A DNA stretch of 64,000 nucleotides from Lachnoanaerobaculum sp. OBRC5-5 (GTDB lineage: Bacteria > Bacillota > Clostridia > Lachnospirales > Lachnospiraceae): positions 470,013-534,012 of the forward strand of contig NZ_JH815185.1 of the NCBI RefSeq assembly GCF_000296385.1, written 5' to 3'. The notes beneath the pieces were generated by a model. The model worked only from the letters and a program-made list of their open reading frames with translations, did no database searches and was not told the origin of the DNA. This document shows positions 1 through 64,000 of the stretch, in pieces. How positions within the stretch are numbered: the first letter of the stretch is position 1; every line of letters starts with the position of its first letter. The position numbers were made by a program, and so were the translations under genes.

Positions 1-44
1 AATTAAAAAACAGTATTTTAATAATTAAAAAACAGTATTTTAAT
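1..44. repeat. Two tandem copies of a 22-bp AT-rich repeat
   Basis: Bases 1-22 and 23-44 are identical 22-mers with the core ACAGTATT. The array may continue to the left of the window. The reverse complement of the core (AATACTGTT followed by an A/T-rich TTAA) recurs in the 27-bp repeats at 1984-2037 on the other side of the DUF262 gene, so the two arrays face opposite ways. An operator role is possible but not shown. Confidence 0.85.
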
Positions 45-130
45 AAGGAGCCTATAATGGAGTGATATCGAAAGTGCAATTTGAAGACGATCAACTTGAA
101 ATAGATCTTTACAGCATATTAGAAATCAAT

Positions 131-166
131 GAAAAACCTATACCCTAATAATAGTTAGGGTATAGG
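131..166 (-). terminator. Intrinsic terminator of the DUF262 gene
   Basis: A perfect 12-bp inverted repeat (137-148 with 155-166, 6-base loop) lies 7 bases past the stop codon of the minus-strand gene. On the minus strand the stem is followed by a T-rich run (complement of 131-136). The plus strand has no T-run after the stem, so it acts leftward. Confidence 0.8.
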
Positions 167-172
167 AAAAAT

Positions 173-1798
173 TTATATAAAATCAGACACTTCTTTTATA
201 AAAGATTTTATTCTACTGATAATATTTTTTTCTCTCAGCTTTACTTCATTGTAGTCCCATTTATCAAGCTTTGATAAATCTTTGATATCCGCAAACTTTG
301 ACTCTTTGTAGGCTTTCTTTTTCTTTTTGAAAAATTCATTACTTGCACTTATATTTAGTTTTTTCTCAAACGGTGCAAGGTTGCCTAAAGTTTCCATTAC
401 TTCTTTTGCTTTCTGTTCATCCCAGTCATTATTATCAGACCACTTTCTTGGTAAGATATGCTCTATTTCTATATTAGAATTTAAAATTAAGTCATAAAAA
501 TCTTCAACACTCTGTGATTCATTCAAAAATCCACTTAGTAAGATAATTCCTCTTTTACATCTACCCAAATCTGCACTTTCAAGGTTATTATAGAATGTTT
601 TTAAATCATTACGCATATTTTCTATATACTCAGATAGGTAATTATCACAATGTTCTATTTTTGCACATACCTTAAATGTTGTATCTTTTACAGTATTAAC
701 AGAATTATATACAACACCCTTTATAAAATAATATGCTGTCGTTAACATTACCAGCTTCTTATATTCTTCATAATGTTCTTCAGGTAAGAATAACTCACCG
801 TCTTTTTTCCATATTAGATATTTATGCAAGAATACATATAAAGGATATCTCCAATATTGATTAGGGTAACTTTCTAAAATATTCCATAATGAATCATTAT
901 AGATACCTGTTTTTGTATCTATTATTGCATTTATTTTTTTTAGAGAAGCCATTACATTGCCTGTATTCTGTAGTCTACCTGTTTTAGACGAAAAATAAGA
1001 TCTTAGTCCCTTTTCCCTAGAAATATCATTTTCTTGAGCTCTACAGATGTACATTAAAATACGAAACAGGTCTTCTTGATCATCTAAGTCATTCCATTCG
1101 TCAATAAACTCCCCACGTTTAGAACTATCAATTCCGGCATAAAGCTTTGACTTAAATATATCTGCATCGCTTAATGATAGACCTCTGTTATTTATAGTCT
1201 CAAAAATATTTAAAGCATCATCTTCAGTTTCACATAATATCGGTAATAATACTACATTATCTAAAAATGTCAAAATAAGTTTATTTAATTCATCAGAAGT
1301 TTTTCCTTGTTTCCAATCTGAAATTTTATTCTTGAACATATCATAATTTATATAAAGTCTTGAATTTTTATCATCGCAATGGCCTTGTAAGATAATTTGT
1401 TCAAGATTCTTCTTATCATTTTCAATAACATCTGAATTTAATCTTATATTATTTGTGAGCTCTGAACTTAGCTTGTCTTTTGTCTTTAAACATTCCTCCA
1501 ATGCCTTTACTGTACCAGCATTATCAAAAAGTGCTCTGATAAGTAAAAGAAGTGTTGTCAGTCTTTGCTGCCCATCTATAACTGAAAACTTCTCATTTTC
1601 ATCAATTGGATGTACTACAATATTTCCTAAAAAATATTTATCTTTCTTATCATTTTCATTATGAAAATCAATTAGATCATCCCAAAGAGTTTCACATTGT
1701 TCCTGTTCCCATGAATATTCTCTTTGGAACATTGGAATCTGATATTCCCTAGAAAATATTGTTCTGATATCTTCAGGCTTTGCTGTTATAGTTTTCAT
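173..1798 (-). CDS. DUF262/DUF1524 domain protein (GmrSD-like)
   Basis: This 541-residue protein has the DUF262 hallmarks IPMFQREYSW (21-30) and DGQQR (75-79). It ends in a DUF1524 HNH-like region with IEHILP (His447) and a Gly-Asn-Leu plus Asn/Lys-rich tail. In characterised relatives (GmrSD, BrxU) DUF262 is a ParB-like, NTP-dependent domain and DUF1524 is the nuclease; together they cut modified phage DNA. Many solitary members have no assigned role. It stands alone on the minus strand with an AAGGAG ribosome site just upstream and its own terminator. AT-rich repeats lie on both sides. Family assignment is firm; a defence role is inferred. Confidence 0.85.
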   Translation of the reverse strand: MKTITAKPEDIRTIFSREYQIPMFQREYSWEQEQCETLWDDLIDFHNENDKKDKYFLGNIVVHPIDENEKFSVIDGQQRLTTLLLLIRALFDNAGTVKALEECLKTKDKLSSELTNNIRLNSDVIENDKKNLEQIILQGHCDDKNSRLYINYDMFKNKISDWKQGKTSDELNKLILTFLDNVVLLPILCETEDDALNIFETINNRGLSLSDADIFKSKLYAGIDSSKRGEFIDEWNDLDDQEDLFRILMYICRAQENDISREKGLRSYFSSKTGRLQNTGNVMASLKKINAIIDTKTGIYNDSLWNILESYPNQYWRYPLYVFLHKYLIWKKDGELFLPEEHYEEYKKLVMLTTAYYFIKGVVYNSVNTVKDTTFKVCAKIEHCDNYLSEYIENMRNDLKTFYNNLESADLGRCKRGIILLSGFLNESQSVEDFYDLILNSNIEIEHILPRKWSDNNDWDEQKAKEVMETLGNLAPFEKKLNISASNEFFKKKKKAYKESKFADIKDLSKLDKWDYNEVKLREKNIISRIKSFIKEVSDFI

Positions 1799-2172
1799 TA
1801 CCGTTTCTCCTTATATTTCATACAATAAAGCACTTATTATTTGAGTTCAGATTATAAACATTAATATTTTAAATTGCATGTAAAAATTTCTAAATTAAGG
1901 TTCAAATCACAAAATAGTATTAGATAAAGTGCCTATATGAACTGTATAAATATGATTCTATGTATTTATGATATAAAAGTCAATATTAAATAACATACTA
2001 TAATACTGTTTATTAAATAACATACTATAATACTGTTCATTTGGATGAAGCATGAAATTTTAAGATAGAGATTTAATTATATGTGAGAAAATGCTATTAT
2101 TATAGACAGAGAGGTGAAAGTATAAATTGTAAAACAGATAATGTATAATTAGTAATATTATTAATTGATTTT
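1799..2172. promoter_or_regulatory. AT-rich divergent intergenic region with candidate promoters
   Basis: This region separates the leftward DUF262 gene from the rightward DUF3841 gene. It holds an AAGGAG ribosome site for DUF262 near 1804, a minus-strand TATAAT candidate at 1851-1856, and a 27-bp tandem repeat at 1984-2037. I see no further gene; the short reading frames here have no convincing start. Confidence 0.4.
1984..2037. repeat. Two tandem copies of a 27-bp repeat carrying TATAAT
   Basis: 1984-2010 and 2011-2037 are identical. Each unit carries ACTATAATACTGTT, so a perfect -10-like TATAAT occurs at 1999-2004 and 2026-2031. The AATACTGTT core matches, in inverted orientation, the 22-bp repeats at 1-44. 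Repeated operator or promoter elements controlling the divergent genes are plausible. Confidence 0.85.
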
Positions 2173-2184
2173 ATGGAGTTTAGA

Positions 2185-2721
2185 ATGCTTTTATGGACTA
2201 TTCAACATAAGGCTGCTTATGATATTTTTCTTGAGACAGGTAGACTTATAGCAAATGAAAAATATTTATCGTTTGATGGTGGATTACGTTGTTATTATGA
2301 ATGGATTGCTGAACAGATGAAAAAACGTATTGGAATGCCGCCAGATGATGTAATATACCCTGTATGGGCGTGGTATCAATGGGAAGGTGTAAGAAAACGT
2401 CCTGATATGAGGATTCATAGATATGGAGGTAAGAAGGGAACACCTGTAGTTTTGCTAACTATAGATATACCTGACAATATGGTTTTACTGTCAGACTTTG
2501 ATATGTGGCATGTTGTATTGAATGACGGATATTTACCACTATATGATAAAGATGATATTGAAGATCCAAGTGAAGATGAAAAATTGAAAAGCTGGGAAAA
2601 TGTTTTTTGTATAGATGAAGTAACCGACTGTTGGTATGTACCGAAAACTACTCAAGCAACATTTTGGGAGTTAAAAAAGGAATGGTTTTTGAAGGCGGAG
2701 CATTTTGTTTTAGCCGGATAG
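2185..2721 (+). CDS. DUF3841 family protein
   Basis: The product is 178 residues from ATG 2185. That start is preferred over ATG 2173 because GGAG at 2175-2178 gives it a ribosome site with a 6-base gap, and the protein then begins MLLWTIQ as DUF3841 proteins usually do. Family-like features are the opening LWTIQ, the YEWIAEQM segment, the YPVWAW block and the late VLLSDFDMWHVVLN stretch. The biochemical function of DUF3841 is unknown. The gene ends 23 bases before an immunity-type gene, so the two may be co-transcribed. Family assignment is by pattern memory. Confidence 0.7.
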   Translation: MLLWTIQHKAAYDIFLETGRLIANEKYLSFDGGLRCYYEWIAEQMKKRIGMPPDDVIYPVWAWYQWEGVRKRPDMRIHRYGGKKGTPVVLLTIDIPDNMVLLSDFDMWHVVLNDGYLPLYDKDDIEDPSEDEKLKSWENVFCIDEVTDCWYVPKTTQATFWELKKEWFLKAEHFVLAG

Positions 2722-2744
2722 AACTGTATTTAGAGAGGTATCAC

Positions 2745-3347
2745 ATGGGAATATTTGATTCATTTAAAAAGAACAAAAAATCAGTTTGGGAAAAGTTTGT
2801 AGAAAAGTATAAGCCGGGTAAGGAGCTTGTAAAGCCTTCAGAGCATATAATAGGTGCCTGTAGGAGTGCCGGAGTGAATGAGAGTATCCTTCGGTTTATG
2901 GAAAATTATGGTTTCGGTAACTACGGTGACGGCATTATAAAGCTCATAGATCCTGAAGACTATATGGACAGCTTTTATAAATGGCTCGGAAAAGAGGACT
3001 ATTCGCGAATTCCGTTTATGATGACTGGATTTGGAGATTTGTTTTATTTCAGGAATCTGGGTGACGGCGAATATGATATATCCTTTTTGAATATACACTA
3101 CAGAAATATTTCTGTAGCAGCATATACTGTGGAGGAGTTTGTAGAATATCTTATAGACAGTGAGGTTGAAGAAAAAATATTAAGGCGTAAACTTTTTGAT
3201 GAGGCGAAAGCTAAATTTGGAGTTTTGCCTTTAAATGAGATATATTTCTTTGCCCCTGCACTTGTGACAGGAGGTACTGAAGAAATAAAGTATGTCAATA
3301 AAGGAGACGCAGCCGTACATCAGAGCATATTGTTTGATTGGGGTTGA
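2745..3347 (+). CDS. GAD-like / T6SS immunity protein Tdi1-type domain protein
   Basis: A 200-residue product starts at ATG 2745 after AGAGAGG. The N-terminal part (WEKFVEKYKPGKELVKPSE) resembles the GAD-like domain. The C-terminal part (GDLFYFRNLG ... FFAPALVTGG) resembles DUF1851, the Tdi1-type immunity fold. Such proteins often act as toxin-neutralising immunity factors in polymorphic toxin systems, or as orphan immunity genes. No cognate toxin is visible nearby. A second copy of the first 21 codons occurs at 5855. Immunity function is inferred. Confidence 0.65.
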   Translation: MGIFDSFKKNKKSVWEKFVEKYKPGKELVKPSEHIIGACRSAGVNESILRFMENYGFGNYGDGIIKLIDPEDYMDSFYKWLGKEDYSRIPFMMTGFGDLFYFRNLGDGEYDISFLNIHYRNISVAAYTVEEFVEYLIDSEVEEKILRRKLFDEAKAKFGVLPLNEIYFFAPALVTGGTEEIKYVNKGDAAVHQSILFDWG

Positions 3348-3492
3348 GAATTTTACATTATATATTTATGTAGACGCTTACATAATATACAGATATATGG
3401 AAAATTTTATCTGATATCTTTGATAGGGGAAATTAGTAATTTAAATGCTTAAAATGCTGTATTGAATAAATTATAGGTGTGGAAGAGTTAAG
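3348..3492. other. Short intergenic region with a small inverted repeat
   Basis: This holds a 7-bp inverted repeat, TTATGTA / TACATAA (3366-3372 and 3379-3385), without a following T-run. It may be a weak transcription end for the upstream gene or an operator for the HNH gene. A GGAAGAG ribosome site precedes the HNH start. Confidence 0.3.
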
Positions 3493-4326
3493 ATGAGTAA
3501 CAATATTGATAATGGATATAGAGCAAATATAGTATATTCAATTCTTGATGCAGATAAGATAATAGAATTTGATACGATAGTTGAAATACTTAACAAATGT
3601 TTCGGTAAAAATTACAGAGGGTTTCAGAGGGCTTTTGTTATATTAGATAATAATGGGACTGCTTTTTGGGCGCCCAAATTTGGATGTAATAAGAAAAAAA
3701 CACGATGGCAAAATTCGTTAGTAGATGATGGAGATACTATTATTGAAAAGGATTCTGAAGGAAAGATAGGGTTAAGTGATATTGTTAACAGTAACATCAG
3801 AGTTACATTTACATGTTTAAACGGTAAATATAGATTCCTTGGGGTATATAAGTTTGATGAAAAGAAGTCTGAGCCGAATTTAAGGATATTTAGGAGAATA
3901 TACAAGGTAATAGACTTGGCACCTTATTCTTTAGAAAAGGAGAGGAGCAATTTAACAATAGAAATTCAAGAGGCAAAAAAGATTCCTGTGGAAGTCTTGA
4001 AGCGACAGGCTGAGGAAGAGTCACATAGTCAAGCAGATAGACGTAGTTATGAGGGAATGATTTATATCAGAAATTCTAAGGTTGCCGCTTATACAAAGAT
4101 AAGAGCGGCAGGAATATGTCAGTTATGTGGACAGCCTGCTCCATTTAAGGATAAAGACGGAGAACCGTTTTTAGAAAATCATCATATTGTGTGGCTCAGT
4201 AGAGGTGGAACCGACACAATTGATAATACCTGTGCATTGTGTCCGAATTGTCATCGTAAAATGCATATTCTGGATATGCAGGAAGATGTGGATAAATTGA
4301 TTAGGATAGCAAAAGGGTTGGATTAA
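3493..4326 (+). CDS. HNH endonuclease
   Basis: This 277-residue protein has a C-terminal HNH nuclease with zinc pairs Cys209/Cys212 and Cys250/Cys253, the ENHH motif (228-231, likely catalytic His) and the closing CPNCHRKMH. The N-terminal ~150 residues (GTAFWAPKFG, RFLGVYKFDEKK, FRRIYKVIDL) form a separate domain I cannot name; by architecture it may recognise DNA. The layout recalls McrA-type modification-dependent enzymes. It sits with DUF262, Fic and immunity-like genes. HNH assignment is firm; a restriction role is inferred. Confidence 0.8.
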   Translation: MSNNIDNGYRANIVYSILDADKIIEFDTIVEILNKCFGKNYRGFQRAFVILDNNGTAFWAPKFGCNKKKTRWQNSLVDDGDTIIEKDSEGKIGLSDIVNSNIRVTFTCLNGKYRFLGVYKFDEKKSEPNLRIFRRIYKVIDLAPYSLEKERSNLTIEIQEAKKIPVEVLKRQAEEESHSQADRRSYEGMIYIRNSKVAAYTKIRAAGICQLCGQPAPFKDKDGEPFLENHHIVWLSRGGTDTIDNTCALCPNCHRKMHILDMQEDVDKLIRIAKGLD

Positions 4327-4357
4327 ATATTGTTTGATGGGGGATTATATTTTTATT

Positions 4358-5041
4358 ATGATTTACTTGAATAAAGAAAAATTAAATATAAAAGATAAAG
4401 TAATCACCCTATACAAGTCATCTGATACAAATGCTCCTCTTATTGTTTTTAATACTTTTGAAGGTGATGGAGAAGATGTATATCAAGCATTGCAGAATAT
4501 GGGCTGCACTTCCATAAATTTACTTGTTATTGGAAATATTGATTGGAATCATGATATGTCACCATGGTATATACCTTCAATCTATTCTAAAGAAAAATCT
4601 TTTAGCGGCGGTGCAGATGAGTATCTTAGATTGCTTATAGATAACATTTTGCCAAAGGCAAATGAGAAGATAGATGGAGAACCTGGATTTACAGGAATAA
4701 CAGGATATTCACTTGCAGGTCTTTTTGCTGTTTATGCTATGTATAAAACTGATGCATTTGACAGAGTGGCAAGTATGTCGGGCTCACTTTGGTTTCATGA
4801 CTTTATTGAATACTGCAAAAGAAATGATTGTAGGAAGTTACCTGATAAAATCTATTTTTCTCTGGGGGATAAAGAGGCAAATACACGCAATCCTGTATTA
4901 AAAACTGTAGAAGGTAATACAAGAGAGCTTTCAGAGTATTTTAAGAAACTTGGGAGCGAGGTGATATTTGAATTAAATCCGGGTAATCATTTCACAGATA
5001 CAATTCTTCGCAGTGCAAAGGGTATAAAGGCAATTTTATAG
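4358..5041 (+). CDS. Alpha/beta hydrolase, esterase-like
   Basis: The product is about 227 residues with nucleophile elbow GYSLAG (Ser118), a candidate acid in SLGDKE (Asp171) and catalytic His211 in PGNHF. The layout suits an enterochelin-esterase/esterase-D-like serine hydrolase. The substrate is unknown and no signal peptide is evident. The start is uncertain: TTG 4334 and ATG 4337 are in frame and none has a good ribosome site. I chose ATG 4358 because GGGGG lies upstream at 4339-4343. Confidence 0.65.
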   Translation: MIYLNKEKLNIKDKVITLYKSSDTNAPLIVFNTFEGDGEDVYQALQNMGCTSINLLVIGNIDWNHDMSPWYIPSIYSKEKSFSGGADEYLRLLIDNILPKANEKIDGEPGFTGITGYSLAGLFAVYAMYKTDAFDRVASMSGSLWFHDFIEYCKRNDCRKLPDKIYFSLGDKEANTRNPVLKTVEGNTRELSEYFKKLGSEVIFELNPGNHFTDTILRSAKGIKAIL

Positions 5042-5072
5042 TTTTTATTAAAAGTTTAAAAGGGAATACAAA

Positions 5073-5846
5073 ATGGGAGAATATAAACCACCGTTTCATA
5101 TGACGGACAGAATTACAAATCTTGTAGCTGCAATTAGTGAGCAGGTTGGAAGAATTACAGTACTTTCACATGGAAAGCTAAATCCGCATTTAAGAAAAGA
5201 AAATAGAATAAAAACAATCCATTCTTCACTTGCCATTGAACAAAATTCACTTTCTTTAGAACAGGTGACTGCTATACTTGATGGAAAGAGAATTTTGGGA
5301 AATCCTAATGAAATACGTGAAGTTAAGAATGCTTATGAAACATATGAGTTAATGCTTTCATTGGATCCTAATTCAGTAAAAGATTTACTTAAAGCACATC
5401 GGGTTATGATGGAAGGGTTGATCCCTGAAAATGGAACATTTAGAAGTGGTGGAGTAGGAATTTTTGATGGTGATGTTGTTGTACATATGGCTCCACCTGC
5501 CAAATTTGTACCTATGCAAATTCAAGAACTGTTTGAATGGTATAAGAATTCAGAAATGCATCCACTGATTAAAAGTGCTATTTTTCATTATGAATTTGAG
5601 TTTATTCATCCTTTTGCAGATGGAAATGGGCGTATTGGAAGGATGTGGCATAGCTTATTACTTGGTAAATGGAATGAACTGTTTTATTGGCTGCCAATTG
5701 AAGAGTTGATAAGAAGCAGACAACAAGATTATTATGATTCACTTGGAAAGTCGGACAAAGAAGCTGACAGTTATGCTTTTGTAGAATTAATACTTGAGAT
5801 TATACTTACAACTCTTGAAGAGACAGTTGTGGTTGGAGATATGTAA
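5073..5846 (+). CDS. Fic family protein (AMP-transferase)
   Basis: A 257-residue Fic protein with an intact active site, HPFADGNGRIGR (179-190): catalytic His179 and the GNGR phosphate loop. An N-terminal helix SSLAIEQN (51-58) resembles the self-inhibitory (S/T)xxxE(G/N) motif, with Gln in the position after Glu. AAAGGGA precedes the ATG. Fic enzymes usually transfer AMP to a protein hydroxyl. It lacks the C-terminal winged helix found in its degenerate relative at 23607, with which it shares the start pattern EYxPxFxMxDRxxNL. The target is unknown. Confidence 0.9.
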   Translation: MGEYKPPFHMTDRITNLVAAISEQVGRITVLSHGKLNPHLRKENRIKTIHSSLAIEQNSLSLEQVTAILDGKRILGNPNEIREVKNAYETYELMLSLDPNSVKDLLKAHRVMMEGLIPENGTFRSGGVGIFDGDVVVHMAPPAKFVPMQIQELFEWYKNSEMHPLIKSAIFHYEFEFIHPFADGNGRIGRMWHSLLLGKWNELFYWLPIEELIRSRQQDYYDSLGKSDKEADSYAFVELILEIILTTLEETVVVGDM

Positions 5847-5854
5847 GGTGGGTT

Positions 5855-5920
5855 ATGGGATTATTAGATTCATTTAAAAAGAACAAAAAATCGGTTTGGA
5901 ATAAGTTTATAGAAAAATGA
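5855..5920 (+). pseudogene. Truncated 5' copy of the Tdi1-type immunity gene
   Basis: 21 codons, MGLLDSFKKNKKSVWNKF and three more, then a stop. They match the start of the protein at 2745 at 17 of 21 positions, and the DNA also matches closely, after which similarity stops. It begins 8 bases after the Fic gene. It is a remnant of a second immunity-type gene, or a scar of the event that placed the HNH-hydrolase-Fic segment between two copies. Confidence 0.8.
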
Positions 5921-5931
5921 ATGGTAAATTA

Positions 5932-5990
5932 AAATGACTTTCACATTTTTAAAGTTTCGTCTTGAAAATGAGAAAGTCATTTATATTTTT
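5932..5990. terminator. Terminator between convergent genes
   Basis: An 11-bp inverted repeat (5932-5942 with 5972-5982) encloses a second stem (CATTTT / AAAATG). On the plus strand it is followed by a T-rich run. It lies between the end of the Fic region and the stop codon of the minus-strand gene ending at 5989. Confidence 0.65.
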
Positions 5991-6774
5991 ACTTGAACTG
6001 TATAGGAGTACTGTTTTTTGGTCTTAAAGAAATTGCGGCTCCTATAGCACCGGCATATCTTCCTAGATGATGTGTATGGATTTTTTTGCCAAGCTTTTGT
6101 GACATCAACTCTATAAAATACGGTGTATAGCTAAGTCCGCCTGTAAGCATGATTTCATCTAGGATACCATGCTTTTGAGCGAGGTTTATAACCTTATTGG
6201 CTACGGAATCTATTACTCCGGCGGCTATATTTTCTCTTTTTTCACCGGATCCTATATAGCTGATAATCTCCGATTCTGCAAAGACTGTACACATAGAGCT
6301 TATAGACAGAGAATCACCAACGGATGCGAGAGCATAAAGCTCTTCAAAGTCTGTGCCCAGTCTGTTCGCCATGACTTCGATAAATTTACCTGTACCTGCC
6401 GCACATTTATCATTCATTAGGAAGTCTCTTACCATACCGTTTTCAAGGCTGATTATCTTTGTATCCTGACCGCCTATATCTATGACGGTTCCGTCAACTC
6501 CAAACAGAGCATAGGCACCCTTGGCATGGCAGGTTATTTCTGTTATAACCTTATCTGCATAATCTACGCAGATTCTTCCGTATCCGGTTGCGGCACAGTT
6601 CATATTTTCAGAAAGTCCGTCATCTTGTAGCCTTTGTAAAATATTTTTCGCAGTTTCCTTACTGTTCCAGCCTGTAGGTATACAAAAAGATTTGACGAGT
6701 TTTTCATCATCAAGTACTACCACCTTTGAGGCGGTGGATCCTATATCTATACCTACATAATATTGTTTATCCAT
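5989..6774 (-). CDS. Acyl-CoA dehydratase activase-type ATPase (reductase partner of double-cubane protein)
   Basis: A 261-residue protein of the BadF/BadG/HgdC ATPase family, with the ASKHA phosphate loops DIGSTASK (10-17) and DIGGQDTK (99-106). Cys124 (NDKCAAGTGK) and Cys162 (SMCTVFAES) are the two cysteines per monomer that bridge a [4Fe-4S] cluster in the dimer. In the family, ATP hydrolysis drives low-potential electron transfer to a partner iron-sulfur protein. The partner is encoded 20 bases upstream in the same operon. The size matches E. coli YjiL and the reductase of the Carboxydothermus double-cubane protein. Confidence 0.88.
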   Translation of the reverse strand: MDKQYYVGIDIGSTASKVVVLDDEKLVKSFCIPTGWNSKETAKNILQRLQDDGLSENMNCAATGYGRICVDYADKVITEITCHAKGAYALFGVDGTVIDIGGQDTKIISLENGMVRDFLMNDKCAAGTGKFIEVMANRLGTDFEELYALASVGDSLSISSMCTVFAESEIISYIGSGEKRENIAAGVIDSVANKVINLAQKHGILDEIMLTGGLSYTPYFIELMSQKLGKKIHTHHLGRYAGAIGAAISLRPKNSTPIQFK

Positions 6775-6794
6775 TTATTAAGTCTATCCTCTCG

Positions 6795-7943
6795 TTATAC
6801 AGCTACAGTTTCAAGGAATGCCTCAAGTCTTGTGTTTATCTGTCCGACATCTGCCTTTGAATAATCTGTTTCTATCTTCAGATAAGGTACACCTTTGGCA
6901 ACTACAGCCTTTTTAACATTGAATGATTCTATAGAGAAGGTATGGCATGCCTGAAGTATTATTTCAACCACTCCATCTACCTGATATTCATCTATCATAT
7001 CTGTTATAAAGCCGAGTCTGCTGTCATTAGGACTCATTACGGAGCAATTGATATTCAGATATTTTTTTGCAAGGGCTTTTGCTACAGGTAGAGTGGTATC
7101 TACCTTTTCAATCTTTTCTCTGTTTGTACTGCAATTGTCAAATGCAACTACATCCGCACCAAGCTCCTCCAAAACTTTAATGGTTTTATCTCGTACACCG
7201 CCGTTTGGACATCCTGTTATCAATATTCTAGGTTTTCTTGCTACCTTACCCTTATAATTTGCCTCCCAATCTGCCTTTACTTCATCAATTCTTTGTCTTA
7301 TCTGCTTACAACGTTCTTCCATACTTGGTATAAAACTAAGTGTATCAAGTTTGGTTCCGATTTCATAACCTGAGATTGGAGACGGATTGAGTTTTCCAAG
7401 TTCAAGGTATTCGAGTACCAGATCTCTTTCGGCATTTTTTAGTAATATTGCTTTTTTGACATCTTCCTCGGTAATGGTTACACCATAGAAATCTTCAAGC
7501 TTTTTCCAAAACTTATGTATTTCTGCCTCCCACATATTTAGAGCAATTTCATCTCTTGAAGACGGAAGTTGCATAACATAGGTTTCTTTCAAATCATTCA
7601 TAAGCTCAAACATTTTCTTTTTTCCGTCACAGGTGGTTTCACCTACTATAAAGTCGGAAAAATAAAAATATGGGCAGGTATCGGTAAGAGCAAAACCGTA
7701 ACTTGCCTTTATCAACGGACAAAGATTTGAGGGTAGATGCGCTTCTGCAGCACTTATAGGCTCTTCGCTGGTTGCACAAAGAGATACGGGTATGGCACCT
7801 GCCGCTATAATCAGCTCTGTAGGAACAAATGAGCAATAAGTTCCTACAATTTTTCCACCATTGTCCTTGTGCTCCTTCATTTTCATAAAGCCGGCTTTTC
7901 TTGCATCTGTAAAAGACTCGAAGTTATCCGGAAGTCGTAACAT
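6795..7943 (-). CDS. Double-cubane-cluster-type anaerobic reductase (2-hydroxyacyl-CoA dehydratase D family)
   Basis: A 382-residue member of the HgdB/HgdC-partner superfamily, the size of E. coli YjiM. Candidate cluster cysteines are Cys37 (GTYCS), Cys75 (SNLCP), Cys105 (TTCDG) and Cys333 (LQACHTFS). In true dehydratases the enzyme has two different subunits and a CoA-transferase nearby. Here there is one subunit plus its ATPase and no CoA gene, which fits the double-cubane protein family that reduces small molecules. AAGGAGG precedes the start. The physiological substrate is unknown. Choice of subfamily is inferred from length and gene context. Confidence 0.8.
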   Translation of the reverse strand: MLRLPDNFESFTDARKAGFMKMKEHKDNGGKIVGTYCSFVPTELIIAAGAIPVSLCATSEEPISAAEAHLPSNLCPLIKASYGFALTDTCPYFYFSDFIVGETTCDGKKKMFELMNDLKETYVMQLPSSRDEIALNMWEAEIHKFWKKLEDFYGVTITEEDVKKAILLKNAERDLVLEYLELGKLNPSPISGYEIGTKLDTLSFIPSMEERCKQIRQRIDEVKADWEANYKGKVARKPRILITGCPNGGVRDKTIKVLEELGADVVAFDNCSTNREKIEKVDTTLPVAKALAKKYLNINCSVMSPNDSRLGFITDMIDEYQVDGVVEIILQACHTFSIESFNVKKAVVAKGVPYLKIETDYSKADVGQINTRLEAFLETVAV

Positions 7944-7999
7944 AATGAAATCCTCCTTATTTATAAAATATCACTATTTCAATAAAAATGTATAGATAA

Positions 8000-8028
8000 A
8001 TTATATAAAAAATAAGGTAAATCCTCAA
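8000..8028 (-). promoter_or_regulatory. Promoter of the double-cubane reductase operon
   Basis: On the minus strand a TTGAGG -35 (complement of 8023-8028), a 17-base spacer and a perfect TATAAT -10 (complement of 8000-8005) lie 57 bases upstream of the start codon. Confidence 0.6.
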
Positions 8029-8110
8029 TATATTTAGTGATTTAATTTTTCAATATGTGAATGGCATTATTCGATATAATGAATAAATGATAATATATTT
8101 ATAGCATATA

Positions 8111-8138
8111 TAAAAAAGCCGGGTTTAAATACCGGCTT
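8111..8138 (-). terminator. Intrinsic terminator of the Nmad3-like gene
   Basis: Stem AAGCCGG / CCGGCTT (8116-8122 with 8132-8138), followed on the minus strand by a run of T (complement of 8112-8117), about 17 bases after the stop codon of the gene ending at 8155. Confidence 0.8.
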
Positions 8139-8154
8139 GAATTAAGAACAAAAA

Positions 8155-8958
8155 TTACTTATGGCTTATAATTTCTTTTACCCATTCAGAAAGATTTTCT
8201 TCCTGCTCTTTTGTATCTGTTGTTATAACAAACTCCTGTCCACGTGATGCGGTTTTTAATATGGATGAGTCACCTTTAATAATAGGGTGGGTATGTCCCT
8301 GCCAGGAAATAGCTATTCCTTTTTCTGCAAAGAATGAAGGCAATTTCCACACACTTCTGCTTGACTGCTCTTTTTGTGTAAGTACCAGTGCATCATCATA
8401 ATGAAAGGTAGAGCATTTCTTTGAAAGATATATACGATTGTTGGTATAAAAAGGTGCTATACTGTGCGGATGCCAATTGTATTTTTCGGCAATTTTCATA
8501 TCATCCTTTATAACTTCACCTATTTCCAGGTATCCGTAGATAATATGACGAATAGGAGATCCCTTCACATAGGAAAGCTTTCCGTTTTTTATCTCGGTTT
8601 CTCTAAACATTCCATAAAAAAGAAAGAGATCACCTACATCAACACCGGATTTATCAAGATGTGTTGCCGGTACTCCCCATTGTCCGAATGCAGGTATCCA
8701 GTCACTTGGTCTATTATCAATACCTTCATATATATCAGGATCCAGGTGACAGGTAGGATAACTTTCAAAATCAAAATCCGAATGAAGTTGAGTTATAATA
8801 TCTCTATAGTTTTGTCCTTTATACTGTATATCTTCGTATTTTTTCTTGCTTTTTCGATCGGGTATAGGGAGTGATAGTAAAGTACCGTCAGGAAGTATCG
8901 GACTTGCCACTCTTCCGGATTCGCTATCCATTCCCTTTCTGCTCAATATTACTTTCAT
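8155..8958 (-). CDS. Nmad3-like (nucleotide modification associated domain 3) protein
   Basis: A 267-residue soluble protein. The opening MKVILSRKGMDSESG ... SPILPDGTLLSLPIPD is the pattern I associate with Nmad3, a family named from its genomic links to hypermodified-base systems. Further motifs are WIPAFGQWG, GDLFLFYGMFRE and a C-terminal WQGHTHPI. Its biochemistry is unproven. No DNA-modification genes are adjacent, so it is a stand-alone copy. A strong AAGGAGGG ribosome site precedes the ATG, and it has its own terminator. Family call is from memory of the motif. Confidence 0.6.
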   Translation of the reverse strand: MKVILSRKGMDSESGRVASPILPDGTLLSLPIPDRKSKKKYEDIQYKGQNYRDIITQLHSDFDFESYPTCHLDPDIYEGIDNRPSDWIPAFGQWGVPATHLDKSGVDVGDLFLFYGMFRETEIKNGKLSYVKGSPIRHIIYGYLEIGEVIKDDMKIAEKYNWHPHSIAPFYTNNRIYLSKKCSTFHYDDALVLTQKEQSSRSVWKLPSFFAEKGIAISWQGHTHPIIKGDSSILKTASRGQEFVITTDTKEQEENLSEWVKEIISHK

Positions 8959-9060
8959 GTCGTCCCTCCTTGTGATATAATTTTAACATATACTATAAAT
9001 AAAAACAAAGCATTTATGCACTTTAGAAAGATATATTGTAAGACAACAAAGGGGAAAGAT
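8959..9060. promoter_or_regulatory. Divergent promoter region
   Basis: A short AT-rich gap between divergent genes. On the minus strand TTGTTT, 17 bases, TAAAAT could serve the Nmad3-like gene. On the plus strand TTGTGA and CTATAA-type boxes could serve the membrane protein gene. Neither is strong. Confidence 0.35.
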
Positions 9061-9759
9061 ATGAGAAAGGGTATAAAATTTCACAGCATATATTATAGAT
9101 GGATATTGTTTATATTTATCTTTGTCACTATGGTAATTTATTTCATAGGTGAAGGCAAAGATATGTATTTTGAAGGACATTTATTTAATTCAAAAAAACT
9201 TTGTACAATACTGAATATTGTATGGATTGTTTTGTTTGTTGTTTTTTCATTTGTGGTGACAAAATGTGTTATCTCAAAGGACGGGATATATTTAAAAAAG
9301 ATAGATTTGACGGTTCCATGGGAGGATATATCAAATATTACATATACATGGATAAACGAATTTAGCTTATATCAACATGAATGCTCATTTTATAATGTAA
9401 AAACCATGGTAGTATATAGACATGATTATAAGCCCATATGTATTACGAATATTTCAGTACTGTCATTATTTGCCGTAAAGTTTTTTTCACCACGTACCAA
9501 AGTGGATATAGTATTCCCGGTACTTACTACATTATTTAATGTGGTTTTGAATGTAGGTTTATTGTATATAGGATATACTACAAAACTACTTACTATCAGG
9601 GTAAAACCTGAGTTATTTCTTACTCTTTTAGCATTGTACTGTATAAAGTCTGTTATATTCCCTATCGTGATGTTAAAAATAACAAATATGAAATATGGAA
9701 ATTACTTAAGGCATGAAAATTTGAGTAAGGGTAGAAACCCTAATGTAATACATGTATAA
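9061..9759 (+). CDS. Membrane protein with PH-like segment, function unknown
   Basis: A 232-residue product from ATG 9061 with AAAGGGGA upstream; an in-frame ATG at 9016 has no ribosome site. Two membrane helices lie near residues 12-30 and 47-65. After these comes CVISKDGIYLKKIDLTVPWE, which resembles the first strands of bacterial PH-like (YdbS/YcxB-type) domains. Two more hydrophobic segments follow near 155-175 and 190-210. I do not recognise a specific family. It is a single gene with a promoter gap before it and a terminator after it. Confidence 0.6.
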   Translation: MRKGIKFHSIYYRWILFIFIFVTMVIYFIGEGKDMYFEGHLFNSKKLCTILNIVWIVLFVVFSFVVTKCVISKDGIYLKKIDLTVPWEDISNITYTWINEFSLYQHECSFYNVKTMVVYRHDYKPICITNISVLSLFAVKFFSPRTKVDIVFPVLTTLFNVVLNVGLLYIGYTTKLLTIRVKPELFLTLLALYCIKSVIFPIVMLKITNMKYGNYLRHENLSKGRNPNVIHV

Positions 9760-9764
9760 ATCGA

Positions 9765-9803
9765 AAAAACTCTCAAACCGGTTTTGCCGGAATGAGAGTT
9801 TTT
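9765..9803. terminator. Bidirectional intrinsic terminator
   Basis: An 11-bp stem AAAAACTCTCA / TGAGAGTTTTT (9765-9775 with 9793-9803) encloses an inner CCGG/CCGG stem, with A-run and T-run on opposite sides. It lies between the stop codons of convergent genes at 9759 and 9826. Confidence 0.9.
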
Positions 9804-9825
9804 CTTTACAATACTTTTCTTTATA

Positions 9826-11310
9826 TTACTTCTTTGGATAGAATCCGCTTGGATTTTCATCAAGCTTGATTAGTATATTCTTCATCTGTGTGTAGTGATC
9901 AAGGATAACCTTATGTGTTTCTCTACCGATACCTGAAGTCTTATATCCTCCAAACGGAGCTCCTGCAGGGATTGCATTATAGGTATTTACCCAAACTCTA
10001 CCTGTTTCAATAGCTCTTGAAACACGGAATGCACGGTTTAAATCCTTTGTCCAAACACCGCCGCCAAGACCGTATACGCTTTCATTTGCGTACTTGATTA
10101 CTTCATCTTCAGTCTTAAACTTAATGATAACGGCTACAGGTCCGAAGATTTCTTCCTGCGCGGCATAAGAATCATTGGTTACATTTGTAATAAGTGTAGG
10201 CTTATAGAATGATCCGTTTGCAAGCTCACCCTCAGTATAACGTGAACCTCCGCATGCGATTGTAGCACCCTCAGCTACGGCTCTGTCTACACAGGCCTGA
10301 ATCTTTGCTACCTGACCTTCATTTATCTGTGAACCCATCTGAGTATTTATATCAAGAGGATTTCCTACAACAATCTTGTTAAACTGATCTACAGCTCTCT
10401 TTACAAACTCATCATAGATGCCTTCCTGTACAAAAACTCTTGAACCTGCACAGCAAACCTGGCCTTGGTTAAAGAGGATACCAAGCTGAACACCGTCAAT
10501 AGCAAGGTCAAGGTCACAGTCATCAAAGAATATATTTGCTGACTTTCCACCAAGCTCAAGTGTTGCAGGTATAAGCTTCTCTGCTGCAGCCTTTGCAACT
10601 GAATATCCTATTTCTGTAGAACCTGTGAAGGCAAGCTTTCTAAATCCGTTATGATCGAGGATATACTGTCCTGATTTGCTTCCTGCGCCTGAGATAACAT
10701 TAAATACACCCTTTGGAATAATATCCTTTACAAGTTTTGCAAGTTCAAGCACTGAAAGAGGAGTAGAAGAGCTGCTCTTAAGTACTGTACAGCATCCTGA
10801 TGCAAGTACAGGTGCAAGCTTCCATGCCGCCATAAGGAACGGGAAGTTCCATGGAACTATCTGTCCGACTACACCGATAGGCTCTCTAAATACAAGAGAG
10901 AGTGTCTTTGAATCAAGGAAGTTTGAAGTGTCCTCCTCTGTACGAATAGCAGATGCAAAATATCTGAAATGGTCTGCTGCAAACGGAATGTCCACATTTA
11001 ATGTCTCACGAAGAGGCTTACCGTTGTCAAGACTCTCGATATAAGCAAGATCCTCTTTGTTTGCGTCTATAACATCGGCAATCTTTAAAAGAATCTCAGC
11101 TCTCTTTATCTTGTCAAGGTTCTTCCAAGAATCAAAAGCTGCCCATGCCGCATTTACCGCATCATCTACATCTTCCTTTGTAGCCTCTGCCACACTTGCG
11201 ATCTTTTCCTTGGTTGCAGGAGAATATGTATCAAAAAACTTGCCGTCTTTTGAATCTCTGAATTCTCCGTTAATAAAAAGCCCATACTTTTCGTCCGGTC
11301 TCTTTGCCAT
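9826..11310 (-). CDS. NAD(P)-dependent aldehyde dehydrogenase
   Basis: A 494-residue enzyme of the classical ALDH family that oxidises aldehydes to acids. Visible motifs are PWNFP with Asn155 for the oxyanion hole, FTGSTEIG (228-235) at the coenzyme, ELGGKSA with general base Glu252, and GQVCCAGSR with catalytic Cys286. Full length, no signal peptide. AAAGGAGT precedes the ATG. It is a single gene between a bidirectional terminator and a 382-bp upstream region. Substrate cannot be read from sequence; acetaldehyde-type substrates are common in relatives. Confidence 0.93.
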   Translation of the reverse strand: MAKRPDEKYGLFINGEFRDSKDGKFFDTYSPATKEKIASVAEATKEDVDDAVNAAWAAFDSWKNLDKIKRAEILLKIADVIDANKEDLAYIESLDNGKPLRETLNVDIPFAADHFRYFASAIRTEEDTSNFLDSKTLSLVFREPIGVVGQIVPWNFPFLMAAWKLAPVLASGCCTVLKSSSSTPLSVLELAKLVKDIIPKGVFNVISGAGSKSGQYILDHNGFRKLAFTGSTEIGYSVAKAAAEKLIPATLELGGKSANIFFDDCDLDLAIDGVQLGILFNQGQVCCAGSRVFVQEGIYDEFVKRAVDQFNKIVVGNPLDINTQMGSQINEGQVAKIQACVDRAVAEGATIACGGSRYTEGELANGSFYKPTLITNVTNDSYAAQEEIFGPVAVIIKFKTEDEVIKYANESVYGLGGGVWTKDLNRAFRVSRAIETGRVWVNTYNAIPAGAPFGGYKTSGIGRETHKVILDHYTQMKNILIKLDENPSGFYPKK

Positions 11311-11692
11311 ATTTAAAATACTCCTTTCGAGTTATTAATCTTTAGTAAATTACTATAGATTGATTCTAGCATAAAAGAAAATAAAATGCTATATTTTTCT
11401 AAAAAGCAGATAATTTAACAATAAGAATACAGATTTTAACTGTCTATAGTTACATTTCTTACATCTAAAACGATTATAATACCGATTTATTCGTCTTGTT
11501 TTTATTTAGAAACATAGTGGATTGATAAATTTTATTCACAAGACATTGTAAAAAATAATTATAATATAGTACTTATGAATGGATAATCTTCAAAACTACG
11601 ACAAATTTTCTATATCTGTTCAATCTTTTGTAACTATTAATTTATTTCAAAATATTGTATAGTTGTGAAAGAGTTTTTCAACGGAGGAAGAT
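11311..11692. promoter_or_regulatory. Divergent regulatory region between ALDH and the M14 peptidase
   Basis: No gene is seen here. On the minus strand an extended -10, TGCTAGAAT (complement of 11363-11371), lies about 53 bases before the ALDH start. It overlaps one arm of an inverted repeat, TAGCAT / ATGCTA (11367-11372 and 11386-11391), a possible operator. On the plus strand TATAAT at 11560-11565 with TTCACA at 11535-11540 (19-base spacer) is a candidate promoter. GGAGGAAG precedes the peptidase ATG. Confidence 0.4.
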
Positions 11693-12787
11693 ATGCAAAA
11701 GAGATATGTTTTAGGAGCAATGACACTGTCAGCATGTATTTTACTGACACAGGTAATGCCTGCCTTTGCAGGAATAATAGGACACAGTTCGGCAAGTTAT
11801 AAGGCTGCACAGACACAGAGTGTGGCGCAGAGTACAGATTTTACATTTTTGAGCACAGATATGTATACATATCAAAAGATGGAAGGTGATATAAATCTGT
11901 TTAAGCAAAAGTACGAGGGGGTTACATCGGATTCAATAGGTACAACACCTGACGGAAGAAATATATACAGAATAATAATAGGAAACAGAGAGGCTTCAAA
12001 AAAGATTCTTGTAATAGGAGCTATTCATGCAAGAGAATATATTACAGCTTCAGTTGTAATGCGTCAGGTTAAAGAGATGCTTGATAAGAGAGCGGAGGGA
12101 GATAAGAGTCTGGATGAAGTTTGTATACAGTACGTTCCGATGTTAAATCCGGACGGAGTTGCGATTTCACAAAGCGGTATGTCAGGACTTAATAAAGAAG
12201 AGTCAAAGAAGAAGTTGCAGGAGATTATTGACAATTGGTCCGAGTGGGGACTTAAAGAAAACCAGGATAAGTACAACTGGTTTTTAAATAAATGGAAGAA
12301 TAATTTAAACGGTGTAGACATTAACCACAATTTCCCGACTCAGGGTTGGAATCAAAGAGCCGACAGTAGGAAAAAGCCTTCAAACGAGCATTATAAGGGA
12401 GCAAGTGCAGGTTCTGAAAGTGAAACACAGGACCTTATAAAACTTGTAAATAATGAGAACTTTTCAGCCGTGCTTAACTATCATACTCAGGGACAGATTA
12501 TTTATTGGTCAAATCAACATGCATCTGCAGAAGTTTTGGCAAAGGATAAAGCGATGGCTGATATAGTGGCGTCTCATACAGGATACAGACTTGTGGCACC
12601 GGAAGCTGACGGATCAAAATTCGGTACAGGCTTTAAGGATTGGCTTGATTGGGAGAAGGGGATTCCAAGTGTTACGGTTGAGGTAGGAATAGGAACTTCA
12701 CCTGTACCTGAAGCACAGATAGAGACAATTTGGCAACAAAACGTCGGAGTTTTACCTGATATTGTAAAATATATTATTGGAAAATAA
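11693..12787 (+). CDS. Secreted M14 family zinc carboxypeptidase
   Basis: A 364-residue exported metallopeptidase. A Sec signal peptide (1-26, ending AFA before G27) precedes the M14 fold. Zinc ligands are His112 and Glu115 (IHAREY) and His264 (LNYHTQG); catalytic Glu330 lies in TVEVGIG. GVDINHNFP (208-215) has His212 where many M14 enzymes have the Arg of NRNF, which binds the substrate terminal carboxylate. Bacterial secreted members often cut gamma-D-Glu-meso-diaminopimelate in cell-wall peptides. A wall role is inferred. Confidence 0.88.
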   Translation: MQKRYVLGAMTLSACILLTQVMPAFAGIIGHSSASYKAAQTQSVAQSTDFTFLSTDMYTYQKMEGDINLFKQKYEGVTSDSIGTTPDGRNIYRIIIGNREASKKILVIGAIHAREYITASVVMRQVKEMLDKRAEGDKSLDEVCIQYVPMLNPDGVAISQSGMSGLNKEESKKKLQEIIDNWSEWGLKENQDKYNWFLNKWKNNLNGVDINHNFPTQGWNQRADSRKKPSNEHYKGASAGSESETQDLIKLVNNENFSAVLNYHTQGQIIYWSNQHASAEVLAKDKAMADIVASHTGYRLVAPEADGSKFGTGFKDWLDWEKGIPSVTVEVGIGTSPVPEAQIETIWQQNVGVLPDIVKYIIGK

Positions 12788-12789
12788 AG

Positions 12790-12828
12790 AAAAAGCCTTT
12801 AGGTAGATAGTATACCTAAGGGCTTTTT
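12790..12828. terminator. Bidirectional intrinsic terminator
   Basis: AAAAAGCC and an extended TTTAGGTA arm pair with TACCTAA / GGCTTTTT (about 12790-12804 with 12812-12827). An A-run on one side and a T-run on the other let it serve both the peptidase and the convergent CPBP gene. Confidence 0.85.
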
Positions 12829-12832
12829 GTTA

Positions 12833-13594
12833 TTAATAATTCCAGTTTATAAGCAAATATATCAATGATGAACCGAACATATCGGCCATTGCATGCATCA
12901 AAAAGAACGGTAAAAGATTCTTTATTACTTTCTTGTACATAAAATAGTAGAAGAGTCCGTATACAACACCTATTACCAACGACCAAAGAAGGCCTTGATA
13001 AGTGTGGAATGAAACTCTGACTAAGGTTGAAAAAGCCAGTACATACCATTTATGTTCATCTTTAACAGAGGTCAAAAGACCGAGAAAGAAAAATTCCTCA
13101 TAGAATCCGTTTAAGAAAGAATATCCTATTGCAAGCGGTGACAGTGCCAGGAATTTATTTAATACTTCCATCGGATTTATATACTGAAGCAATGAAGGAT
13201 CAAAGTAGTTGTATTCTCCGCTCACTGTAGTAACAAGGTCGCCAAAGAGTCCCATAATTGAAAAAAGAACGGGTACCCAAATAATTACCGACCAATGTAA
13301 TTTTATCTTCAACTGTTTAAAATCAAAGTTTCTGATAAGTAAATACAGCAATGCAATTATTAGAAGAATTGTCTGCAATGTAAAATTGCCGGTATAGGCC
13401 GCACCGTCCGAGGCAATATCCATAGATTCAGCTGAATCTTGTATAGCCTGTGGATCGGACTGAAGTAAGCCGATAAAAAGTTGTGTTGAAGTTACTATAA
13501 AAATACCGAACATAATACCGGTAACAATAAGAATATCAAACCATCTTAAATATTTAAGTTTTTCTTTAGGTCTGATTTTTTCTAAAAAATTCAT
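12833..13594 (-). CDS. CPBP family intramembrane glutamic protease, atypical motif 1
   Basis: A 253-residue polytopic membrane protein. The start at 13594 (MNFLEKIRPK) has AGAGAG upstream; the frame stays open further upstream but lacks a ribosome site. It carries the CPBP/Abi fold: motif 1 GFYEEFFFLG (Glu166-Glu167), motif 2 FHTYQG (His197) and motif 3 HAMAD (His234, Asp238). Motif 1 is normally EExxxR; here the Arg position is Leu171, with the Glu pair kept. Members include prenyl-protein proteases and bacteriocin self-immunity proteins. Activity is uncertain. Confidence 0.8.
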   Translation of the reverse strand: MNFLEKIRPKEKLKYLRWFDILIVTGIMFGIFIVTSTQLFIGLLQSDPQAIQDSAESMDIASDGAAYTGNFTLQTILLIIALLYLLIRNFDFKQLKIKLHWSVIIWVPVLFSIMGLFGDLVTTVSGEYNYFDPSLLQYINPMEVLNKFLALSPLAIGYSFLNGFYEEFFFLGLLTSVKDEHKWYVLAFSTLVRVSFHTYQGLLWSLVIGVVYGLFYYFMYKKVIKNLLPFFLMHAMADMFGSSLIYLLINWNY

Positions 13595-13761
13595 TTTTAT
13601 ATCTCTCTTTCTTCTATATAATATATTATTAAAGCAAAATACTTGCTTGAATATTTTGTGCCAAAAATAATATAAACTATATATGTGAAAAATCAATGTA
13701 TAAATTAAATGAAATTTTTGAAATTTTAGGATACAATATAAAAAAAGGAGGATGATAATAC
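13595..13761. promoter_or_regulatory. Divergent intergenic region
   Basis: An AT-rich gap between the leftward CPBP gene and the rightward operon at 13762. An AAAAAGGAGGATGATAA ribosome site precedes the rightward ATG, and TACAAT at 13732-13737 is a weak -10 candidate. Nothing else is evident. Confidence 0.3.
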
Positions 13762-14319
13762 ATGAAATTAAAAAGACTTAGAGATATCTTTCTTATGTTT
13801 ATGGCATGTGCATTCCTTGGATGGATTTATGAAGTGCTGGTTGGACTTTTGGAAACGCATGTCGGATATGTAAATCGTGGATTTTTATTCGGTCCGTATT
13901 TGCCGATTTACGGTTTCGGGGGAATAATATTGATTACGCTTTTAATGCCGATAAGAAATAAGAAAATACATTTAGGAAGATTAAATATATCTTTTGTATT
14001 GGTATTTCTTTCAACTATGCTTATCACTACAATACTTGAACTTGTCGGTAGCTATTTTATGGAGCTGATAATGGGCGACTGGCTTTGGGACTACAGTAAT
14101 TATTTCTGTAATTTTGAAGGAAGGATTGCTCTGTGGAGCAGTGTGAAATTCGGACTTGGAGGGCTGATAATAATATACCTGATAGAACCTGCAATAAGAT
14201 TTTGTATTGAAAAATCAAATCAAAAAGTTGTAAATATATTTACCGTATTACTTGGTATTATATTTATTGTGGATTTGGGACTTAGACCGTTTTTGGGTAG
14301 TAACTTTATAGGAAAATAA
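13762..14319 (+). CDS. Putative ABC-transporter permease-like membrane protein (CmpB family)
   Basis: A 185-residue protein with about five membrane helices. The opening MACAFLGWIYEVLVG, then VNRGFLFGPYLPIYGFGG, is the signature of the ABC_trans_CmpB family. Despite the name, no ATP-binding partner is next to it and its transport role is untested. A strong AAGGAGG site precedes the ATG. It ends 17 bases before the YhfC-type gene, with GGAGG between them, so the two form an operon. Confidence 0.75.
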   Translation: MKLKRLRDIFLMFMACAFLGWIYEVLVGLLETHVGYVNRGFLFGPYLPIYGFGGIILITLLMPIRNKKIHLGRLNISFVLVFLSTMLITTILELVGSYFMELIMGDWLWDYSNYFCNFEGRIALWSSVKFGLGGLIIIYLIEPAIRFCIEKSNQKVVNIFTVLLGIIFIVDLGLRPFLGSNFIGK

Positions 14320-14336
14320 TTTATTGGAGGTAAACA

Positions 14337-15119
14337 ATGGATATAGTTCCTTTTTTAAGTATGGTATTTATGGTTATATCCTGTATAGTGGGATTTGCAA
14401 TTCCGGTTATACTTTTTGTTTATTTCAGGAAGAAAAAGCGTGCGGATATTGCTCCGTTTTTTATAGGTGTAATAGTATTTATTTTCTTTGTAACGGTTCT
14501 TGAAAGTTCCGTTCACAGAATTGTTTTCGGATTACCGTTCGGTGAGATTATAAAAAATAATGTAATACTTTACGCATTGTATGGTGGACTGATGGCTGCA
14601 ATATTTGAAGAAACGGGAAGACTGATTGCATTCGGGCTTATTCTGAGAAAGAATAATGATAAAAGCATAAATGCATGTATGTATGGTGCAGGTCATGGCG
14701 GAATTGAGGCCGCATCTGTTTTGGGATTGACTATGATAGGCAGTTTGGCTCTTTCAGTTTCAATAAACAGCGGACTTATTTCGACTATTCTGGACAATGT
14801 AGGAGGGAATGATCTTACACAGCTTAAAGATACGGTAAACACCTTGACTATGTCACCACCATATATATTTTTACTTGGTATAGTTGAGCGAATATTTGCT
14901 GTTATTTTACAGATATCACTGTCTGTTCTTGTATGGTCAAGTGTTAGAGGGAAAAGATATTTGTTTGCTTTAGCACTTTTAATTCATTTTGTGGCGGATA
15001 CTTTGATAGTTATATTAAACGGATTTCATGTACCTTTAATTTATGTAGAGATTATCTTCGGTGTGGTTTCAATAATAGTTGCGTTATTTTCACGAAAGAT
15101 ATATGTAGAAGAAAGTTAA
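14337..15119 (+). CDS. YhfC family intramembrane metalloprotease
   Basis: A 260-residue protein with 7-8 hydrophobic helices. EETGR (91-95) and GHGGIEA (119-125) match the YhfC family, distant relatives of the CPBP proteases with the EExxR and His-containing motifs inside the membrane. The substrate is unknown. It is the second gene of a two-gene operon and is followed at once by the promoter region of rtcB. Confidence 0.8.
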   Translation: MDIVPFLSMVFMVISCIVGFAIPVILFVYFRKKKRADIAPFFIGVIVFIFFVTVLESSVHRIVFGLPFGEIIKNNVILYALYGGLMAAIFEETGRLIAFGLILRKNNDKSINACMYGAGHGGIEAASVLGLTMIGSLALSVSINSGLISTILDNVGGNDLTQLKDTVNTLTMSPPYIFLLGIVERIFAVILQISLSVLVWSSVRGKRYLFALALLIHFVADTLIVILNGFHVPLIYVEIIFGVVSIIVALFSRKIYVEES

Positions 15120-15143
15120 GATGCGTTTTTTAAAATGTTATGA

Positions 15144-15149
15144 TATAAT
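15144..15149 (+). promoter_or_regulatory. Extended -10 promoter of the rtcB-prfH operon
   Basis: TGATATAAT (15141-15149) is an extended -10 with a perfect TATAAT; no good -35 is seen, as is common for extended -10 promoters. It lies about 44 bases before the leader ORF and about 183 before rtcB. Confidence 0.5.
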
Positions 15150-15192
15150 TTTAGAGTTACAATAAATAATAGAGATCGAAAGGAGAATAACT

Positions 15193-15270
15193 ATGAGGAA
15201 TACAATGAATAATACAATAAGTGGAACTATAAACTACAGAGGCATAGTTGTTCGCTGTCTATTATTCTAA
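15193..15270 (+). CDS. 25-residue leader peptide upstream of rtcB
   Basis: A short frame starts with MRNTMNNTISGTINYRG and ends VVRCLLF. It has an excellent ribosome site, AAAGGAG, 7-8 bases before ATG 15193. It is rich in Asn and Thr (10 of 25). It ends 61 bases before the rtcB start and just ahead of the hairpin at 15295-15326. The ribosome site is much stronger than that of rtcB. It may be a regulatory leader whose translation controls the hairpin; the peptide itself may not matter. No known homologue is recalled. Confidence 0.55.
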   Translation: MRNTMNNTISGTINYRGIVVRCLLF

Positions 15271-15294
15271 ACTTTTTATTAGAGAATGAACGAT

Positions 15295-15331
15295 AAAGCC
15301 TTTGAAACAGAAGAAAACAGAGGTTTTTATT
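15295..15331 (+). promoter_or_regulatory. Hairpin sequestering the rtcB ribosome site, attenuator-like
   Basis: AAAGCCTTTG (15295-15304) can pair with CAGAGGTTT (15318-15326), with a 13-base A-rich loop and two wobble pairs, and is followed by T-rich DNA. The pairing covers AGAGG, the only ribosome site for TTG 15332. It could stop transcription or block rtcB translation. Confidence 0.45.
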
Positions 15332-16471
15332 TTGATACAATTAAATGGAAAATACGCACAGGCGTATATTATGTGTGATGAAACTGTGGAAAAATCCATG
15401 GTAGAAGAAGTGGCAAAGTCTCAGGTGAGAATGATTTGTGATAATGAAGTATCACAGGGCGCAAAGATTAGGGTAATGCCTGATGTTCATCCGGGAAAGG
15501 TAGGACCTATAGGCCTTACAATGACTGTGGGAAAAAAGATTTTACCTTCTTTAGTGGGAATAGATATCGGTTGCGGCATGCTTTCGGTAAAACTCGGAAA
15601 AATAAGAAATGATTTTTTGAAGCTTGATACCGTAATCAGAGATAATGTTCCGGTCGGATTTGCTGTAAGAAAAGATATACATGCATATGCCGACAGAATT
15701 GATTTAAGTAATCTTAAATGTTTTTCACATATAAGATCTGAAAAAGCATTGCTTAGTCTTGGTACTTTAGGTGGTGGAAATCATTTTATTGAGCTGGATA
15801 CAGCAAAGAACGGTGAAGTTTTTCTTATAGTGCATACAGGTAGCAGACATCTTGGAAAAGAAGTGGCTGAGTACTATATGAAAGCGGGACAGGATGAACT
15901 GAAAGACAAAGGTATAAATGATATTCCTTTTGAAATGACCTACCTTAGCGGTAATTTGATGGAAGATTACTTACATGATTTAAAAATCGTGGAAGAGTAT
16001 GCGATATTAAACAGAAAAATAATTGCTGCTGAGATTATAAAAAAGATGAAGTGGAAGGCAATAGAAGAAATTTCATGTTCTCACAATTATGTGGATTTTT
16101 CAGGAAATCAGCCTATATTAAGAAAGGGTGCCATTTCAGCGAAGTTGGATGAAAAGGTAATAATTCCTATAAATATGAAGGAAGGTGTTTTACTTGGCAG
16201 GGGACTTGGAAACGAAGAATGGAATAATTCGGCACCGCATGGGAGCGGAAGAGTACTTTCAAGAGGAGAAGTAAATTCTTCGCATACGGTTTCCGAGTTC
16301 AAAAAAGAGATGAAGGGTATCTATACAAGCTGCATAAGTAAGGATACTTTGGACGAAGCACCTTTTGCATATAGAGGAATTGACTATATAAAAGAAGTTA
16401 TAAAAGATACCGTAGAGGTGGAAAATGTTCTTACTCCTATATATAACTATAAGGGAGGGGACAGAAAATGA
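15332..16471 (+). CDS. rtcB: RNA ligase RtcB (RtcB2-type)
   Basis: A 379-residue protein from TTG 15332, chosen for AGAGG upstream and a start at MIQLNGKYA; TTG 15302 is also in frame. RtcB joins RNA 2',3'-cyclic phosphate or 3'-phosphate ends to 5'-OH ends, using GTP and Mn2+. Metal ligands map to Asp78 and Cys81 (GIDIGCGM), His151 (GGGNHF), His168 and His251 (HNYVDF). The guanylated nucleophile is His303 (APHGSGR). The short length and tight coupling with prfH mark it as the RtcB2 form that repairs a cleaved 16S decoding centre. Confidence 0.92.
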   Translation: MIQLNGKYAQAYIMCDETVEKSMVEEVAKSQVRMICDNEVSQGAKIRVMPDVHPGKVGPIGLTMTVGKKILPSLVGIDIGCGMLSVKLGKIRNDFLKLDTVIRDNVPVGFAVRKDIHAYADRIDLSNLKCFSHIRSEKALLSLGTLGGGNHFIELDTAKNGEVFLIVHTGSRHLGKEVAEYYMKAGQDELKDKGINDIPFEMTYLSGNLMEDYLHDLKIVEEYAILNRKIIAAEIIKKMKWKAIEEISCSHNYVDFSGNQPILRKGAISAKLDEKVIIPINMKEGVLLGRGLGNEEWNNSAPHGSGRVLSRGEVNSSHTVSEFKKEMKGIYTSCISKDTLDEAPFAYRGIDYIKEVIKDTVEVENVLTPIYNYKGGDRK

Positions 16472-17067
16472 TTTTACAAATAAGTGCAGGTATGGGTCCG
16501 GTGGAATGTCAGAGGGCTGTATTCGGTATATGTAAAGCTTTAATGAGGGAATTTCAGTCTTTAGAGATTTTAAGTTATGTAGAGGGTGAGAGAAAAGAAA
16601 CTTTTTACTCAGTGATGCTCTCATCTGATGAAGATTTATCATATCTTGAAGGTACTATGCTTTGGATTTGTAAAAGTCGCTATAGGCCTGAGCATAAAAG
16701 AAAGAACTGGTTTGTGGATGTTAGTATTATTCCGGAAACAGTTAATGTAGATGATAACTTCTCTGAAGCGGATATTATAGTGGAGAAATTTCATGCAAGT
16801 GGACCGGGAGGTCAAAATGTAAACAAGGTGGAAACCGGAGTGAGGGTTATTCATATTCCTACAGGAATAAGGATAAGTTCAACAAGGGAAAGAAGTCAGC
16901 TTATGAATAAAAAGGATGCCATTAGAAAACTTGCCATTGTTTTAAAAAACAAGAATACTTCCCAAATTGAACAAAGTAAGAATAATGCATGGAGTAAACA
17001 TACGGATATAGTTAGAGGAAATCCGATAAGAGTATATGAGGGTGAAAGATTTAGGATAAGAAAATAA
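16468..17067 (+). CDS. prfH: Peptide chain release factor H
   Basis: A 199-residue class-I release-factor homologue. The GGQ motif (114-116, in ASGPGGQNVNK) is the peptidyl-tRNA hydrolysis loop; the codon-recognition domain of RF1/RF2 is reduced to about 90 unrelated N-terminal residues. It overlaps rtcB by 4 bases (ATGA), so the two are translationally coupled. In E. coli, PrfH frees ribosomes whose 16S rRNA was cut by colicin-E3-type nucleases so that RtcB2 can reseal the break. The same role is inferred here. Confidence 0.92.
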   Translation: MILQISAGMGPVECQRAVFGICKALMREFQSLEILSYVEGERKETFYSVMLSSDEDLSYLEGTMLWICKSRYRPEHKRKNWFVDVSIIPETVNVDDNFSEADIIVEKFHASGPGGQNVNKVETGVRVIHIPTGIRISSTRERSQLMNKKDAIRKLAIVLKNKNTSQIEQSKNNAWSKHTDIVRGNPIRVYEGERFRIRK

Positions 17068-17082
17068 ACTTGAGGTAATATT

Positions 17083-17814
17083 ATGGGTGATGGAAAAAAT
17101 TACAATGTAACAGAAAATATCAGTACAAGCAAAGAGATTTTAGATAGTGAAAATAAAAGTATGAAAAAATATCCGTGGCTAATATCAATACTTTATATTT
17201 TGGTATTGTATGGGTGGATTGGATTTATTATTTCAGGAGGGAAGTACTTTAATTTGAACAAGTGGTTATTTCTAGGTTTTAATATAGCATTTCTTGTTGC
17301 TTTTATAACACTTCTGACAGTTCAGATCAGTAGAGTATTGCCTGAGATAAGAAATGAGAATATAGACTATTGTATAAAGAGATTTTTATTTTTTAAATAT
17401 ACCATTTTACCTTCTACATTGTATTTTATTTTTCTGGCACTTATTATATTTGTGGGTGGACTGAGTATTTCAATTTTAGCCCTTGTTTTACCTCAAATGC
17501 TTTTTCTTGCGCCGTTTATACTTATGGTGGCTTTTATATTGCCGCCGATATTGTTGGCAATTTCTTTTATAGCCGCTTTACCGGGGTTTGTTTTGGCAGT
17601 AGGTACTGTAATTATCAGTAGAAAACAAAAAGAGATGAAACTTGGTAGCTGCGTTTTACATATACTCCTACAGTTTGTTCCGTTGGCTGATTTGATAGAT
17701 GCATTATATATTTCGATACATTATTGGAATAGGGCAAAGAAATTGGCTATAATTACAGCTGTTTCTGCCGGTATACTTATAGTTGCAAGTATAATTTTAC
17801 ATATAATAGGCTAA
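17083..17814 (+). CDS. Polytopic membrane protein, paralogue A of a three-gene set
   Basis: A 243-residue protein with a polar N-terminus (about 30 residues) and about five hydrophobic helices. I do not recognise the family. It shares with the next two proteins a PW-hydrophobic-Y-x-W opening (near 32-45), a mid IDYCI block, and a C-terminal QFxPxxxxIDxLYI pattern followed by RxK, so all three are paralogues. It starts 16 bases after prfH, with GAGG upstream, and may be read from the same transcript. Its last codons were copied by the tandem duplication described at 18570. Confidence 0.65.
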   Translation: MGDGKNYNVTENISTSKEILDSENKSMKKYPWLISILYILVLYGWIGFIISGGKYFNLNKWLFLGFNIAFLVAFITLLTVQISRVLPEIRNENIDYCIKRFLFFKYTILPSTLYFIFLALIIFVGGLSISILALVLPQMLFLAPFILMVAFILPPILLAISFIAALPGFVLAVGTVIISRKQKEMKLGSCVLHILLQFVPLADLIDALYISIHYWNRAKKLAIITAVSAGILIVASIILHIIG

Positions 17815-17847
17815 GAAATAAAAAGTCTAAAAAGGAGATATAGTGAT

Positions 17848-18561
17848 ATGGAAAATGATTTTATATTAGAGAAAGACTGTATTATAAATGAGGAATCTCC
17901 ACAAAAGAATTTTCCTTGGATTTTAGGTATAATATATAATATCGTAGTTTACAGATGGGCATATGTTATTATATCTCAGTTAAACAGCACAGTAAAAAAA
18001 GAATTTGATATTTTACCTCATATAGTATATTTTATCTTACTTTTAATACTGCTTATATTGCAAATCATAAGCGTGAACAGAGCTATAAAAAGGGAGGATA
18101 TAAATTATTGCATTGACGGAGCGCTTTTTTACGGATACGCAATGTTTCCGGTTTCTCTGTTATGTGCACTATGTATTCTTGGTGTAGCTGTGGGCGAAAT
18201 ATTTATATTGATTGCATGTATGGTAGTACCGGCAATGATCTTTATCGTACCGTTTATTGCAATACCGTGTATTATATTTTTGATGATACTAATACTTTTG
18301 TACTATGTTTTATTGTCGCCCGGAATGTTGACGGCCGGTTATCTGGTTCGCTGTTATAAAGATGAATATGGTCTAAGTAACAACAAATATAACAGGCATA
18401 AGGTTTTTCGATTTATACCCGGAGTAAATTTAATTGATATTTTGTATATTTCAAATAAATATAGGGATAGAGGAAAATCACAAACCGTAATTATAGCAGT
18501 TTCCTTAATATTGATGATTCTAACAATCGTTGCGGCAATAGCAATCAGTAGAATATTATAG
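17848..18561 (+). CDS. Polytopic membrane protein, paralogue B1
   Basis: A 237-residue protein with a 25-residue polar N-terminus (MENDFILEKDCIINEES) and about five membrane helices. AAGGAG precedes the ATG. It is nearly identical in its first ~110 residues to the protein at 18666 and diverges more in the C-terminal half. The shared C-terminal RFIPGVNLIDILYISNKY links it to paralogue A. Function unknown. It is the first copy of an ~0.81-kb tandem duplication. Confidence 0.65.
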   Translation: MENDFILEKDCIINEESPQKNFPWILGIIYNIVVYRWAYVIISQLNSTVKKEFDILPHIVYFILLLILLILQIISVNRAIKREDINYCIDGALFYGYAMFPVSLLCALCILGVAVGEIFILIACMVVPAMIFIVPFIAIPCIIFLMILILLYYVLLSPGMLTAGYLVRCYKDEYGLSNNKYNRHKVFRFIPGVNLIDILYISNKYRDRGKSQTVIIAVSLILMILTIVAAIAISRIL

Positions 18562-18569
18562 GTATATAA

Positions 18570-18632
18570 ATGAAATCAAAGAAACTTTTTAGAATCATTG
18601 CTGCATGTATTATTTTATATATAATAGGCTAA
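18570..18632 (+). pseudogene. 20-codon chimeric ORF at a tandem-duplication junction
   Basis: The frame MKSKKLFRIIAACIILYIIG joins the first ~13 codons of the DUF1287-type gene (compare 19379) to the last codons of paralogue A (compare 17790-17814). The following spacer and ribosome site also match those after paralogue A. This is what a tandem duplication running from the end of A to the start of the DUF1287 gene would leave. It is probably not a functional gene. Confidence 0.8.
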
Positions 18633-18665
18633 GAAATAAAAATTCTTAAAAGGAGATATAGTGAT

Positions 18666-19370
18666 ATGGAAAATGATTTTATATTAGAAAAAGACTGTAT
18701 TATAAATGAGGAATCTTCAAAAAAGCATTTTCCTTGGATTTTGGGTATAATATATAATATAGTGGTTTACAGATGGGCATATGTTATTATATCTCAGTTG
18801 AACAGCACAGAAAAAAAGGAATTTGGTATTTTACCTCATATAGTATATTTTATCTTACTTTTAATACTGCTTATATTGCAAATCATAAGCGTGAATAGAG
18901 CCATAAAAAGGGAGGATATAAATTATTGCATCAATGGAGCGCTTTTTTATAGATACACTATGTTTCCGATTTCTCTGTTGTGTACAATATGTATTTTTGG
19001 TATAGCTATAGGTGAATTAGCTTTATTTATTGCATGTATGGTGGTACCGGCAACAATTGTTATGGCACCGTTCATTGGAATAATATTTATTATATTTTTG
19101 GTGATATTAATATTGTTGTATTTCGCTTTATTGTCACCGGGGATGTTAGCGGCATGTTACCTTATCGGTTATATTAAAGATAGACATAAAGTAAAACTGG
19201 CTAAATTTACTATGCATATATTACTTCAATTTATACCGGGAATAAATATAATTGATACATTGTATATTACTAATAAATATTGTAAGCGTGGAAAGATATT
19301 AGCTATAGGTACAGCAGTTGTAACATTAATAACAATTGTTGTAGCCATAATAATAATTAGAATATTATAG
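18666..19370 (+). CDS. Polytopic membrane protein, paralogue B2
   Basis: A 234-residue protein, second copy of the duplicated unit. The first half is almost identical to the protein at 17848; the C-terminal half has drifted (QFIPGINIIDTLYITNKYCKRGK). It has about five membrane helices and no known domain. It has the same AAGGAG site 10 bases before the ATG as copy B1. It ends 8 bases before the truncated DUF1287 gene. Uneven divergence along the length suggests either selection on the N-terminal half or gene conversion there. Confidence 0.65.
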   Translation: MENDFILEKDCIINEESSKKHFPWILGIIYNIVVYRWAYVIISQLNSTEKKEFGILPHIVYFILLLILLILQIISVNRAIKREDINYCINGALFYRYTMFPISLLCTICIFGIAIGELALFIACMVVPATIVMAPFIGIIFIIFLVILILLYFALLSPGMLAACYLIGYIKDRHKVKLAKFTMHILLQFIPGINIIDTLYITNKYCKRGKILAIGTAVVTLITIVVAIIIIRIL

Positions 19371-19378
19371 GTATATAA

Positions 19379-19969
19379 ATGAAATCAAATAAATTTTTTA
19401 GAATCATTGCTGCATGTATATTGCTTACAGTAATGATTTTACTGATATTTACAAGACTTTATCATAGAGGTACTTCTGTAAAGAGACCTAAGAATGCTTA
19501 TAAAAGACATATAGAGCAGTTTAAGAGCAGTGTTGATATGGATAAAGACGGAATTGATGATCAAAGCGATATATTAAACAGTGCTCTTTACTATATACAA
19601 ACAAAACCGAAGTATGAGAGCAGGTACTATATTGGCGGAACACCAAATGACGGTTATGGTGTTTGTACGGATGTTGTGGCTGCGGCACTTTTCGGTGCAG
19701 GATATGATTTACAAAGACTTGTGTCTGAGGGTATAAACGAGCATCCGGATAATTATGATATACAATCCCCTGATGAAAATATTGACTACCGTAGAGTAAG
19801 AAATCTGCAGGTGTATTTTAAAAATAATACAAATATTGTTGTTACATCTAAATGTATTCATGCGGGAGATTATAATCTGGAGTTTGAAATAGAAGATTAT
19901 GCAGCTTCAACAGAAAATATTATGCTTGTAATTACTGCAATGGGATATGCCGGGGTTTGGATGGAATGA
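19379..19969 (+). pseudogene. Truncated DUF1287 gene fused to a nitroreductase fragment
   Basis: The 196-codon frame has two origins. Codons 1-151 match the intact DUF1287 protein at 20470: N-terminal membrane anchor, DKDGIDDQSD loop, and GVCTDVV with Cys96. From about base 19833 it reads VVTSKCIHAGDYNLEFEIE ... AMGYAGVWME, which looks like the C-terminal half of a nitroreductase. The DUF1287 C-terminus with GDIVIF and His175 is missing, so the protein is expected to be inactive. Bases about 19610-19835 are nearly identical to 20700-20926, so the copy is recent. Confidence 0.75.
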
Positions 19970-20120
19970 TGAAGTTTGAGGGAAATATAGATAAGGTCAG
20001 AAAACTATTGAATATCAATTGTGAAGAAACACCCAGGACAATTATTCCATTCGGAAAGCCAAAGAGTATGGTAATACAGAAAGAAAAAAAGCATTTTCTG
20101 AAAGAGCTCATATGATTTAG
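19833..20120 (+). pseudogene. Decayed 3' part of a nitroreductase-family gene
   Basis: The first part is read in frame with the DUF1287 fragment up to the stop at 19969. The similarity then continues in a second frame (KVRKLLNI ... PRTIIPFGKP, 19984-20090) and a third (AFSERAHMI, stop at 20118-20120). At least two frameshifts are present, one at a run of A near 20083-20089. The 5' half is missing. Family assignment is by motif memory. Confidence 0.6.
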
Positions 20121-20143
20121 CGGTAGCTAGGCAGGTGTTTTAT

Positions 20144-20473
20144 ATGAGTGAAAATTTATTAAACTTTATAATTTGGTCAATATCGGGATGTTTAATAATC
20201 GCTATTGGAATCAGTTGTTTCTTTTCTAAAAAGCAGGCAGGATTTTGGGCAAATGTTAATTTGCCTCCGGTAAAGGATGTAAAGGGATATAATCATGCTA
20301 CGGGGAAGCTGTTTGTTTTATTCGGAGTGCTTTTGATTGCTTTGGGATTGCCTATATTATTTGATAAAAGTTCAGTATTTATATTTTTATCAATAATAGG
20401 AGTACTGATTTTAACAATAGCTATGATGGTGGTATATATTTTTTATATTGATGATAAATATAGGGAAAAATGA
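20144..20473 (+). CDS. Small membrane protein, DUF3784-like
   Basis: A 109-residue protein from ATG 20144, which has AGGTG 6 bases upstream; GTG 20135 is in frame but has none. It has three hydrophobic helices with a middle loop KKQAGFWANVNLPPVKDVKGYN, the pattern of DUF3784-like proteins, whose function is unknown. It overlaps the downstream DUF1287 gene by 4 bases (ATGA), so the two are probably translated together. Confidence 0.6.
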   Translation: MSENLLNFIIWSISGCLIIAIGISCFFSKKQAGFWANVNLPPVKDVKGYNHATGKLFVLFGVLLIALGLPILFDKSSVFIFLSIIGVLILTIAMMVVYIFYIDDKYREK

Positions 20474-21150
20474 AACAAAAAAGAATTTTTAAAATAATTG
20501 CTGCTGGTATAGTGCTTGCGGCAATAGCAGTACTTATATATAACAGATTTTCTTATAAAGAAACATCTACAAAGCGTCCAAGGTATGCTTATAAAAAGAA
20601 GATAGAGCAGATTAAGAGCGGAATCGACAAGGATGGCGATGGTGTTGATGACCAGAGCGACATATTGGAAAGTGCATTGGAATATATACAGACAAAACCT
20701 AAGTATGAGAGCAGGTACTATATTGGCGGAACACCAAATGACGGTTATGGTGTATGTACAGATGTTGTAGCTGCGGCACTTTTCGGCGCAGGATATGATT
20801 TACAAAGACTTGTGTCTGAGGATATAAACGAGCATCCGGATAATTATGATATACAATCCCCCGATGAAAATATTGACTATCGCAGAGTAAGAAATCTGCA
20901 GGTGTATTTTAAAAATAATACAAAAAGTCTTACTACAGATCTTTCTGAAATAGAAGAGTGGCAGGGCGGAGATATTGTTATTTTCAAAAAGCATATCGGA
21001 ATAGTATCCGACAGAAGAGATAAAAATGGAATTCCATATATTATTCATCACGGCAGTAAATATCAAAGAGCGTATGAACAAAAATATCTGAAAAGTAAGG
21101 CTGATGAAATAGTCGGTCACTACAGATGGGAATTGAAAAGAGAAAATTAA
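20470..21150 (+). CDS. DUF1287 domain protein, membrane-anchored
   Basis: A 226-residue protein with an uncleaved N-terminal membrane anchor (about 5-24) and an exported DUF1287 (YijF-type) domain. Conserved features are the acidic loop DKDGDGVDDQSD (53-64), GVCTDVV (Cys96), NIDYRRVRNL (134-143), GGDIVIF and HIGIVSD (His175). A Cys96-His175 pair would suit a papain/NlpC-like peptidase fold acting on the cell wall; that is an inference. The intact copy of the pair whose broken copy lies at 19379. It overlaps the small membrane gene upstream. Confidence 0.75.
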   Translation: MKQKRIFKIIAAGIVLAAIAVLIYNRFSYKETSTKRPRYAYKKKIEQIKSGIDKDGDGVDDQSDILESALEYIQTKPKYESRYYIGGTPNDGYGVCTDVVAAALFGAGYDLQRLVSEDINEHPDNYDIQSPDENIDYRRVRNLQVYFKNNTKSLTTDLSEIEEWQGGDIVIFKKHIGIVSDRRDKNGIPYIIHHGSKYQRAYEQKYLKSKADEIVGHYRWELKREN

Positions 21151-21159
21151 GTTGACACT

Positions 21160-23559
21160 ATGGATGAGATAAGAGAGGTCGATAATAAAATTATCGGATT
21201 GAAAGATAGCGAAGTGCAACAAAGAATTGCATCGGGTCTTACAAATAAATTAAATATGGGAACCGATAAAACAACTATGGAAATAGTATTGTCAAATGTA
21301 TGTACATACTTTAACCTGATATTTTTAATAATTTCCATAGTACTGATTATGGTAGGTTCGTTTAGGAATCTTACATTTCTACCTGTTATTATCGGAAATA
21401 CACTTATAGGTATAGTACAAGAGTTGCGTGCAAAAAAGACACTTGATACGATGAAATTTTTAAGTGCTCCTCACAGTGACGTGATAAGAGACGGAGAACT
21501 TCAAAATATATTGTCGGAGGAGTTGGTAAAAGATGATATTATTCTGCTGAAAGCCGGCAAGCAGATTTGTGCGGATGCCATTGTTATTTCCGGAAGCGTT
21601 CAGGTTAATGAATCCTTACTTACAGGTGAGTCTGATGAAATTGAAAAAGCTGTAGGCAGTAAGCTTTTATCAGGAAGTTTTGTAGTATCCGGAGAATGCT
21701 ATGCAAAACTTGAGAAAGTGGGAGAAGAGTCATATATTTCAAAACTCAGTACACAAGCAAAAACTATGAAAAGTAAAGAACAATCGGAGATGATAAGACA
21801 TATAAATTTGATTGTTAAGGCTGTAGGTATTGTAATCATACCTATAGGTGCGGTTTTATTTTTACAAAGCTTTTATGTAAACGGGGATACTCTTAGAAAA
21901 AGTGTAACTTCAACAGTTGCCGCCGTACTTGGAATGATTCCTGAGGGACTGTATTTGCTGACCACAGTTGCGCTTGCCCTAAGTACTATGAAACTTGCAA
22001 CAAAAAAAGTACTGCTTCATGATATGAAAAGTATTGAGACTTTGGCAAGAGTTGATGTGCTCTGTGTTGATAAAACAGGTACGATTACAGAACCTGATAT
22101 GAAAGTGGAAGATGTATTATTATGTAAAGGTGCAAACAGTTCTATAGATTATTCAGATTTTGAAAAATTATTGTTTTCATATGCCCTTGCTTCAAAAGAT
22201 AATAATGCAACCATGCAGGCTTTAAAAGAATATGCAAATAAGAAAGGAATTAAAGGGGCTGTAGGTGCTCCTGTCAAGGTACTACCTTTTTCTTCATCTC
22301 TTAAATACGGAAGTATTACATTTGAAGAGGAATGCTACATTCTTGGTGCTCCGGAAATTATTTTAAAAGACAATTTTATATCTTTTGAAAATGAGATTTT
22401 AGCCTATACCGAAAAAGGAAGTAGGGTTTTACTTTTTGCAAAGTATGACGGAAGTGATATTGAAGACGGTATCAAAGGAAAAGTAACTCCTATAGGTTTT
22501 ATTGCTTTTGCAAATCCTGTTCGTGAGAATGCTGTAGATACATTTAATTATTTTAAGTCTCAAGGTGTAAGTATAAAGGTTATCTCGGGAGATAATCCTT
22601 TAACCGTTTCACAAATTGCCTCTCGGGCAGGAATTGAAAATGCCGAAAATTATATTGATGCAAGTTTGCTTGATACAGATAAAAAGATACAGGAGGCAAT
22701 ATCTTTTTATACGGTTTTCGGTCGTGTTACACCTAAACAAAAGCAAAAGTTTGTAAAAGCATTACAGGCAGACGGTCATACTGTTGCCATGACAGGCGAC
22801 GGTGTAAATGATATTTTGGCGATGAAGGATGCGGACTGCAGTGTGGCAATGGCATCAGGAAGTGAAGCCGCCACTCATGCCGCACAGGTTGTACTGCTTG
22901 ATTCGGACTTTGCACATATGCCGGATCTGGTATATGAGGGTAGAAGAGTTGTCAATAATATAGAGCGCTCTGCAAGCCTGTTTTTGGTGAAAAATATTTT
23001 CTCGTTACTTTTAGCTGTATTATCTGCAGTTTTTATGTTTACATATCCGCTGGAGCCTGCTCAGATTTCCTTTGTAAGCATGTTTACAATAGGGATACCG
23101 GGATTTTTATTGGCTCTTGAGCCGAATAAGAATAGGATAAAGGGTAGTTTTATTAAAAACGTGTTGATAAAAGCGTTGCCCGGAGGTTTGACAGATGTTA
23201 TAGCGGTATTTGCACTTGTAGTATTTGGAGAGGTTTTTGAAATATCCACAGACAGTATCGGAACTGTTGCGACCATGGTTATGTCGGTAGTCGGATTTAT
23301 GATTTTGATCAAGATAAGTTATCCGCTTGATCTGAGAAAATATATAATAATATTTTTAAATGTTGCAGGTCTCATATTTACAGGTATATTCCTTAGAAAG
23401 TTGTTTGCACTTACGGACATTTCGGGTATAAGTATTCTTCTTATGTTCACTTTTGGTTTTGCTGCGGAATCTTTATTTAGAAATATGACGGTTTTGGTAG
23501 AAAAAAATCAAATATTACTTGAAAAAATAAGAATAAAACTTGAACAAAAGAAAAAATAA
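21160..23559 (+). CDS. Cation-transporting P-type ATPase (HAD-IC family)
   Basis: A 799-residue P-type ATPase. The actuator TGES (155-158), the membrane motif PEGLYLL (261-267), the phosphorylated Asp304 in DKTGTIT, and TGDGVND (545-551) are all present. There is no N-terminal metal-binding CxxC, which argues against copper or zinc export. PEGL in M4 is found in the CtpE-type group, linked to Ca2+ in mycobacteria; the ion here is not proven. About eight to ten membrane helices. It begins 9 bases after the DUF1287 gene, without a clear ribosome site, so translation may be coupled. Confidence 0.85.
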   Translation: MDEIREVDNKIIGLKDSEVQQRIASGLTNKLNMGTDKTTMEIVLSNVCTYFNLIFLIISIVLIMVGSFRNLTFLPVIIGNTLIGIVQELRAKKTLDTMKFLSAPHSDVIRDGELQNILSEELVKDDIILLKAGKQICADAIVISGSVQVNESLLTGESDEIEKAVGSKLLSGSFVVSGECYAKLEKVGEESYISKLSTQAKTMKSKEQSEMIRHINLIVKAVGIVIIPIGAVLFLQSFYVNGDTLRKSVTSTVAAVLGMIPEGLYLLTTVALALSTMKLATKKVLLHDMKSIETLARVDVLCVDKTGTITEPDMKVEDVLLCKGANSSIDYSDFEKLLFSYALASKDNNATMQALKEYANKKGIKGAVGAPVKVLPFSSSLKYGSITFEEECYILGAPEIILKDNFISFENEILAYTEKGSRVLLFAKYDGSDIEDGIKGKVTPIGFIAFANPVRENAVDTFNYFKSQGVSIKVISGDNPLTVSQIASRAGIENAENYIDASLLDTDKKIQEAISFYTVFGRVTPKQKQKFVKALQADGHTVAMTGDGVNDILAMKDADCSVAMASGSEAATHAAQVVLLDSDFAHMPDLVYEGRRVVNNIERSASLFLVKNIFSLLLAVLSAVFMFTYPLEPAQISFVSMFTIGIPGFLLALEPNKNRIKGSFIKNVLIKALPGGLTDVIAVFALVVFGEVFEISTDSIGTVATMVMSVVGFMILIKISYPLDLRKYIIIFLNVAGLIFTGIFLRKLFALTDISGISILLMFTFGFAAESLFRNMTVLVEKNQILLEKIRIKLEQKKK

Positions 23560-23606
23560 GATATAGTATAAGTAGTAAGTGAAAACTTTGTTTTATGGAG
23601 TTGGTT

Positions 23607-24746
23607 ATGAGAGAGTATAGTCCGCTTTTTAACATGAGCGATAGAATGATAAATTTATTGACTGAGATAAGTGAAGAAGTCGGAAGGGTAAGTGTTGTCT
23701 TTTCCGGTAAGATGAATCCGCTTATTCGTAAAGAAAACATAATTAAAAAAGTATATGCCTCTTTGGCAATGGAAGAAAGTGATATTTCATTTGAACAGAT
23801 AAGAGGCTTTATATATGGAGAAAATTTTATTGATAATCATAAGGATATGAGAGTTGTAAAAAATCTCTATGAAGCGTATGATATGTCATTTAAATTGAAT
23901 CCATATTCGATAAATGATTTGTTCTTTGCACAAAAGATGATACTGAGCGGTTTTGCTATAGAGTCAACTGAGTTTAGAGAAGATAAGGCGGAAAACAGCG
24001 ACAGCGGAATATTTGAAAGTAATACAATTCCTTCAAGATTTATTCCGGGAGCTGTTAGAGATATATTTGAATGGTACAAAAGAGCGGAGCTGCATCCTGT
24101 AATAAAATGTGCAATAGTATATCATGAATTTGAACTTTTACAGCCTTTTGCGGCAGGGAACGGACCTCTTTCAAGGTTATGGCTGGATCTTTTACTTTGT
24201 AAGTGGAAAGATATTTTCTTTTGTATGTCTGTTGAGAATGAACTTTATAACAGGATACAGGAATATAAGGAACTTACATACAGTATAGGAAGACCGGGAG
24301 AAAGTAATAAATTTATAGAATTTATTCTTGAGACAATCCTTTTTGCATTAAAGAAAGCGCAGATTGAAGAAAAAACATCGGTTTGGAGGGTGGAATCCGA
24401 TGTTGAATATAAAAAAGAAGAATGCATAAAGCAGGAAAAGTCTTTCGGTAGCGGTATTACAGGCAGTGCTGAAGAGACGGTTGGAAAAGAAGTATCAGGA
24501 GGCAGTAAAAATACCGCTGTTAGTACAAACAACCCGGCAAGTGAGAATACATTTGCAAAAAAGCTTGTAAATGTACTTGGTAATGAAGTGCTTACAACAA
24601 ATGAGATAATGCTTAGGCTTGGCATGACACATAAGCCTACTTTCAGAAAAAATTATCTCAATCCGGCAATAGAGATGGGCTTGGTAGAAATGACTGTACC
24701 GGGTAAGCCCAGAAGTAGGTATCAGAAATATAGAAAGATATCATAG
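23607..24746 (+). CDS. Catalytically degenerate Fic-like protein with C-terminal winged helix
   Basis: The product is 379 residues from ATG 23607, chosen because GGAG lies 6 bases upstream inside the ATG 23595 frame, and because the start matches the Fic protein at 5073. The fold is Fic-like, but the active-site loop reads QPFAAGNGPLSR: the catalytic His is Gln and the GNGR Arg is Pro. The inhibitory-helix region reads ASLAMEES. A linker rich in Ser, Gly and Glu (about 265-320) leads to a winged helix (TTNEIMLRLGMTHKPTFRKNYL). It is likely a non-enzymatic, DNA-binding Fic relative. Confidence 0.8.
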   Translation: MREYSPLFNMSDRMINLLTEISEEVGRVSVVFSGKMNPLIRKENIIKKVYASLAMEESDISFEQIRGFIYGENFIDNHKDMRVVKNLYEAYDMSFKLNPYSINDLFFAQKMILSGFAIESTEFREDKAENSDSGIFESNTIPSRFIPGAVRDIFEWYKRAELHPVIKCAIVYHEFELLQPFAAGNGPLSRLWLDLLLCKWKDIFFCMSVENELYNRIQEYKELTYSIGRPGESNKFIEFILETILFALKKAQIEEKTSVWRVESDVEYKKEECIKQEKSFGSGITGSAEETVGKEVSGGSKNTAVSTNNPASENTFAKKLVNVLGNEVLTTNEIMLRLGMTHKPTFRKNYLNPAIEMGLVEMTVPGKPRSRYQKYRKIS

Positions 24747-25045
24747 TCGGATACATAGAATAAGATGATTGAATACAGACTAAGATAATAAAGTACAGAC
24801 TATGATAAAATAAAAATGTCAAGATATACGCTTAACGACCAAGATATCAAAGAATAGACTATGATAAAGTCGATATTAAAATCGGTGTTTTATAAATATA
24901 GTTTTATTTGTGGTATAATGGGACTTTATCATATATGGCTTATAATAGCTTGTAATTTATTTGAAATACATATTGACGAATCTGTACTTTATGGTATAAT
25001 GATATAGATTTTGAATTTCACAACCGGAGGGAGGTTAGATCTTAG
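24747..25045. promoter_or_regulatory. Regulatory region upstream of rpsU with short repeats
   Basis: GACTATGAT occurs at 24798-24806 and 24857-24865, a variant GACTAAGAT at 24778-24786, and an inverted copy ATCATAGTC at 24740-24748. Two near-identical extended -10 elements follow, TGGTATAAT at 24911-24919 and at 24992-25000. No gene is seen before rpsU. Confidence 0.5.
24973..25000 (+). promoter_or_regulatory. Promoter of rpsU-phoH
   Basis: TTGACG (24973-24978), a 16-base spacer and TATAAT (24995-25000) with an extended TGG in front. It lies 45 bases before the rpsU start and is a near-consensus sigma-A promoter. Confidence 0.75.
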
Positions 25046-25222
25046 ATGTCAAACGTGATTGTGAAAGAAAACGAGAGTCTTGACAGTGCACTTAGAAGAT
25101 TCAAAAGAAATTGTGCTAAGGCAGGCATTCAACAAGAAATTCGTAAGAGAGAGCATTACGAGAAGCCAAGCGTAAGACGTAAGAAAAAGTCTGAAGCAGC
25201 TAGAAAGCGTAAGTTTAATTAA
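25046..25222 (+). CDS. rpsU: 30S ribosomal protein S21
   Basis: A 58-residue basic protein. It opens [20 protein letters not shown] and ends in the typical Lys/Arg-rich tail ([14 protein letters not shown]). S21 binds the 16S platform near the anti-Shine-Dalgarno region and helps initiation. A GGAGGGAGG ribosome site lies upstream. A strong promoter before it and an intrinsic terminator after it bracket the gene, so phoH downstream depends on read-through or its own promoter. Confidence 0.95.
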
Positions 25223-25236
25223 TTGCGTGTTTTCAC

Positions 25237-25268
25237 AACCTCGGTCATTTGACCGGGGTTTTCTTTTT
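25237..25268 (+). terminator. Intrinsic terminator after rpsU
   Basis: The stem AACCTCGGTC / GACCGGGGTT (25237-25246 with 25251-25260) has a single G-T wobble and a 4-base loop. It is followed by TTCTTTTT. Confidence 0.88.
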
Positions 25269-25293
25269 AAAGAAAACTTTTAAGGAGAACAAT

Positions 25294-26286
25294 TTGAGTA
25301 TAATTGAAAATATTATAGATATACCTATGGAACACGAAAGGAATGTCTGTGGTGAATTTGATATATATTTGAAGAAAATAGAGAGAACGCTGAAGGTAAG
25401 TATGATTGCCAGAGACGGCAGCATAAAGATAATAGGACCGAAACCTTATGTAGACAAGGCGAAATCTGTTTTCAACAATCTTATAGAACTTTCTAAAAGA
25501 GGGAATCAAATCACTGAGCAAAATATAGATTATGCCCTTTCATTGTCATTTACACTTGAAGATGACAAGATTCTTGAAATAGATCAGGATGTTATAGCAA
25601 GAACTATCTTAGGCAAACCTATAAAGCCGAAGACTCTGGGGCAAAAACGGTATGTAGATCTTATCAGAGAAAAGATGATTGTTTTCGGTGTAGGCCCTGC
25701 GGGAACGGGAAAAACTTATCTTGCTATGGCAATGGCGATACAGGCTTTTAAAGAGGGAAGTGTAAACAGAATTATCCTTACCAGGCCTGCAATAGAAGCC
25801 GGAGAAAAACTCGGATTTTTGCCGGGAGACTTGCAAAGTAAAATCGACCCTTATTTAAGACCTCTATATGATGCGCTGTATCAGATAATGGGTGCCGACA
25901 GTTTCCTGCATAATCAGGAAAAGGGATTGATTGAAGTCGCTCCTCTTGCATATATGAGAGGTAGAACTCTTGATAATGCATTCATAATTCTTGATGAGGC
26001 GCAAAACACCACACCTGCACAGATGAAGATGTTTTTAACAAGAATCGGTTTCGGTTCAAAGGTGATAGTGACCGGAGACCAAAGTCAGAAGGATCTTCCT
26101 CAGGGGCAGACTTCGGGTCTTGACAGTGCGCTTAAGATTTTAAAAAATATAGATGATATAGGTATATGTATGCTTACCAATAAGGATGTGGTACGACATC
26201 CTTTGGTTCAAAAAATTGTGGAAGCCTATGATATATATGAAAAGAAAAATATATCAAAGGATGATAAAAAGAGATTTAGAAAATAA
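25294..26286 (+). CDS. phoH: PhoH family ATPase
   Basis: A 330-residue protein from TTG 25294, placed by AAGGAG 8 bases upstream; the open frame extends back into the rpsU terminator. An N-terminal KH-like segment (IKIIGPKPYVDKA) precedes the PhoH P-loop domain: Walker A GPAGTGKT (134-141) and Walker B LDEAQ (233-237). PhoH is an RNA-linked ATPase of the helicase SF1 fold; its place next to ybeY is conserved in Firmicutes and points to rRNA maturation or quality control. Confidence 0.9.
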   Translation: MSIIENIIDIPMEHERNVCGEFDIYLKKIERTLKVSMIARDGSIKIIGPKPYVDKAKSVFNNLIELSKRGNQITEQNIDYALSLSFTLEDDKILEIDQDVIARTILGKPIKPKTLGQKRYVDLIREKMIVFGVGPAGTGKTYLAMAMAIQAFKEGSVNRIILTRPAIEAGEKLGFLPGDLQSKIDPYLRPLYDALYQIMGADSFLHNQEKGLIEVAPLAYMRGRTLDNAFIILDEAQNTTPAQMKMFLTRIGFGSKVIVTGDQSQKDLPQGQTSGLDSALKILKNIDDIGICMLTNKDVVRHPLVQKIVEAYDIYEKKNISKDDKKRFRK

Positions 26287-26324
26287 ATACAGCCTTTTGG
26301 CAGATTTTATAACGGCGAGGGAGT

Positions 26325-26819
26325 ATGACTATAGAAATAAGCTATGAGTCTAAAACGAATCTTGAAATACCATATGAAGAGATAATCAATAAAATGGTAG
26401 TTGCATCACTTGATTTTGAAGATTGTCCTTATGAGGCGGAAGTTTCGGTGACAATTGTAGATGATGAGGAAATAAGAAGGATAAATAATGAGTACAGAGG
26501 CATTGACAGGTCTACAGATGTGCTTTCATTTCCTTTTAATGAGTTTTCCGCCCCCAGAAATTTTGATGATATTGAAGAAAATATAGATGCATTCAATCCG
26601 GAAACCGGAGAATTGCTTCTTGGAGATATTATACTTTCTACAGAGCATATACTGGAGCAGGCTAAGGAATATGGGCACAGCAAAACCAGAGAGTTGGCTT
26701 TTTTGGTGGTACATTCCATGCTTCATCTGATGGGATATGACCATATGGAAGATGATGAAAGAATTGTTATGGAAGAAAAACAAAGAAAAATTTTAGAGCT
26801 TGAGGGGATTAGCAGATAA
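26325..26819 (+). CDS. ybeY: Endoribonuclease YbeY
   Basis: A 164-residue zinc enzyme. The zinc site HSMLHLMGYDH places His130, His134 and His140; STDVLSFPFNE is the second family motif. YbeY processes the 16S rRNA 3' end and takes part in 70S quality control. It follows phoH by 38 bases and overlaps the next gene by 1 base (TAATG). Length is typical. Confidence 0.95.
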   Translation: MTIEISYESKTNLEIPYEEIINKMVVASLDFEDCPYEAEVSVTIVDDEEIRRINNEYRGIDRSTDVLSFPFNEFSAPRNFDDIEENIDAFNPETGELLLGDIILSTEHILEQAKEYGHSKTRELAFLVVHSMLHLMGYDHMEDDERIVMEEKQRKILELEGISR

Positions 26820-28474
26820 TGCCGGTAAAAACAACAAAGAAAGAATCTAATAATTTTTTGGTGCAGGGAGCCATATTGGCGGTTGCGGGAATTTTGGTCA
26901 GACTTATAGGACTTGCCTACAGAGTACCGCTTCTTAGAATAATAGGGGCAGACGGAATGGGGTATTATTCAACAGCATATAATTTATATGCAATAATTCT
27001 TTTATTGTCCTCATATTCATTGCCCCTGGCAGTCAGTAAGATGGTTTCTGTAAGAATTTTAAAGAATGAATATAAAAATGCAAATAAAATACTTAAGGCT
27101 GCACTGATATATGCAACTATAGTGGGTGGCCTTGGTTTTATTGTTGTTTTTTTTGGAGCGGATTTTTTTGCAAGCAGTCTATATCAAATGCCGCTTGCAA
27201 AATATGCACTTCAAAGTCTGGCGCCGACGATATGGATTATGGCATATCTTGGAGTGCTTCGAGGATATTTTCAAGGACATTCAACTATGGTTCCCACCGC
27301 TCTTTCACAGATATTTGAGCAGATAATAAATGCCGTTGTATCTGTTGCCGCTGCATATTATTTATGTGAAATGGCGGTAAGACATGCTAAACCCGAAGCT
27401 GTAAAATTAGCTTATGGTGCTGCAGGAGGTACTGTAGGTACAGGTGCAGGTACTGTTATTGCTTTATCTGTTATGCTGATATTCTTTTTTCTTTCAGCAA
27501 AGGACAGAAGAAAAAAAATAAAAGATGATAAATCGGTAAAAAAAGAGAGCTTTTCCACGATTACAAGGATACTTATACTTACCGTAATACCAGTAATAGC
27601 CTCCACTGCAATTTATAATATAAATTCAGTTTTGGACGGTATGGTATTTGGGCAGAGTATGAAGGCATTGGGTTTGGAGGATAAAACTTCAAAGCTTTAC
27701 GGTATATACACAGGAGGATATCTTGTACTTGTAAATGTGCCTGTAGCGATATCAAATGCAATGTCATCATCACTTATTCCCGCAATTTCAAGGAGTTTCA
27801 GCAGGGGTGAAAGAGATGATGTAAACTCAAAGATTTCAATGGTAATCAGATTTGCATCCATTGTAAGTTTCCCATGTGCTATCGGGCTTGCGATAATATC
27901 TGTGCCTGTAATGGGGATTTTATTTAAAGATGTCCAGGATGCTATGATGGCATCATATTTAATGATTATAGGCTCGGGTGTGATAGTTCTGTACTCTGTT
28001 TCTACAGTTACAAATGCGGTACTTCAGGGAACCAGCCTTATAAATAAGCCGGTTAAAAATGCTTTTATATCACTGATAATACATTTTATTATACTGTATA
28101 TACTGTTATTTACATTTAAATCAAATGTAATCGGATTGGTATTCGGAAATATGGTATTTGCTCTTTCGATGTGTATTTTGAATGCCGGAAGTATAAGAAG
28201 AAATCTATCCTATAAACAGGAACTTATAAAGACTTATCTTATGCCTTTTATTTGTGCAGGTCTTATGGGAATAGTTGTTTATATAGTATATACTTTTATT
28301 CTAAGATTCAGCAGCAGCAGGGTTATGCTTACATTAATACCTATTATGGTTGGAGCACCTGTTTATGCAATACTTTTGATCGGTACAAGAACTATATCAA
28401 AGAATGAGATATTGCAGATGCCAAAGGGCAGAAAATTAGTAAATATTTTACAGAAAGTCAGGCTTTTGAAATGA
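26819..28474 (+). CDS. Polysaccharide/lipid flippase of the MOP superfamily (SpoVB/MurJ-like)
   Basis: A 551-residue protein with about 14 hydrophobic helices and a short basic N-terminus. GAILAVAGILVRLIGLAYRVPL is the SpoVB/PST-type opening. Relatives export lipid-linked sugars such as lipid II or spore-cortex precursors. A 19-residue charged loop (KDRRKKIKDDKSVKKESFS) splits the first six helices from the rest. Coupling by overlap to ybeY and to the next flavoprotein shows one operon. Choice between SpoVB and a MurJ substitute is open. Confidence 0.85.
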   Translation: MPVKTTKKESNNFLVQGAILAVAGILVRLIGLAYRVPLLRIIGADGMGYYSTAYNLYAIILLLSSYSLPLAVSKMVSVRILKNEYKNANKILKAALIYATIVGGLGFIVVFFGADFFASSLYQMPLAKYALQSLAPTIWIMAYLGVLRGYFQGHSTMVPTALSQIFEQIINAVVSVAAAYYLCEMAVRHAKPEAVKLAYGAAGGTVGTGAGTVIALSVMLIFFFLSAKDRRKKIKDDKSVKKESFSTITRILILTVIPVIASTAIYNINSVLDGMVFGQSMKALGLEDKTSKLYGIYTGGYLVLVNVPVAISNAMSSSLIPAISRSFSRGERDDVNSKISMVIRFASIVSFPCAIGLAIISVPVMGILFKDVQDAMMASYLMIIGSGVIVLYSVSTVTNAVLQGTSLINKPVKNAFISLIIHFIILYILLFTFKSNVIGLVFGNMVFALSMCILNAGSIRRNLSYKQELIKTYLMPFICAGLMGIVVYIVYTFILRFSSSRVMLTLIPIMVGAPVYAILLIGTRTISKNEILQMPKGRKLVNILQKVRLLK

Positions 28475-29685
28475 AAGTTGGGATTGTAGGCGGTGGAGCA
28501 GCAGGTATTATGTCTGCTCTATTTGCGTGTAAGGGAAAGGATGAAGTTACTGTCATTGAGCACAATGATAAGCTTCTAAAGAAGATACTTTCTACCGGAA
28601 ACGGAAAATGTAATTTTACAAATACAAAATTAGAGCCTTCAAATTATCACTATAATGAAAGAGCAATAAAGTTTATAGAAAGATTTAACCAATTTGATAC
28701 TATAAAGTTTTTTAACAGTTTAGGGGTAATAGAGTATATAAGAGACGGATATGCTTATCCAAACTCGGAGCAGGCGGCTTCAATCAGAAATGCACTTTTA
28801 ATGGAGCTTGAAAGATATGATGTGAATATACTTTTAAATACCTATGTAACAGATATATATAAGAATGGTGATGTATTTACACTTTGTATTTGCAATGCTA
28901 CTGATAAAAGCAAATCAAAGCTTTATTTTGACAAGATTATTATAGCTACAGGTTTAAAAGCAGCACCCAAACTTGGAAGTGACGGATCTTTTTTTCCTGT
29001 TTTAAAAAAACTTGATATAAAATATAAGCCTGTTTTACCTGCACTTTGCAGCATAAGTTTGGAGAATAAAAACTTCTTTAAAATGACATCAGGTGTCAGG
29101 GCAAAGGGGAAAATATCGGTAGCTGTTAGGGATGAGGAACTTGCAGGTGACTTTGGAGAATTGCAGTTTAGTGATACAGGTATATCGGGGATACCTACAT
29201 TTCAAGTAAGCAGATATGTAAGTATTGCTCTTGATAAAAAAGAAAGTGTTAAAGTTTCGCTTGATATGTTTTCACATCTTGGAAATATAGAAAATATATT
29301 AAATGAGAGAAAGAAAATACCTTCATTTATTACAATGGAGGACATTGGAAACGGACTTATAAACTCCAAGCTTTGGATTGGAATACTTGGTTTGGCAGAT
29401 ATCAGGGCTGATTTAAAAATAAAAAAATGTGATAATAAGAGTTTTGATAGATTAATTTATATTTGTAAAGAGATGAAATTTAATGTTAAAGGCACCGGAG
29501 ATTTTGACAAGGCTCAAGTTTGTACAGGTGGTATTTCCTTGGGTGATGTGGATGATAATCTGATGTATAGGGATATTAAGAGCATGTACTTTGCAGGTGA
29601 AATACTTGATGTTGACGGGATTTGCGGAGGCTACAATTTGCAGTGGGCATGGACATCCGGATATATAGCCGGTGCCGGAAGATAA
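28471..29685 (+). CDS. FAD-dependent oxidoreductase, HI0933/YhiN (BaiN-RdsA) family
   Basis: A 404-residue flavoprotein. The N-terminal VGIVGGGAAGIMSA binds FAD by a Rossmann fold; STGNGKCNFTN (47-57) and the C-terminal GEILDVDGICGGYNLQWAW are the HI0933-family signature. The reaction in this organism is unknown; one characterised relative, BaiN, acts on bile acids. It overlaps the flippase by 4 bases. It is probably cytoplasmic, as no signal peptide or membrane helix is seen. Confidence 0.88.
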   Translation: MKVGIVGGGAAGIMSALFACKGKDEVTVIEHNDKLLKKILSTGNGKCNFTNTKLEPSNYHYNERAIKFIERFNQFDTIKFFNSLGVIEYIRDGYAYPNSEQAASIRNALLMELERYDVNILLNTYVTDIYKNGDVFTLCICNATDKSKSKLYFDKIIIATGLKAAPKLGSDGSFFPVLKKLDIKYKPVLPALCSISLENKNFFKMTSGVRAKGKISVAVRDEELAGDFGELQFSDTGISGIPTFQVSRYVSIALDKKESVKVSLDMFSHLGNIENILNERKKIPSFITMEDIGNGLINSKLWIGILGLADIRADLKIKKCDNKSFDRLIYICKEMKFNVKGTGDFDKAQVCTGGISLGDVDDNLMYRDIKSMYFAGEILDVDGICGGYNLQWAWTSGYIAGAGR

Positions 29686-29695
29686 GGAAGAAAAA

Positions 29696-31312
29696 ATGTT
29701 ACATATAAATTCTTTACAGCTGAATGTACATCATGATGAAAATGATTTAAAGAAAAAACTTGCCAAGACTATCGGTTGTAATATAGATGATATAGAAGAA
29801 TATGAAATAAGGAAAAGATCAATAGATGCCAGAAAAAAGCCTGAGATCTCATATTCTTATTCCATAGATGTCAGCCTTTTAAATGAGGCTAAATATTTAA
29901 AGAAAAATAAAGCTTTGAGCATTGCAAAGCCGGTTGTTTATGCTTATGAAGATGTGGAAAAGCATGAAATTTCGGAAGAGAGTAAAAGACCTGTGGTGGT
30001 GGGATTTGGTCCTGCGGGTATATTTGCAGCACTTTTACTTGCAAGGTATGGCTTAAAGCCTATAGTAATAGAGAGAGGTGGCTGTGTTGAAGACAGAACC
30101 TTGAGTGTAAATAAATTTTGGAGCGAAGGAAAGCTTGACACCGAGTCCAATGTTTCTTTTGGAGAAGGAGGAGCAGGTACATTCTCGGACGGCAAGTTAA
30201 ATACTTTGGTTAAAGATACTTTCGGAAGAAACAAATTTGTGCTAAGTACTTTGGCGGAATACGGAGCACCAAAGGAAATTTTGTATGATAACAAGCCGCA
30301 TATAGGTACAGATCTTTTAACAGGCATAGTAAGAAATATAAGAGAAGAAATAAAGGAGCTTGGAGGTGAGGTAAGATTTGATACCAAGCTTATAAATATA
30401 GAAAATATAAAAGATAATAAAAAGAAGATAGAAGTAGTAAACAAAAGAGATTGCAAACATGAAATAATCGAATGTGAAAATATAATACTTGCACTTGGAC
30501 ATAGTGCCAGAGATACCTTTAAAGCTTTAAAGGAAATGGGCGTTTATATGGAACCGAAGTCCTTTGCACTTGGTATAAGAGTTTCTCATTCACAACATTT
30601 GATAGATGTTTCACAGTTTGGAGATAAAGAAGCGAAGTTTTTATCGCCTGCACCTTATAAACTTACATTTAAGTCAAGCTTTGACAGGGGTGTGTATTCA
30701 TTTTGTATGTGTCCGGGCGGATTTATAGTAAATGCTTCTACGGAAAACGGAAGAATTGCCATAAACGGTATGAGCTATCATAAGAGAGATTCCGGTGAGG
30801 CAAATTCCGCTATTATTGTGAGTGTATCTGAAGAAGATTTTGATAAATACTCCGATCCTAAAGATCCGCTAAAAGGTGTAGAGTTTCAAAGAAGACTCGA
30901 AGAAGAGACCTTTCACATGGGCAATGGAAGGGTACCTGTACAAAGATTGGTTGATTTCCTTGAAGGAAGAGAAAGTACCGGGTTTGACAATACAAATCTG
31001 AAGATAAAGGGAAATACTACTATTGCCAGAGTGGATAAGCTCTTCCCAAAAGAAATATATGAGAGCATGAAAGAGGCATTTTTAGACTTTAATCGTAAGA
31101 TAAAGGGATTTATAAATGAAGATGCCTATGTAGCGGCTATAGAGTCAAGGACATCATCACCTGTAAGAATAAGCAGAGACGAGTCTTTACAAGCGAATAT
31201 TTCTGGAATATACCCATGTGGTGAGGGTGCCGGATATGCGGGAGGCATAATGAGTGCTGCCATGGACGGATTAAAGGTTGCAGAAAGAATTATTGAAAAG
31301 TATAAGGAGTAG
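29696..31312 (+). CDS. FAD-dependent dehydrogenase (COG2509 type)
   Basis: A 538-residue flavoprotein from ATG 29696, which follows AAGGAAG; GTG 29672 lies inside the upstream gene. A ~90-residue N-terminal domain precedes the FAD site VVVGFGPAGIFAALLLARYG. Other marks are SFGEGGAGTFSDGKL and the C-terminal PCGEGAGYAGGIMSAAMDG. The family is widespread and uncharacterised. It is the second flavoprotein in a row. Its stop codon lies inside the proB ribosome site. Confidence 0.88.
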   Translation: MLHINSLQLNVHHDENDLKKKLAKTIGCNIDDIEEYEIRKRSIDARKKPEISYSYSIDVSLLNEAKYLKKNKALSIAKPVVYAYEDVEKHEISEESKRPVVVGFGPAGIFAALLLARYGLKPIVIERGGCVEDRTLSVNKFWSEGKLDTESNVSFGEGGAGTFSDGKLNTLVKDTFGRNKFVLSTLAEYGAPKEILYDNKPHIGTDLLTGIVRNIREEIKELGGEVRFDTKLINIENIKDNKKKIEVVNKRDCKHEIIECENIILALGHSARDTFKALKEMGVYMEPKSFALGIRVSHSQHLIDVSQFGDKEAKFLSPAPYKLTFKSSFDRGVYSFCMCPGGFIVNASTENGRIAINGMSYHKRDSGEANSAIIVSVSEEDFDKYSDPKDPLKGVEFQRRLEEETFHMGNGRVPVQRLVDFLEGRESTGFDNTNLKIKGNTTIARVDKLFPKEIYESMKEAFLDFNRKIKGFINEDAYVAAIESRTSSPVRISRDESLQANISGIYPCGEGAGYAGGIMSAAMDGLKVAERIIEKYKE

Positions 31313-31313
31313 T

Positions 31314-32147
31314 ATGGATATAAGACAAAAGGTAAGAGATGCAAATAGAATTGTAATAAAAATCGGTTCTTCAAGTATCACTCACTCTGAAACAGGTGAG
31401 CTTCATCTTTCAAAAATAGAAAAACTGATAAGACAGATAGCAGATCTTAGAGGAGCAGGAAAGGAAGTTGTATTGGTTTCATCAGGTGCCATTGCAACAG
31501 GAAGACATTCTCTCGGTATAAATGAAAAGCCTTCCACACTTTCACAAAAGCAGGCTCTTGCGGCGGTAGGACAGGCCAGACTTATCATGGAGTACAGAAA
31601 ACTTTTTTCTGAATATAATCTTAGAATAGCACAGATTTTGATGACAAAATCAACTATAACGGAGGATACTTATCGTGATAATGCCAAGGCTACTTTTACA
31701 CAGCTTTTGGCATATGGTGCAGTGCCTATAGTAAATGAAAATGATACCATATCTACATATGAGATTCAGTTTGGTGATAATGACAGATTGTCCGCTCTTG
31801 TAAGTGCGCTTGTTGAGGCGGACCTTCTTATACTATTATCTGATATTGACGGACTTTATACTGACGATCCTAATACAAATAAGAATGCAGAGTTTATAAG
31901 TTTTGTAGAGGATGTTGATAAATATATGGATATGGGTAAATCAACATCTAAGTCCGGTCTTGGAACAGGTGGAATGTATACAAAGCTTTTGGCAGCACAG
32001 ATAGCAACCAATTCAGGCTGTGATATGGTAATTGCAAGTGCGGAGGATATGAGTATAATAGAAAATATTGCAAATGGTGAGGAAATAGGGACATATTTCC
32101 CGGCCAAGAGCAATAAGGATTTTGATTGGTTAAATTGTTTGGAATAG
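31314..32147 (+). CDS. proB: Glutamate 5-kinase, short form without PUA domain
   Basis: A 277-residue amino-acid kinase from ATG 31314, with AAGGAG just before. It phosphorylates glutamate to start proline synthesis. Motifs are KIGSSSIT (N-terminal ATP/phosphate loop), VSSGAIATG, NENDTIST and SKSGLGTGGMYTKLLAA. Many ProB proteins have a C-terminal PUA domain (about 360 residues); this one ends after the kinase domain. The usual partner proA is not next to it, and it sits in an RNA-modification and repair gene run. Confidence 0.92.
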   Translation: MDIRQKVRDANRIVIKIGSSSITHSETGELHLSKIEKLIRQIADLRGAGKEVVLVSSGAIATGRHSLGINEKPSTLSQKQALAAVGQARLIMEYRKLFSEYNLRIAQILMTKSTITEDTYRDNAKATFTQLLAYGAVPIVNENDTISTYEIQFGDNDRLSALVSALVEADLLILLSDIDGLYTDDPNTNKNAEFISFVEDVDKYMDMGKSTSKSGLGTGGMYTKLLAAQIATNSGCDMVIASAEDMSIIENIANGEEIGTYFPAKSNKDFDWLNCLE

Positions 32148-32158
32148 TAGGTGAAAAA

Positions 32159-32377
32159 ATGGATAATACAAAGATTGATAGAATTAATGAATTAGCTCAT
32201 AAGCAAAAGAGCGTAGGACTTACAGAGGAAGAAAAGATAGAGCAGTCGGCACTTAGAAAAGAATATATTGAATCAATAAGGGAAAGTTTAAGAGCAAATC
32301 TTAATAATATTTCCATAGAAGAGGCTGACGGCAGTATAACAGACCTTGGTGAGAAGTTTGGAAAGAAGAATGAATAA
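32159..32377 (+). CDS. DUF896 family protein
   Basis: A 72-residue protein from ATG 32159, after AGGTG. It opens with RINELAHKQKSVGLTEEE and then has LRKEYIESIRESLRANLNN, the pattern of DUF896 (YnzC/YneB-like, two helices). In Bacillus one member is in the SOS operon; the function is unknown. It overlaps the folate cyclo-ligase gene by 8 bases, showing translational coupling. Confidence 0.88.
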   Translation: MDNTKIDRINELAHKQKSVGLTEEEKIEQSALRKEYIESIRESLRANLNNISIEEADGSITDLGEKFGKKNE

Positions 32378-32933
32378 GGCAGGGCTTAGAAAGTACTTGT
32401 TGGAAAAGAGAAATTCACTGTCAAGAGAAGAGGTTTTATCTGCAAGTGAGAGTATAATAAGAAAAATAGATGCTTTAATAAAGAAAAATAAAAGTATGTT
32501 AATTCTGGGATTTATGCCGCTTGGAAATGAGATAGATCTAAGACCTTTATATGAAAAGATACTTGCCGGATATTATAAGGATGAGTTTGATATTGATATT
32601 ATATTGGGCTTACCGAGAGTATGCGGTAAGGAAATGAGATTTTTTAAGATAAGCTCAATTAAAAATCTTGAAAAATCAAAGTTTGGCATTATGGAGCCGG
32701 AGATTAACAGTGAAGAAATCATTGCAAAAGATGCGCATGTTTTTGTACCGCTTATAGGACTTGACAAGAATAAGAAAAGACTTGGATTTGGCGGTGGATT
32801 TTATGACAGATATTTTGGAAAGCATAGAGAGAATACTTTGTATGGTCTCGCATATGATTTTCAAGTAGATGTTGATTTTGATGTGAATGAGTATGATATT
32901 GCAATGGACCATATTTTTATAGCAAAATATTAG
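32370..32933 (+). CDS. 5-formyltetrahydrofolate cyclo-ligase
   Basis: A 187-residue enzyme from ATG 32370; the frame stays open further upstream inside the previous gene. It converts 5-formyl-THF to 5,10-methenyl-THF with ATP. Motifs are KRNSLSREE near the N-terminus, FMPLGNEIDLRPL, and the ATP/folate loop RLGFGGGFYDRYF. It lies between a DUF896 gene and miaB, 10 bases before the latter. Confidence 0.92.
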   Translation: MNKAGLRKYLLEKRNSLSREEVLSASESIIRKIDALIKKNKSMLILGFMPLGNEIDLRPLYEKILAGYYKDEFDIDIILGLPRVCGKEMRFFKISSIKNLEKSKFGIMEPEINSEEIIAKDAHVFVPLIGLDKNKKRLGFGGGFYDRYFGKHRENTLYGLAYDFQVDVDFDVNEYDIAMDHIFIAKY

Positions 32934-32943
32934 AAAGAGGATT

Positions 32944-34371
32944 ATGGAGAATTTAATACCTAATGAGGAACCGTTAAGACAGGAATATTTCATGTCTGAG
33001 GTCAATGATATAATACATGCAAAAGCAATTGAAAGGGGAGTATATCCGACTTATAAGGTGGTGACCTTCGGTTGCCAGATGAATGCGAGAGATTCCGAGA
33101 AGCTTTCAGGAATACTTACAGGCATAGGGTATATGGAAGCTGAGAATGAGGAGGATGCAGACCTTGTACTTTTTAATACCTGCACTGTAAGAGAGAATGC
33201 AAATGACAGACTCTATGGTAGAGTGGGTCATCTCAAAAAAAGTAAAGAAAAAAATCCGGATATGATAATAGGTATCTGCGGATGTATGATGCAGGAAGTG
33301 GAAGAGGTTGAAAAGATTAAAAAATCTTACAGACATGTGGATCTTGTTTTTGGAACTCACAATATATATAAACTTGCGGAGATACTTTTTGAGCATCTTA
33401 CAACCAAAAAGCAGGTTGTAAATGTTATGGAAAGCGCCGAGATGATTGTTGAGAAACTTCCGAATAAGAGAGAGTTTGCCTTCAAATCAGGTGTAAATAT
33501 CACATTCGGTTGTAATAACTTTTGCAGTTATTGTATAGTGCCATATGTAAGAGGTAGAGAAAGATCAAGAAAGCCTGAGGAAATAATAGATGAGATTAAG
33601 GGTCTGGTAGCTGACGGCGTAAAAGAAATTATGCTGCTTGGTCAAAATGTAAACTCATATGGCAGAGGACTGGAAGAAGAGATAAGCTTTGCAACTCTCC
33701 TTGATAGAATTGCTCAGATAGACGGTTTGGAGCGACTAAGATTTATGACACCTCATCCAAAGGACCTTTCGGATGAAGTTATAGAGGTAATGAAAAAGAA
33801 TAAAAAGATATGCAAGCATTTACATTTGCCGCTGCAGTCGGGAAGCTCAGATATTCTTAAAAAAATGAACAGAGTCTATACTAAAGAGGGTTATCTTGAC
33901 TTGGTAAGAAGAATAAAGGCTGCTATTCCAGATATTTCACTTACAACAGATATTATAGTTGGATTCCCGGGAGAAACGGAAAGAGACTTTTTAGATACTT
34001 TGGATGTGGTAAAAGAGGTTAGATATGACTCTGCATTTACATTTATTTATTCAAAGCGTTCAGGAACACCTGCCGCAAAGATGGAGGATCAGATAGATCC
34101 TAAGGTTATTAAGGACAGATTTGACAGACTTTTAAAAACCGTACAGGATATTGCGGCGGAAAATACAAAGAAAAATGAAGGAAAATGTATGCCTGTTTTG
34201 GTAGAGGGCAAGAATGATCATCTGGACGGTTATCTTAGCGGAAAACTTGAGAATAACTTAACTGTACATTTTAAAGGTCAGGAAAGACTTATAGGTGAAA
34301 TAGTTGATGTTATCCTGGATGAAGCAAAGGGATTCTACTATATGGGACATATAAAGACAAGTGAGGCATAA
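32944..34371 (+). CDS. miaB: tRNA-2-methylthio-N6-dimethylallyladenosine synthase
   Basis: A 475-residue radical-SAM methylthiotransferase that adds the 2-methylthio group to i6A37 of tRNA. The N-terminal UPF0004 domain binds one cluster (Cys44 in FGCQMN, then NTCTVREN and GICGCM). The radical-SAM cluster is bound by Cys190, Cys194 and Cys197 (CNNFCSYC). A C-terminal TRAM domain follows. It is next to mutS and two genes from miaA, which makes the i6A substrate. Confidence 0.96.
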   Translation: MENLIPNEEPLRQEYFMSEVNDIIHAKAIERGVYPTYKVVTFGCQMNARDSEKLSGILTGIGYMEAENEEDADLVLFNTCTVRENANDRLYGRVGHLKKSKEKNPDMIIGICGCMMQEVEEVEKIKKSYRHVDLVFGTHNIYKLAEILFEHLTTKKQVVNVMESAEMIVEKLPNKREFAFKSGVNITFGCNNFCSYCIVPYVRGRERSRKPEEIIDEIKGLVADGVKEIMLLGQNVNSYGRGLEEEISFATLLDRIAQIDGLERLRFMTPHPKDLSDEVIEVMKKNKKICKHLHLPLQSGSSDILKKMNRVYTKEGYLDLVRRIKAAIPDISLTTDIIVGFPGETERDFLDTLDVVKEVRYDSAFTFIYSKRSGTPAAKMEDQIDPKVIKDRFDRLLKTVQDIAAENTKKNEGKCMPVLVEGKNDHLDGYLSGKLENNLTVHFKGQERLIGEIVDVILDEAKGFYYMGHIKTSEA

Positions 34372-37020
34372 ATGGCACTATCTCCTATGATGTCAAAATA
34401 TCTGGAGACTAAGAAAGAGTATCCGGATTGTATACTTTTTTATCGTCTGGGCGATTTTTATGAAATGTTTTTTGAGGATGCTACTGAAGTGGCAAGGGAG
34501 CTTGAACTTACCCTTACAGGTAAGGATTGTGGGCTTGAAGAGAGAGCACCTATGTGCGGTGTGCCATATCATGCTGCGGAAACTTATATAAACAGACTTG
34601 TACAAAACGGTCATAAGGTTGCTATTGCGGAGCAGATGGAAGATCCTAAGCTTGCAAAGGGACTTGTAAAAAGAGAAGTTGTTAGAATTGTTACTCCGGG
34701 TACTATTACAAGTACCGGAGTATTAGCTGATGATAAAAATAATTATATTATTTCCATATTCTACATTGATGAGAGATTCGGACTGGCAATATGTGATATT
34801 TCAACCGGTGATTTCTTTGTTACAGAGCTGGTTTCTATAAGGGAACTCTTTGATGAGATACAAAAATATCAACCCACAGAAATTATATGCAATCATGCAT
34901 TTGAGATCAGCGGTATTTCACTTGAGGAACTGAAGAAAAAATATAATATTACAATAACATCACTTGATAATACATATTTCAGTGAGAAGAACAGTTTGGA
35001 TATATTAAAGAGACATTTTGCTGTTTCAAGTATTGAAGCACTGGGACTTTCCGAGTTTTCGGATGCGACCATATCATCAGGAGCAATGCTTAGATATCTT
35101 TATGAGATGCAAAAGAGCTCATGTGCACAGATAGTGGGAATAAGTGCATATAAAAACGGGGATTATATGATAGTGGATACGAGCTCAAGAAGAAATCTTG
35201 AGTTGGTGGAAACTATGAGAGAGAAAAAGAAAAACGGCTCACTTTTGGGTGTACTTGATAAGACAAATACAGCAATGGGTGCCAGAATGTTAAGAGGATT
35301 TTTGGAGCAGCCGCTTGTAAATAAAGAAAGAATAATAAACAGGCAGGAAGCCGTGGCGGAACTCTTTGACAGATATATTGACAGAGAAGAGCTTAGAGAA
35401 TATTTAAATCCGATTTATGATTTGGAAAGACTGATGTCAAGAGTTGTAACAAAGAATGCCAATACCAGAGATCTTTTATCACTATCTGCTTCTATGAAAA
35501 TGATAAGTCCTATAAAAGATGTTTTAAAGACTTTCGAGTCCGGAGAGATCAAAAAGACAAATAATAATCTCGACAGGCTTCACGATATAATCGATATAAT
35601 AGACAGGGCTATAAATGAAGACAGTCCGCTTTCACTAAAAGAAGGAAATATTATAAATACCGGATATAATAGTGAGATTGACAAGCTTAGGCAGGCAAAA
35701 ACCGAGGGTAAGAACTGGCTGGCTTCTTTGGAGTCTGAAGAAAAAGAGAAAACAGGAATAAAAAATCTGAAGGTGAAGTTTAACAAGGTATTCGGATATT
35801 ATTTTGAGGTGACCAATTCGTTCAAAGATATGGTGCCGGATTATTTTATAAGAAAGCAGACTCTTACCAATGCAGAAAGATATACAACTGACAAGCTTAA
35901 AGATCTGGAAAATATAATACTTGGGGCTGAGGATAAGCTTAACAGTCTTGAGTATGAAGTTTTTGTTGAAATCAGAGATGAGATTGCAAAGAATGTAAAC
36001 AGAATACAATCAAGTGCCAAGGCGGTTGCTTATATAGATGCACTATGTTCATTGGCTACGGTGGCTTATAACAATAACTATGTAAAACCTGAAATAAATA
36101 CTACAGGTGTTATTGACATAAGGGATGGCAGGCATCCGGTAGTTGAGACAATGCTAAATGATGACTCGTTTATTGCAAATGATACCTATCTTGATCAGAA
36201 TAAGAAAAGGATGTCTATTATTACCGGACCGAATATGGCAGGTAAATCAACTTATATGAGACAGACAGCTCTTATTTGTATGATGGCTCAAATAGGAAGC
36301 TTTGTACCTGCAAAGCAGGCAAACCTTTGTGTTTGTGACAGAATATTTACCAGAGTGGGCGCTTCGGATGACCTTGCAAGCGGTCAGTCTACTTTTATGG
36401 TGGAGATGACTGAGGTTGCAAATATTCTTAGAAATGCCACCAGAAATTCTTTGGTTATTTTGGATGAGATAGGAAGAGGTACATCTACTTTTGACGGTCT
36501 TGCTATTGCATGGGCAGTGGTAGAGCATATTTCAAATATAAAGCTGATAGGTGCAAAGACACTTTTTGCAACACATTATCATGAGCTTTCAGAACTTGAA
36601 GGTACTCTTCCGGGTGTAAATAATTACTGTATTTCAGTAAAGGAAAACGGTGATAATATAGTATTCCTTAGAAAAATAATAACAGGCGGTGCAGATAAGA
36701 GTTATGGTATACAGGTGGCAAAACTTGCAGGTGTACCCGACAGTGTAACAAACAGAGCAAAGGAGCTTATAGAGGAGCTTTCAAGCGCTGATATTGCGAC
36801 AAGAGCCAGAGAGATTGCAGAGGCAACACCGGCAGTTTCAAAGAGAAAACCTGTAAAGAAGATGAGTGAAGTGGAGGCGGGCCAGCTTTCACTATTTGAT
36901 GCGATAAATAATGATACGATTATTAAGGAGATTTCAGAAATTGATATTACTTCAATGACTCCTATGGATGCTTTGAATACATTGTATGCTTTACAGAATA
37001 AGATAAAGAACAGGATATAA
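34372..37020 (+). CDS. mutS: DNA mismatch repair protein MutS
   Basis: An 882-residue protein starting directly after the miaB stop codon. The mismatch-binding domain starts YRLGDFYEMF; the ATPase has Walker A GPNMAGKST (619-627), ILDEIGRGTSTFDG (Walker B/signature) and TLFATHYHELSELE. A C-terminal QLSLFD (838-843) fits the beta-clamp binding pattern. MutS finds mismatches and recruits MutL, encoded 4 bases downstream. Confidence 0.97.
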   Translation: MALSPMMSKYLETKKEYPDCILFYRLGDFYEMFFEDATEVARELELTLTGKDCGLEERAPMCGVPYHAAETYINRLVQNGHKVAIAEQMEDPKLAKGLVKREVVRIVTPGTITSTGVLADDKNNYIISIFYIDERFGLAICDISTGDFFVTELVSIRELFDEIQKYQPTEIICNHAFEISGISLEELKKKYNITITSLDNTYFSEKNSLDILKRHFAVSSIEALGLSEFSDATISSGAMLRYLYEMQKSSCAQIVGISAYKNGDYMIVDTSSRRNLELVETMREKKKNGSLLGVLDKTNTAMGARMLRGFLEQPLVNKERIINRQEAVAELFDRYIDREELREYLNPIYDLERLMSRVVTKNANTRDLLSLSASMKMISPIKDVLKTFESGEIKKTNNNLDRLHDIIDIIDRAINEDSPLSLKEGNIINTGYNSEIDKLRQAKTEGKNWLASLESEEKEKTGIKNLKVKFNKVFGYYFEVTNSFKDMVPDYFIRKQTLTNAERYTTDKLKDLENIILGAEDKLNSLEYEVFVEIRDEIAKNVNRIQSSAKAVAYIDALCSLATVAYNNNYVKPEINTTGVIDIRDGRHPVVETMLNDDSFIANDTYLDQNKKRMSIITGPNMAGKSTYMRQTALICMMAQIGSFVPAKQANLCVCDRIFTRVGASDDLASGQSTFMVEMTEVANILRNATRNSLVILDEIGRGTSTFDGLAIAWAVVEHISNIKLIGAKTLFATHYHELSELEGTLPGVNNYCISVKENGDNIVFLRKIITGGADKSYGIQVAKLAGVPDSVTNRAKELIEELSSADIATRAREIAEATPAVSKRKPVKKMSEVEAGQLSLFDAINNDTIIKEISEIDITSMTPMDALNTLYALQNKIKNRI

Positions 37021-37024
37021 GTTT

Positions 37025-39004
37025 ATGATTAATATACTGGATAAGGGGACTATTGATAAGATTGCGGCAGGTGAGGTGGTTGAGAGACCTGCTTCAATAG
37101 TAAAGGAGCTTTTGGAAAATTCAATAGATGCGGGAAGTTCTTCCATCACAGTAGAGATAAAAAATGGTGGAATTGACCTGATAAGGATAACGGATAATGG
37201 CTGCGGTATTGATTCAAAAGAAGTAAAAACAGCCTTTTTAAGGCATGCCACCTCAAAAATAGTCAGTGATAAAGATCTTATCTCTATAAAGAGTTTGGGA
37301 TTTCGTGGCGAGGCACTTTCAAGTATTGCTGCGGTTTCAAGATGTGAGATAATCACAAAGACCAGAGATGAGCTTACCGGAGTTCGCTACTATATGGAAG
37401 GTGGTGTAGAGGTTGAATTTGAAGAAATCGGAGCACCGGACGGAACCAGTATAATTATCAGAGATATTTTTTATAATACTCCTGCCAGAAGAAAATTCTT
37501 AAAAACCGCTTCTACGGAGGGAGCACATATAAGTGAGCTTGTAGAGAAGATGGCTATGTCAAATACGGACATTGCCTTTAAGTTTATATCAAATAATCAG
37601 GTGAAGCTACAGACAAACGGAAACGGAAATCTGAAGGATATTATATATCAGCTCTATGGAAAGGAGATTTCCAAGGCCTTATGTGCGGTTGATTATGAAA
37701 AAGACGGAGTAAAGATAAAAGGTGTTATTGCAAGACCTGAGGTTACAAGAAGTTCCAGAAGTCTTGAAAATATCTTTGTAAACGGAAGATATATAAAGGA
37801 TAATATTATTTCAAAGGCTATTGAAGACGGTTTCGGCGACAGACTTATGCAACATCAGTATCCTTTTTGTGCTCTCAGCTTTTATTTGGAAGGTGTGGAT
37901 GTAAATGTTCATCCAAGAAAAATGGAAGTGAGATTCTCTGACGGAAATCATATCTACAACTGTACAAAAGAGGCTGTGGAGGAGATTTTTAAATTACAGA
38001 GCAGTATCAGAGAGGTACCTGTGGGTAAAGACACTGCCAATGAAAAGAAGGTGTTTATTAATACACCTGAGCCTTTTGAAAACAGAAGAAGAGATATTGA
38101 CTTTAATAAATCCGCTAAAAGTGATGAGATACAGTGGACTATACCGAAGGAGACAAACTACAATCCGCAAAATGACTACACACTTTTAAAGGATGATGTT
38201 TCAAATAATTCTTATGATAAGTCTACAGGATATTATAGAGATTTTGAGTATGCCGCCGGGGCAAGGGATGTGTCAAAAGATTCATCATCAGTTATTCAAA
38301 CAGTTGAAAACAGTGCCGGAGAGAATATTTCAGATAACCTAAATACTGTTCAAGCAAATAGCGAGGCAGATACTTTAAGTGCAAGACAATCTGCTTCACA
38401 GCTTTCATTTTTTGATACGGAAGCAAAAAAGTATATAAAGGTAATAGGACAAGTTTTTGATACATACTGGATAGTGCAGCTTAGAAATGAGATGTATATA
38501 ATTGACCAACATGCGGCACATGAAAAGGTAATGTATGAAAGACTTTTAAAGGAAAGTAAGGACAATAAGATTTCCTCTCAGATGATAAATCCGCCTATTA
38601 TAGTTACCTTAACCGATTTGGAGCAGGATGTTTTAATTAAGCATATGGATGAGTTTAGGGCGGTAGGATTTGATATAGAGGAATTTGGAGGAAAAGAATA
38701 TAAGATAAATTCAATTCCTAATATTTTTCCTTCAATACCTAAGGCGGAGCTTTTTAATGAAATGCTTGCAGACAGCACAAATTATGATATTATATCTCCG
38801 TCAGAGCTTATTTTGGCAAAGACGGCATCTATGGCTTGCAAGGCGGCTATAAAGGGAAATATGAGAATATCCCTGATGGAGGCAAATGACCTTTTTGATG
38901 AGTTGCTGTCACTGGATAATCCATACAATTGTCCACATGGAAGACCGACTATAATAAAAATGAGCAAGCAGGAAATTGAAAAGAAGTTTAAAAGGATAGT
39001 ATGA
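37025..39004 (+). CDS. mutL: DNA mismatch repair protein MutL, with endonuclease motif
   Basis: A 659-residue protein. The GHKL ATPase has ELLENSIDAG (Glu28 catalytic), DNGCG (57-61) and GFRGEAL. The C-terminal domain has DQHAAHEKVMYE (from Asp494), the metal-binding nicking motif found in organisms without MutH, and CPHGRPT near the end. QLSFFD in the linker may bind the beta clamp. The linker (about 340-465) is long and polar. It overlaps miaA by 4 bases. Confidence 0.97.
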   Translation: MINILDKGTIDKIAAGEVVERPASIVKELLENSIDAGSSSITVEIKNGGIDLIRITDNGCGIDSKEVKTAFLRHATSKIVSDKDLISIKSLGFRGEALSSIAAVSRCEIITKTRDELTGVRYYMEGGVEVEFEEIGAPDGTSIIIRDIFYNTPARRKFLKTASTEGAHISELVEKMAMSNTDIAFKFISNNQVKLQTNGNGNLKDIIYQLYGKEISKALCAVDYEKDGVKIKGVIARPEVTRSSRSLENIFVNGRYIKDNIISKAIEDGFGDRLMQHQYPFCALSFYLEGVDVNVHPRKMEVRFSDGNHIYNCTKEAVEEIFKLQSSIREVPVGKDTANEKKVFINTPEPFENRRRDIDFNKSAKSDEIQWTIPKETNYNPQNDYTLLKDDVSNNSYDKSTGYYRDFEYAAGARDVSKDSSSVIQTVENSAGENISDNLNTVQANSEADTLSARQSASQLSFFDTEAKKYIKVIGQVFDTYWIVQLRNEMYIIDQHAAHEKVMYERLLKESKDNKISSQMINPPIIVTLTDLEQDVLIKHMDEFRAVGFDIEEFGGKEYKINSIPNIFPSIPKAELFNEMLADSTNYDIISPSELILAKTASMACKAAIKGNMRISLMEANDLFDELLSLDNPYNCPHGRPTIIKMSKQEIEKKFKRIV

Positions 39005-39951
39005 CAAAGAATAAATTGATTATTCTTGCGGGACCTACCGCATCGGGTAAAACCTCAGTATCCATTGATTTGGCTAAAAGACTTGGGGGAGAGATAATAA
39101 GTGCGGACTCCATGCAAGTATATAAATATATGGATGTGGGCACTGCAAAAATATCGGTAGAAGAGATGCAGGGTGTAAAACATCATTTGATAGATGTGCT
39201 GGATCCAAAGGAAGATTTCAATATCGTAAAGTTTCAAAACATGGTAAAATGTTCTATAGAGGAAATAGTAAAGAACGGACATATACCTATATTGGTTGGA
39301 GGAACAGGTTTCTATATACAATCTGTTATTTATGATATTGATTTTAATAATGAGGATGACAACAGTTCTGTAAGAAAAAAGCTTGAAGAAGAATATGATG
39401 CTTTCGGTGCGGATTTTATGCATGAGAAACTGAAAAAAATTGACATTGTTTCAGCACAAACCATACATAAAAATAATAAGAAGAGAATAATTCGTGCAAT
39501 AGAGTACTTTTTGATAAATAATGAGCCTATCTCATCACATAATGAAGTACAAAGAGAGAAAAAATCACCATATGATTACATATTCTTTGTACTGAATCCT
39601 CCAAGAGATATCCTATATGAAAGAATAAATAAAAGAGTGGATATTATGGTGGAAAACGGACTCGTTGATGAAGTCAAGAAGCTTAGAGAAATGGGACTCT
39701 CAACGGCAAATATTTCCATGCAGGGAATAGGATATAAAGAGATAATTGAGTATCTGGACGGAGAGGTTTCTTTGGAAACCGCTATAGAGAATATTAAGCA
39801 AAATACAAGGCATATGGCAAAAAGGCAGGTAACCTGGTTTAAGAGAGAAAAAGATGTAATTTATGTGGATCCTTTCTCATTTGAGAGCAATGAAAAAATA
39901 GTTGATTATATGATTGAGAAAATTAATACGGAAAGAATAGATAATGAGTGA
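39001..39951 (+). CDS. miaA: tRNA dimethylallyltransferase
   Basis: A 316-residue enzyme that transfers dimethylallyl to A37 of tRNAs reading UNN codons; MiaB then thiomethylates it. The P-loop GPTASGKT (11-18), DSMQVYKYMDVGTAK, and GGTGFYIQ are family motifs. The ATG overlaps the mutL stop. It overlaps the downstream PLP enzyme by 8 bases. There is no hfq behind it, unlike in many Bacilli. Confidence 0.96.
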   Translation: MTKNKLIILAGPTASGKTSVSIDLAKRLGGEIISADSMQVYKYMDVGTAKISVEEMQGVKHHLIDVLDPKEDFNIVKFQNMVKCSIEEIVKNGHIPILVGGTGFYIQSVIYDIDFNNEDDNSSVRKKLEEEYDAFGADFMHEKLKKIDIVSAQTIHKNNKKRIIRAIEYFLINNEPISSHNEVQREKKSPYDYIFFVLNPPRDILYERINKRVDIMVENGLVDEVKKLREMGLSTANISMQGIGYKEIIEYLDGEVSLETAIENIKQNTRHMAKRQVTWFKREKDVIYVDPFSFESNEKIVDYMIEKINTERIDNE

Positions 39952-41221
39952 TTTAAATAATATTTATGCGGAATTCGGTATTTCAAAAAAAGTTATAGAC
40001 TTGTCTGAAAAAGTTTTGGCATCTTTGGAGGAAAGATTTCTTGAGATAGATAAGAATGCCGAGTTTAATCAGATGAAAGTGCTTGCGGCAATGCAAAAAC
40101 ATAAGGTAAGCGATATACATTTTGCGGCCACTACCGGATATGGATACAATGATTTGGGAAGAGATGTGTTGGAGGATGTATATGCTACAGCATTTAAAGC
40201 GGAGGCTGCACTTGTAAGACCGCAATTGGTAAGCGGTACACATGCACTTCATATAGCACTTTCAGGGAATTTAAGACCGGGTGATGAACTTTTATCACCT
40301 GTAGGAAAGCCTTATGATACTTTGGAAGAGGTTATCGGTATAAGAGATTCAAGAGGATCTTTAAAAGAGTATGGTGTTAAATATTCACAGGTTGACTTAC
40401 TTTCAGACGGTTCTTTTGACTTTGAAGGAATAAGAAAAGCTATAAATGAAAAAACAAAGCTTGTTACAATACAAAGATCAAAGGGCTATGCTACAAGAAA
40501 AACATTATCTGTGGAGCAGATAGGTGAACTTATAAAGTTTGTAAAATCAATAGATCCTAAGATTATATGTATGGTGGATAACTGCTATGGTGAGTTTGTA
40601 GAGAGAATAGAGCCTATTGAAGTAGGTGCTGATATGATAGTGGGTTCTCTTATAAAAAACCCGGGAGGCGGACTGGCTCCTATAGGTGGCTACATTGTCG
40701 GAACTAAGGAATGTGTGGACAATGCTTCATTCAGACTTTCGGCACCGGGACTTGGAAAAGAAATAGGAGCAAGTCTTGGGATGAATACAAGTATGTTTCA
40801 AGGATTTTTCCTTTCTCCTACAGTAGTTGCGGGAGCGTTAAAGGGTGCTATATTTGCGGCAAATCTTTATGAGAGTCTTGGATTTGATTGCCATCCGAAT
40901 GCTACCGAGCCAAGATTTGATATTATTCAGGAAATTACTTTAAGAGATCCGAAAGCCTTATGTGCTTTCTGTGAGGGTATACAGGCGGCGGCTCCTGTAG
41001 ATTCATATGTAAAGCCCGAACCTTGGGCGATGCCGGGATATGACAGTGATGTGATAATGGCGGCAGGAGCTTTTGTTGGCGGTTCTTCAATAGAGCTTAG
41101 TGCGGACGGACCGATGAAAGAGCCGTATTCGGTATTTTTCCAGGGAGGACTTACCTGGTACCATGCAAAACTTGGAATTATGCTGTCACTGCAGAAGATA
41201 TATGATGCCGGACTGCTTTAG
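39944..41221 (+). CDS. Methionine gamma-lyase family protein (YnbB / aluminium-resistance type)
   Basis: A 425-residue PLP enzyme of the Met_gamma_lyase family often found right after miaA in Firmicutes. Motifs are RPQLVSGTHALHIALSG, SPVGKPYDTLEEVIG, MVDNCYGEFVE (Asp near the PLP nitrogen) and GSLIKNPGGGLAP, where Lys238 is the likely Schiff-base residue. The true substrate is not known. It ends the miaB-mutS-mutL-miaA operon; a weak inverted repeat follows. Confidence 0.88.
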   Translation: MSDLNNIYAEFGISKKVIDLSEKVLASLEERFLEIDKNAEFNQMKVLAAMQKHKVSDIHFAATTGYGYNDLGRDVLEDVYATAFKAEAALVRPQLVSGTHALHIALSGNLRPGDELLSPVGKPYDTLEEVIGIRDSRGSLKEYGVKYSQVDLLSDGSFDFEGIRKAINEKTKLVTIQRSKGYATRKTLSVEQIGELIKFVKSIDPKIICMVDNCYGEFVERIEPIEVGADMIVGSLIKNPGGGLAPIGGYIVGTKECVDNASFRLSAPGLGKEIGASLGMNTSMFQGFFLSPTVVAGALKGAIFAANLYESLGFDCHPNATEPRFDIIQEITLRDPKALCAFCEGIQAAAPVDSYVKPEPWAMPGYDSDVIMAAGAFVGGSSIELSADGPMKEPYSVFFQGGLTWYHAKLGIMLSLQKIYDAGLL

Positions 41222-41227
41222 AACTTT

Positions 41228-41260
41228 ACAAAATATTAATTAATTACTTTTATATTTTGT
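41228..41260. terminator. Weak AT-rich hairpin after the PLP lyase gene
   Basis: A perfect 9-bp inverted repeat ACAAAATAT / ATATTTTGT (41228-41236 with 41252-41260) lies 6 bases past the stop codon. There is no G/C-rich stem and only A/T-rich sequence after it, so termination would be leaky. Confidence 0.35.
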
Positions 41261-41306
41261 GATAAAATAAAATTACCTTTCATGCTTGGAGAGCGGAAAG
41301 GGATTT

Positions 41307-41996
41307 ATGGGAAAAATAAAGGAATTACCACTTGAACAAAGACCATATGACAGAGCGCTGGAGTATGGAGTGGAATCGCTTACAGATGTGGAACTTTTGG
41401 CTGTGCTTCTTAGAAGCGGTACAAAGGATGTCAATGTCGTAAATCTTGCATACAATATTCTTGAGGGTAATGGTGAAGGATTTGGAATACATAGTATTTT
41501 TCACCATAATATTGATAAATTGATGGCCATCAAGGGTGTGGGAAAGGTTAAGGCTGTACAGATACTCGCGCTTGGAGAGTTTTGCAAAAGAGCTTGGGAG
41601 AGAAAAAACACAAGAAATAGCATTTCTTTTTCTTCACCTGACGTGGTTGCAAACTATTATAAGGAGAGTATCAGACACTTGGAAGTTGAGGAACTTAGAA
41701 TTATTTTCCTTGATACAAGACAGAGACCTATTTCCGATATGGTGATTTCAGTTGGAACTGTGAATGCTTCTTTGGTTTCTGTCAGAGAAATCTTGATAGA
41801 AAGCTTAAAGCATTTGGCGGTAAATGTTATTTTACTGCACAATCATCCAAGTGGTGACCCGTCGCCGAGTAAGGCGGACATAGATATAACAAAGGATATT
41901 AATAAAGCGCTTGATAGTATAGGGATAGAACTTATAGACCATATAGTCATAGGTGACAACTGCTATTACAGCTTTAAGGAACAGGGGATTATTTAA
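41307..41996 (+). CDS. radC: RadC family protein (JAB domain)
   Basis: A 229-residue protein from ATG 41307, after GGAAAGGG; the frame is open further back. A helix-hairpin-helix segment (IKGVGKVKAVQILAL) is followed by the JAMM/JAB metal site, HNHPSGDPSPSKAD (from His178). Despite the old name, a direct DNA-repair role is not supported; the family is metallo-isopeptidase-like and of unknown function. It heads the mreC-mreD cluster, its usual location in Firmicutes. Confidence 0.93.
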   Translation: MGKIKELPLEQRPYDRALEYGVESLTDVELLAVLLRSGTKDVNVVNLAYNILEGNGEGFGIHSIFHHNIDKLMAIKGVGKVKAVQILALGEFCKRAWERKNTRNSISFSSPDVVANYYKESIRHLEVEELRIIFLDTRQRPISDMVISVGTVNASLVSVREILIESLKHLAVNVILLHNHPSGDPSPSKADIDITKDINKALDSIGIELIDHIVIGDNCYYSFKEQGII

Positions 41997-42826
41997 TGGA
42001 TTCTAGAAACCGACTTGTACTGATAATTTTAAGTATAATTAGTATCATTCTTATAGGAATAACTTCATTCAATGATTCTATTATTTCGCCTTTAAGACAG
42101 GCGGTAGGAATTGTGTTATTGCCGGTTCAATCCGGAGTAAATACTGCCGGTAGGGCGATATATGACAATATAGAAGAGCAAAGAAAGTTGCATGACGCAA
42201 TCAATGAAAATACCTTGCTCAATAAAAAAATTGATGAGCTTACGGAGGAAAACACGAAGTTGATGGCGGATAACGGGGAACTTGCAAGGCTCAGAGAATT
42301 GTATAAGCTTGATGAAAGTTATTCGGACTATGAGAAGGTTGGCGCCAGAGTGGTGGCAAAGGACAGTACAAAGTGGTTTTCTACTTTTACTATCGACAAG
42401 GGAAGTGATGACGGCATAGCGGTAGACATGAATGTTATAGGCTATGGCGGACTGATCGGAATAGTGACCGATGTAGGGAAAAATTATGCAAATGTCCGTT
42501 CAATTATAGATGATATATCAAGAGTAAGTGCAATGTCTCTTAGAACAGGTTCTCTTTGCAGAGTTGATGGTAATCTTGAGCTTTATAATGACGGAAGATT
42601 GATTTTAAAAGATGTAAAGTCGGATGCGGATATCTCCGAGGGTGATATGATAGTTACATCAAATGTATCAACCAAGTATTTGCCGAATATTTTAATCGGC
42701 TATGCCAGAGATTTAAAGGAAGATTCTTCAAGGCTTACAAAGAGCGGATATATAATACCTATAGTGAATTTTGATACTATATCTGAAGTTCTTGTAATAA
42801 CCAAAAAGAAGGAAGTGAGTGATTAA
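41996..42826 (+). CDS. mreC: Rod-shape-determining protein MreC
   Basis: A 276-residue bitopic protein: one membrane helix near residues 7-26, a coiled coil (about 60-98) and a beta-rich extracellular domain with VVAKDSTKWFSTFTIDKG. It links the elongation machinery to PBP2. The ATG shares its first base with the radC stop. mreB, which usually comes before it, is not present here. Confidence 0.95.
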   Translation: MDSRNRLVLIILSIISIILIGITSFNDSIISPLRQAVGIVLLPVQSGVNTAGRAIYDNIEEQRKLHDAINENTLLNKKIDELTEENTKLMADNGELARLRELYKLDESYSDYEKVGARVVAKDSTKWFSTFTIDKGSDDGIAVDMNVIGYGGLIGIVTDVGKNYANVRSIIDDISRVSAMSLRTGSLCRVDGNLELYNDGRLILKDVKSDADISEGDMIVTSNVSTKYLPNILIGYARDLKEDSSRLTKSGYIIPIVNFDTISEVLVITKKKEVSD

Positions 42827-43336
42827 ATGAGAAGAATAATAGTAAATATAGCTTTTATTATATTTGCATTTGCACTTCAGATATGCATTTTCCCGTTCAT
42901 ACCGTTTTTATATGCCTCGCCGAACTTACTTATAATACTGACATTCACTTATGGATTCAGTCTCGGTGTGGAAGAAGGAATGCTCTACGGTGTGTTATGT
43001 GGAGTTTTGATGGACTTGTACTTTGCAGGTCCTTTCGGATTTTTTACTTTATTATTTATATGGATAGGGTATATCAACGGTAAGCTTTCAGCCTTCTTTT
43101 ATGAGGAATATATAGTTTTACCGTTCATAGTGTGTACAATAAGTGAAGTTATGTACAATGTATTTATTTATGTTTTCAGATTCTTGATAAGAGATAAATT
43201 TGAATTTTTATACTATTTGAAAAATATTGTAATACCCGAGGTAATAATAACGCTTATATTTACATTGTTATTATACAGGTTTTTACTTTGGTACAATAAA
43301 AAACTCAGGATATTGGACAGTAGAGGAATTAATTAG
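42827..43336 (+). CDS. mreD: Rod-shape-determining protein MreD
   Basis: A 169-residue integral membrane protein with about five helices (from LQICIFPFIPFLYASPNLL onward). It begins directly at the end of mreC with no gap and its stop overlaps the GTG of the PBP2 gene by 1 base. Identification rests on hydrophobic profile, size and location. Confidence 0.9.
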   Translation: MRRIIVNIAFIIFAFALQICIFPFIPFLYASPNLLIILTFTYGFSLGVEEGMLYGVLCGVLMDLYFAGPFGFFTLLFIWIGYINGKLSAFFYEEYIVLPFIVCTISEVMYNVFIYVFRFLIRDKFEFLYYLKNIVIPEVIITLIFTLLLYRFLLWYNKKLRILDSRGIN

Positions 43337-46209
43337 TGATAAGGGATTTTAAAGATTTTTTAGGGGACTTTTTTGAAAAGATAAAATCCTCCAGACTATT
43401 TATACTTAGTGTAATATATGCCTTCATGGTATTTATCCTTGGATCTAAACTTTTCACCATGCAAATGGTAAACGGAAAAGAGGCACAGGATAAGTATGTT
43501 CAAAAAATAAAGAAAACGGTAGCCACCACAGGTGCAAGAGGAAATATATATGACAGAAACGGCAATCTTTTAGCCTATAATAAACTGTCTTATACGGTAA
43601 CTATCACAGATGGCGGATACTATAAAAAGGTTAATGACAAAAATAATATGTACTACAGGCTGGTACAGATTTTAAGAAAACATGACGAGAATATCGAGGG
43701 AGATTTTTTGGTAGCGGTAGATGAAAACGGTGATTTTTACTATACCACAAAATCCGACACAGCCAGACTGAGATTTATTGCAGATATGTACGGCTTGAAA
43801 TCATTGGATGAACTTGATGATAAGGCCGGAAAGTATCCTTCAAATATCAGTGCGCAGGAGATGGTTGATAAAAAACTTAAAACCTACGGACTTGATAAAA
43901 TGACTGACAGTGACGGTAATATCTACAATTTGTCCGGTCAGGACAAAATAGATTTGATAAATATAAGATATGAAATGGGTAAAAAACTTTACAGAAGGTA
44001 TGAGCCCACTATTATATCTACAAATATATCTGAAGAAGCAAAGATTGATATTATGGAAAATACGGCGTCTTTGATAGGTGTTGATGTGGAAAATGACACC
44101 CTAAGAGTCTACAATGATGCGGTTTATTTTTCGGATATAATCGGATATACGGGAAAAGTTCCGGATGACAAGCTTGATGAACTTTTAAAGGAAAGACCTG
44201 ATTATACATTAAATGATATTGTAGGAAGAATCGGTATAGAAGAGAGCATGGAGACCACATTGCAGGGTACAAAGGGCTCAAAGACTATGATAGTTGATAA
44301 TGTGGGAAGGATTATAGAGACTATAAGCGAAGTTGAATCAAGTGCGGGAAATGATGTATATCTTACTATTGATAAGAATTTACAAATAGCTACCTATCGC
44401 TTGGTTGAGCAGCAGCTGGCAGGTATTTTGGCAAGCAAGATTGTAAATGAGGACAATCCCAATACGGATACAACAGATTCAACACATAGACTTATACCTG
44501 TAAAAGATGCTTACTATCAGCTTATAGGTAACAATGTACTTGATACGACTCACTTTGCAAAAGCGGATGCGTCCGCAACGGAGCAAAGCCTTAATGCAAA
44601 GCTTACAGCACAAAAGGAAAGTATTTTAGTATCAATAAATAACGAGTTGACTTCAAGTGCCCCTACGGTAATGGGCGGATTGCCTGAAGATACAAAGGCG
44701 TATTTAAACTATATACATTCCGCACTTACAAAGAAGAGTATAATAAAAAAGGATAATATAGATACAAAATCCGAGGTTTATCAGGCATGGAAAAATGAGA
44801 CCACTTCGCTTAGAGATTATTTGTTTATAGGAATATCAAGCGGATATATTGATACTACTATATTCTTTAACGACAGTAATTACTCAAGTGCCGAAGATAT
44901 ATACAGCAAGCTTGTAGAGTATATTCAAAATATGCTTAAGGATGATGCCGATTTTGATAAGCTTGTGTATAAATATTTGATCAGAAACAATGTGGTCACA
45001 GGAAGAGAACTTTGTCTGGTACTTTTTGATCAGGGAATACTTAATATGGATGAAGCCGCATATGCTCAATTGGCTGCAGGAAATGAAGGCTTTGCTTTCC
45101 CTTTCTTTATTGATAAGATTTCAAGGATAGAGATAACACCGGCACAGCTTGCGCTTGATCCTTGTTCTGCCGGAGCGGTGGTTACAGATGTAAATACCGG
45201 TGAAGTAAGAGCATTGGTATCTTATCCGGGTTATGACAATAACAGATTGGCAAACTCTATGGATGTTGCATACTTCAACAAATTACTGGAGGACGAAAGT
45301 TTGCCGCTATATAATAATGCGACTCAAACCAAGAAGGCGCCGGGTTCAACTTTCAAGCCTATTACAGCAATTGCCGGTCTTGAGGAGCATGTTATAAATG
45401 CAACGGACACGGTAGTGTGTACAGGTGTTTACGATACTATAAATCCGGCTATAAAATGTTGGATTTATCCGGGAAGTCACGGACCGGAGTCTGTAGTAAA
45501 AGCTATACAGGATTCTTGTAATGTGTATTTTGCCGAGACGGGACACAGACTTTCTACAGACGGTAACGGTGAGTATTCATCCGAACTTGGTATAGAGAGA
45601 CTTAAAAAATATGCCACAATGTTCGGACTCGATCATAAATCCGGAGTTGAAATAGTGGAAAATGAACCACAGATTTCAGATATCAACCCTGAACAGTCAT
45701 CTATCGGTCAGGGTAATCACTCATTTGCAAATATTCAGCTTGCAAGATATGTAGCGACTATCGCAAATCAGGGAACTGTTTTTGAACTGAGTCTTTTGGA
45801 TAAGGTTTGTGATCAATACGGAAATGTTGTACGAGATTACACCCCTGTTTCAAATTACCATGTGGATATCAGTCAGGATACATGGAATAATGTTAGAGAG
45901 GGTATGTACAGGGTTATAAAAGAAGGTTCGGCAAGGAAAGTATTTACCGATCTTAATATTAATATTGCAGGAAAAACAGGTACTGCACAGGAGTCAAAGA
46001 CGAGAGGAAATCATGCTTTCTTTATCTCTTTTGCACCTTATGAGAGTCCTGAGATAGCTGTTACGGTAAATATCCCTTACGGATATTCCTCTACAAATGC
46101 GGCAGTTATCGCTAAGAATATTTATAAGTATTATTATAATCAAATTAGTTTGGATTATATATTGAATAATAGTGCACTTGATGTAAGTGATGTAAGAATT
46201 GGTGACTGA
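43336..46209 (+). CDS. Penicillin-binding protein 2 (elongation transpeptidase), extended form
   Basis: A 957-residue class-B PBP with a GTG start. An N-terminal membrane helix (about 20-40) leads to the dimerisation domain, ARGNIYDRNG and the VGRIGIEESMETTL linker. The transpeptidase has STFK (Ser671, Lys674), SCN (727-729) and KTG (880-882). Typical PBP2 has 600-700 residues. The extra ~250 residues include an insert of about 230 between DVYLTIDKNLQ and the transpeptidase core. It pairs with RodA downstream. Named mrdA/pbpA in other species. Confidence 0.93.
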   Translation: MIRDFKDFLGDFFEKIKSSRLFILSVIYAFMVFILGSKLFTMQMVNGKEAQDKYVQKIKKTVATTGARGNIYDRNGNLLAYNKLSYTVTITDGGYYKKVNDKNNMYYRLVQILRKHDENIEGDFLVAVDENGDFYYTTKSDTARLRFIADMYGLKSLDELDDKAGKYPSNISAQEMVDKKLKTYGLDKMTDSDGNIYNLSGQDKIDLINIRYEMGKKLYRRYEPTIISTNISEEAKIDIMENTASLIGVDVENDTLRVYNDAVYFSDIIGYTGKVPDDKLDELLKERPDYTLNDIVGRIGIEESMETTLQGTKGSKTMIVDNVGRIIETISEVESSAGNDVYLTIDKNLQIATYRLVEQQLAGILASKIVNEDNPNTDTTDSTHRLIPVKDAYYQLIGNNVLDTTHFAKADASATEQSLNAKLTAQKESILVSINNELTSSAPTVMGGLPEDTKAYLNYIHSALTKKSIIKKDNIDTKSEVYQAWKNETTSLRDYLFIGISSGYIDTTIFFNDSNYSSAEDIYSKLVEYIQNMLKDDADFDKLVYKYLIRNNVVTGRELCLVLFDQGILNMDEAAYAQLAAGNEGFAFPFFIDKISRIEITPAQLALDPCSAGAVVTDVNTGEVRALVSYPGYDNNRLANSMDVAYFNKLLEDESLPLYNNATQTKKAPGSTFKPITAIAGLEEHVINATDTVVCTGVYDTINPAIKCWIYPGSHGPESVVKAIQDSCNVYFAETGHRLSTDGNGEYSSELGIERLKKYATMFGLDHKSGVEIVENEPQISDINPEQSSIGQGNHSFANIQLARYVATIANQGTVFELSLLDKVCDQYGNVVRDYTPVSNYHVDISQDTWNNVREGMYRVIKEGSARKVFTDLNINIAGKTGTAQESKTRGNHAFFISFAPYESPEIAVTVNIPYGYSSTNAAVIAKNIYKYYYNQISLDYILNNSALDVSDVRIGD

Positions 46210-46287
46210 TTTTAGAGGAAAATATATTAATTTTCAAAAAACACTGGATTTTTTTGCTAAATTCGTGTAGAATTTGGAGAGTAGAGA

Positions 46288-47409
46288 ATGTTAGACGGTT
46301 TTAAGCTTAGATATTATCCGTTCAGACTGTTGGTTTATATTATAGTTTTAAATACTATAGGTGTATTGGTTATTTCCAGTGCTACAGGCGGAGACAAAGG
46401 AATGGTGGCCAAGCAGATATTTGGCGTGGTCCTCGGACTTGTACTTGTGGTATTGATATCACTGATACACTACAGAAAATTGATGGAACTGATGTGGATA
46501 GTGTATGGAATATGTATTATCTTGCTGCTTGCAGTGTTACTTTTCGGTTATGAGCCGGAGGGTGCCGGAGCGGTGAGATGGATTAAGGTACCGGTTATTG
46601 GACAGTTACAGCCTTCTGAAATAGTCAAAATAGGTATGATTTTATTTATTGCAGCTTTTTTGGGTAAACATCAGGAGGATATCGACAGAATTTCATTTTT
46701 ACTTGTATTTGCCGTAGTTGCTGCTATACCATGTATTTTAATACTGAAAGAGCCTGATTTATCAACTACAATTGTAGTGTTTGTTATGATAATAAGTATG
46801 CTGTTTATCTCAGGAATCAGCTATAAATGGGTACTTGGCAGTCTTGCATTTTTAATACCATCAGCAGTAATATTTATATTTTTATTACAAAGTAACACAG
46901 TTCCCTTTTTAAGGGGATATCAAGCAAATAGAATACTTGGATGGATATATCCGGATAAGTATGCAGACATAAATGTACAGCAGGATAACTCGATTATGGC
47001 TATTTCATCAGGTCAGTTGATGGGTAAGGGACTGAATAATAACACTTTTGCTTCGGTTAAGAACGGAAACTTTTTATCCCAGGAGCAGACGGATTTTATA
47101 TTTGCGGTTATTGGAGAGGAACTGGGATTTGTAGGCAGTATGGTGGTAATAGCGCTTTTTGCGCTTATAGTTGTTGAATGTTTTCACCTTGCTTCTAAAG
47201 CAAAAGATTTAGAAGGTAAGTTGGTTTGTGTAGGTTTTGCCGCATTGGTCGGATTTCAGAGCTTCACAAATATATCGGTTGCAACAGGACTTTTTCCTAA
47301 TACCGGATTGCCGCTTCCATTTATAAGTTATGGGGTGAGCTCGCTTTTAAGCTTATTTTTAGGTGTAGGACTGGTTGCAAGTGTGGCTGTAAGACAGGGT
47401 AAGAACTAA
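46288..47409 (+). CDS. rodA: Peptidoglycan polymerase RodA (SEDS family)
   Basis: A 373-residue protein with about ten membrane helices. SEDS family motifs visible are QPSEIVKIGMILF, KEPDLST, and late FPNTGLPLPFISYGVSS. RodA polymerises lipid II glycan together with PBP2, whose gene is 78 bases upstream. The position after PBP2 and the single SEDS gene here favour RodA rather than FtsW or SpoVE. GGAG precedes the ATG. Confidence 0.93.
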   Translation: MLDGFKLRYYPFRLLVYIIVLNTIGVLVISSATGGDKGMVAKQIFGVVLGLVLVVLISLIHYRKLMELMWIVYGICIILLLAVLLFGYEPEGAGAVRWIKVPVIGQLQPSEIVKIGMILFIAAFLGKHQEDIDRISFLLVFAVVAAIPCILILKEPDLSTTIVVFVMIISMLFISGISYKWVLGSLAFLIPSAVIFIFLLQSNTVPFLRGYQANRILGWIYPDKYADINVQQDNSIMAISSGQLMGKGLNNNTFASVKNGNFLSQEQTDFIFAVIGEELGFVGSMVVIALFALIVVECFHLASKAKDLEGKLVCVGFAALVGFQSFTNISVATGLFPNTGLPLPFISYGVSSLLSLFLGVGLVASVAVRQGKN

Positions 47410-47424
47410 TATTTGGAGGTAAAG

Positions 47425-47820
47425 ATGAATATAGGTTTGATCGCACATGATGCTAAGAAAAAGCTCATGCAGAATTTTTGTATTGCATATAGAGGTATTT
47501 TATCAAAACATAATTTATCAGCGACAGGAACCACAGGAAGATTGGTGGAAGAAGTTACCAATCTTAATATACATAGATATTTGGCCGGACATCTGGGCGG
47601 TGAACAGCAGCTTGGTGCCCAGATAGAAAATAATGATATAGATTTGGTAATCTTCTTAAGAGATCCCCTCACAAAGAAGAGCCATGAGCCGGATGCCGAT
47701 AAGGTTATGAGACTTTGTGATACACATAATATACCTTTGGCAACAAATCTTGCTACAGCAGAGCTTCTTATAATGGCACTTGACAGAGGTGACTTTGAGT
47801 TTAGAGAGGCATACAGATAG
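47425..47820 (+). CDS. mgsA: Methylglyoxal synthase with Glu in place of the catalytic Asp
   Basis: A 131-residue protein from ATG 47425, after GGAGG. It converts dihydroxyacetone phosphate to methylglyoxal and phosphate. Conserved are AHDAKK (Asp9), ATGTTG (33-38), FLRDPL (Asp80) and SHEPD. The loop that reads GGDQQ in E. coli (Asp71, the proposed catalytic base) reads GGEQQ here (Glu60). The gene lies in its usual place after rodA. It may still be active with a Glu base, with changed rate, or have another role. Confidence 0.9.
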   Translation: MNIGLIAHDAKKKLMQNFCIAYRGILSKHNLSATGTTGRLVEEVTNLNIHRYLAGHLGGEQQLGAQIENNDIDLVIFLRDPLTKKSHEPDADKVMRLCDTHNIPLATNLATAELLIMALDRGDFEFREAYR

Positions 47821-47824
47821 TCTG

Positions 47825-48808
47825 ATGGCGGATTATACTAAAAGAGGGAAAAAGCCGGTAAATAAAATATACCTAATTATTCCTGTTATTATAGTGATAG
47901 CGCTTTTTCTTGGAGGGGCATACTATTATCAGTTTATGATGACCGAGTACGACTTCTCCGGGAGACTTTCAAGTCTTGATATCGACACAAAAATTTCACC
48001 TCTTGCGGCAAATCTTGCATTGCCCGGTGAGAGTAATGTTGACGTAGATGATATTTCTTCGGAAAGCGTCATATTGGCAGGAGGTGACGGAAGTCTTTTA
48101 GCATCGAAAGACGCTACAAAGCAGATGTATCCTGCAAGTACAACCAAAGTTATGACCGCATTGTTGGCTCTTAAATACGGAAATCTCTCAGATGAGGTGA
48201 CTGTGACTGACGACAGTGTTATAACCGAGGCCGGAGCAAGTCTGGCAGGAATTAAGCCCGGAGATAAGTTGACACTTGATCAACTTCTGTACGGACTTAT
48301 GTTGCCTTCGGGAAATGATGCGGCAAATGCTATTGCCGTACATGTCGGAGGTAGTGTAGATAATTTTGTAAAGATGATGAATGATGAGGCAAAGAGAATC
48401 GGAGCTGTGGATACCAATTTTGTTAATCCCAGCGGTCTTTCCGACAGCAATCATTATACAACGGCATATGATCTTTATTTAATATTTAATGAAGCTATGA
48501 AAGACGGCAGGTTTATGAATTATGCGGGAGCTCCGTCTTATAATGTATCATATACGGCAGCTGACGGAAGTCAGGTTACAAAAAGTTGGAAAAACGGGAA
48601 CAGATATATAACAGGTCAAGCGGCAGCCCCCGGAGGTATAGTGGTAGATGCCGGAAAAACCGGAACCACTTTGGCGGCAGGCAGTTGTCTTGTGATTTGC
48701 AGTGAGAATGCTGAGGGAAAAAGATATATTTCTGTTGTATTGAAGTCAAAGAACAGAGCGGACTTGTACGACAATATGTCTAAACTTCTTTCAAAAATCA
48801 ATAAATAG
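47825..48808 (+). CDS. D-alanyl-D-alanine carboxypeptidase (S11 family)
   Basis: A 327-residue low-molecular-weight PBP from ATG 47825, 4 bases after mgsA. An N-terminal membrane anchor (about 14-35) leads to the S11 domain: STTK (Ser105, Lys108), SGN (162-164) and KTG (278-280). It trims the terminal D-Ala of wall peptides. Unlike PBP5 it is anchored by the N-terminus and lacks the C-terminal beta domain and amphipathic anchor. Confidence 0.92.
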   Translation: MADYTKRGKKPVNKIYLIIPVIIVIALFLGGAYYYQFMMTEYDFSGRLSSLDIDTKISPLAANLALPGESNVDVDDISSESVILAGGDGSLLASKDATKQMYPASTTKVMTALLALKYGNLSDEVTVTDDSVITEAGASLAGIKPGDKLTLDQLLYGLMLPSGNDAANAIAVHVGGSVDNFVKMMNDEAKRIGAVDTNFVNPSGLSDSNHYTTAYDLYLIFNEAMKDGRFMNYAGAPSYNVSYTAADGSQVTKSWKNGNRYITGQAAAPGGIVVDAGKTGTTLAAGSCLVICSENAEGKRYISVVLKSKNRADLYDNMSKLLSKINK

Positions 48809-48891
48809 CATTGCACTATTCCTATTAATATTTTATAATATCATTATATTATTTTATATTTGATAACAGTAAGTTTAAGGAGGACGTTACC

Positions 48892-49311
48892 ATGGTTTCT
48901 ATTATTGCAGGAGAGAAGGGTAAGGGAAAAACAAAGATTTTACTTGAAAGAGCCAATGAAACTGTTTCAAAGGCAAACGGCTCAGTCATTTATCTTGACA
49001 AGAGTTCAAAGCATATGTATGAACTTAATAACAAGATAAGACTTATTAATGTTAGTGAATTTCCTATCATGTCAGCAGACGGTTTTGTAGGATTCCTGGC
49101 AGGACTCATTTCATCCGATCATGATATTGAAGCTATATTCCTGGACAGCTTTTTGAAACTGGCAGTACTTGAAGGAGCAGACATTACTTCAACAATCGAT
49201 CGTATAGAGACATTGGGAGAGAAATATGGAATCACATTCGTTTTGAGTGTTTCAACGGATGCATCAAATCTACCTGAAAATGCAAAGAAGAATGTTTCTG
49301 CAGCATTATAA
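48892..49311 (+). CDS. Small P-loop protein, function unknown
   Basis: A 139-residue protein with a Walker A, GEKGKGKT (7-14), and a plausible Walker B in IEAIFLDSFLKLA. The rest looks like a minimal RecA/PilT-like fold without further motifs. A strong AAGGAGG site is present. It is a single gene bracketed by an AT-rich gap and an intrinsic terminator. In related genomes such short genes are sometimes labelled twitching-motility proteins, but no pilus genes are here and I do not support that name. Confidence 0.65.
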   Translation: MVSIIAGEKGKGKTKILLERANETVSKANGSVIYLDKSSKHMYELNNKIRLINVSEFPIMSADGFVGFLAGLISSDHDIEAIFLDSFLKLAVLEGADITSTIDRIETLGEKYGITFVLSVSTDASNLPENAKKNVSAAL

Positions 49312-49361
49312 TAAAGAAAATATCATATAATTTTGTACGTGAATTATCTGATTTAATAGAT

Positions 49362-49395
49362 AAAGGCAGACTCGATTTTGAGGTCTGCCTTTTTT
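49362..49395 (+). terminator. Intrinsic terminator
   Basis: Stem AAAGGCAGAC / GTCTGCCTTT (49362-49371 with 49383-49392) with T-run to 49395, after the P-loop gene. Confidence 0.92.
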
Positions 49396-49488
49396 AAATT
49401 TAATTGAAAAAAACACTCTTGTGCAGTATAATATAGAGAATTGTATTTATGCAGGCAATAATTGCTTGTTTTTTTAAGGAGAATAAAA

Positions 49489-50880
49489 TTGGCTGATTCT
49501 AAAAAAATTATTCCCTATAGAAAAAAAAGAACTTTTAATGTGGGTGTTATAATATTCCTGTCCTTGCTGATTTATTTGATACCAAGTGCTGTCAGAGGAG
49601 CTACAAGAAAACAGATAAGATATAATGAAGTGGTTGAGGGAAGTATGTCCGAGAATAAGACGCACACCGGACTTATACTAAGAGATGAGAGCGTTCAAGT
49701 TTCACCGGATGGAGGATATATAAATATATATATGAGAGACGGTAAAAGAGCAGCTGTAGGAAGCAGAGTATACTCTCTTGATGCTACCGGAGATTTAAAG
49801 AAACTTATGGAGGCTTCGTCAGGAAAAGAAGATACCATATCGGATTCGAGTGTTATTGAAATGAAAAAGAAACTTTCAAATTTTACTTCGAATTATTCGG
49901 ATTCTGATTTTGAGTATGTCTATGATACAAAATATTTATTGGACAATGCCGCAAGTGAATATTCGAATTTAATAAACATAGAAAATATTGATAATATTTC
50001 AAACGAAAACGGTTTGAGTCTTAATGTGATTACCTCACCTTATTCCGGAGAAATATCATATGCTATAGATGATATTGCCGAGAAAAAAGAGGAAGATCTT
50101 ACTAAGAGTGATTTTGATACATCAAAACATCCTATAAGCTATATAAAGAATGAACAGCTTATAGAGGCGGAAACAAAGGTTTATAGGATTGTAAAAAGTG
50201 AATCATGGAGTATATATTTTGAATTTGAAAAAGGTGAGGAAGAGCTATATGCCGAAAAGAAAACTTTGACTGTAAAATTCAAATCAAATGGTCTGACACT
50301 TACAGGAGATTACTCTGTTTTAGAAACAAAAGACGGATATAGTCTGGGAAAATTGACATTTGATAAATATATGGTACAATTTATTTCAAACAGATATGCG
50401 GAGTTTGATATACAGTCATTAGTTGTAAACGGCTTAAAGATTCCGTCCAAATGTGTGCTTGAAAAAGACTTCTATACTATACCTGTTGAATATATGGCAA
50501 AGGGTGGAGATGGTGTAAGCGACGGATTTTATAAGCAGGTGGATAAAGACGGTACGACTTCAACGGTTTTTGTGCCGGAAGATATAATCAAGATTACGGA
50601 TACAAATTGCTATATCAGTACAGAAAATAAGGATATAGCATCCGGTGATAAATTGATAAAACCTGATTCAAATGAAATCTTTGAGGTTTCGAACAAGGAA
50701 AAATTGTTGGGAGTATACAATATAAATAAAGGATATACAGTATTTAAGAATATAGATATACTTGGATCGAATAAGGAATTCTATATTGTAGATAAGGGTA
50801 CAAAATACGGTTTAAAGGTATATGATCATATTTTATTGAATCCTGACGGTTTTAAAGAAGGAGAATTTATTTATCAATAG
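49489..50880 (+). CDS. HlyD-like membrane-anchored protein of the sepF cluster
   Basis: A 463-residue protein from TTG 49489, with AAGGAG 7-8 bases upstream. A basic N-terminus (KKIIPYRKKR) and one membrane helix (about 18-36) are followed by a large extracellular part. It begins like the lipoyl/barrel-sandwich of HlyD adaptors (ENKTHTGLILRDESVQVSPDGGYI) and includes an IVKSESWSIYFEFE segment. It lies 8 bases before yggS. No exporter gene is adjacent, so a role in the division or envelope cluster is inferred by position. Confidence 0.7.
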   Translation: MADSKKIIPYRKKRTFNVGVIIFLSLLIYLIPSAVRGATRKQIRYNEVVEGSMSENKTHTGLILRDESVQVSPDGGYINIYMRDGKRAAVGSRVYSLDATGDLKKLMEASSGKEDTISDSSVIEMKKKLSNFTSNYSDSDFEYVYDTKYLLDNAASEYSNLINIENIDNISNENGLSLNVITSPYSGEISYAIDDIAEKKEEDLTKSDFDTSKHPISYIKNEQLIEAETKVYRIVKSESWSIYFEFEKGEEELYAEKKTLTVKFKSNGLTLTGDYSVLETKDGYSLGKLTFDKYMVQFISNRYAEFDIQSLVVNGLKIPSKCVLEKDFYTIPVEYMAKGGDGVSDGFYKQVDKDGTTSTVFVPEDIIKITDTNCYISTENKDIASGDKLIKPDSNEIFEVSNKEKLLGVYNINKGYTVFKNIDILGSNKEFYIVDKGTKYGLKVYDHILLNPDGFKEGEFIYQ

Positions 50881-50888
50881 GAGAAACT

Positions 50889-51569
50889 ATGGTTAAGGAA
50901 AACTTACAAAATGTTATAGATGATATGAAAATCGCCTGTGAAAAAAGCGGTAGAAATATAAATGATGTAACTCTTATTGCTGTAAGCAAAACAAAAACTA
51001 ATGAACTTATTATGGAAGCTTATGAAAGCGGAGTAAGAGATTTCGGAGAAAATAAGGTGCAGGAGCTTTTAAGGAAAAAAGAGGAACTGCCGAAAGATAT
51101 CAGATGGCATATGATCGGACATCTTCAGACAAATAAAGTCAGACAACTTTTAGGTAATACTGTGCTGATACATTCTATAGACAGCATAAGACTTGCGGAC
51201 ACGATAGATACGGAGGCAAGAAAAAAAGGTATTCATGTTGACGGATTACTTGAAATCAATATTGCAAAAGAAGCCTCAAAATACGGTTTCCTGGAAGAAG
51301 AACTTTATGAGGTTTTACCTATATTTGCAAGATATAAGAACCTACATATCAAAGGATTGATGACGATTGCTCCGAATGTAGAAAAATCGGAGGAAAATAG
51401 AAAAAATTTCGAGAAAATAAAGAAAATATCTGTTGACATAATTGAGAAAAACTATGATAATGTAGAAGTGGAATTTTTATCAATGGGAATGTCTGGCGAT
51501 TATACTGTAGCGCTTGAAGAAGGTGCAAATTTGGTAAGAGTTGGTACAGGAATATTTGGGAAAAGATAA
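50889..51569 (+). CDS. YggS family pyridoxal-phosphate homeostasis protein
   Basis: A 226-residue single-domain PLP protein with an alanine-racemase-like barrel. Lys34 in LIAVSKTK is the PLP lysine; FGENKVQEL, WHMIGHLQTNK and LSMGMSGDY are family motifs. It balances PLP pools and has no known enzyme activity. In Gram-positives it is ylmE, next to sepF, as here. GGAG precedes the ATG. Confidence 0.95.
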   Translation: MVKENLQNVIDDMKIACEKSGRNINDVTLIAVSKTKTNELIMEAYESGVRDFGENKVQELLRKKEELPKDIRWHMIGHLQTNKVRQLLGNTVLIHSIDSIRLADTIDTEARKKGIHVDGLLEINIAKEASKYGFLEEELYEVLPIFARYKNLHIKGLMTIAPNVEKSEENRKNFEKIKKISVDIIEKNYDNVEVEFLSMGMSGDYTVALEEGANLVRVGTGIFGKR

Positions 51570-51594
51570 AAAAGATTGGAGAGAACACGCGAAG

Positions 51595-52119
51595 ATGGAA
51601 TTTTTTGATAAGATCAAAAGTTATTTACGAGTGAATGACAGCGATGATGAATCTTATGATGATGATATTATCGAAGTCGATGAGTATGAAGATGATGAGG
51701 ATGATGTAGACATCAAAAACGCAAGCGAGCAGGTAGAAGAAGAGCCTATGAGGCCTAGAGTTGCAAGCAGAAATACTAAGGTTAACAAAGTTATTCCTAT
51801 CAGAAAAGATATGGAAGTTACTATGTTCAGACCTACATCTGTAGAAGAGTCAAGACTTGTAGTTGACAGTCTTAAAGAAGGAAAGACAGTTGTTCTTAAC
51901 CTTGAAGAGGTAAGAATCGCTATTGCACAGAGAATAGTAGATTTTATTTGCGGTGCCGCTTACGATATGGAAGGAAATCTTCAGAGCATTTCCGACAGTA
52001 TTTTTATCGTTACACCTTCAAATATAAGTTTATCAGGTGAGTTTGTTGATTTACTTGGTAGCTCAGGAAGTATAGATCGCAGCAGTGCAGACGCTTCAGG
52101 ATATGGTATGAGGTTATAG
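51595..52119 (+). CDS. sepF: Cell division protein SepF
   Basis: A 174-residue protein from ATG 51595, with TTGGAGAG upstream. An N-terminal amphipathic membrane-binding helix (MEFFDKIKSYL) and an acidic linker (about 15-45) precede the SepF core, with VVLNLEEV, RIVDFICGAAY and FIVTPSNISLSGE. SepF tethers FtsZ to the membrane and bundles it. The location between yggS and ylmH is the standard Firmicute order. Confidence 0.95.
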   Translation: MEFFDKIKSYLRVNDSDDESYDDDIIEVDEYEDDEDDVDIKNASEQVEEEPMRPRVASRNTKVNKVIPIRKDMEVTMFRPTSVEESRLVVDSLKEGKTVVLNLEEVRIAIAQRIVDFICGAAYDMEGNLQSISDSIFIVTPSNISLSGEFVDLLGSSGSIDRSSADASGYGMRL

Positions 52120-52121
52120 TT

Positions 52122-52871
52122 TTGGAAAAAGAAGAACTATTTCTAAGAAATAAATTTTTAGATTTAGCAAGAAACGCATATTTTAAGAACATTGTTACGT
52201 ATTCCATGTTCTTAAATTTAAATGAGCAGGCAATTTTTGAAACAATTCAGAAAGATCTCCCGAATATAAGATATGTTATGTTTGGCGGTTATTCTGAAGC
52301 GGAAAGAAAAATTGTCTGCTTTTATTGTGACAATATTCCTGAATTCGATATGCTGGAATATATTAAGGTTTCGCCGGTTAATAAAAAGTTTGCAGACGAA
52401 CTTACTCATCGTGACTTTTTGGGTGCATTGATGAATTTGGGTATTGAAAGGCGTATGGTGGGTGATATATGCATAGCGGATAATACAGCTCATATCATTA
52501 CGTTTAAGAGTATGTCGGAAACTATAATAAGCGAGCTTACTACAGTAAAACACACAAAAGTCGTATTGGAGAGAGAAAGTGCGGATGAATTGAAGGCTGT
52601 AAACAGAGTGGAATATAAAAAGATAAATATTCCTTCCGAGAGACTGGATTCAATAATAGGTTCAATATACAATATTTCACGAAGCAAAGTCAATTTGTAT
52701 ATTGACGCCGGTAAGGTGTTTATAAATTCAAGACAGTGTTTTTCACATTCATCAAAAATAAAATCAGGGGATATTATAACTGTACGAGGGCTTGGAAGAG
52801 CAAAATTTTTGGGTATAAGTGCTTCATCCAAAAAAGGCAGACTGTTTGCAGAAACGGAAATTTTTAAATAG
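52122..52871 (+). CDS. YlmH family S4-domain RNA-binding protein
   Basis: A 249-residue protein with a TTG start 2 bases after sepF and GAGG just before. The C-terminal S4 domain (LDSIIGSIYNISRSKVNLYI ... GDIITVRG) binds structured RNA. The N-terminal YlmH domain is about 160 residues. In Bacillus, YlmH has been linked to rescue of stalled 50S subunits in ribosome quality control. The usual ylmG and divIVA neighbours are not present. Confidence 0.9.
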   Translation: MEKEELFLRNKFLDLARNAYFKNIVTYSMFLNLNEQAIFETIQKDLPNIRYVMFGGYSEAERKIVCFYCDNIPEFDMLEYIKVSPVNKKFADELTHRDFLGALMNLGIERRMVGDICIADNTAHIITFKSMSETIISELTTVKHTKVVLERESADELKAVNRVEYKKINIPSERLDSIIGSIYNISRSKVNLYIDAGKVFINSRQCFSHSSKIKSGDIITVRGLGRAKFLGISASSKKGRLFAETEIFK

Positions 52872-52881
52872 GGATTAGCAA

Positions 52882-53970
52882 ATGTATTTAAATAGATTAG
52901 AAGTTAACTTTGAAAATAGGCCATGTTATGACATTGTTATTTATGATGACTTTTCTGACTTAAAAAATGAATTAAGTAAATTTGATATAGAAAACAGAAA
53001 AATTTGTATTGTCACAGACTCAAATTTGGCTGAAATATATCTTGATAAGGTAAAAGAAGAACTTGAAGGACTGAAAGTATTTACGCATATATTTGAAGCG
53101 GGAGAACAAAATAAACATCTTGAAACTGTTTCAGGAATATATGATACTTTAATCTTTAATAAATTTGACAGGAAAGATATCTTACTTGCTCTTGGCGGAG
53201 GTGTGGTAGGTGATATCTGCGGATTTGCGGCGGCTACATATCTTAGAGGAATTGATTTTGTGCAAATCCCGACAACTTTGGTGTCACAGGTGGATTCAAG
53301 TATAGGCGGTAAAACAGGAGTTGATTTCAAGTGTTTTAAAAACATGGTTGGAGCGTTTTATATGCCGAAACTTGTATATGTAAATATAAATACTTTAAAT
53401 ACTCTGCCTGAAGCGGAATTCTCATCGGGAATGGGAGAAGTTATAAAACACGGTTTGATATCTGACAAAGATTATTATTACGGCCTTTTTGAAAATCATA
53501 AAAAAATATTGTCAGGTGATATAAAAGCATTGGCCGATATGGTACTTACAAGTCAGAAGATAAAAAAAGAGGTTGTGGAAAACGATCCTTATGAAAAAGG
53601 ACAAAGAGCTATATTAAATTTCGGACATACTTTGGGTCATGCTATTGAAAAAGAAAAGAACTTCAGCCTTTCACATGGAGCATGTGTGGGGCTTGGAATG
53701 CTTGCGGCATTTGATGTCTGTATAAAAAAGAATAAACTCGGTGAAGATGACAGGAAGTTTCTTAGTGATTTGATGGAGATTTATTCTCTTGAAACCGGAA
53801 CGGATATTGATGTAGAAAAAGTTTTTGAAGCTACATTTAATGATAAAAAGATGGAAGCGGGACAAATAAAGTTTGTTTTATTAAATAAAATAGGAGATGC
53901 GTATATAGACAGAAATGTTAAAAAAGAAGATATGGTGGAGGCGTTGAAGAGTATATGCAAAGAAATATAG
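52882..53970 (+). CDS. aroB: 3-dehydroquinate synthase
   Basis: A 362-residue enzyme closing DAHP to 3-dehydroquinate in the shikimate pathway, with NAD+ and Zn2+. Motifs are LALGGGVVGDICGFAAATYL, PTTLVSQVDSSIGGKTG, EVIKHGLI, and zinc-ligand segment FGHTLGHAIE. No other aro gene is next to it. It overlaps lspA by 16 bases, so the two are tightly coupled. Confidence 0.95.
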   Translation: MYLNRLEVNFENRPCYDIVIYDDFSDLKNELSKFDIENRKICIVTDSNLAEIYLDKVKEELEGLKVFTHIFEAGEQNKHLETVSGIYDTLIFNKFDRKDILLALGGGVVGDICGFAAATYLRGIDFVQIPTTLVSQVDSSIGGKTGVDFKCFKNMVGAFYMPKLVYVNINTLNTLPEAEFSSGMGEVIKHGLISDKDYYYGLFENHKKILSGDIKALADMVLTSQKIKKEVVENDPYEKGQRAILNFGHTLGHAIEKEKNFSLSHGACVGLGMLAAFDVCIKKNKLGEDDRKFLSDLMEIYSLETGTDIDVEKVFEATFNDKKMEAGQIKFVLLNKIGDAYIDRNVKKEDMVEALKSICKEI

Positions 53971-54455
53971 TTTATAAGTTTGCATCATTTTTTATTATGG
54001 TTGCAATACTGGTTGGAGTTGACCAGTGGAGTAAATACGAAGTTATGATGAAATTAAAAGATGCTCCTGCTTATCCTCTTATAGATAATGTATTGTATTT
54101 CTGGTACTCGGAAAATTCCGGTGCAGCTTTTGGAATATTACAGGGAATGCATGTTTTCTTTTATATAATTACCATAGCGGTTTTGCTGGGTATAATCTAT
54201 TTACTTTTTAAGTTGCCTTCAGATAAGCATTATTATCCTTTGCTTTTTTGCGGAGGCTTAATTTTTGCAGGTGCAATCGGTAATTTCATCGATAGAATAA
54301 TAAGAAGTTATGTGGTTGACTTTATTTATTTTAAACCTATTAATTTTCCTATATTTAATTTTGCGGACATCTGCGTAACAGTGGGTACATTTGTACTTTT
54401 TCTTTGTCTGGTATTTGTATACAAAGAAAACGAATTGGAATTTTATAAAAAATAA
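53955..54455 (+). CDS. lspA: Lipoprotein signal peptidase II
   Basis: A 166-residue protein with four membrane helices. The catalytic Asp pair is Asp122 (YVVDFIYF) and Asp138 (FNFADICVTVG); GAIGNFIDR precedes them. It cuts the signal peptides of prolipoproteins, and at least two such proteins are encoded at 56175 and 57296. The start lies inside aroB. The next gene, an RluD-type synthase, is its usual partner. Confidence 0.95.
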   Translation: MQRNIVYKFASFFIMVAILVGVDQWSKYEVMMKLKDAPAYPLIDNVLYFWYSENSGAAFGILQGMHVFFYIITIAVLLGIIYLLFKLPSDKHYYPLLFCGGLIFAGAIGNFIDRIIRSYVVDFIYFKPINFPIFNFADICVTVGTFVLFLCLVFVYKENELEFYKK

Positions 54456-54472
54456 TTTTAGTTTGGAGATAA

Positions 54473-55387
54473 ATGGATAACTTTGAAATAAAAGTGGAAG
54501 AATCGGATATTGACAAAAGAATAGATGTATTTCTTGCGATGAATCTTGAGAGCTTTTCAAGATCGTATATTCAGGATTTGATTAAGAAGGGTAAGGCTTG
54601 TGTAAACGGGAAAGATGTAAAGTCAAATTACAGACTCAGAGACGGTGATATTGTAAATCTTGCCATACCTAAGCCTGAGCCGCTTGAAATTCTTCCTGAA
54701 AACATACCGCTTGATATAGTATATGAAGATGATGATGTAATACTTATAAACAAGCCGAAGGGTATGGTGGTTCATCCGGCCGCAGGGCATTACAGTGGAA
54801 CTTTGGTGAATGCACTTTTATATCATTGCAAGGATAATCTCTCCGGAATAAACGGAGTGCTAAGACCGGGAATAGTACATAGGATAGATATGGATACCAC
54901 AGGTATAATAATTGCATGTAAAAATGACAATGCCCATCAGCATATTGCAAAACAATTGGCCGAACACAGTATTACCAGAAAGTATGTTGCTATAGCTACC
55001 GGCAATATTAAAGATGATGAGGGGACGGTGGATGCTCCGATAGCCAGATCGAAAAATGACAGGAAGAAAATGGCTGTGGATAAAGACGGAAAGAGAGCGG
55101 TCACTCATTATAAAGTCCTTGAAAGGTTGAATAATTATACATATATTGAATGTGTACTTGAAACCGGAAGAACTCATCAGATAAGAGTACATATGTCATA
55201 TATACATCATCCTCTGCTTGGTGATGAAGTGTATTCGGGAAAGAAAGAAAATATTAGATCGGAGGGACAATGTCTCCATGCAAAGGTGCTTGGATTCATA
55301 CATCCACGAACAAATGAATATATGGAATTTGAAGCACCTGTTCCGGATTACTTTAATGAAATATTAAGAAAATTTAGAAAGAATTAA
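54473..55387 (+). CDS. Ribosomal large-subunit pseudouridine synthase, RluA/RluD family
   Basis: A 304-residue enzyme. An N-terminal S4 domain (RIDVFLAMNLESFSRSYIQDLI) precedes the synthase domain with HRIDMDTTG, in which Asp139 is the catalytic residue, and RTHQIRVHMSY near the end. It isomerises uridines in 23S rRNA. TTGGAGAT precedes the ATG. It closes the lspA operon. Confidence 0.92.
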   Translation: MDNFEIKVEESDIDKRIDVFLAMNLESFSRSYIQDLIKKGKACVNGKDVKSNYRLRDGDIVNLAIPKPEPLEILPENIPLDIVYEDDDVILINKPKGMVVHPAAGHYSGTLVNALLYHCKDNLSGINGVLRPGIVHRIDMDTTGIIIACKNDNAHQHIAKQLAEHSITRKYVAIATGNIKDDEGTVDAPIARSKNDRKKMAVDKDGKRAVTHYKVLERLNNYTYIECVLETGRTHQIRVHMSYIHHPLLGDEVYSGKKENIRSEGQCLHAKVLGFIHPRTNEYMEFEAPVPDYFNEILRKFRKN

Positions 55388-55551
55388 ATATAAAACGGCA
55401 TAAACATTAGCTAAAAAGTGACAACTGAAAGACAGATATATATACATTCTGCTTTTTTTGTTATATAATAATACATATAAATTATCTGTGTTTACATTTT
55501 TTAGTATTGTGAAAAATATGTAGACGGAAATTGATTATTTAGGAGGTAGGT
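55388..55551. other. Intergenic region with candidate promoter
   Basis: An AT-rich gap. TATAAT at 55464-55469 is a -10 candidate without a clear -35. CAGA / TCTG followed by a T-run at 55432-55459 could be a weak terminator for the upstream operon. An AGGAGG site precedes the next ATG. Confidence 0.35.
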
Positions 55552-56178
55552 ATGGACAATAGATTGGTTATTACCATAGGTAGACAGTGCGGAAGCGGTG
55601 GAAGAAGGATCGGTCAGATGCTGGCTGAGCAATTGGGTATAAAATGCTATGATAAAGAAATACTCAACAGGGCTGCTAAAGAGAGCGGACTGGCTGCAGA
55701 GTTGTTTGAGACTCATGATGAGAAGCCGACAAGTTCATTTTTATACTCTCTTGTGATGGATACTTATTCTTTAGGATATACATCTTCATCCTATATGGAT
55801 ATGCCTATAAATCATAAGATTTTTTTGGCACAGTTTGACACTATTAAAAAGCTTGCATCCGAGGAGTCATGCATTATAGTCGGAAGATGCGCAGATTATG
55901 CTTTGGCTGACGATCCGAATGCGTTTTCTGTATTTATTACAGGAAATGATGAGGACAAGATTAAGAGAATTATGGAAACCAACAATATTGAAGCTAATAA
56001 AGCAAAGGATATTATGGTAAAGACAGACAAGAAGAGGTCAAGCTATTATAACTATTATTCAAGTAAGAGATGGGCAGACTCAAGAAGTTATGATTTGACT
56101 GTAAACAGTTCAACACTTGGGCTTGAAGGAAGTGTAGAACTTATTAAAACATTTGCAAAGATAAAAGGTCTATTATGA
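55552..56178 (+). CDS. Cytidylate kinase-like family protein
   Basis: A 208-residue P-loop protein. GRQCGSGGRRIGQMLAEQLG is the nucleotide-binding loop of the cytidylate-kinase-like (Cmk2) family, followed by YDKEILNRAAKESG and SCIIVGRCADYAL. It is shorter and more divergent than true Cmk, which is usually encoded with rpsA or ispH. The substrate is unknown. It overlaps the amidase gene by 4 bases. Confidence 0.88.
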   Translation: MDNRLVITIGRQCGSGGRRIGQMLAEQLGIKCYDKEILNRAAKESGLAAELFETHDEKPTSSFLYSLVMDTYSLGYTSSSYMDMPINHKIFLAQFDTIKKLASEESCIIVGRCADYALADDPNAFSVFITGNDEDKIKRIMETNNIEANKAKDIMVKTDKKRSSYYNYYSSKRWADSRSYDLTVNSSTLGLEGSVELIKTFAKIKGLL

Positions 56179-57269
56179 GATTAAAGTTTATTTGTCAGGC
56201 TATGCTTTTAGCAGGAGTTTTGACGGCGTGTGGCGGTAATAATTCAAGTACTAAGAATACGGTTGAAACTTCATCCGCTGTAAGTGTGGAAAGCAGTGCG
56301 GACGGAAAGGTAGTGCAGACGGATGTCGTAAGAAAGGTGACAAGGAGCAACAAGGATTCAACAACTGCACAGAGCTCTAAAGAGCCTGAGAGCAGTACTG
56401 AAGTTACTTCAGAAGCTGCCTCAAAGACTACCGTGTCGGAGACCGCCGCTGTAGAAGAAACTACCACAGTCAAGGAAACTCAGGCTGAAACCGAGGCAAA
56501 AAAATCTGAGGTAAAAGAAGCGGGAGAAATAGGACTTGATCCAAGTTGGCAGTATGCATCATTTTCAAAGATAAATTCAGGTAAAAGCGTGCTCTATAAG
56601 CCGAGTGAAAACGGTAACGGTATAACTATAGCCGTAAATGCCGGACATGGTACAAAGGGAGGCTCTTCACAAAAAACACAATGTCATCCTGACGGAACCC
56701 CAAAGGTAACAAGCGGTACCACAAAAGCCGGAGCCACCACAGCTATTGCTGTTTCCGAGGGTATGACATTCGCAGACGGTACACCTGAAAGTACCGTAAC
56801 ATTTGAGATGGCAAAGATACTGAAAGACGAGCTTTTATCCAGAGGATATAATGTATTGATGATTCGTGACGGCAGTGATGTTCAGCTTGACAATATTGCA
56901 AGAACGGTAATAGCCAATAATGTTGCCTCTGCGCATATAGCATTGCATTGGGATTCCACAAATGCAGATAAGGGGGCGTTTTATATGGGTGTTCCTGAAG
57001 TGGACTCATACAGAAGTATGGAACCTGTAGCTTCAAACTGGAAAAAGCATGAAAGCCTCGGTAAGTCTTTGATAAACGGATTGTCTTCAAACGGAACAAA
57101 GATTTTCAGTAAGGGAAGAATGGAGATGGATCTTACACAGACATCTTATTCAACTGTTCCGTCGATTGATATTGAATTGGGAGATAAAACATCGGATCAC
57201 GGAAAAGATGAACTGAAAAAACTGTCAAAGGGACTTGCTGACGGTATTGACAGTTATTTCGGAAGATAA
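56175..57269 (+). CDS. Lipoprotein N-acetylmuramoyl-L-alanine amidase
   Basis: A 364-residue secreted enzyme. The lipobox LTAC gives lipidated Cys19. A Ser/Thr/Glu-rich spacer (about 25-115) leads to an Amidase_3 domain: zinc ligands in NAGHG, TFEMAK and HIALHWDS, and a catalytic Glu in DIELGDKTS. It cuts the bond between MurNAc and L-Ala in peptidoglycan. The spacer would let it reach the wall from the membrane. It is coupled to the preceding kinase-like gene. Confidence 0.9.
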   Translation: MRLKFICQAMLLAGVLTACGGNNSSTKNTVETSSAVSVESSADGKVVQTDVVRKVTRSNKDSTTAQSSKEPESSTEVTSEAASKTTVSETAAVEETTTVKETQAETEAKKSEVKEAGEIGLDPSWQYASFSKINSGKSVLYKPSENGNGITIAVNAGHGTKGGSSQKTQCHPDGTPKVTSGTTKAGATTAIAVSEGMTFADGTPESTVTFEMAKILKDELLSRGYNVLMIRDGSDVQLDNIARTVIANNVASAHIALHWDSTNADKGAFYMGVPEVDSYRSMEPVASNWKKHESLGKSLINGLSSNGTKIFSKGRMEMDLTQTSYSTVPSIDIELGDKTSDHGKDELKKLSKGLADGIDSYFGR

Positions 57270-57295
57270 AATCAAGTGAAAATTTAGGGAGTATT

Positions 57296-59416
57296 ATGAA
57301 AAATAAATTAAAATATCTTATATGTATATTGGCATTTTTGCTTCTTACAGCATGTGGCGGTGTTGTTAAAACAGATATGAGTTTTGATGATTCCTTTGCC
57401 GGAAGCAGAGTTATGACATATACAATATCAAATTCGGACTATACATCATATGTTCAAAAAGATTTTGCAACCGTAGCGGCAACATTGAAGGCGCTCTGTC
57501 CTGAAGATATTGAAATCACTTCCGTTACACAGGATGATTCAAATATTGTTGCTGTATTCACTATAAATTTCTCATCAAAAGATGACTATGAGAAAAAGGT
57601 TGGAAATATATTAAAAGCTGTCGGAAGCGACATAGAACCGAAGGTGACACTTTTAAGATCAAATACCGCATTTGCAAAGGGAGTTGCATTTCAGGAAAAT
57701 TTCGGCACTGAAGACCTTCTAAAATGGATGCGTGACGGAATGATGAATAATGAATATATTACATCTTCATATGAGATTTATATATTCTCAACAAGTCAGG
57801 TAAGTCTTAATATAGCAGGTGAGGAATATGAAAAAGATGCCAATATGAGCATAATAGATGTAAATACCACAAAGTATTTGCCTATTAACGGTATCGAGTT
57901 CAATACAGTTATAAACAAAGACGGAAGTATTGACAGAAGTATTGCTATAGATATTCCGAATACCAGCTATGATCAGGCTAAAGATGATATAGATAAATTT
58001 ATGGCTGAAAGATCGGGTGAAGTCGGAACAGGAACATGGTCGGAAGCAAATAATTCACATATTTTCACTGTTGAGGGTAAGGCTTTAAGTGCAGATGACT
58101 GTAAAAAGATGACTGAAAAGTTTACCGGAAAAAGTCTTGACAGTAAGACCGGTTCAGCTGCAAAGGATACTCAAGTCTCAGAGGAGACTCAGGTGGAGTC
58201 TGAGAGTAAAGAAAGTACCGAGGAGAGCACTGAAGCCACATCCGATACATCCGATGCTGTAGATAAAAGACATTTGTTTTCTAAAAATTATACTCTTAAC
58301 GAGTATATAAATTTGGAAGACTATATCAGTAATTACAATAATGCCGTAAGCTTTGATTATTATGTAAATCCTGAGAATAATTATGAAGGAACTATAACAG
58401 ACGGTACAGGATACTCATCTACAGTTTCACGTTCTGCAATGAGCGGTGACTCAAATACTTTGCTTTACAGCGGTTACAGTTCAACTTTTGATATAAAGCT
58501 GGATGTGAATATTTTGCCGAATGTAAGCAAATACAAGCATATCGTTGAGATTACTCCGACAGGTAAGATAAAAAGAAATATTACTGTGGTTTTCAGTGAG
58601 TCTTTCAATGAGAATGATGCAAAGTCTCTTGAGGAAAAACTGAAGAGTGTTCTTTCTAACAGCAAGATAAAACTTGATAAAGTGTCTTTAAACGGTAAGG
58701 ATCTTGAAGTTAAGATATCATCTTCAGGTACTATGGATGAAGATGCAAAGATGTGGGAAGAAACTACAGGATACAGCAGATCAATAAGCAGCCTGGACAT
58801 CGATAAGAAGGGATATTTTGTAACAAAGCAGAGAATTTCATTTATGGACGACTTTAATCCTGAGATTTTCACATCAGGAAATGTTGATTCATATGAATAC
58901 ATTGTTAAAAATGTAGGTAAGCCTGTAGATAGGGGTTTATATATAGACGGAAGCTTTGAAAATGCCGAAGCAAAGTTTAAAGGCAACGACTTCATTGTAA
59001 AGGGTGAGAATGTTATGATGTCAAATTACAGTTCTCCATTCTTTGTGAGCGTTCGTACAAACTTTACTATATATATTATCTTTGCAGCTGTTGCATTTGT
59101 ATTTATTTTGATAATAGCTATACTCCTTCTGATTTTGTTTAATAAATCAAAGAAGAATAAGAATAATGTAGTTGTTGTAGATGCACCCGTTAATACAACA
59201 AGCAATACGGTAAGTATTAAAAAGGATGATGTTAGGGAAGCTGTAGTAGCGGATAAAACTCCGGAAAATACACAGGATACGGAAGTTGTGAGTGAAGAAA
59301 AAGACGAAGATGTAAGCGAGGCTAAGCCAAGTGATAAGGTAGTTTGTTCCAACTGCGGTCAAGAAAACAATGCAGGTGATAAGTTCTGTTCATCTTGTGG
59401 AAAAGAAATTTTATAA
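57296..59416 (+). CDS. Large lipoprotein with C-terminal membrane helix and zinc ribbon
   Basis: A 706-residue protein of unknown function. The signal peptide ends in lipobox LLTAC (Cys20). A ~560-residue extracellular part holds two similar-looking alpha/beta segments split by a Ser/Glu-rich linker (about 285-320). A membrane helix (about 590-614) follows, then a polar cytoplasmic tail ending in a zinc ribbon with Cys684, Cys687, Cys698 and Cys701. It would thus be fixed to the membrane at both ends. The next gene also ends in a zinc ribbon. Confidence 0.75.
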   Translation: MKNKLKYLICILAFLLLTACGGVVKTDMSFDDSFAGSRVMTYTISNSDYTSYVQKDFATVAATLKALCPEDIEITSVTQDDSNIVAVFTINFSSKDDYEKKVGNILKAVGSDIEPKVTLLRSNTAFAKGVAFQENFGTEDLLKWMRDGMMNNEYITSSYEIYIFSTSQVSLNIAGEEYEKDANMSIIDVNTTKYLPINGIEFNTVINKDGSIDRSIAIDIPNTSYDQAKDDIDKFMAERSGEVGTGTWSEANNSHIFTVEGKALSADDCKKMTEKFTGKSLDSKTGSAAKDTQVSEETQVESESKESTEESTEATSDTSDAVDKRHLFSKNYTLNEYINLEDYISNYNNAVSFDYYVNPENNYEGTITDGTGYSSTVSRSAMSGDSNTLLYSGYSSTFDIKLDVNILPNVSKYKHIVEITPTGKIKRNITVVFSESFNENDAKSLEEKLKSVLSNSKIKLDKVSLNGKDLEVKISSSGTMDEDAKMWEETTGYSRSISSLDIDKKGYFVTKQRISFMDDFNPEIFTSGNVDSYEYIVKNVGKPVDRGLYIDGSFENAEAKFKGNDFIVKGENVMMSNYSSPFFVSVRTNFTIYIIFAAVAFVFILIIAILLLILFNKSKKNKNNVVVVDAPVNTTSNTVSIKKDDVREAVVADKTPENTQDTEVVSEEKDEDVSEAKPSDKVVCSNCGQENNAGDKFCSSCGKEIL

Positions 59417-59430
59417 AGGAGGTAGATTGA

Positions 59431-60309
59431 ATGTTTAAAGGTATAAAAAGAACAAAAAACAATGACTTGGTTATCAATAATAAAGGGCTCAGTGTTTTGA
59501 ATATATTATTTGTTCTATCTGCTTTAATTACACTGTTTTTCTTTATTCCGGTATTGAAAGTTGATTTCAGTTACGGATTTTTCGGAGATGACTTAAAGAA
59601 GAGTTTTTCTTTATTCAGCATGGCAACATTGAAGCTTGATGGTCTTGATCTTAGCGGATTGGCTGCCGTAAAGGGATATACATTATTATTTATAATTTAT
59701 CCTATAGTAAATATTGTTATGTGGCTGTTAAATAAAAAATCTACAGGTAAGGGCAGCTATATATTTGTTCACGTTATTTATTTGCTCAATATATCTTTAG
59801 GATTTACAGAGTTTATAATAATGAATGCTTTATCCGGTTTACATGCGGATGAAATGAAGGGTACATTCTTTGTATGGATATTTCTGTTGATATTACTTAT
59901 AAATCTTATATTATCTGTATACGGTATATTAAAAACCGGCAGAACTGAAGTTGATGAGAATGCGGCCGCTTTGGATATGAATGTGGACTATGCAAAAGGA
60001 ATACTCAATAAAGCAGGCAATGTAGCTACAAATGTGGCAAGTAATGTATCGGCAGCCGCTTCAAAGGCTGCGGCATCAAAGCCTCAAAAAGAGCAAAAGG
60101 ATGAAGTTAAATTAAATACTGTTGTGTGTGACAGTTGCGGTAACGAGTGTCCTGAAACTTCAAGTTTTTGCACTAAATGCGGGCACAGCCTTGAAGATGC
60201 GAAAAAGGCTAAAGAAGCAACACCTTCCTATGTAGATGAGGCTGCAAAGATTGCAAGAGAGATGGCATCAGATGATACGGAGTCAAAAGGAGTATCACTT
60301 TCTAAATAA
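59431..60309 (+). CDS. Membrane protein with C-terminal zinc ribbon
   Basis: A 292-residue protein with four membrane helices in the first ~170 residues, a short loop with LDGLDLSGLAAVKGY, then an Ala/Ser-rich linker (about 195-222) and a zinc ribbon: Cys233, Cys236, Cys247 and Cys250. It has a strong AAAGGAGG site and starts 14 bases after the zinc-ribbon lipoprotein, so the two are likely partners. The function is unknown. An intrinsic terminator follows. Confidence 0.72.
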   Translation: MFKGIKRTKNNDLVINNKGLSVLNILFVLSALITLFFFIPVLKVDFSYGFFGDDLKKSFSLFSMATLKLDGLDLSGLAAVKGYTLLFIIYPIVNIVMWLLNKKSTGKGSYIFVHVIYLLNISLGFTEFIIMNALSGLHADEMKGTFFVWIFLLILLINLILSVYGILKTGRTEVDENAAALDMNVDYAKGILNKAGNVATNVASNVSAAASKAAASKPQKEQKDEVKLNTVVCDSCGNECPETSSFCTKCGHSLEDAKKAKEATPSYVDEAAKIAREMASDDTESKGVSLSK

Positions 60310-60337
60310 AATATTAAGAGATAGCGTTTAATACTTT

Positions 60338-60363
60338 AAGGTGGGCTTTTGCCCGCCTTTTTT
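60338..60363 (+). terminator. Intrinsic terminator
   Basis: AAGGTGGGC / GCCCGCCTT (60338-60346 with 60351-60359), 4-base T loop and a run of T after it. Confidence 0.93.
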
Positions 60364-60462
60364 ATAGAAATATCACTTATTATTCTATTTTTCTTAGTGT
60401 ATATTGTTTTCATCTATGATAGAATATATAGAAGTACTTCTTGAAAGGAGCATTACTCCAAA

Positions 60463-62169
60463 ATGAGAGATGATGATTTTTACAGAGAACTTAGTGAAGC
60501 TGACAGTGAAGATCTTGAAAAATACTTAAAAGATTTAGCTAAGCTTAAAAAAATTAGAGAAGAAGAAAAACTTAAAGAAGAAAATAAAAAACTGCTTAAA
60601 ACATTAAGTGAAAACAATAAGAAACTTGAAGAAATCGGACAGAATATAAGAAAAGTGGAAAAGAAACCGGATAAGATAAATATCATAGGTTCAAAGAAAT
60701 CTTCAAAGATAAAGAACGGAAGAAATATAAAAAGTAATACTAACGATAATGAGGAAACCGGCGGAATAAAAATTCCTTTGCCAAAAAGCAGTCAAAAAGC
60801 TGTAGTAAGAAGGGATGATGTATACAGAACTCAGACCGTTCAAAGAGAAGAGGCACCTAAAAAGGTGGTTAAAAAGAAGGTTACAAAGCCTGTTACCAAA
60901 AAGATCGTTAAAACTAAAAAAGTTACGAAAAATGTGAATCCAAGGACTGTGAAAAAAGTCGAAAAAGAAAGAGTTAAAAAACCTAAAAAGAAAAGAGGTT
61001 TTTTGACAAGACTCTTCCTTTTGGTATTACTGTTTACAATAGTAGGAGGAGGAACTTATTTTGCATTCCACTATGTTAAAAATCAAAAGGGTTACTATAC
61101 CGTGGCAGTTTTCGGTGTGGACTCAAGAGACGGAAATGTGGAAAAGGGTGCATTAAGTGATGTGAATATGATTGTCAATGTAGACAGAGAAAGCGGAGAT
61201 ATACAGCTTATATCAATCTATAGAGATATGTATTCAATGATAGATGAGGACGGAAAATTCCATAAGTTCAATCAGGCCTATGTAGAAGGCGGACCTGAAC
61301 AGGCTCTGGAGACTCTAAACAGAAACCTTGACCTTGATATAAAGGATTATATAACGGTGAACTGGAAGGCGGTAATTGACGCCATAAATATACTTGGCGG
61401 AGTAGACCTTGAGATAACGGATGCAGAGTTTAAATATATGAATTCATTTATTGCAAAGACTGTAGAGGCTACAGGCGTGGGATCATATGAGCTTGAGCAT
61501 GCGGGAATGAATCACCTTGACGGAGTTCAGGCTGTAGCATATGCGAGACTGCGACTTATGGATACTGATTTTAACAGAACGGAGAGACAGAGAAAGGTTG
61601 TAAGCCTTGCTTTTGATAAGGCTAAGAACGCAAATTTCTCTACTTTGTACAGTATTTTGGTGGCTGTTCTGCCTCAGACAGCTACTAATGTAGGAATAGA
61701 TAATCTTATACCTTTTGCAAAGGATATATCAAAATATCATCTGAGTGAAACAACAGGATTCCCTTTTGATAAAGATACAAAGAAAATGCATAAGAGAGAT
61801 TATGTTATTCCGATAACATTGAAATCAAATGTTATAGCTCTTCATGAGATGCTTTACGGTAAGATACCGGGATACAGCTATACCCCGAGTGAGATGCTTG
61901 TTAAGATAAGTAATAAAATTATCAAGGATACAGGTATGGGAGCCGACAAAGAGAGCACCGATATAACTCTGGACTCAAATTTGGACGGTGCCATAGGTAT
62001 AAGTCCTCATAAGAGTGAAGGTGAGGAGCATCATGAAAATAACGAGGGTGAGCATCCGGATGAGACACAAGAACATGAGTCACATGAAGAATCACATGAA
62101 GATACACAACCTGAAGAGAATATAACTGAAGCTGCAATTGAAGGCGAAAGTGAAACAAGCAGTGAATAA
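60463..62169 (+). CDS. LytR-CpsA-Psr (LCP) family glycopolymer ligase with long cytoplasmic and acidic tails
   Basis: A 568-residue protein. A charged coiled coil (about 1-75) and a Lys/Val-rich repeat segment (about 140-175) lie inside the cell; a membrane helix (about 182-204) follows. The LCP domain starts YYTVAVFGVDSRD and has SIYRDMYSMI and AYARLRLMDTDFNRTERQRK with the phosphate-binding Arg residues. LCP enzymes attach teichoic-acid-type or capsular polymers to peptidoglycan. The last ~50 residues are Glu/His-rich (EGEEHHENNEGEHPDE and on), unusual for the family. Confidence 0.9.
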   Translation: MRDDDFYRELSEADSEDLEKYLKDLAKLKKIREEEKLKEENKKLLKTLSENNKKLEEIGQNIRKVEKKPDKINIIGSKKSSKIKNGRNIKSNTNDNEETGGIKIPLPKSSQKAVVRRDDVYRTQTVQREEAPKKVVKKKVTKPVTKKIVKTKKVTKNVNPRTVKKVEKERVKKPKKKRGFLTRLFLLVLLFTIVGGGTYFAFHYVKNQKGYYTVAVFGVDSRDGNVEKGALSDVNMIVNVDRESGDIQLISIYRDMYSMIDEDGKFHKFNQAYVEGGPEQALETLNRNLDLDIKDYITVNWKAVIDAINILGGVDLEITDAEFKYMNSFIAKTVEATGVGSYELEHAGMNHLDGVQAVAYARLRLMDTDFNRTERQRKVVSLAFDKAKNANFSTLYSILVAVLPQTATNVGIDNLIPFAKDISKYHLSETTGFPFDKDTKKMHKRDYVIPITLKSNVIALHEMLYGKIPGYSYTPSEMLVKISNKIIKDTGMGADKESTDITLDSNLDGAIGISPHKSEGEEHHENNEGEHPDETQEHESHEESHEDTQPEENITEAAIEGESETSSE

Positions 62170-62181
62170 AAGGAGAATATA

Positions 62182-62889
62182 ATGGCGGATACAAATATTT
62201 TAGTGGTAGATGATGAAAAGGAGATTGCTGACCTTGTTGAAATTTATCTGGTCAGTGACGGATATAAAGTTTTTAAAGCAAACAGTGCTGAAGACGGATT
62301 GAAGATAATAGAGAACGAAGATATACATCTTGCAATACTTGATATAATGATGCCCGGCATGGACGGACTGGAGATGTGTAAGAGGATAAGAGAAACACAT
62401 AATTTTCCTATAATACTTCTAAGTGCAAAGAGTGCGGATCTTGATAAGATACTTGGACTTGGAACAGGTGCGGACGACTATGTTACAAAACCTTTTAATA
62501 CCTTAGAGCTGACGGCAAGAGTTAAATCACAGCTTCGCAGATATACTCAGCTTAATCCGAACAGTACCGTTTTGGAAAAGGACGATCCTAATGAGATAAG
62601 ACTTAAGGGAATGTCTATAAACAAAGATAATCATAAGGTAGTCATAGAGGGAAAAGAAGTTAAGCTTACACCTATAGAGTTCGATATCTTATATTTGCTT
62701 GCAAGTAATGCCGGAAGAGTATTCTCAACAGATGAAATCTTTGAAAAAGTATGGAATGAAAAGGTATACGAGGCCAATAACACAGTAATGGTTCATATAA
62801 GAAGACTTCGCGGAAAAATGAATGAAGATGAAAGAGAAAACAAGATTATAACTACTGTATGGGGTGTTGGATATAAAATTGAGAGATGA
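62182..62889 (+). CDS. OmpR-family response regulator
   Basis: A 235-residue regulator. The receiver has the acidic pair Asp10-Asp11, phosphorylated Asp54 (AILDIMMPG) and the conserved Lys in DDYVTKPFN. The C-terminal winged helix has KLTPIEFDILYLLASNAGRVFS and WGVGYKIER. The sequence is closest in style to VanR/PhoP-type envelope regulators. AAAGGAG precedes the ATG. It is followed immediately by its kinase. The upstream LCP gene, 12 bases before, is probably in the same operon. Confidence 0.92.
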   Translation: MADTNILVVDDEKEIADLVEIYLVSDGYKVFKANSAEDGLKIIENEDIHLAILDIMMPGMDGLEMCKRIRETHNFPIILLSAKSADLDKILGLGTGADDYVTKPFNTLELTARVKSQLRRYTQLNPNSTVLEKDDPNEIRLKGMSINKDNHKVVIEGKEVKLTPIEFDILYLLASNAGRVFSTDEIFEKVWNEKVYEANNTVMVHIRRLRGKMNEDERENKIITTVWGVGYKIER

Positions 62890-62890
62890 T

Positions 62891-64000
62891 TTGGAAAAGA
62901 AATTTCAGACTAAAGTAATAATTAACATACTCTTCAGTCTGGTGATTTCTATTTTGGTAGAAACTCTGTTGCTCAGCAATATTTCGGTGTTCTCAGGATT
63001 GCATATAATAAATCGTGAAAATGATACTCTTTTGATAAGGGGAAACGGAAGCGACCTGGTTGTTATTCTGATTTTACTTGTATTCGGCATAGGAGTATTT
63101 GCACTTTCATTTTGGATTTTGCAAAGAAAGTCATTTGAGTATATAGATGACATACTTCTGGCAATAAAGAAGATTTCGGCCGGAGATTTGAATACAAATA
63201 TTGATGTAAAAGGCGATAACGAGTTTTCCGAGATAGCTGCAAGTATCAATAAGATGGCTGAGGAAATCAGAGTTTTGATGGAGAGTGAGAGACATAATGA
63301 AAAGTCCAAAAATGAGATGATTACAAATATTGCTCACGACCTTAGAACACCGTTGACATCAATACTCGGATATCTTGATTTGATAAACAAAAGAGATTTG
63401 TCTGAGGAGACCAAAAAAGAGTATTTGAAAATAGTTTATGAAAAGTCAAAGAAGCTGCAGGATCTTATTGAGAGTCTTTTCAGCTTCACAAAGACAAATT
63501 CATCAAAACTTGTACTGAAAATAGATAAAATTGATATTATAAAGCTTTTATGTCAGCTTATGGAGGAGTTTTACCCTAATTTTGAAAATAAAGGTATTAC
63601 TTGCAGTGTAAATACAAATGAGGATTCATGTGTAATAGACGGAGACGGTACTTTATTGGCAAGATTGTTTGATAATCTTATTAATAATGCCATCAAATAC
63701 GGTGCTGACGGAAAAAGAATAGATATAAAAATTTCTGTTGAAAAGAAAATAGTAAAGATTGCGGTAATTAACTATGGTAAAGTTATTCCGGCAAACGAGT
63801 TACCTCTTATTTTCGGCAAATTCTACAGAGTGGATCAGGCCAGAAATTCTAATACGGGAGGAACCGGACTTGGACTTGCCATAGCAAAAAATATCACAGA
63901 GCTTCACCATGGAATTATTGATGTAAGCAGTGATTTGAGCGGAACAATATTCAGCGTAACATTACCAAAGGAGTTAGATGTTGAAAGGGAAAATTTTAAG
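62891..64000 (+). CDS. Sensor histidine kinase, partial at window end
   Basis: The frame has no stop within the window. TTG 62891 with GAGAG before it, or TTG 62879, is the start; both overlap or abut the regulator. Two membrane helices (about 10-32 and 54-74) frame a short extracellular loop. A HAMP-like region (ISAGDLNTNIDVKGDNEFSE), the H-box NIAHDLRTPLTS (His149 from 62891), N-box NLINNAIKYG and G-box GGTGLGLAIAKN follow. The last residue in the window lies just after the ATPase domain, so little is missing. Confidence 0.88.
   Translation, partial: MEKKFQTKVIINILFSLVISILVETLLLSNISVFSGLHIINRENDTLLIRGNGSDLVVILILLVFGIGVFALSFWILQRKSFEYIDDILLAIKKISAGDLNTNIDVKGDNEFSEIAASINKMAEEIRVLMESERHNEKSKNEMITNIAHDLRTPLTSILGYLDLINKRDLSEETKKEYLKIVYEKSKKLQDLIESLFSFTKTNSSKLVLKIDKIDIIKLLCQLMEEFYPNFENKGITCSVNTNEDSCVIDGDGTLLARLFDNLINNAIKYGADGKRIDIKISVEKKIVKIAVINYGKVIPANELPLIFGKFYRVDQARNSNTGGTGLGLAIAKNITELHHGIIDVSSDLSGTIFSVTLPKELDVERENFK

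Follow-up and report, generated by a model that had tools for sequence, protein, structure and literature searches.

How cells sense cut ribosomes, and how they time the production of RtcB and PrfH, is a question to which no answer was found in the literature searched. The window analyzed here (a stretch of 64,000 nt from Lachnoanaerobaculum sp. OBRC5-5, contig NZ_JH815185.1, positions 470,013 to 534,012, forward strand) carries an rtcB–prfH pair behind a leader that offers a testable one.

The rtcB and prfH Genes

The two genes are arranged as follows:

15332–16471, + strand: rtcB, RtcB RNA ligase family, TTG start
16468–17067, + strand: prfH, peptide chain release factor H, overlapping the rtcB stop, with GGQ in its translation

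The start of rtcB is very probably the TTG at 15332, 8 nt after GAGG, because the protein similarity to relatives begins there; the longer frame from TTG 15302 in the list of open reading frames was rejected on the same grounds. The prfH product scores 190.3 bits against NCBIfam TIGR03072 (cut-off, 166.65), and the rtcB product is above the cut-off of Pfam RtcB and below that of the narrower TIGR03073 (107.2 vs. 271.8). The gene order is that of the RtcB–PrfH ribosome-repair operon, and the repair activity of the window proteins is putative. An rtcB-like gene followed by prfH is also found in E. coli ATCC 25922 (PMC9223846), and translational coupling of rtcB and prfH was suggested in 2006 (PMC1586002). 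The available portions of the former paper contain neither “leader” nor “attenuat”, those of the latter do not contain “leader”, and those of a 2025 Rtc paper (PMC12606134) name prfH in the references only. No report of leader control of rtcB–prfH was found among the titles and abstract openings searched, which cover the literature in part.

A second, divergent rtcB, 45–51% identical to the leader-headed one, is located in the genome of the window (G000; C1:1620693–1621850), and the leader model gave no match around it. Further downstream in the window, two near-identical membrane-protein genes (17848–18561 and 18666–19370) are followed by related genes at 19379–19969 and 20470–21150, the latter with DUF1287; the gene set of 17848–21150 looks like a local duplication.

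Architecture of the Leader

Ahead of rtcB, the following parts were located:

15141–15149, + strand: extended -10 promoter element, TGATATAAT (TG at 15141–15142, TATAAT at 15144–15149)
15178–15185, + strand: leader Shine–Dalgarno, GAAAGGAG, eight contiguous bases complementary to the 16S tail of the genome
15193–15270, + strand: leader ORF of 25 codons, MRNTMNNTISGTINYRGIVVRCLLF, with ATG at 15193 and TAA at 15268–15270, its frame kept in relatives
15185–15195, + strand: R1, from the end of the leader Shine–Dalgarno through the start codon, forming 11 pairs with 15243–15253, with two-sided changes among relatives
15237–15253, + strand: R2, close to the end of the leader ORF, partner of either R1 or R3 plus T5
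15288–15294, + strand: R3, upper half of the antiterminator/anti-sequestor partner of R2
15295–15304, + strand: T5, 5′ arm of the OFF hairpin, AAAGCCUUUG
15318–15327, + strand: T3, 3′ arm of the OFF hairpin, CAGAGGUUUU, including the rtcB Shine–Dalgarno GAGG at 15320–15323

The extended -10 element, leader ORF, hairpin and T-rich DNA listed in the initial annotation are all present, and their coordinates were confirmed by sequence extraction; UUUUUAUUUUG lies directly 3′ of the OFF hairpin, and the RNA is U-rich up to 15334. The hairpin does cover the rtcB ribosome site as annotated, its 3′ side being one base longer (15327, not 15326). The annotation missed the switching helices, namely R1:R2 and the alternative pairings of R2 with R3 (15247–15253 with 15288–15294) and T5 (15237–15243 with 15298–15304). 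R2 is common to both of these helices, and T5 is common to R2:T5 and T5:T3; the folds, which overlap the ORF, are mutually exclusive.

The -35 region ahead of the leader is poor, and in a consensus promoter scan, promoter-like sites were not above shuffles. Among 32 leaders, the best-scoring extended -10 site reaches 9 or more in 31, a count uncalibrated against shuffles. Taken alone, the window leader folds with an unremarkable energy (z, −0.93), and the case is therefore carried by the comparison with relatives.

Distribution of the Leader

All six genus genomes searched carry this rtcB and the entire leader. Compared with the most distant of them (G004; RtcB 79% identical), the window is identical at 103 of 110 positions in the stretch that begins with leader codon 11 and ends at the start of rtcB, at 882 of 1137 in the rtcB coding sequence and at 456 of 604 at the start of prfH; the base changes in R1 and R2 within the genus preserve pairing.

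A search of 250 family genomes for RtcB (E-value ≤ 1 × 10−90) yielded 26 loci in 25 genomes. Upstream of several of these loci, a shared plan was read, consisting of a strong Shine–Dalgarno, an ORF some 25 codons long, a sequence close to the ORF end that can pair with the region around the ORF start, and a matching stretch before an intrinsic terminator, which is followed by the rtcB ribosome site. The leader ORF and stem, which the initial annotation had proposed to look for upstream of related operons, are thus conserved. Since both the ORF and the stem recur in relatives, together with two alternative helices, the arrangement is more than chance.

The first covariance model (R1–R2, built from 10 sequences) matched 26 of 397 family genomes; once the loci had been read, 23 of these matches look real. 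The second model, built from 25 sequences, matched 16 of 392 order genomes, with 12 looking real, and 4 of 391 class genomes, where only the match of the window itself looks real. By locus reading, the matches in G216, G284 and G360 (family search), G464, G591, G604 and again G360 (order search), and G872, G937 and G1064 (class search) were rejected as chance; that of G604 (L082) is a short ORF ahead of a different gene. A weak match to the leader model (18.6 bits) was seen in L161.

The R1/R2 pattern matched 36 stretches in genome contigs (84,980 species by the database description) and none in viral contigs. According to their titles, 30 of the 36 belong to Lachnospiraceae or to genera placed there, and six bear broader names (Clostridium, Clostridiaceae, Clostridiales, Eubacterium). 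The model-found and pattern-found sets, which share at least six contigs and are not fully independent, together give 60 distinct leader peptides. The plasmid relatives of RtcB are all below 60% identity. In the scans made, no convincing leader was found outside Lachnospiraceae, and its hosts appear to be Lachnospiraceae. The leader is an RNA family absent from Rfam: at the gathering threshold, no Rfam match was obtained in the window or in seven relative loci, and a relaxed scan of 15100–15400 gave two sub-threshold matches to unrelated families.

Conservation of the Alternative Helices

In 34 leaders aligned by fitting to a covariance model, two-sided changes were found in 6 of the 10 pairs of R1:R2 (2.9 in shuffled alignments) and in 27 cells (7.9 in shuffled), and sliding the R1:R2 partner destroys this signal. 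An earlier MAFFT alignment of 10 leaders had given 6 cells vs. 2.2 in shuffled alignments (1/500 shuffles), the number of pairs with two-sided changes not being above shuffles (3 vs. 1.8; 108/500).

Both helices were also subjected to a swap test of 32 leaders, which are not fully independent of each other. For R1:R2, the leaders' own halves pair at −16.1 kcal/mol vs. −13.3 kcal/mol for swapped halves (Wilcoxon p = 3.6 × 10−6), and for R2 and its downstream partner the values are −20.7 and −16.2 kcal/mol (p = 1 × 10−7). In this test, as in the codon, -10 and 16S-tail tests, 32 of the 34 leaders were used, L008 and L009 having been dropped as near-identical to L005. The pairing of R2 with the downstream part was also compared with dinucleotide shuffles. 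At p ≤ 0.05, it was stronger than these in 21 of the 34 model-found leaders (13 fail) and in 28 of 35 pattern-found leaders (7 fail), the latter having been picked by the R1/R2 pattern only, regardless of the downstream part; the remaining pattern-found leader (L151) was too short. The downstream partner of R2 is usually located just 5′ of a hairpin loop and T-run.

Terminator and Ribosome Site

Automatic terminator calling found hairpins of −7 kcal/mol or lower in 29 of 34 leaders vs. 28 of 170 shuffles; hairpins were nevertheless assigned by hand, because the automatic procedure mis-picked several loci. By this hand assignment, a separate terminator precedes the ribosome site in 26 of 32 leaders, the terminator and ribosome site are fused in four (L005 and L010 of the window genus, L077 and L060), and two (L067 and L076) apparently have ribosome-site hiding only. 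Therefore, the element is a transcription attenuator in most relatives, and the ribosome-site hairpin described initially holds for the window, where the 3′ arm of the terminator doubles as the rtcB Shine–Dalgarno throughout the genus. This form looks like a fused, derived version of the attenuator and may act on translation, termination or both, which suggests terminator/ribosome-site fusion as a route from a transcription attenuator to a ribosome-site switch. A terminator-like hairpin in L025, which has no leader before it, probably belongs to the previous gene.

Computed Effect of Ribosome Position

The effect of ribosome position was computed by constrained folding, with a ribosome-sized stretch held open along the leader. 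In the window, the predicted probability of T5:T3 is 0.93 without a ribosome, whereas R2:T5 reaches 0.80 with a ribosome on the AUG; R2:T5 is ahead on codons 1–6 only, and T5:T3 is back at 0.85 with a ribosome at the stop. Correspondingly, the rtcB GAGG is unpaired with a probability of 0.04 in the free leader, 0.58–0.75 with a ribosome on codons 1–6, and 0.10 or less on codons 7–23, while a ribosome on codon 24 half-opens it (0.27). Counting against the switch, the ON fold of the window is predicted to tie up the TTG start codon in a weak helix rich in A and U, with unpaired probabilities of 0.05–0.09 on codons 1–5 vs. 0.41 in the free leader.

Across 30 leaders (L067 and L076, which are without a terminator, were left out), R2:T5 wins with a ribosome on the AUG in 21 (no flip in nine), on codon 6 in 13, on codons 13–21 in none and near the stop in five. 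Two other footprint sizes gave similar counts, except for codon 6 (8 and 17). Of 295 chimeras in which the downstream half was foreign, 50 flip. The full switch, i.e., OFF when free, ON with a ribosome on the AUG and OFF on codon 16, was computed for 13 of the 30 leaders (14 and 13 with the other footprints). In eight of the 30, the ON fold is favored at equilibrium without any ribosome, a preference that co-transcriptional folding, with R1:R2 forming first, could remedy. The early-stall logic, as modeled, is thus weaker across the 30 leaders than in the window.

Proposed Mechanism

Based on the leader ORF, the mutually exclusive helices and the gene context, which come from comparison, it is very likely that the element is a ribosome-controlled attenuator of rtcB–prfH acting through translation of the leader. 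That it switches ON when a ribosome halts early in the leader is probable, judging from the computed ribosome positions that flip the fold. We assign a probability of roughly 0.68 to the two together; what we infer is the natural signal and the order in which the helices form as the RNA is transcribed.

With no ribosome on the leader, R1 would pair with R2, T5:T3 would form, and the rtcB ribosome site would be hidden, perhaps with termination of transcription (OFF). A healthy ribosome would translate through R2 and occupy it, so that T5:T3 would still form (OFF). A ribosome that initiates and halts within about the first six codons would cover R1 and leave R2 free to pair with R3 and T5, T3 would be released, and rtcB–prfH would be made (ON). 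The translated leader is very likely to control the hairpin, as the initial annotation had it, with the logic altered: full translation is predicted to leave the switch OFF, and the halt on the first six or so codons to turn it ON. If the element works as computed, it could be used to report damage at the decoding centre or a block in early elongation.

Translation of the leader ORF itself is indicated by its conserved frame. The ATG frame stays open beyond R2 in all 60 unique leaders, compared with 2 and 11 for the other two frames; a stop occurs 10–30 nt past R2 in 55 of the 60 (other frames, 0 and 2). The leader Shine–Dalgarno matches the 16S tail over 9–10 contiguous bases in 26 of 32 leaders (8 in the window), a length of 9 being reached by one of 58 long ORFs of the window. 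The switch does not seem to respond to the peptide as such: as judged by eye, R2 is read in another frame in four of 32 leaders (L036, L068, L070 and L072), and sensing of the peptide sequence was discarded for this reason.

Nature of the Signal and Alternative Explanations

According to the literature, colicin-E3-cleaved ribosomes retain about 75% of control initiation in vitro and show essentially no incorporation past about eight codons (PMC2615495), and RtcB2–PrfH protects E. coli ATCC 25922 against colicin E3 (PMC9223846). Since ribosomes cut at the decoding centre initiate and then halt early, and are the substrate of RtcB–PrfH, the damaged ribosome is the most likely natural signal, although we hold decoding-centre damage as the main signal only tentatively, at somewhat under even odds. 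The feedback by damaged ribosomes envisaged in the initial annotation is thus backed as to the parts of the leader and hairpin switch, the signal being the conjectural part. With similar reserve, it may be proposed that cleaved ribosomes load on the unusually strong decoy start, stop within a few codons and thereby induce their own mending enzymes. Such a loop might, equally tentatively, be self-limiting, with its substrate as its inducer, and might govern a small RNA-repair regulon of rtcB, prfH and the genes for a Cys-rich protein, AAA and VWA proteins.

The same switch could instead respond naturally to drugs and stresses that hold ribosomes at the start or early codons, as a general sensor of the toiL kind for which repair of cut rRNA is one use. 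The computed ON range includes the start codon, and tetracycline and retapamulin, which hold ribosomes at start codons, induce topAI via toiL (PMC12121999); by analogy with toiL, start-codon-stalling drugs should act on the leader like damaged ribosomes. This explanation is rather unlikely to account for the natural signal, as the genes known to follow the leader are rtcB, prfH and their associates rather than drug-resistance genes, and as work in E. coli connects RtcB2–PrfH with colicin E3 (PMC9223846).

The toiL uORF of topAI–yjhQ in E. coli resembles the leader in that start-codon stalls remodel the RNA around the ribosome site of the next gene and several kinds of stalled ribosome give a response; it differs in its toxin–antitoxin downstream genes and Rho-dependent termination (PMC12121999), whereas the Lachnospiraceae leader has rtcB–prfH, mostly intrinsic terminators in relatives, and an R2 complementary to the leader start region. 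The bmrB leader of bmrCD in Bacillus subtilis, likened here by description rather than sequence comparison, also has a translated ORF, three alternative stem-loops, transcriptional attenuation and an experimentally shown response to ribosome-targeting drugs, but it controls a drug transporter, not ribosome repair (PMC4191407). Similarly, the rli80 leader of hflXr in Listeria monocytogenes combines a leader ORF with a terminator/antiterminator and a downstream gene acting on stalled ribosomes; its 14-codon ORF carries an RLR drug-arrest motif (PMC6310831), whereas R-[LFIVM]-R, the signature of RLR-type drug arrest (ermC/hflXr kind), is absent from all 60 unique leader peptides.

Classical attenuation, in which shortage or cleavage of one tRNA (e.g., Asn or Thr) stalls the leader ribosome, was weighed on codon content. 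Before R2, Asn and Thr account for 91 and 69 of 477 codons (1.96 and 1.78 times the mononucleotide shuffle), and Asn occurs in codons 2–16 of 98% of the 60 unique leaders. Such a tRNA-specific sensor is disfavored, and we consider it improbable, because the sensitive codons 2–7 share no single amino acid across leaders (at best Asn, 62%, then Thr, 55%); furthermore, neither Asn nor Thr occurs in codons 2–8 of seven of the 60 leaders, and a run of three identical residues occurs in only three. In the attenuators of the trp, his and thr amino-acid operons, the ribosome position picks between two folds; the Lachnospiraceae leader is alike in this choice and unlike in having no regulatory codon run and in being computed ON for a halt at the ORF start. 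As to general composition, Asn and Thr together make up 160 of the 477 codons from codon 2 to R2, Pro is not used at all, and Lys and Glu are under-represented relative to the mononucleotide shuffle.

Equally improbable is that elongation is irrelevant and that R1 is opened by direct pairing of the leader Shine–Dalgarno, either with a 3′ fragment that cleaved 16S rRNA would set free or with a free 30S subunit. The mean strengths are similar (−16.2 kcal/mol for the 16S tail with R1 and −14.9 kcal/mol for R1:R2), and the Shine–Dalgarno is unusually long, but direct opening of R1 would leave unexplained why the ORF never closes before the end of R2 and stops shortly after it. Finally, the hairpin could be accidental and the short ORF spurious, leaving rtcB with a constitutive, weak ribosome site. 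This reading is consistent with the ordinary folding energy of the window leader and has a negligible chance of being true, as it is contradicted by the covariation, the swap tests, the frame conservation and the terminators in relatives.

Genes Downstream of the Leader

Among the 34 model-found leaders, 29 are ahead of rtcB, four are ahead of a gene for an AAA ATPase, with a DUF2201/VWA gene next in line, and one is ahead of an ASCH-domain gene. The 36 pattern-found leaders include 26 ahead of rtcB, three ahead of an ORF for a Cys-rich protein of about 60 aa and three ahead of an AAA gene, the sequence ending too soon in the other four. G280 and G626 have two leaders each, one of them on rtcB in both genomes. 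Forms of the operon include rtcB–prfH, rtcB–Cys-rich–AAA–VWA and AAA–VWA–rtcB–prfH. The leader is not universal, being directly ahead of rtcB in 9 of the 26 loci of the family RtcB search; among the eight of these with prfH in the fetched stretch, it is directly ahead of rtcB in six and at the operon head in one, and no leader was found in the remaining one. Through control by the same leader, the AAA/VWA genes and one ASCH gene are linked to RNA repair, as is the small Cys-rich protein.

The AAA_5/MoxR-like ATPase and the DUF2201/VWA protein are encoded in operons with rtcB and have the same leader even without rtcB (L052, L056, L062, L064; L135, L137, L139; L158), which suggests a joint function. 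The small Cys-rich ORF adjoins rtcB at many loci (e.g., L104:2812–2994 and L100:2055–2240 of the oriented stretches), is located upstream of rtcB in L025 and L041, and is the first gene after the leader in three of the 36 pattern-found loci; the one such ORF tested had no Pfam match. The leader copy ahead of the ASCH-domain gene (L076; G626:C1:3275610–3275690) has a weak match of R2 to the downstream part and is poor in the swap test; the second leader of that genome is on rtcB. In L060 and L061, the leader is kept before a truncated rtcB, with an AAA gene next in L061.
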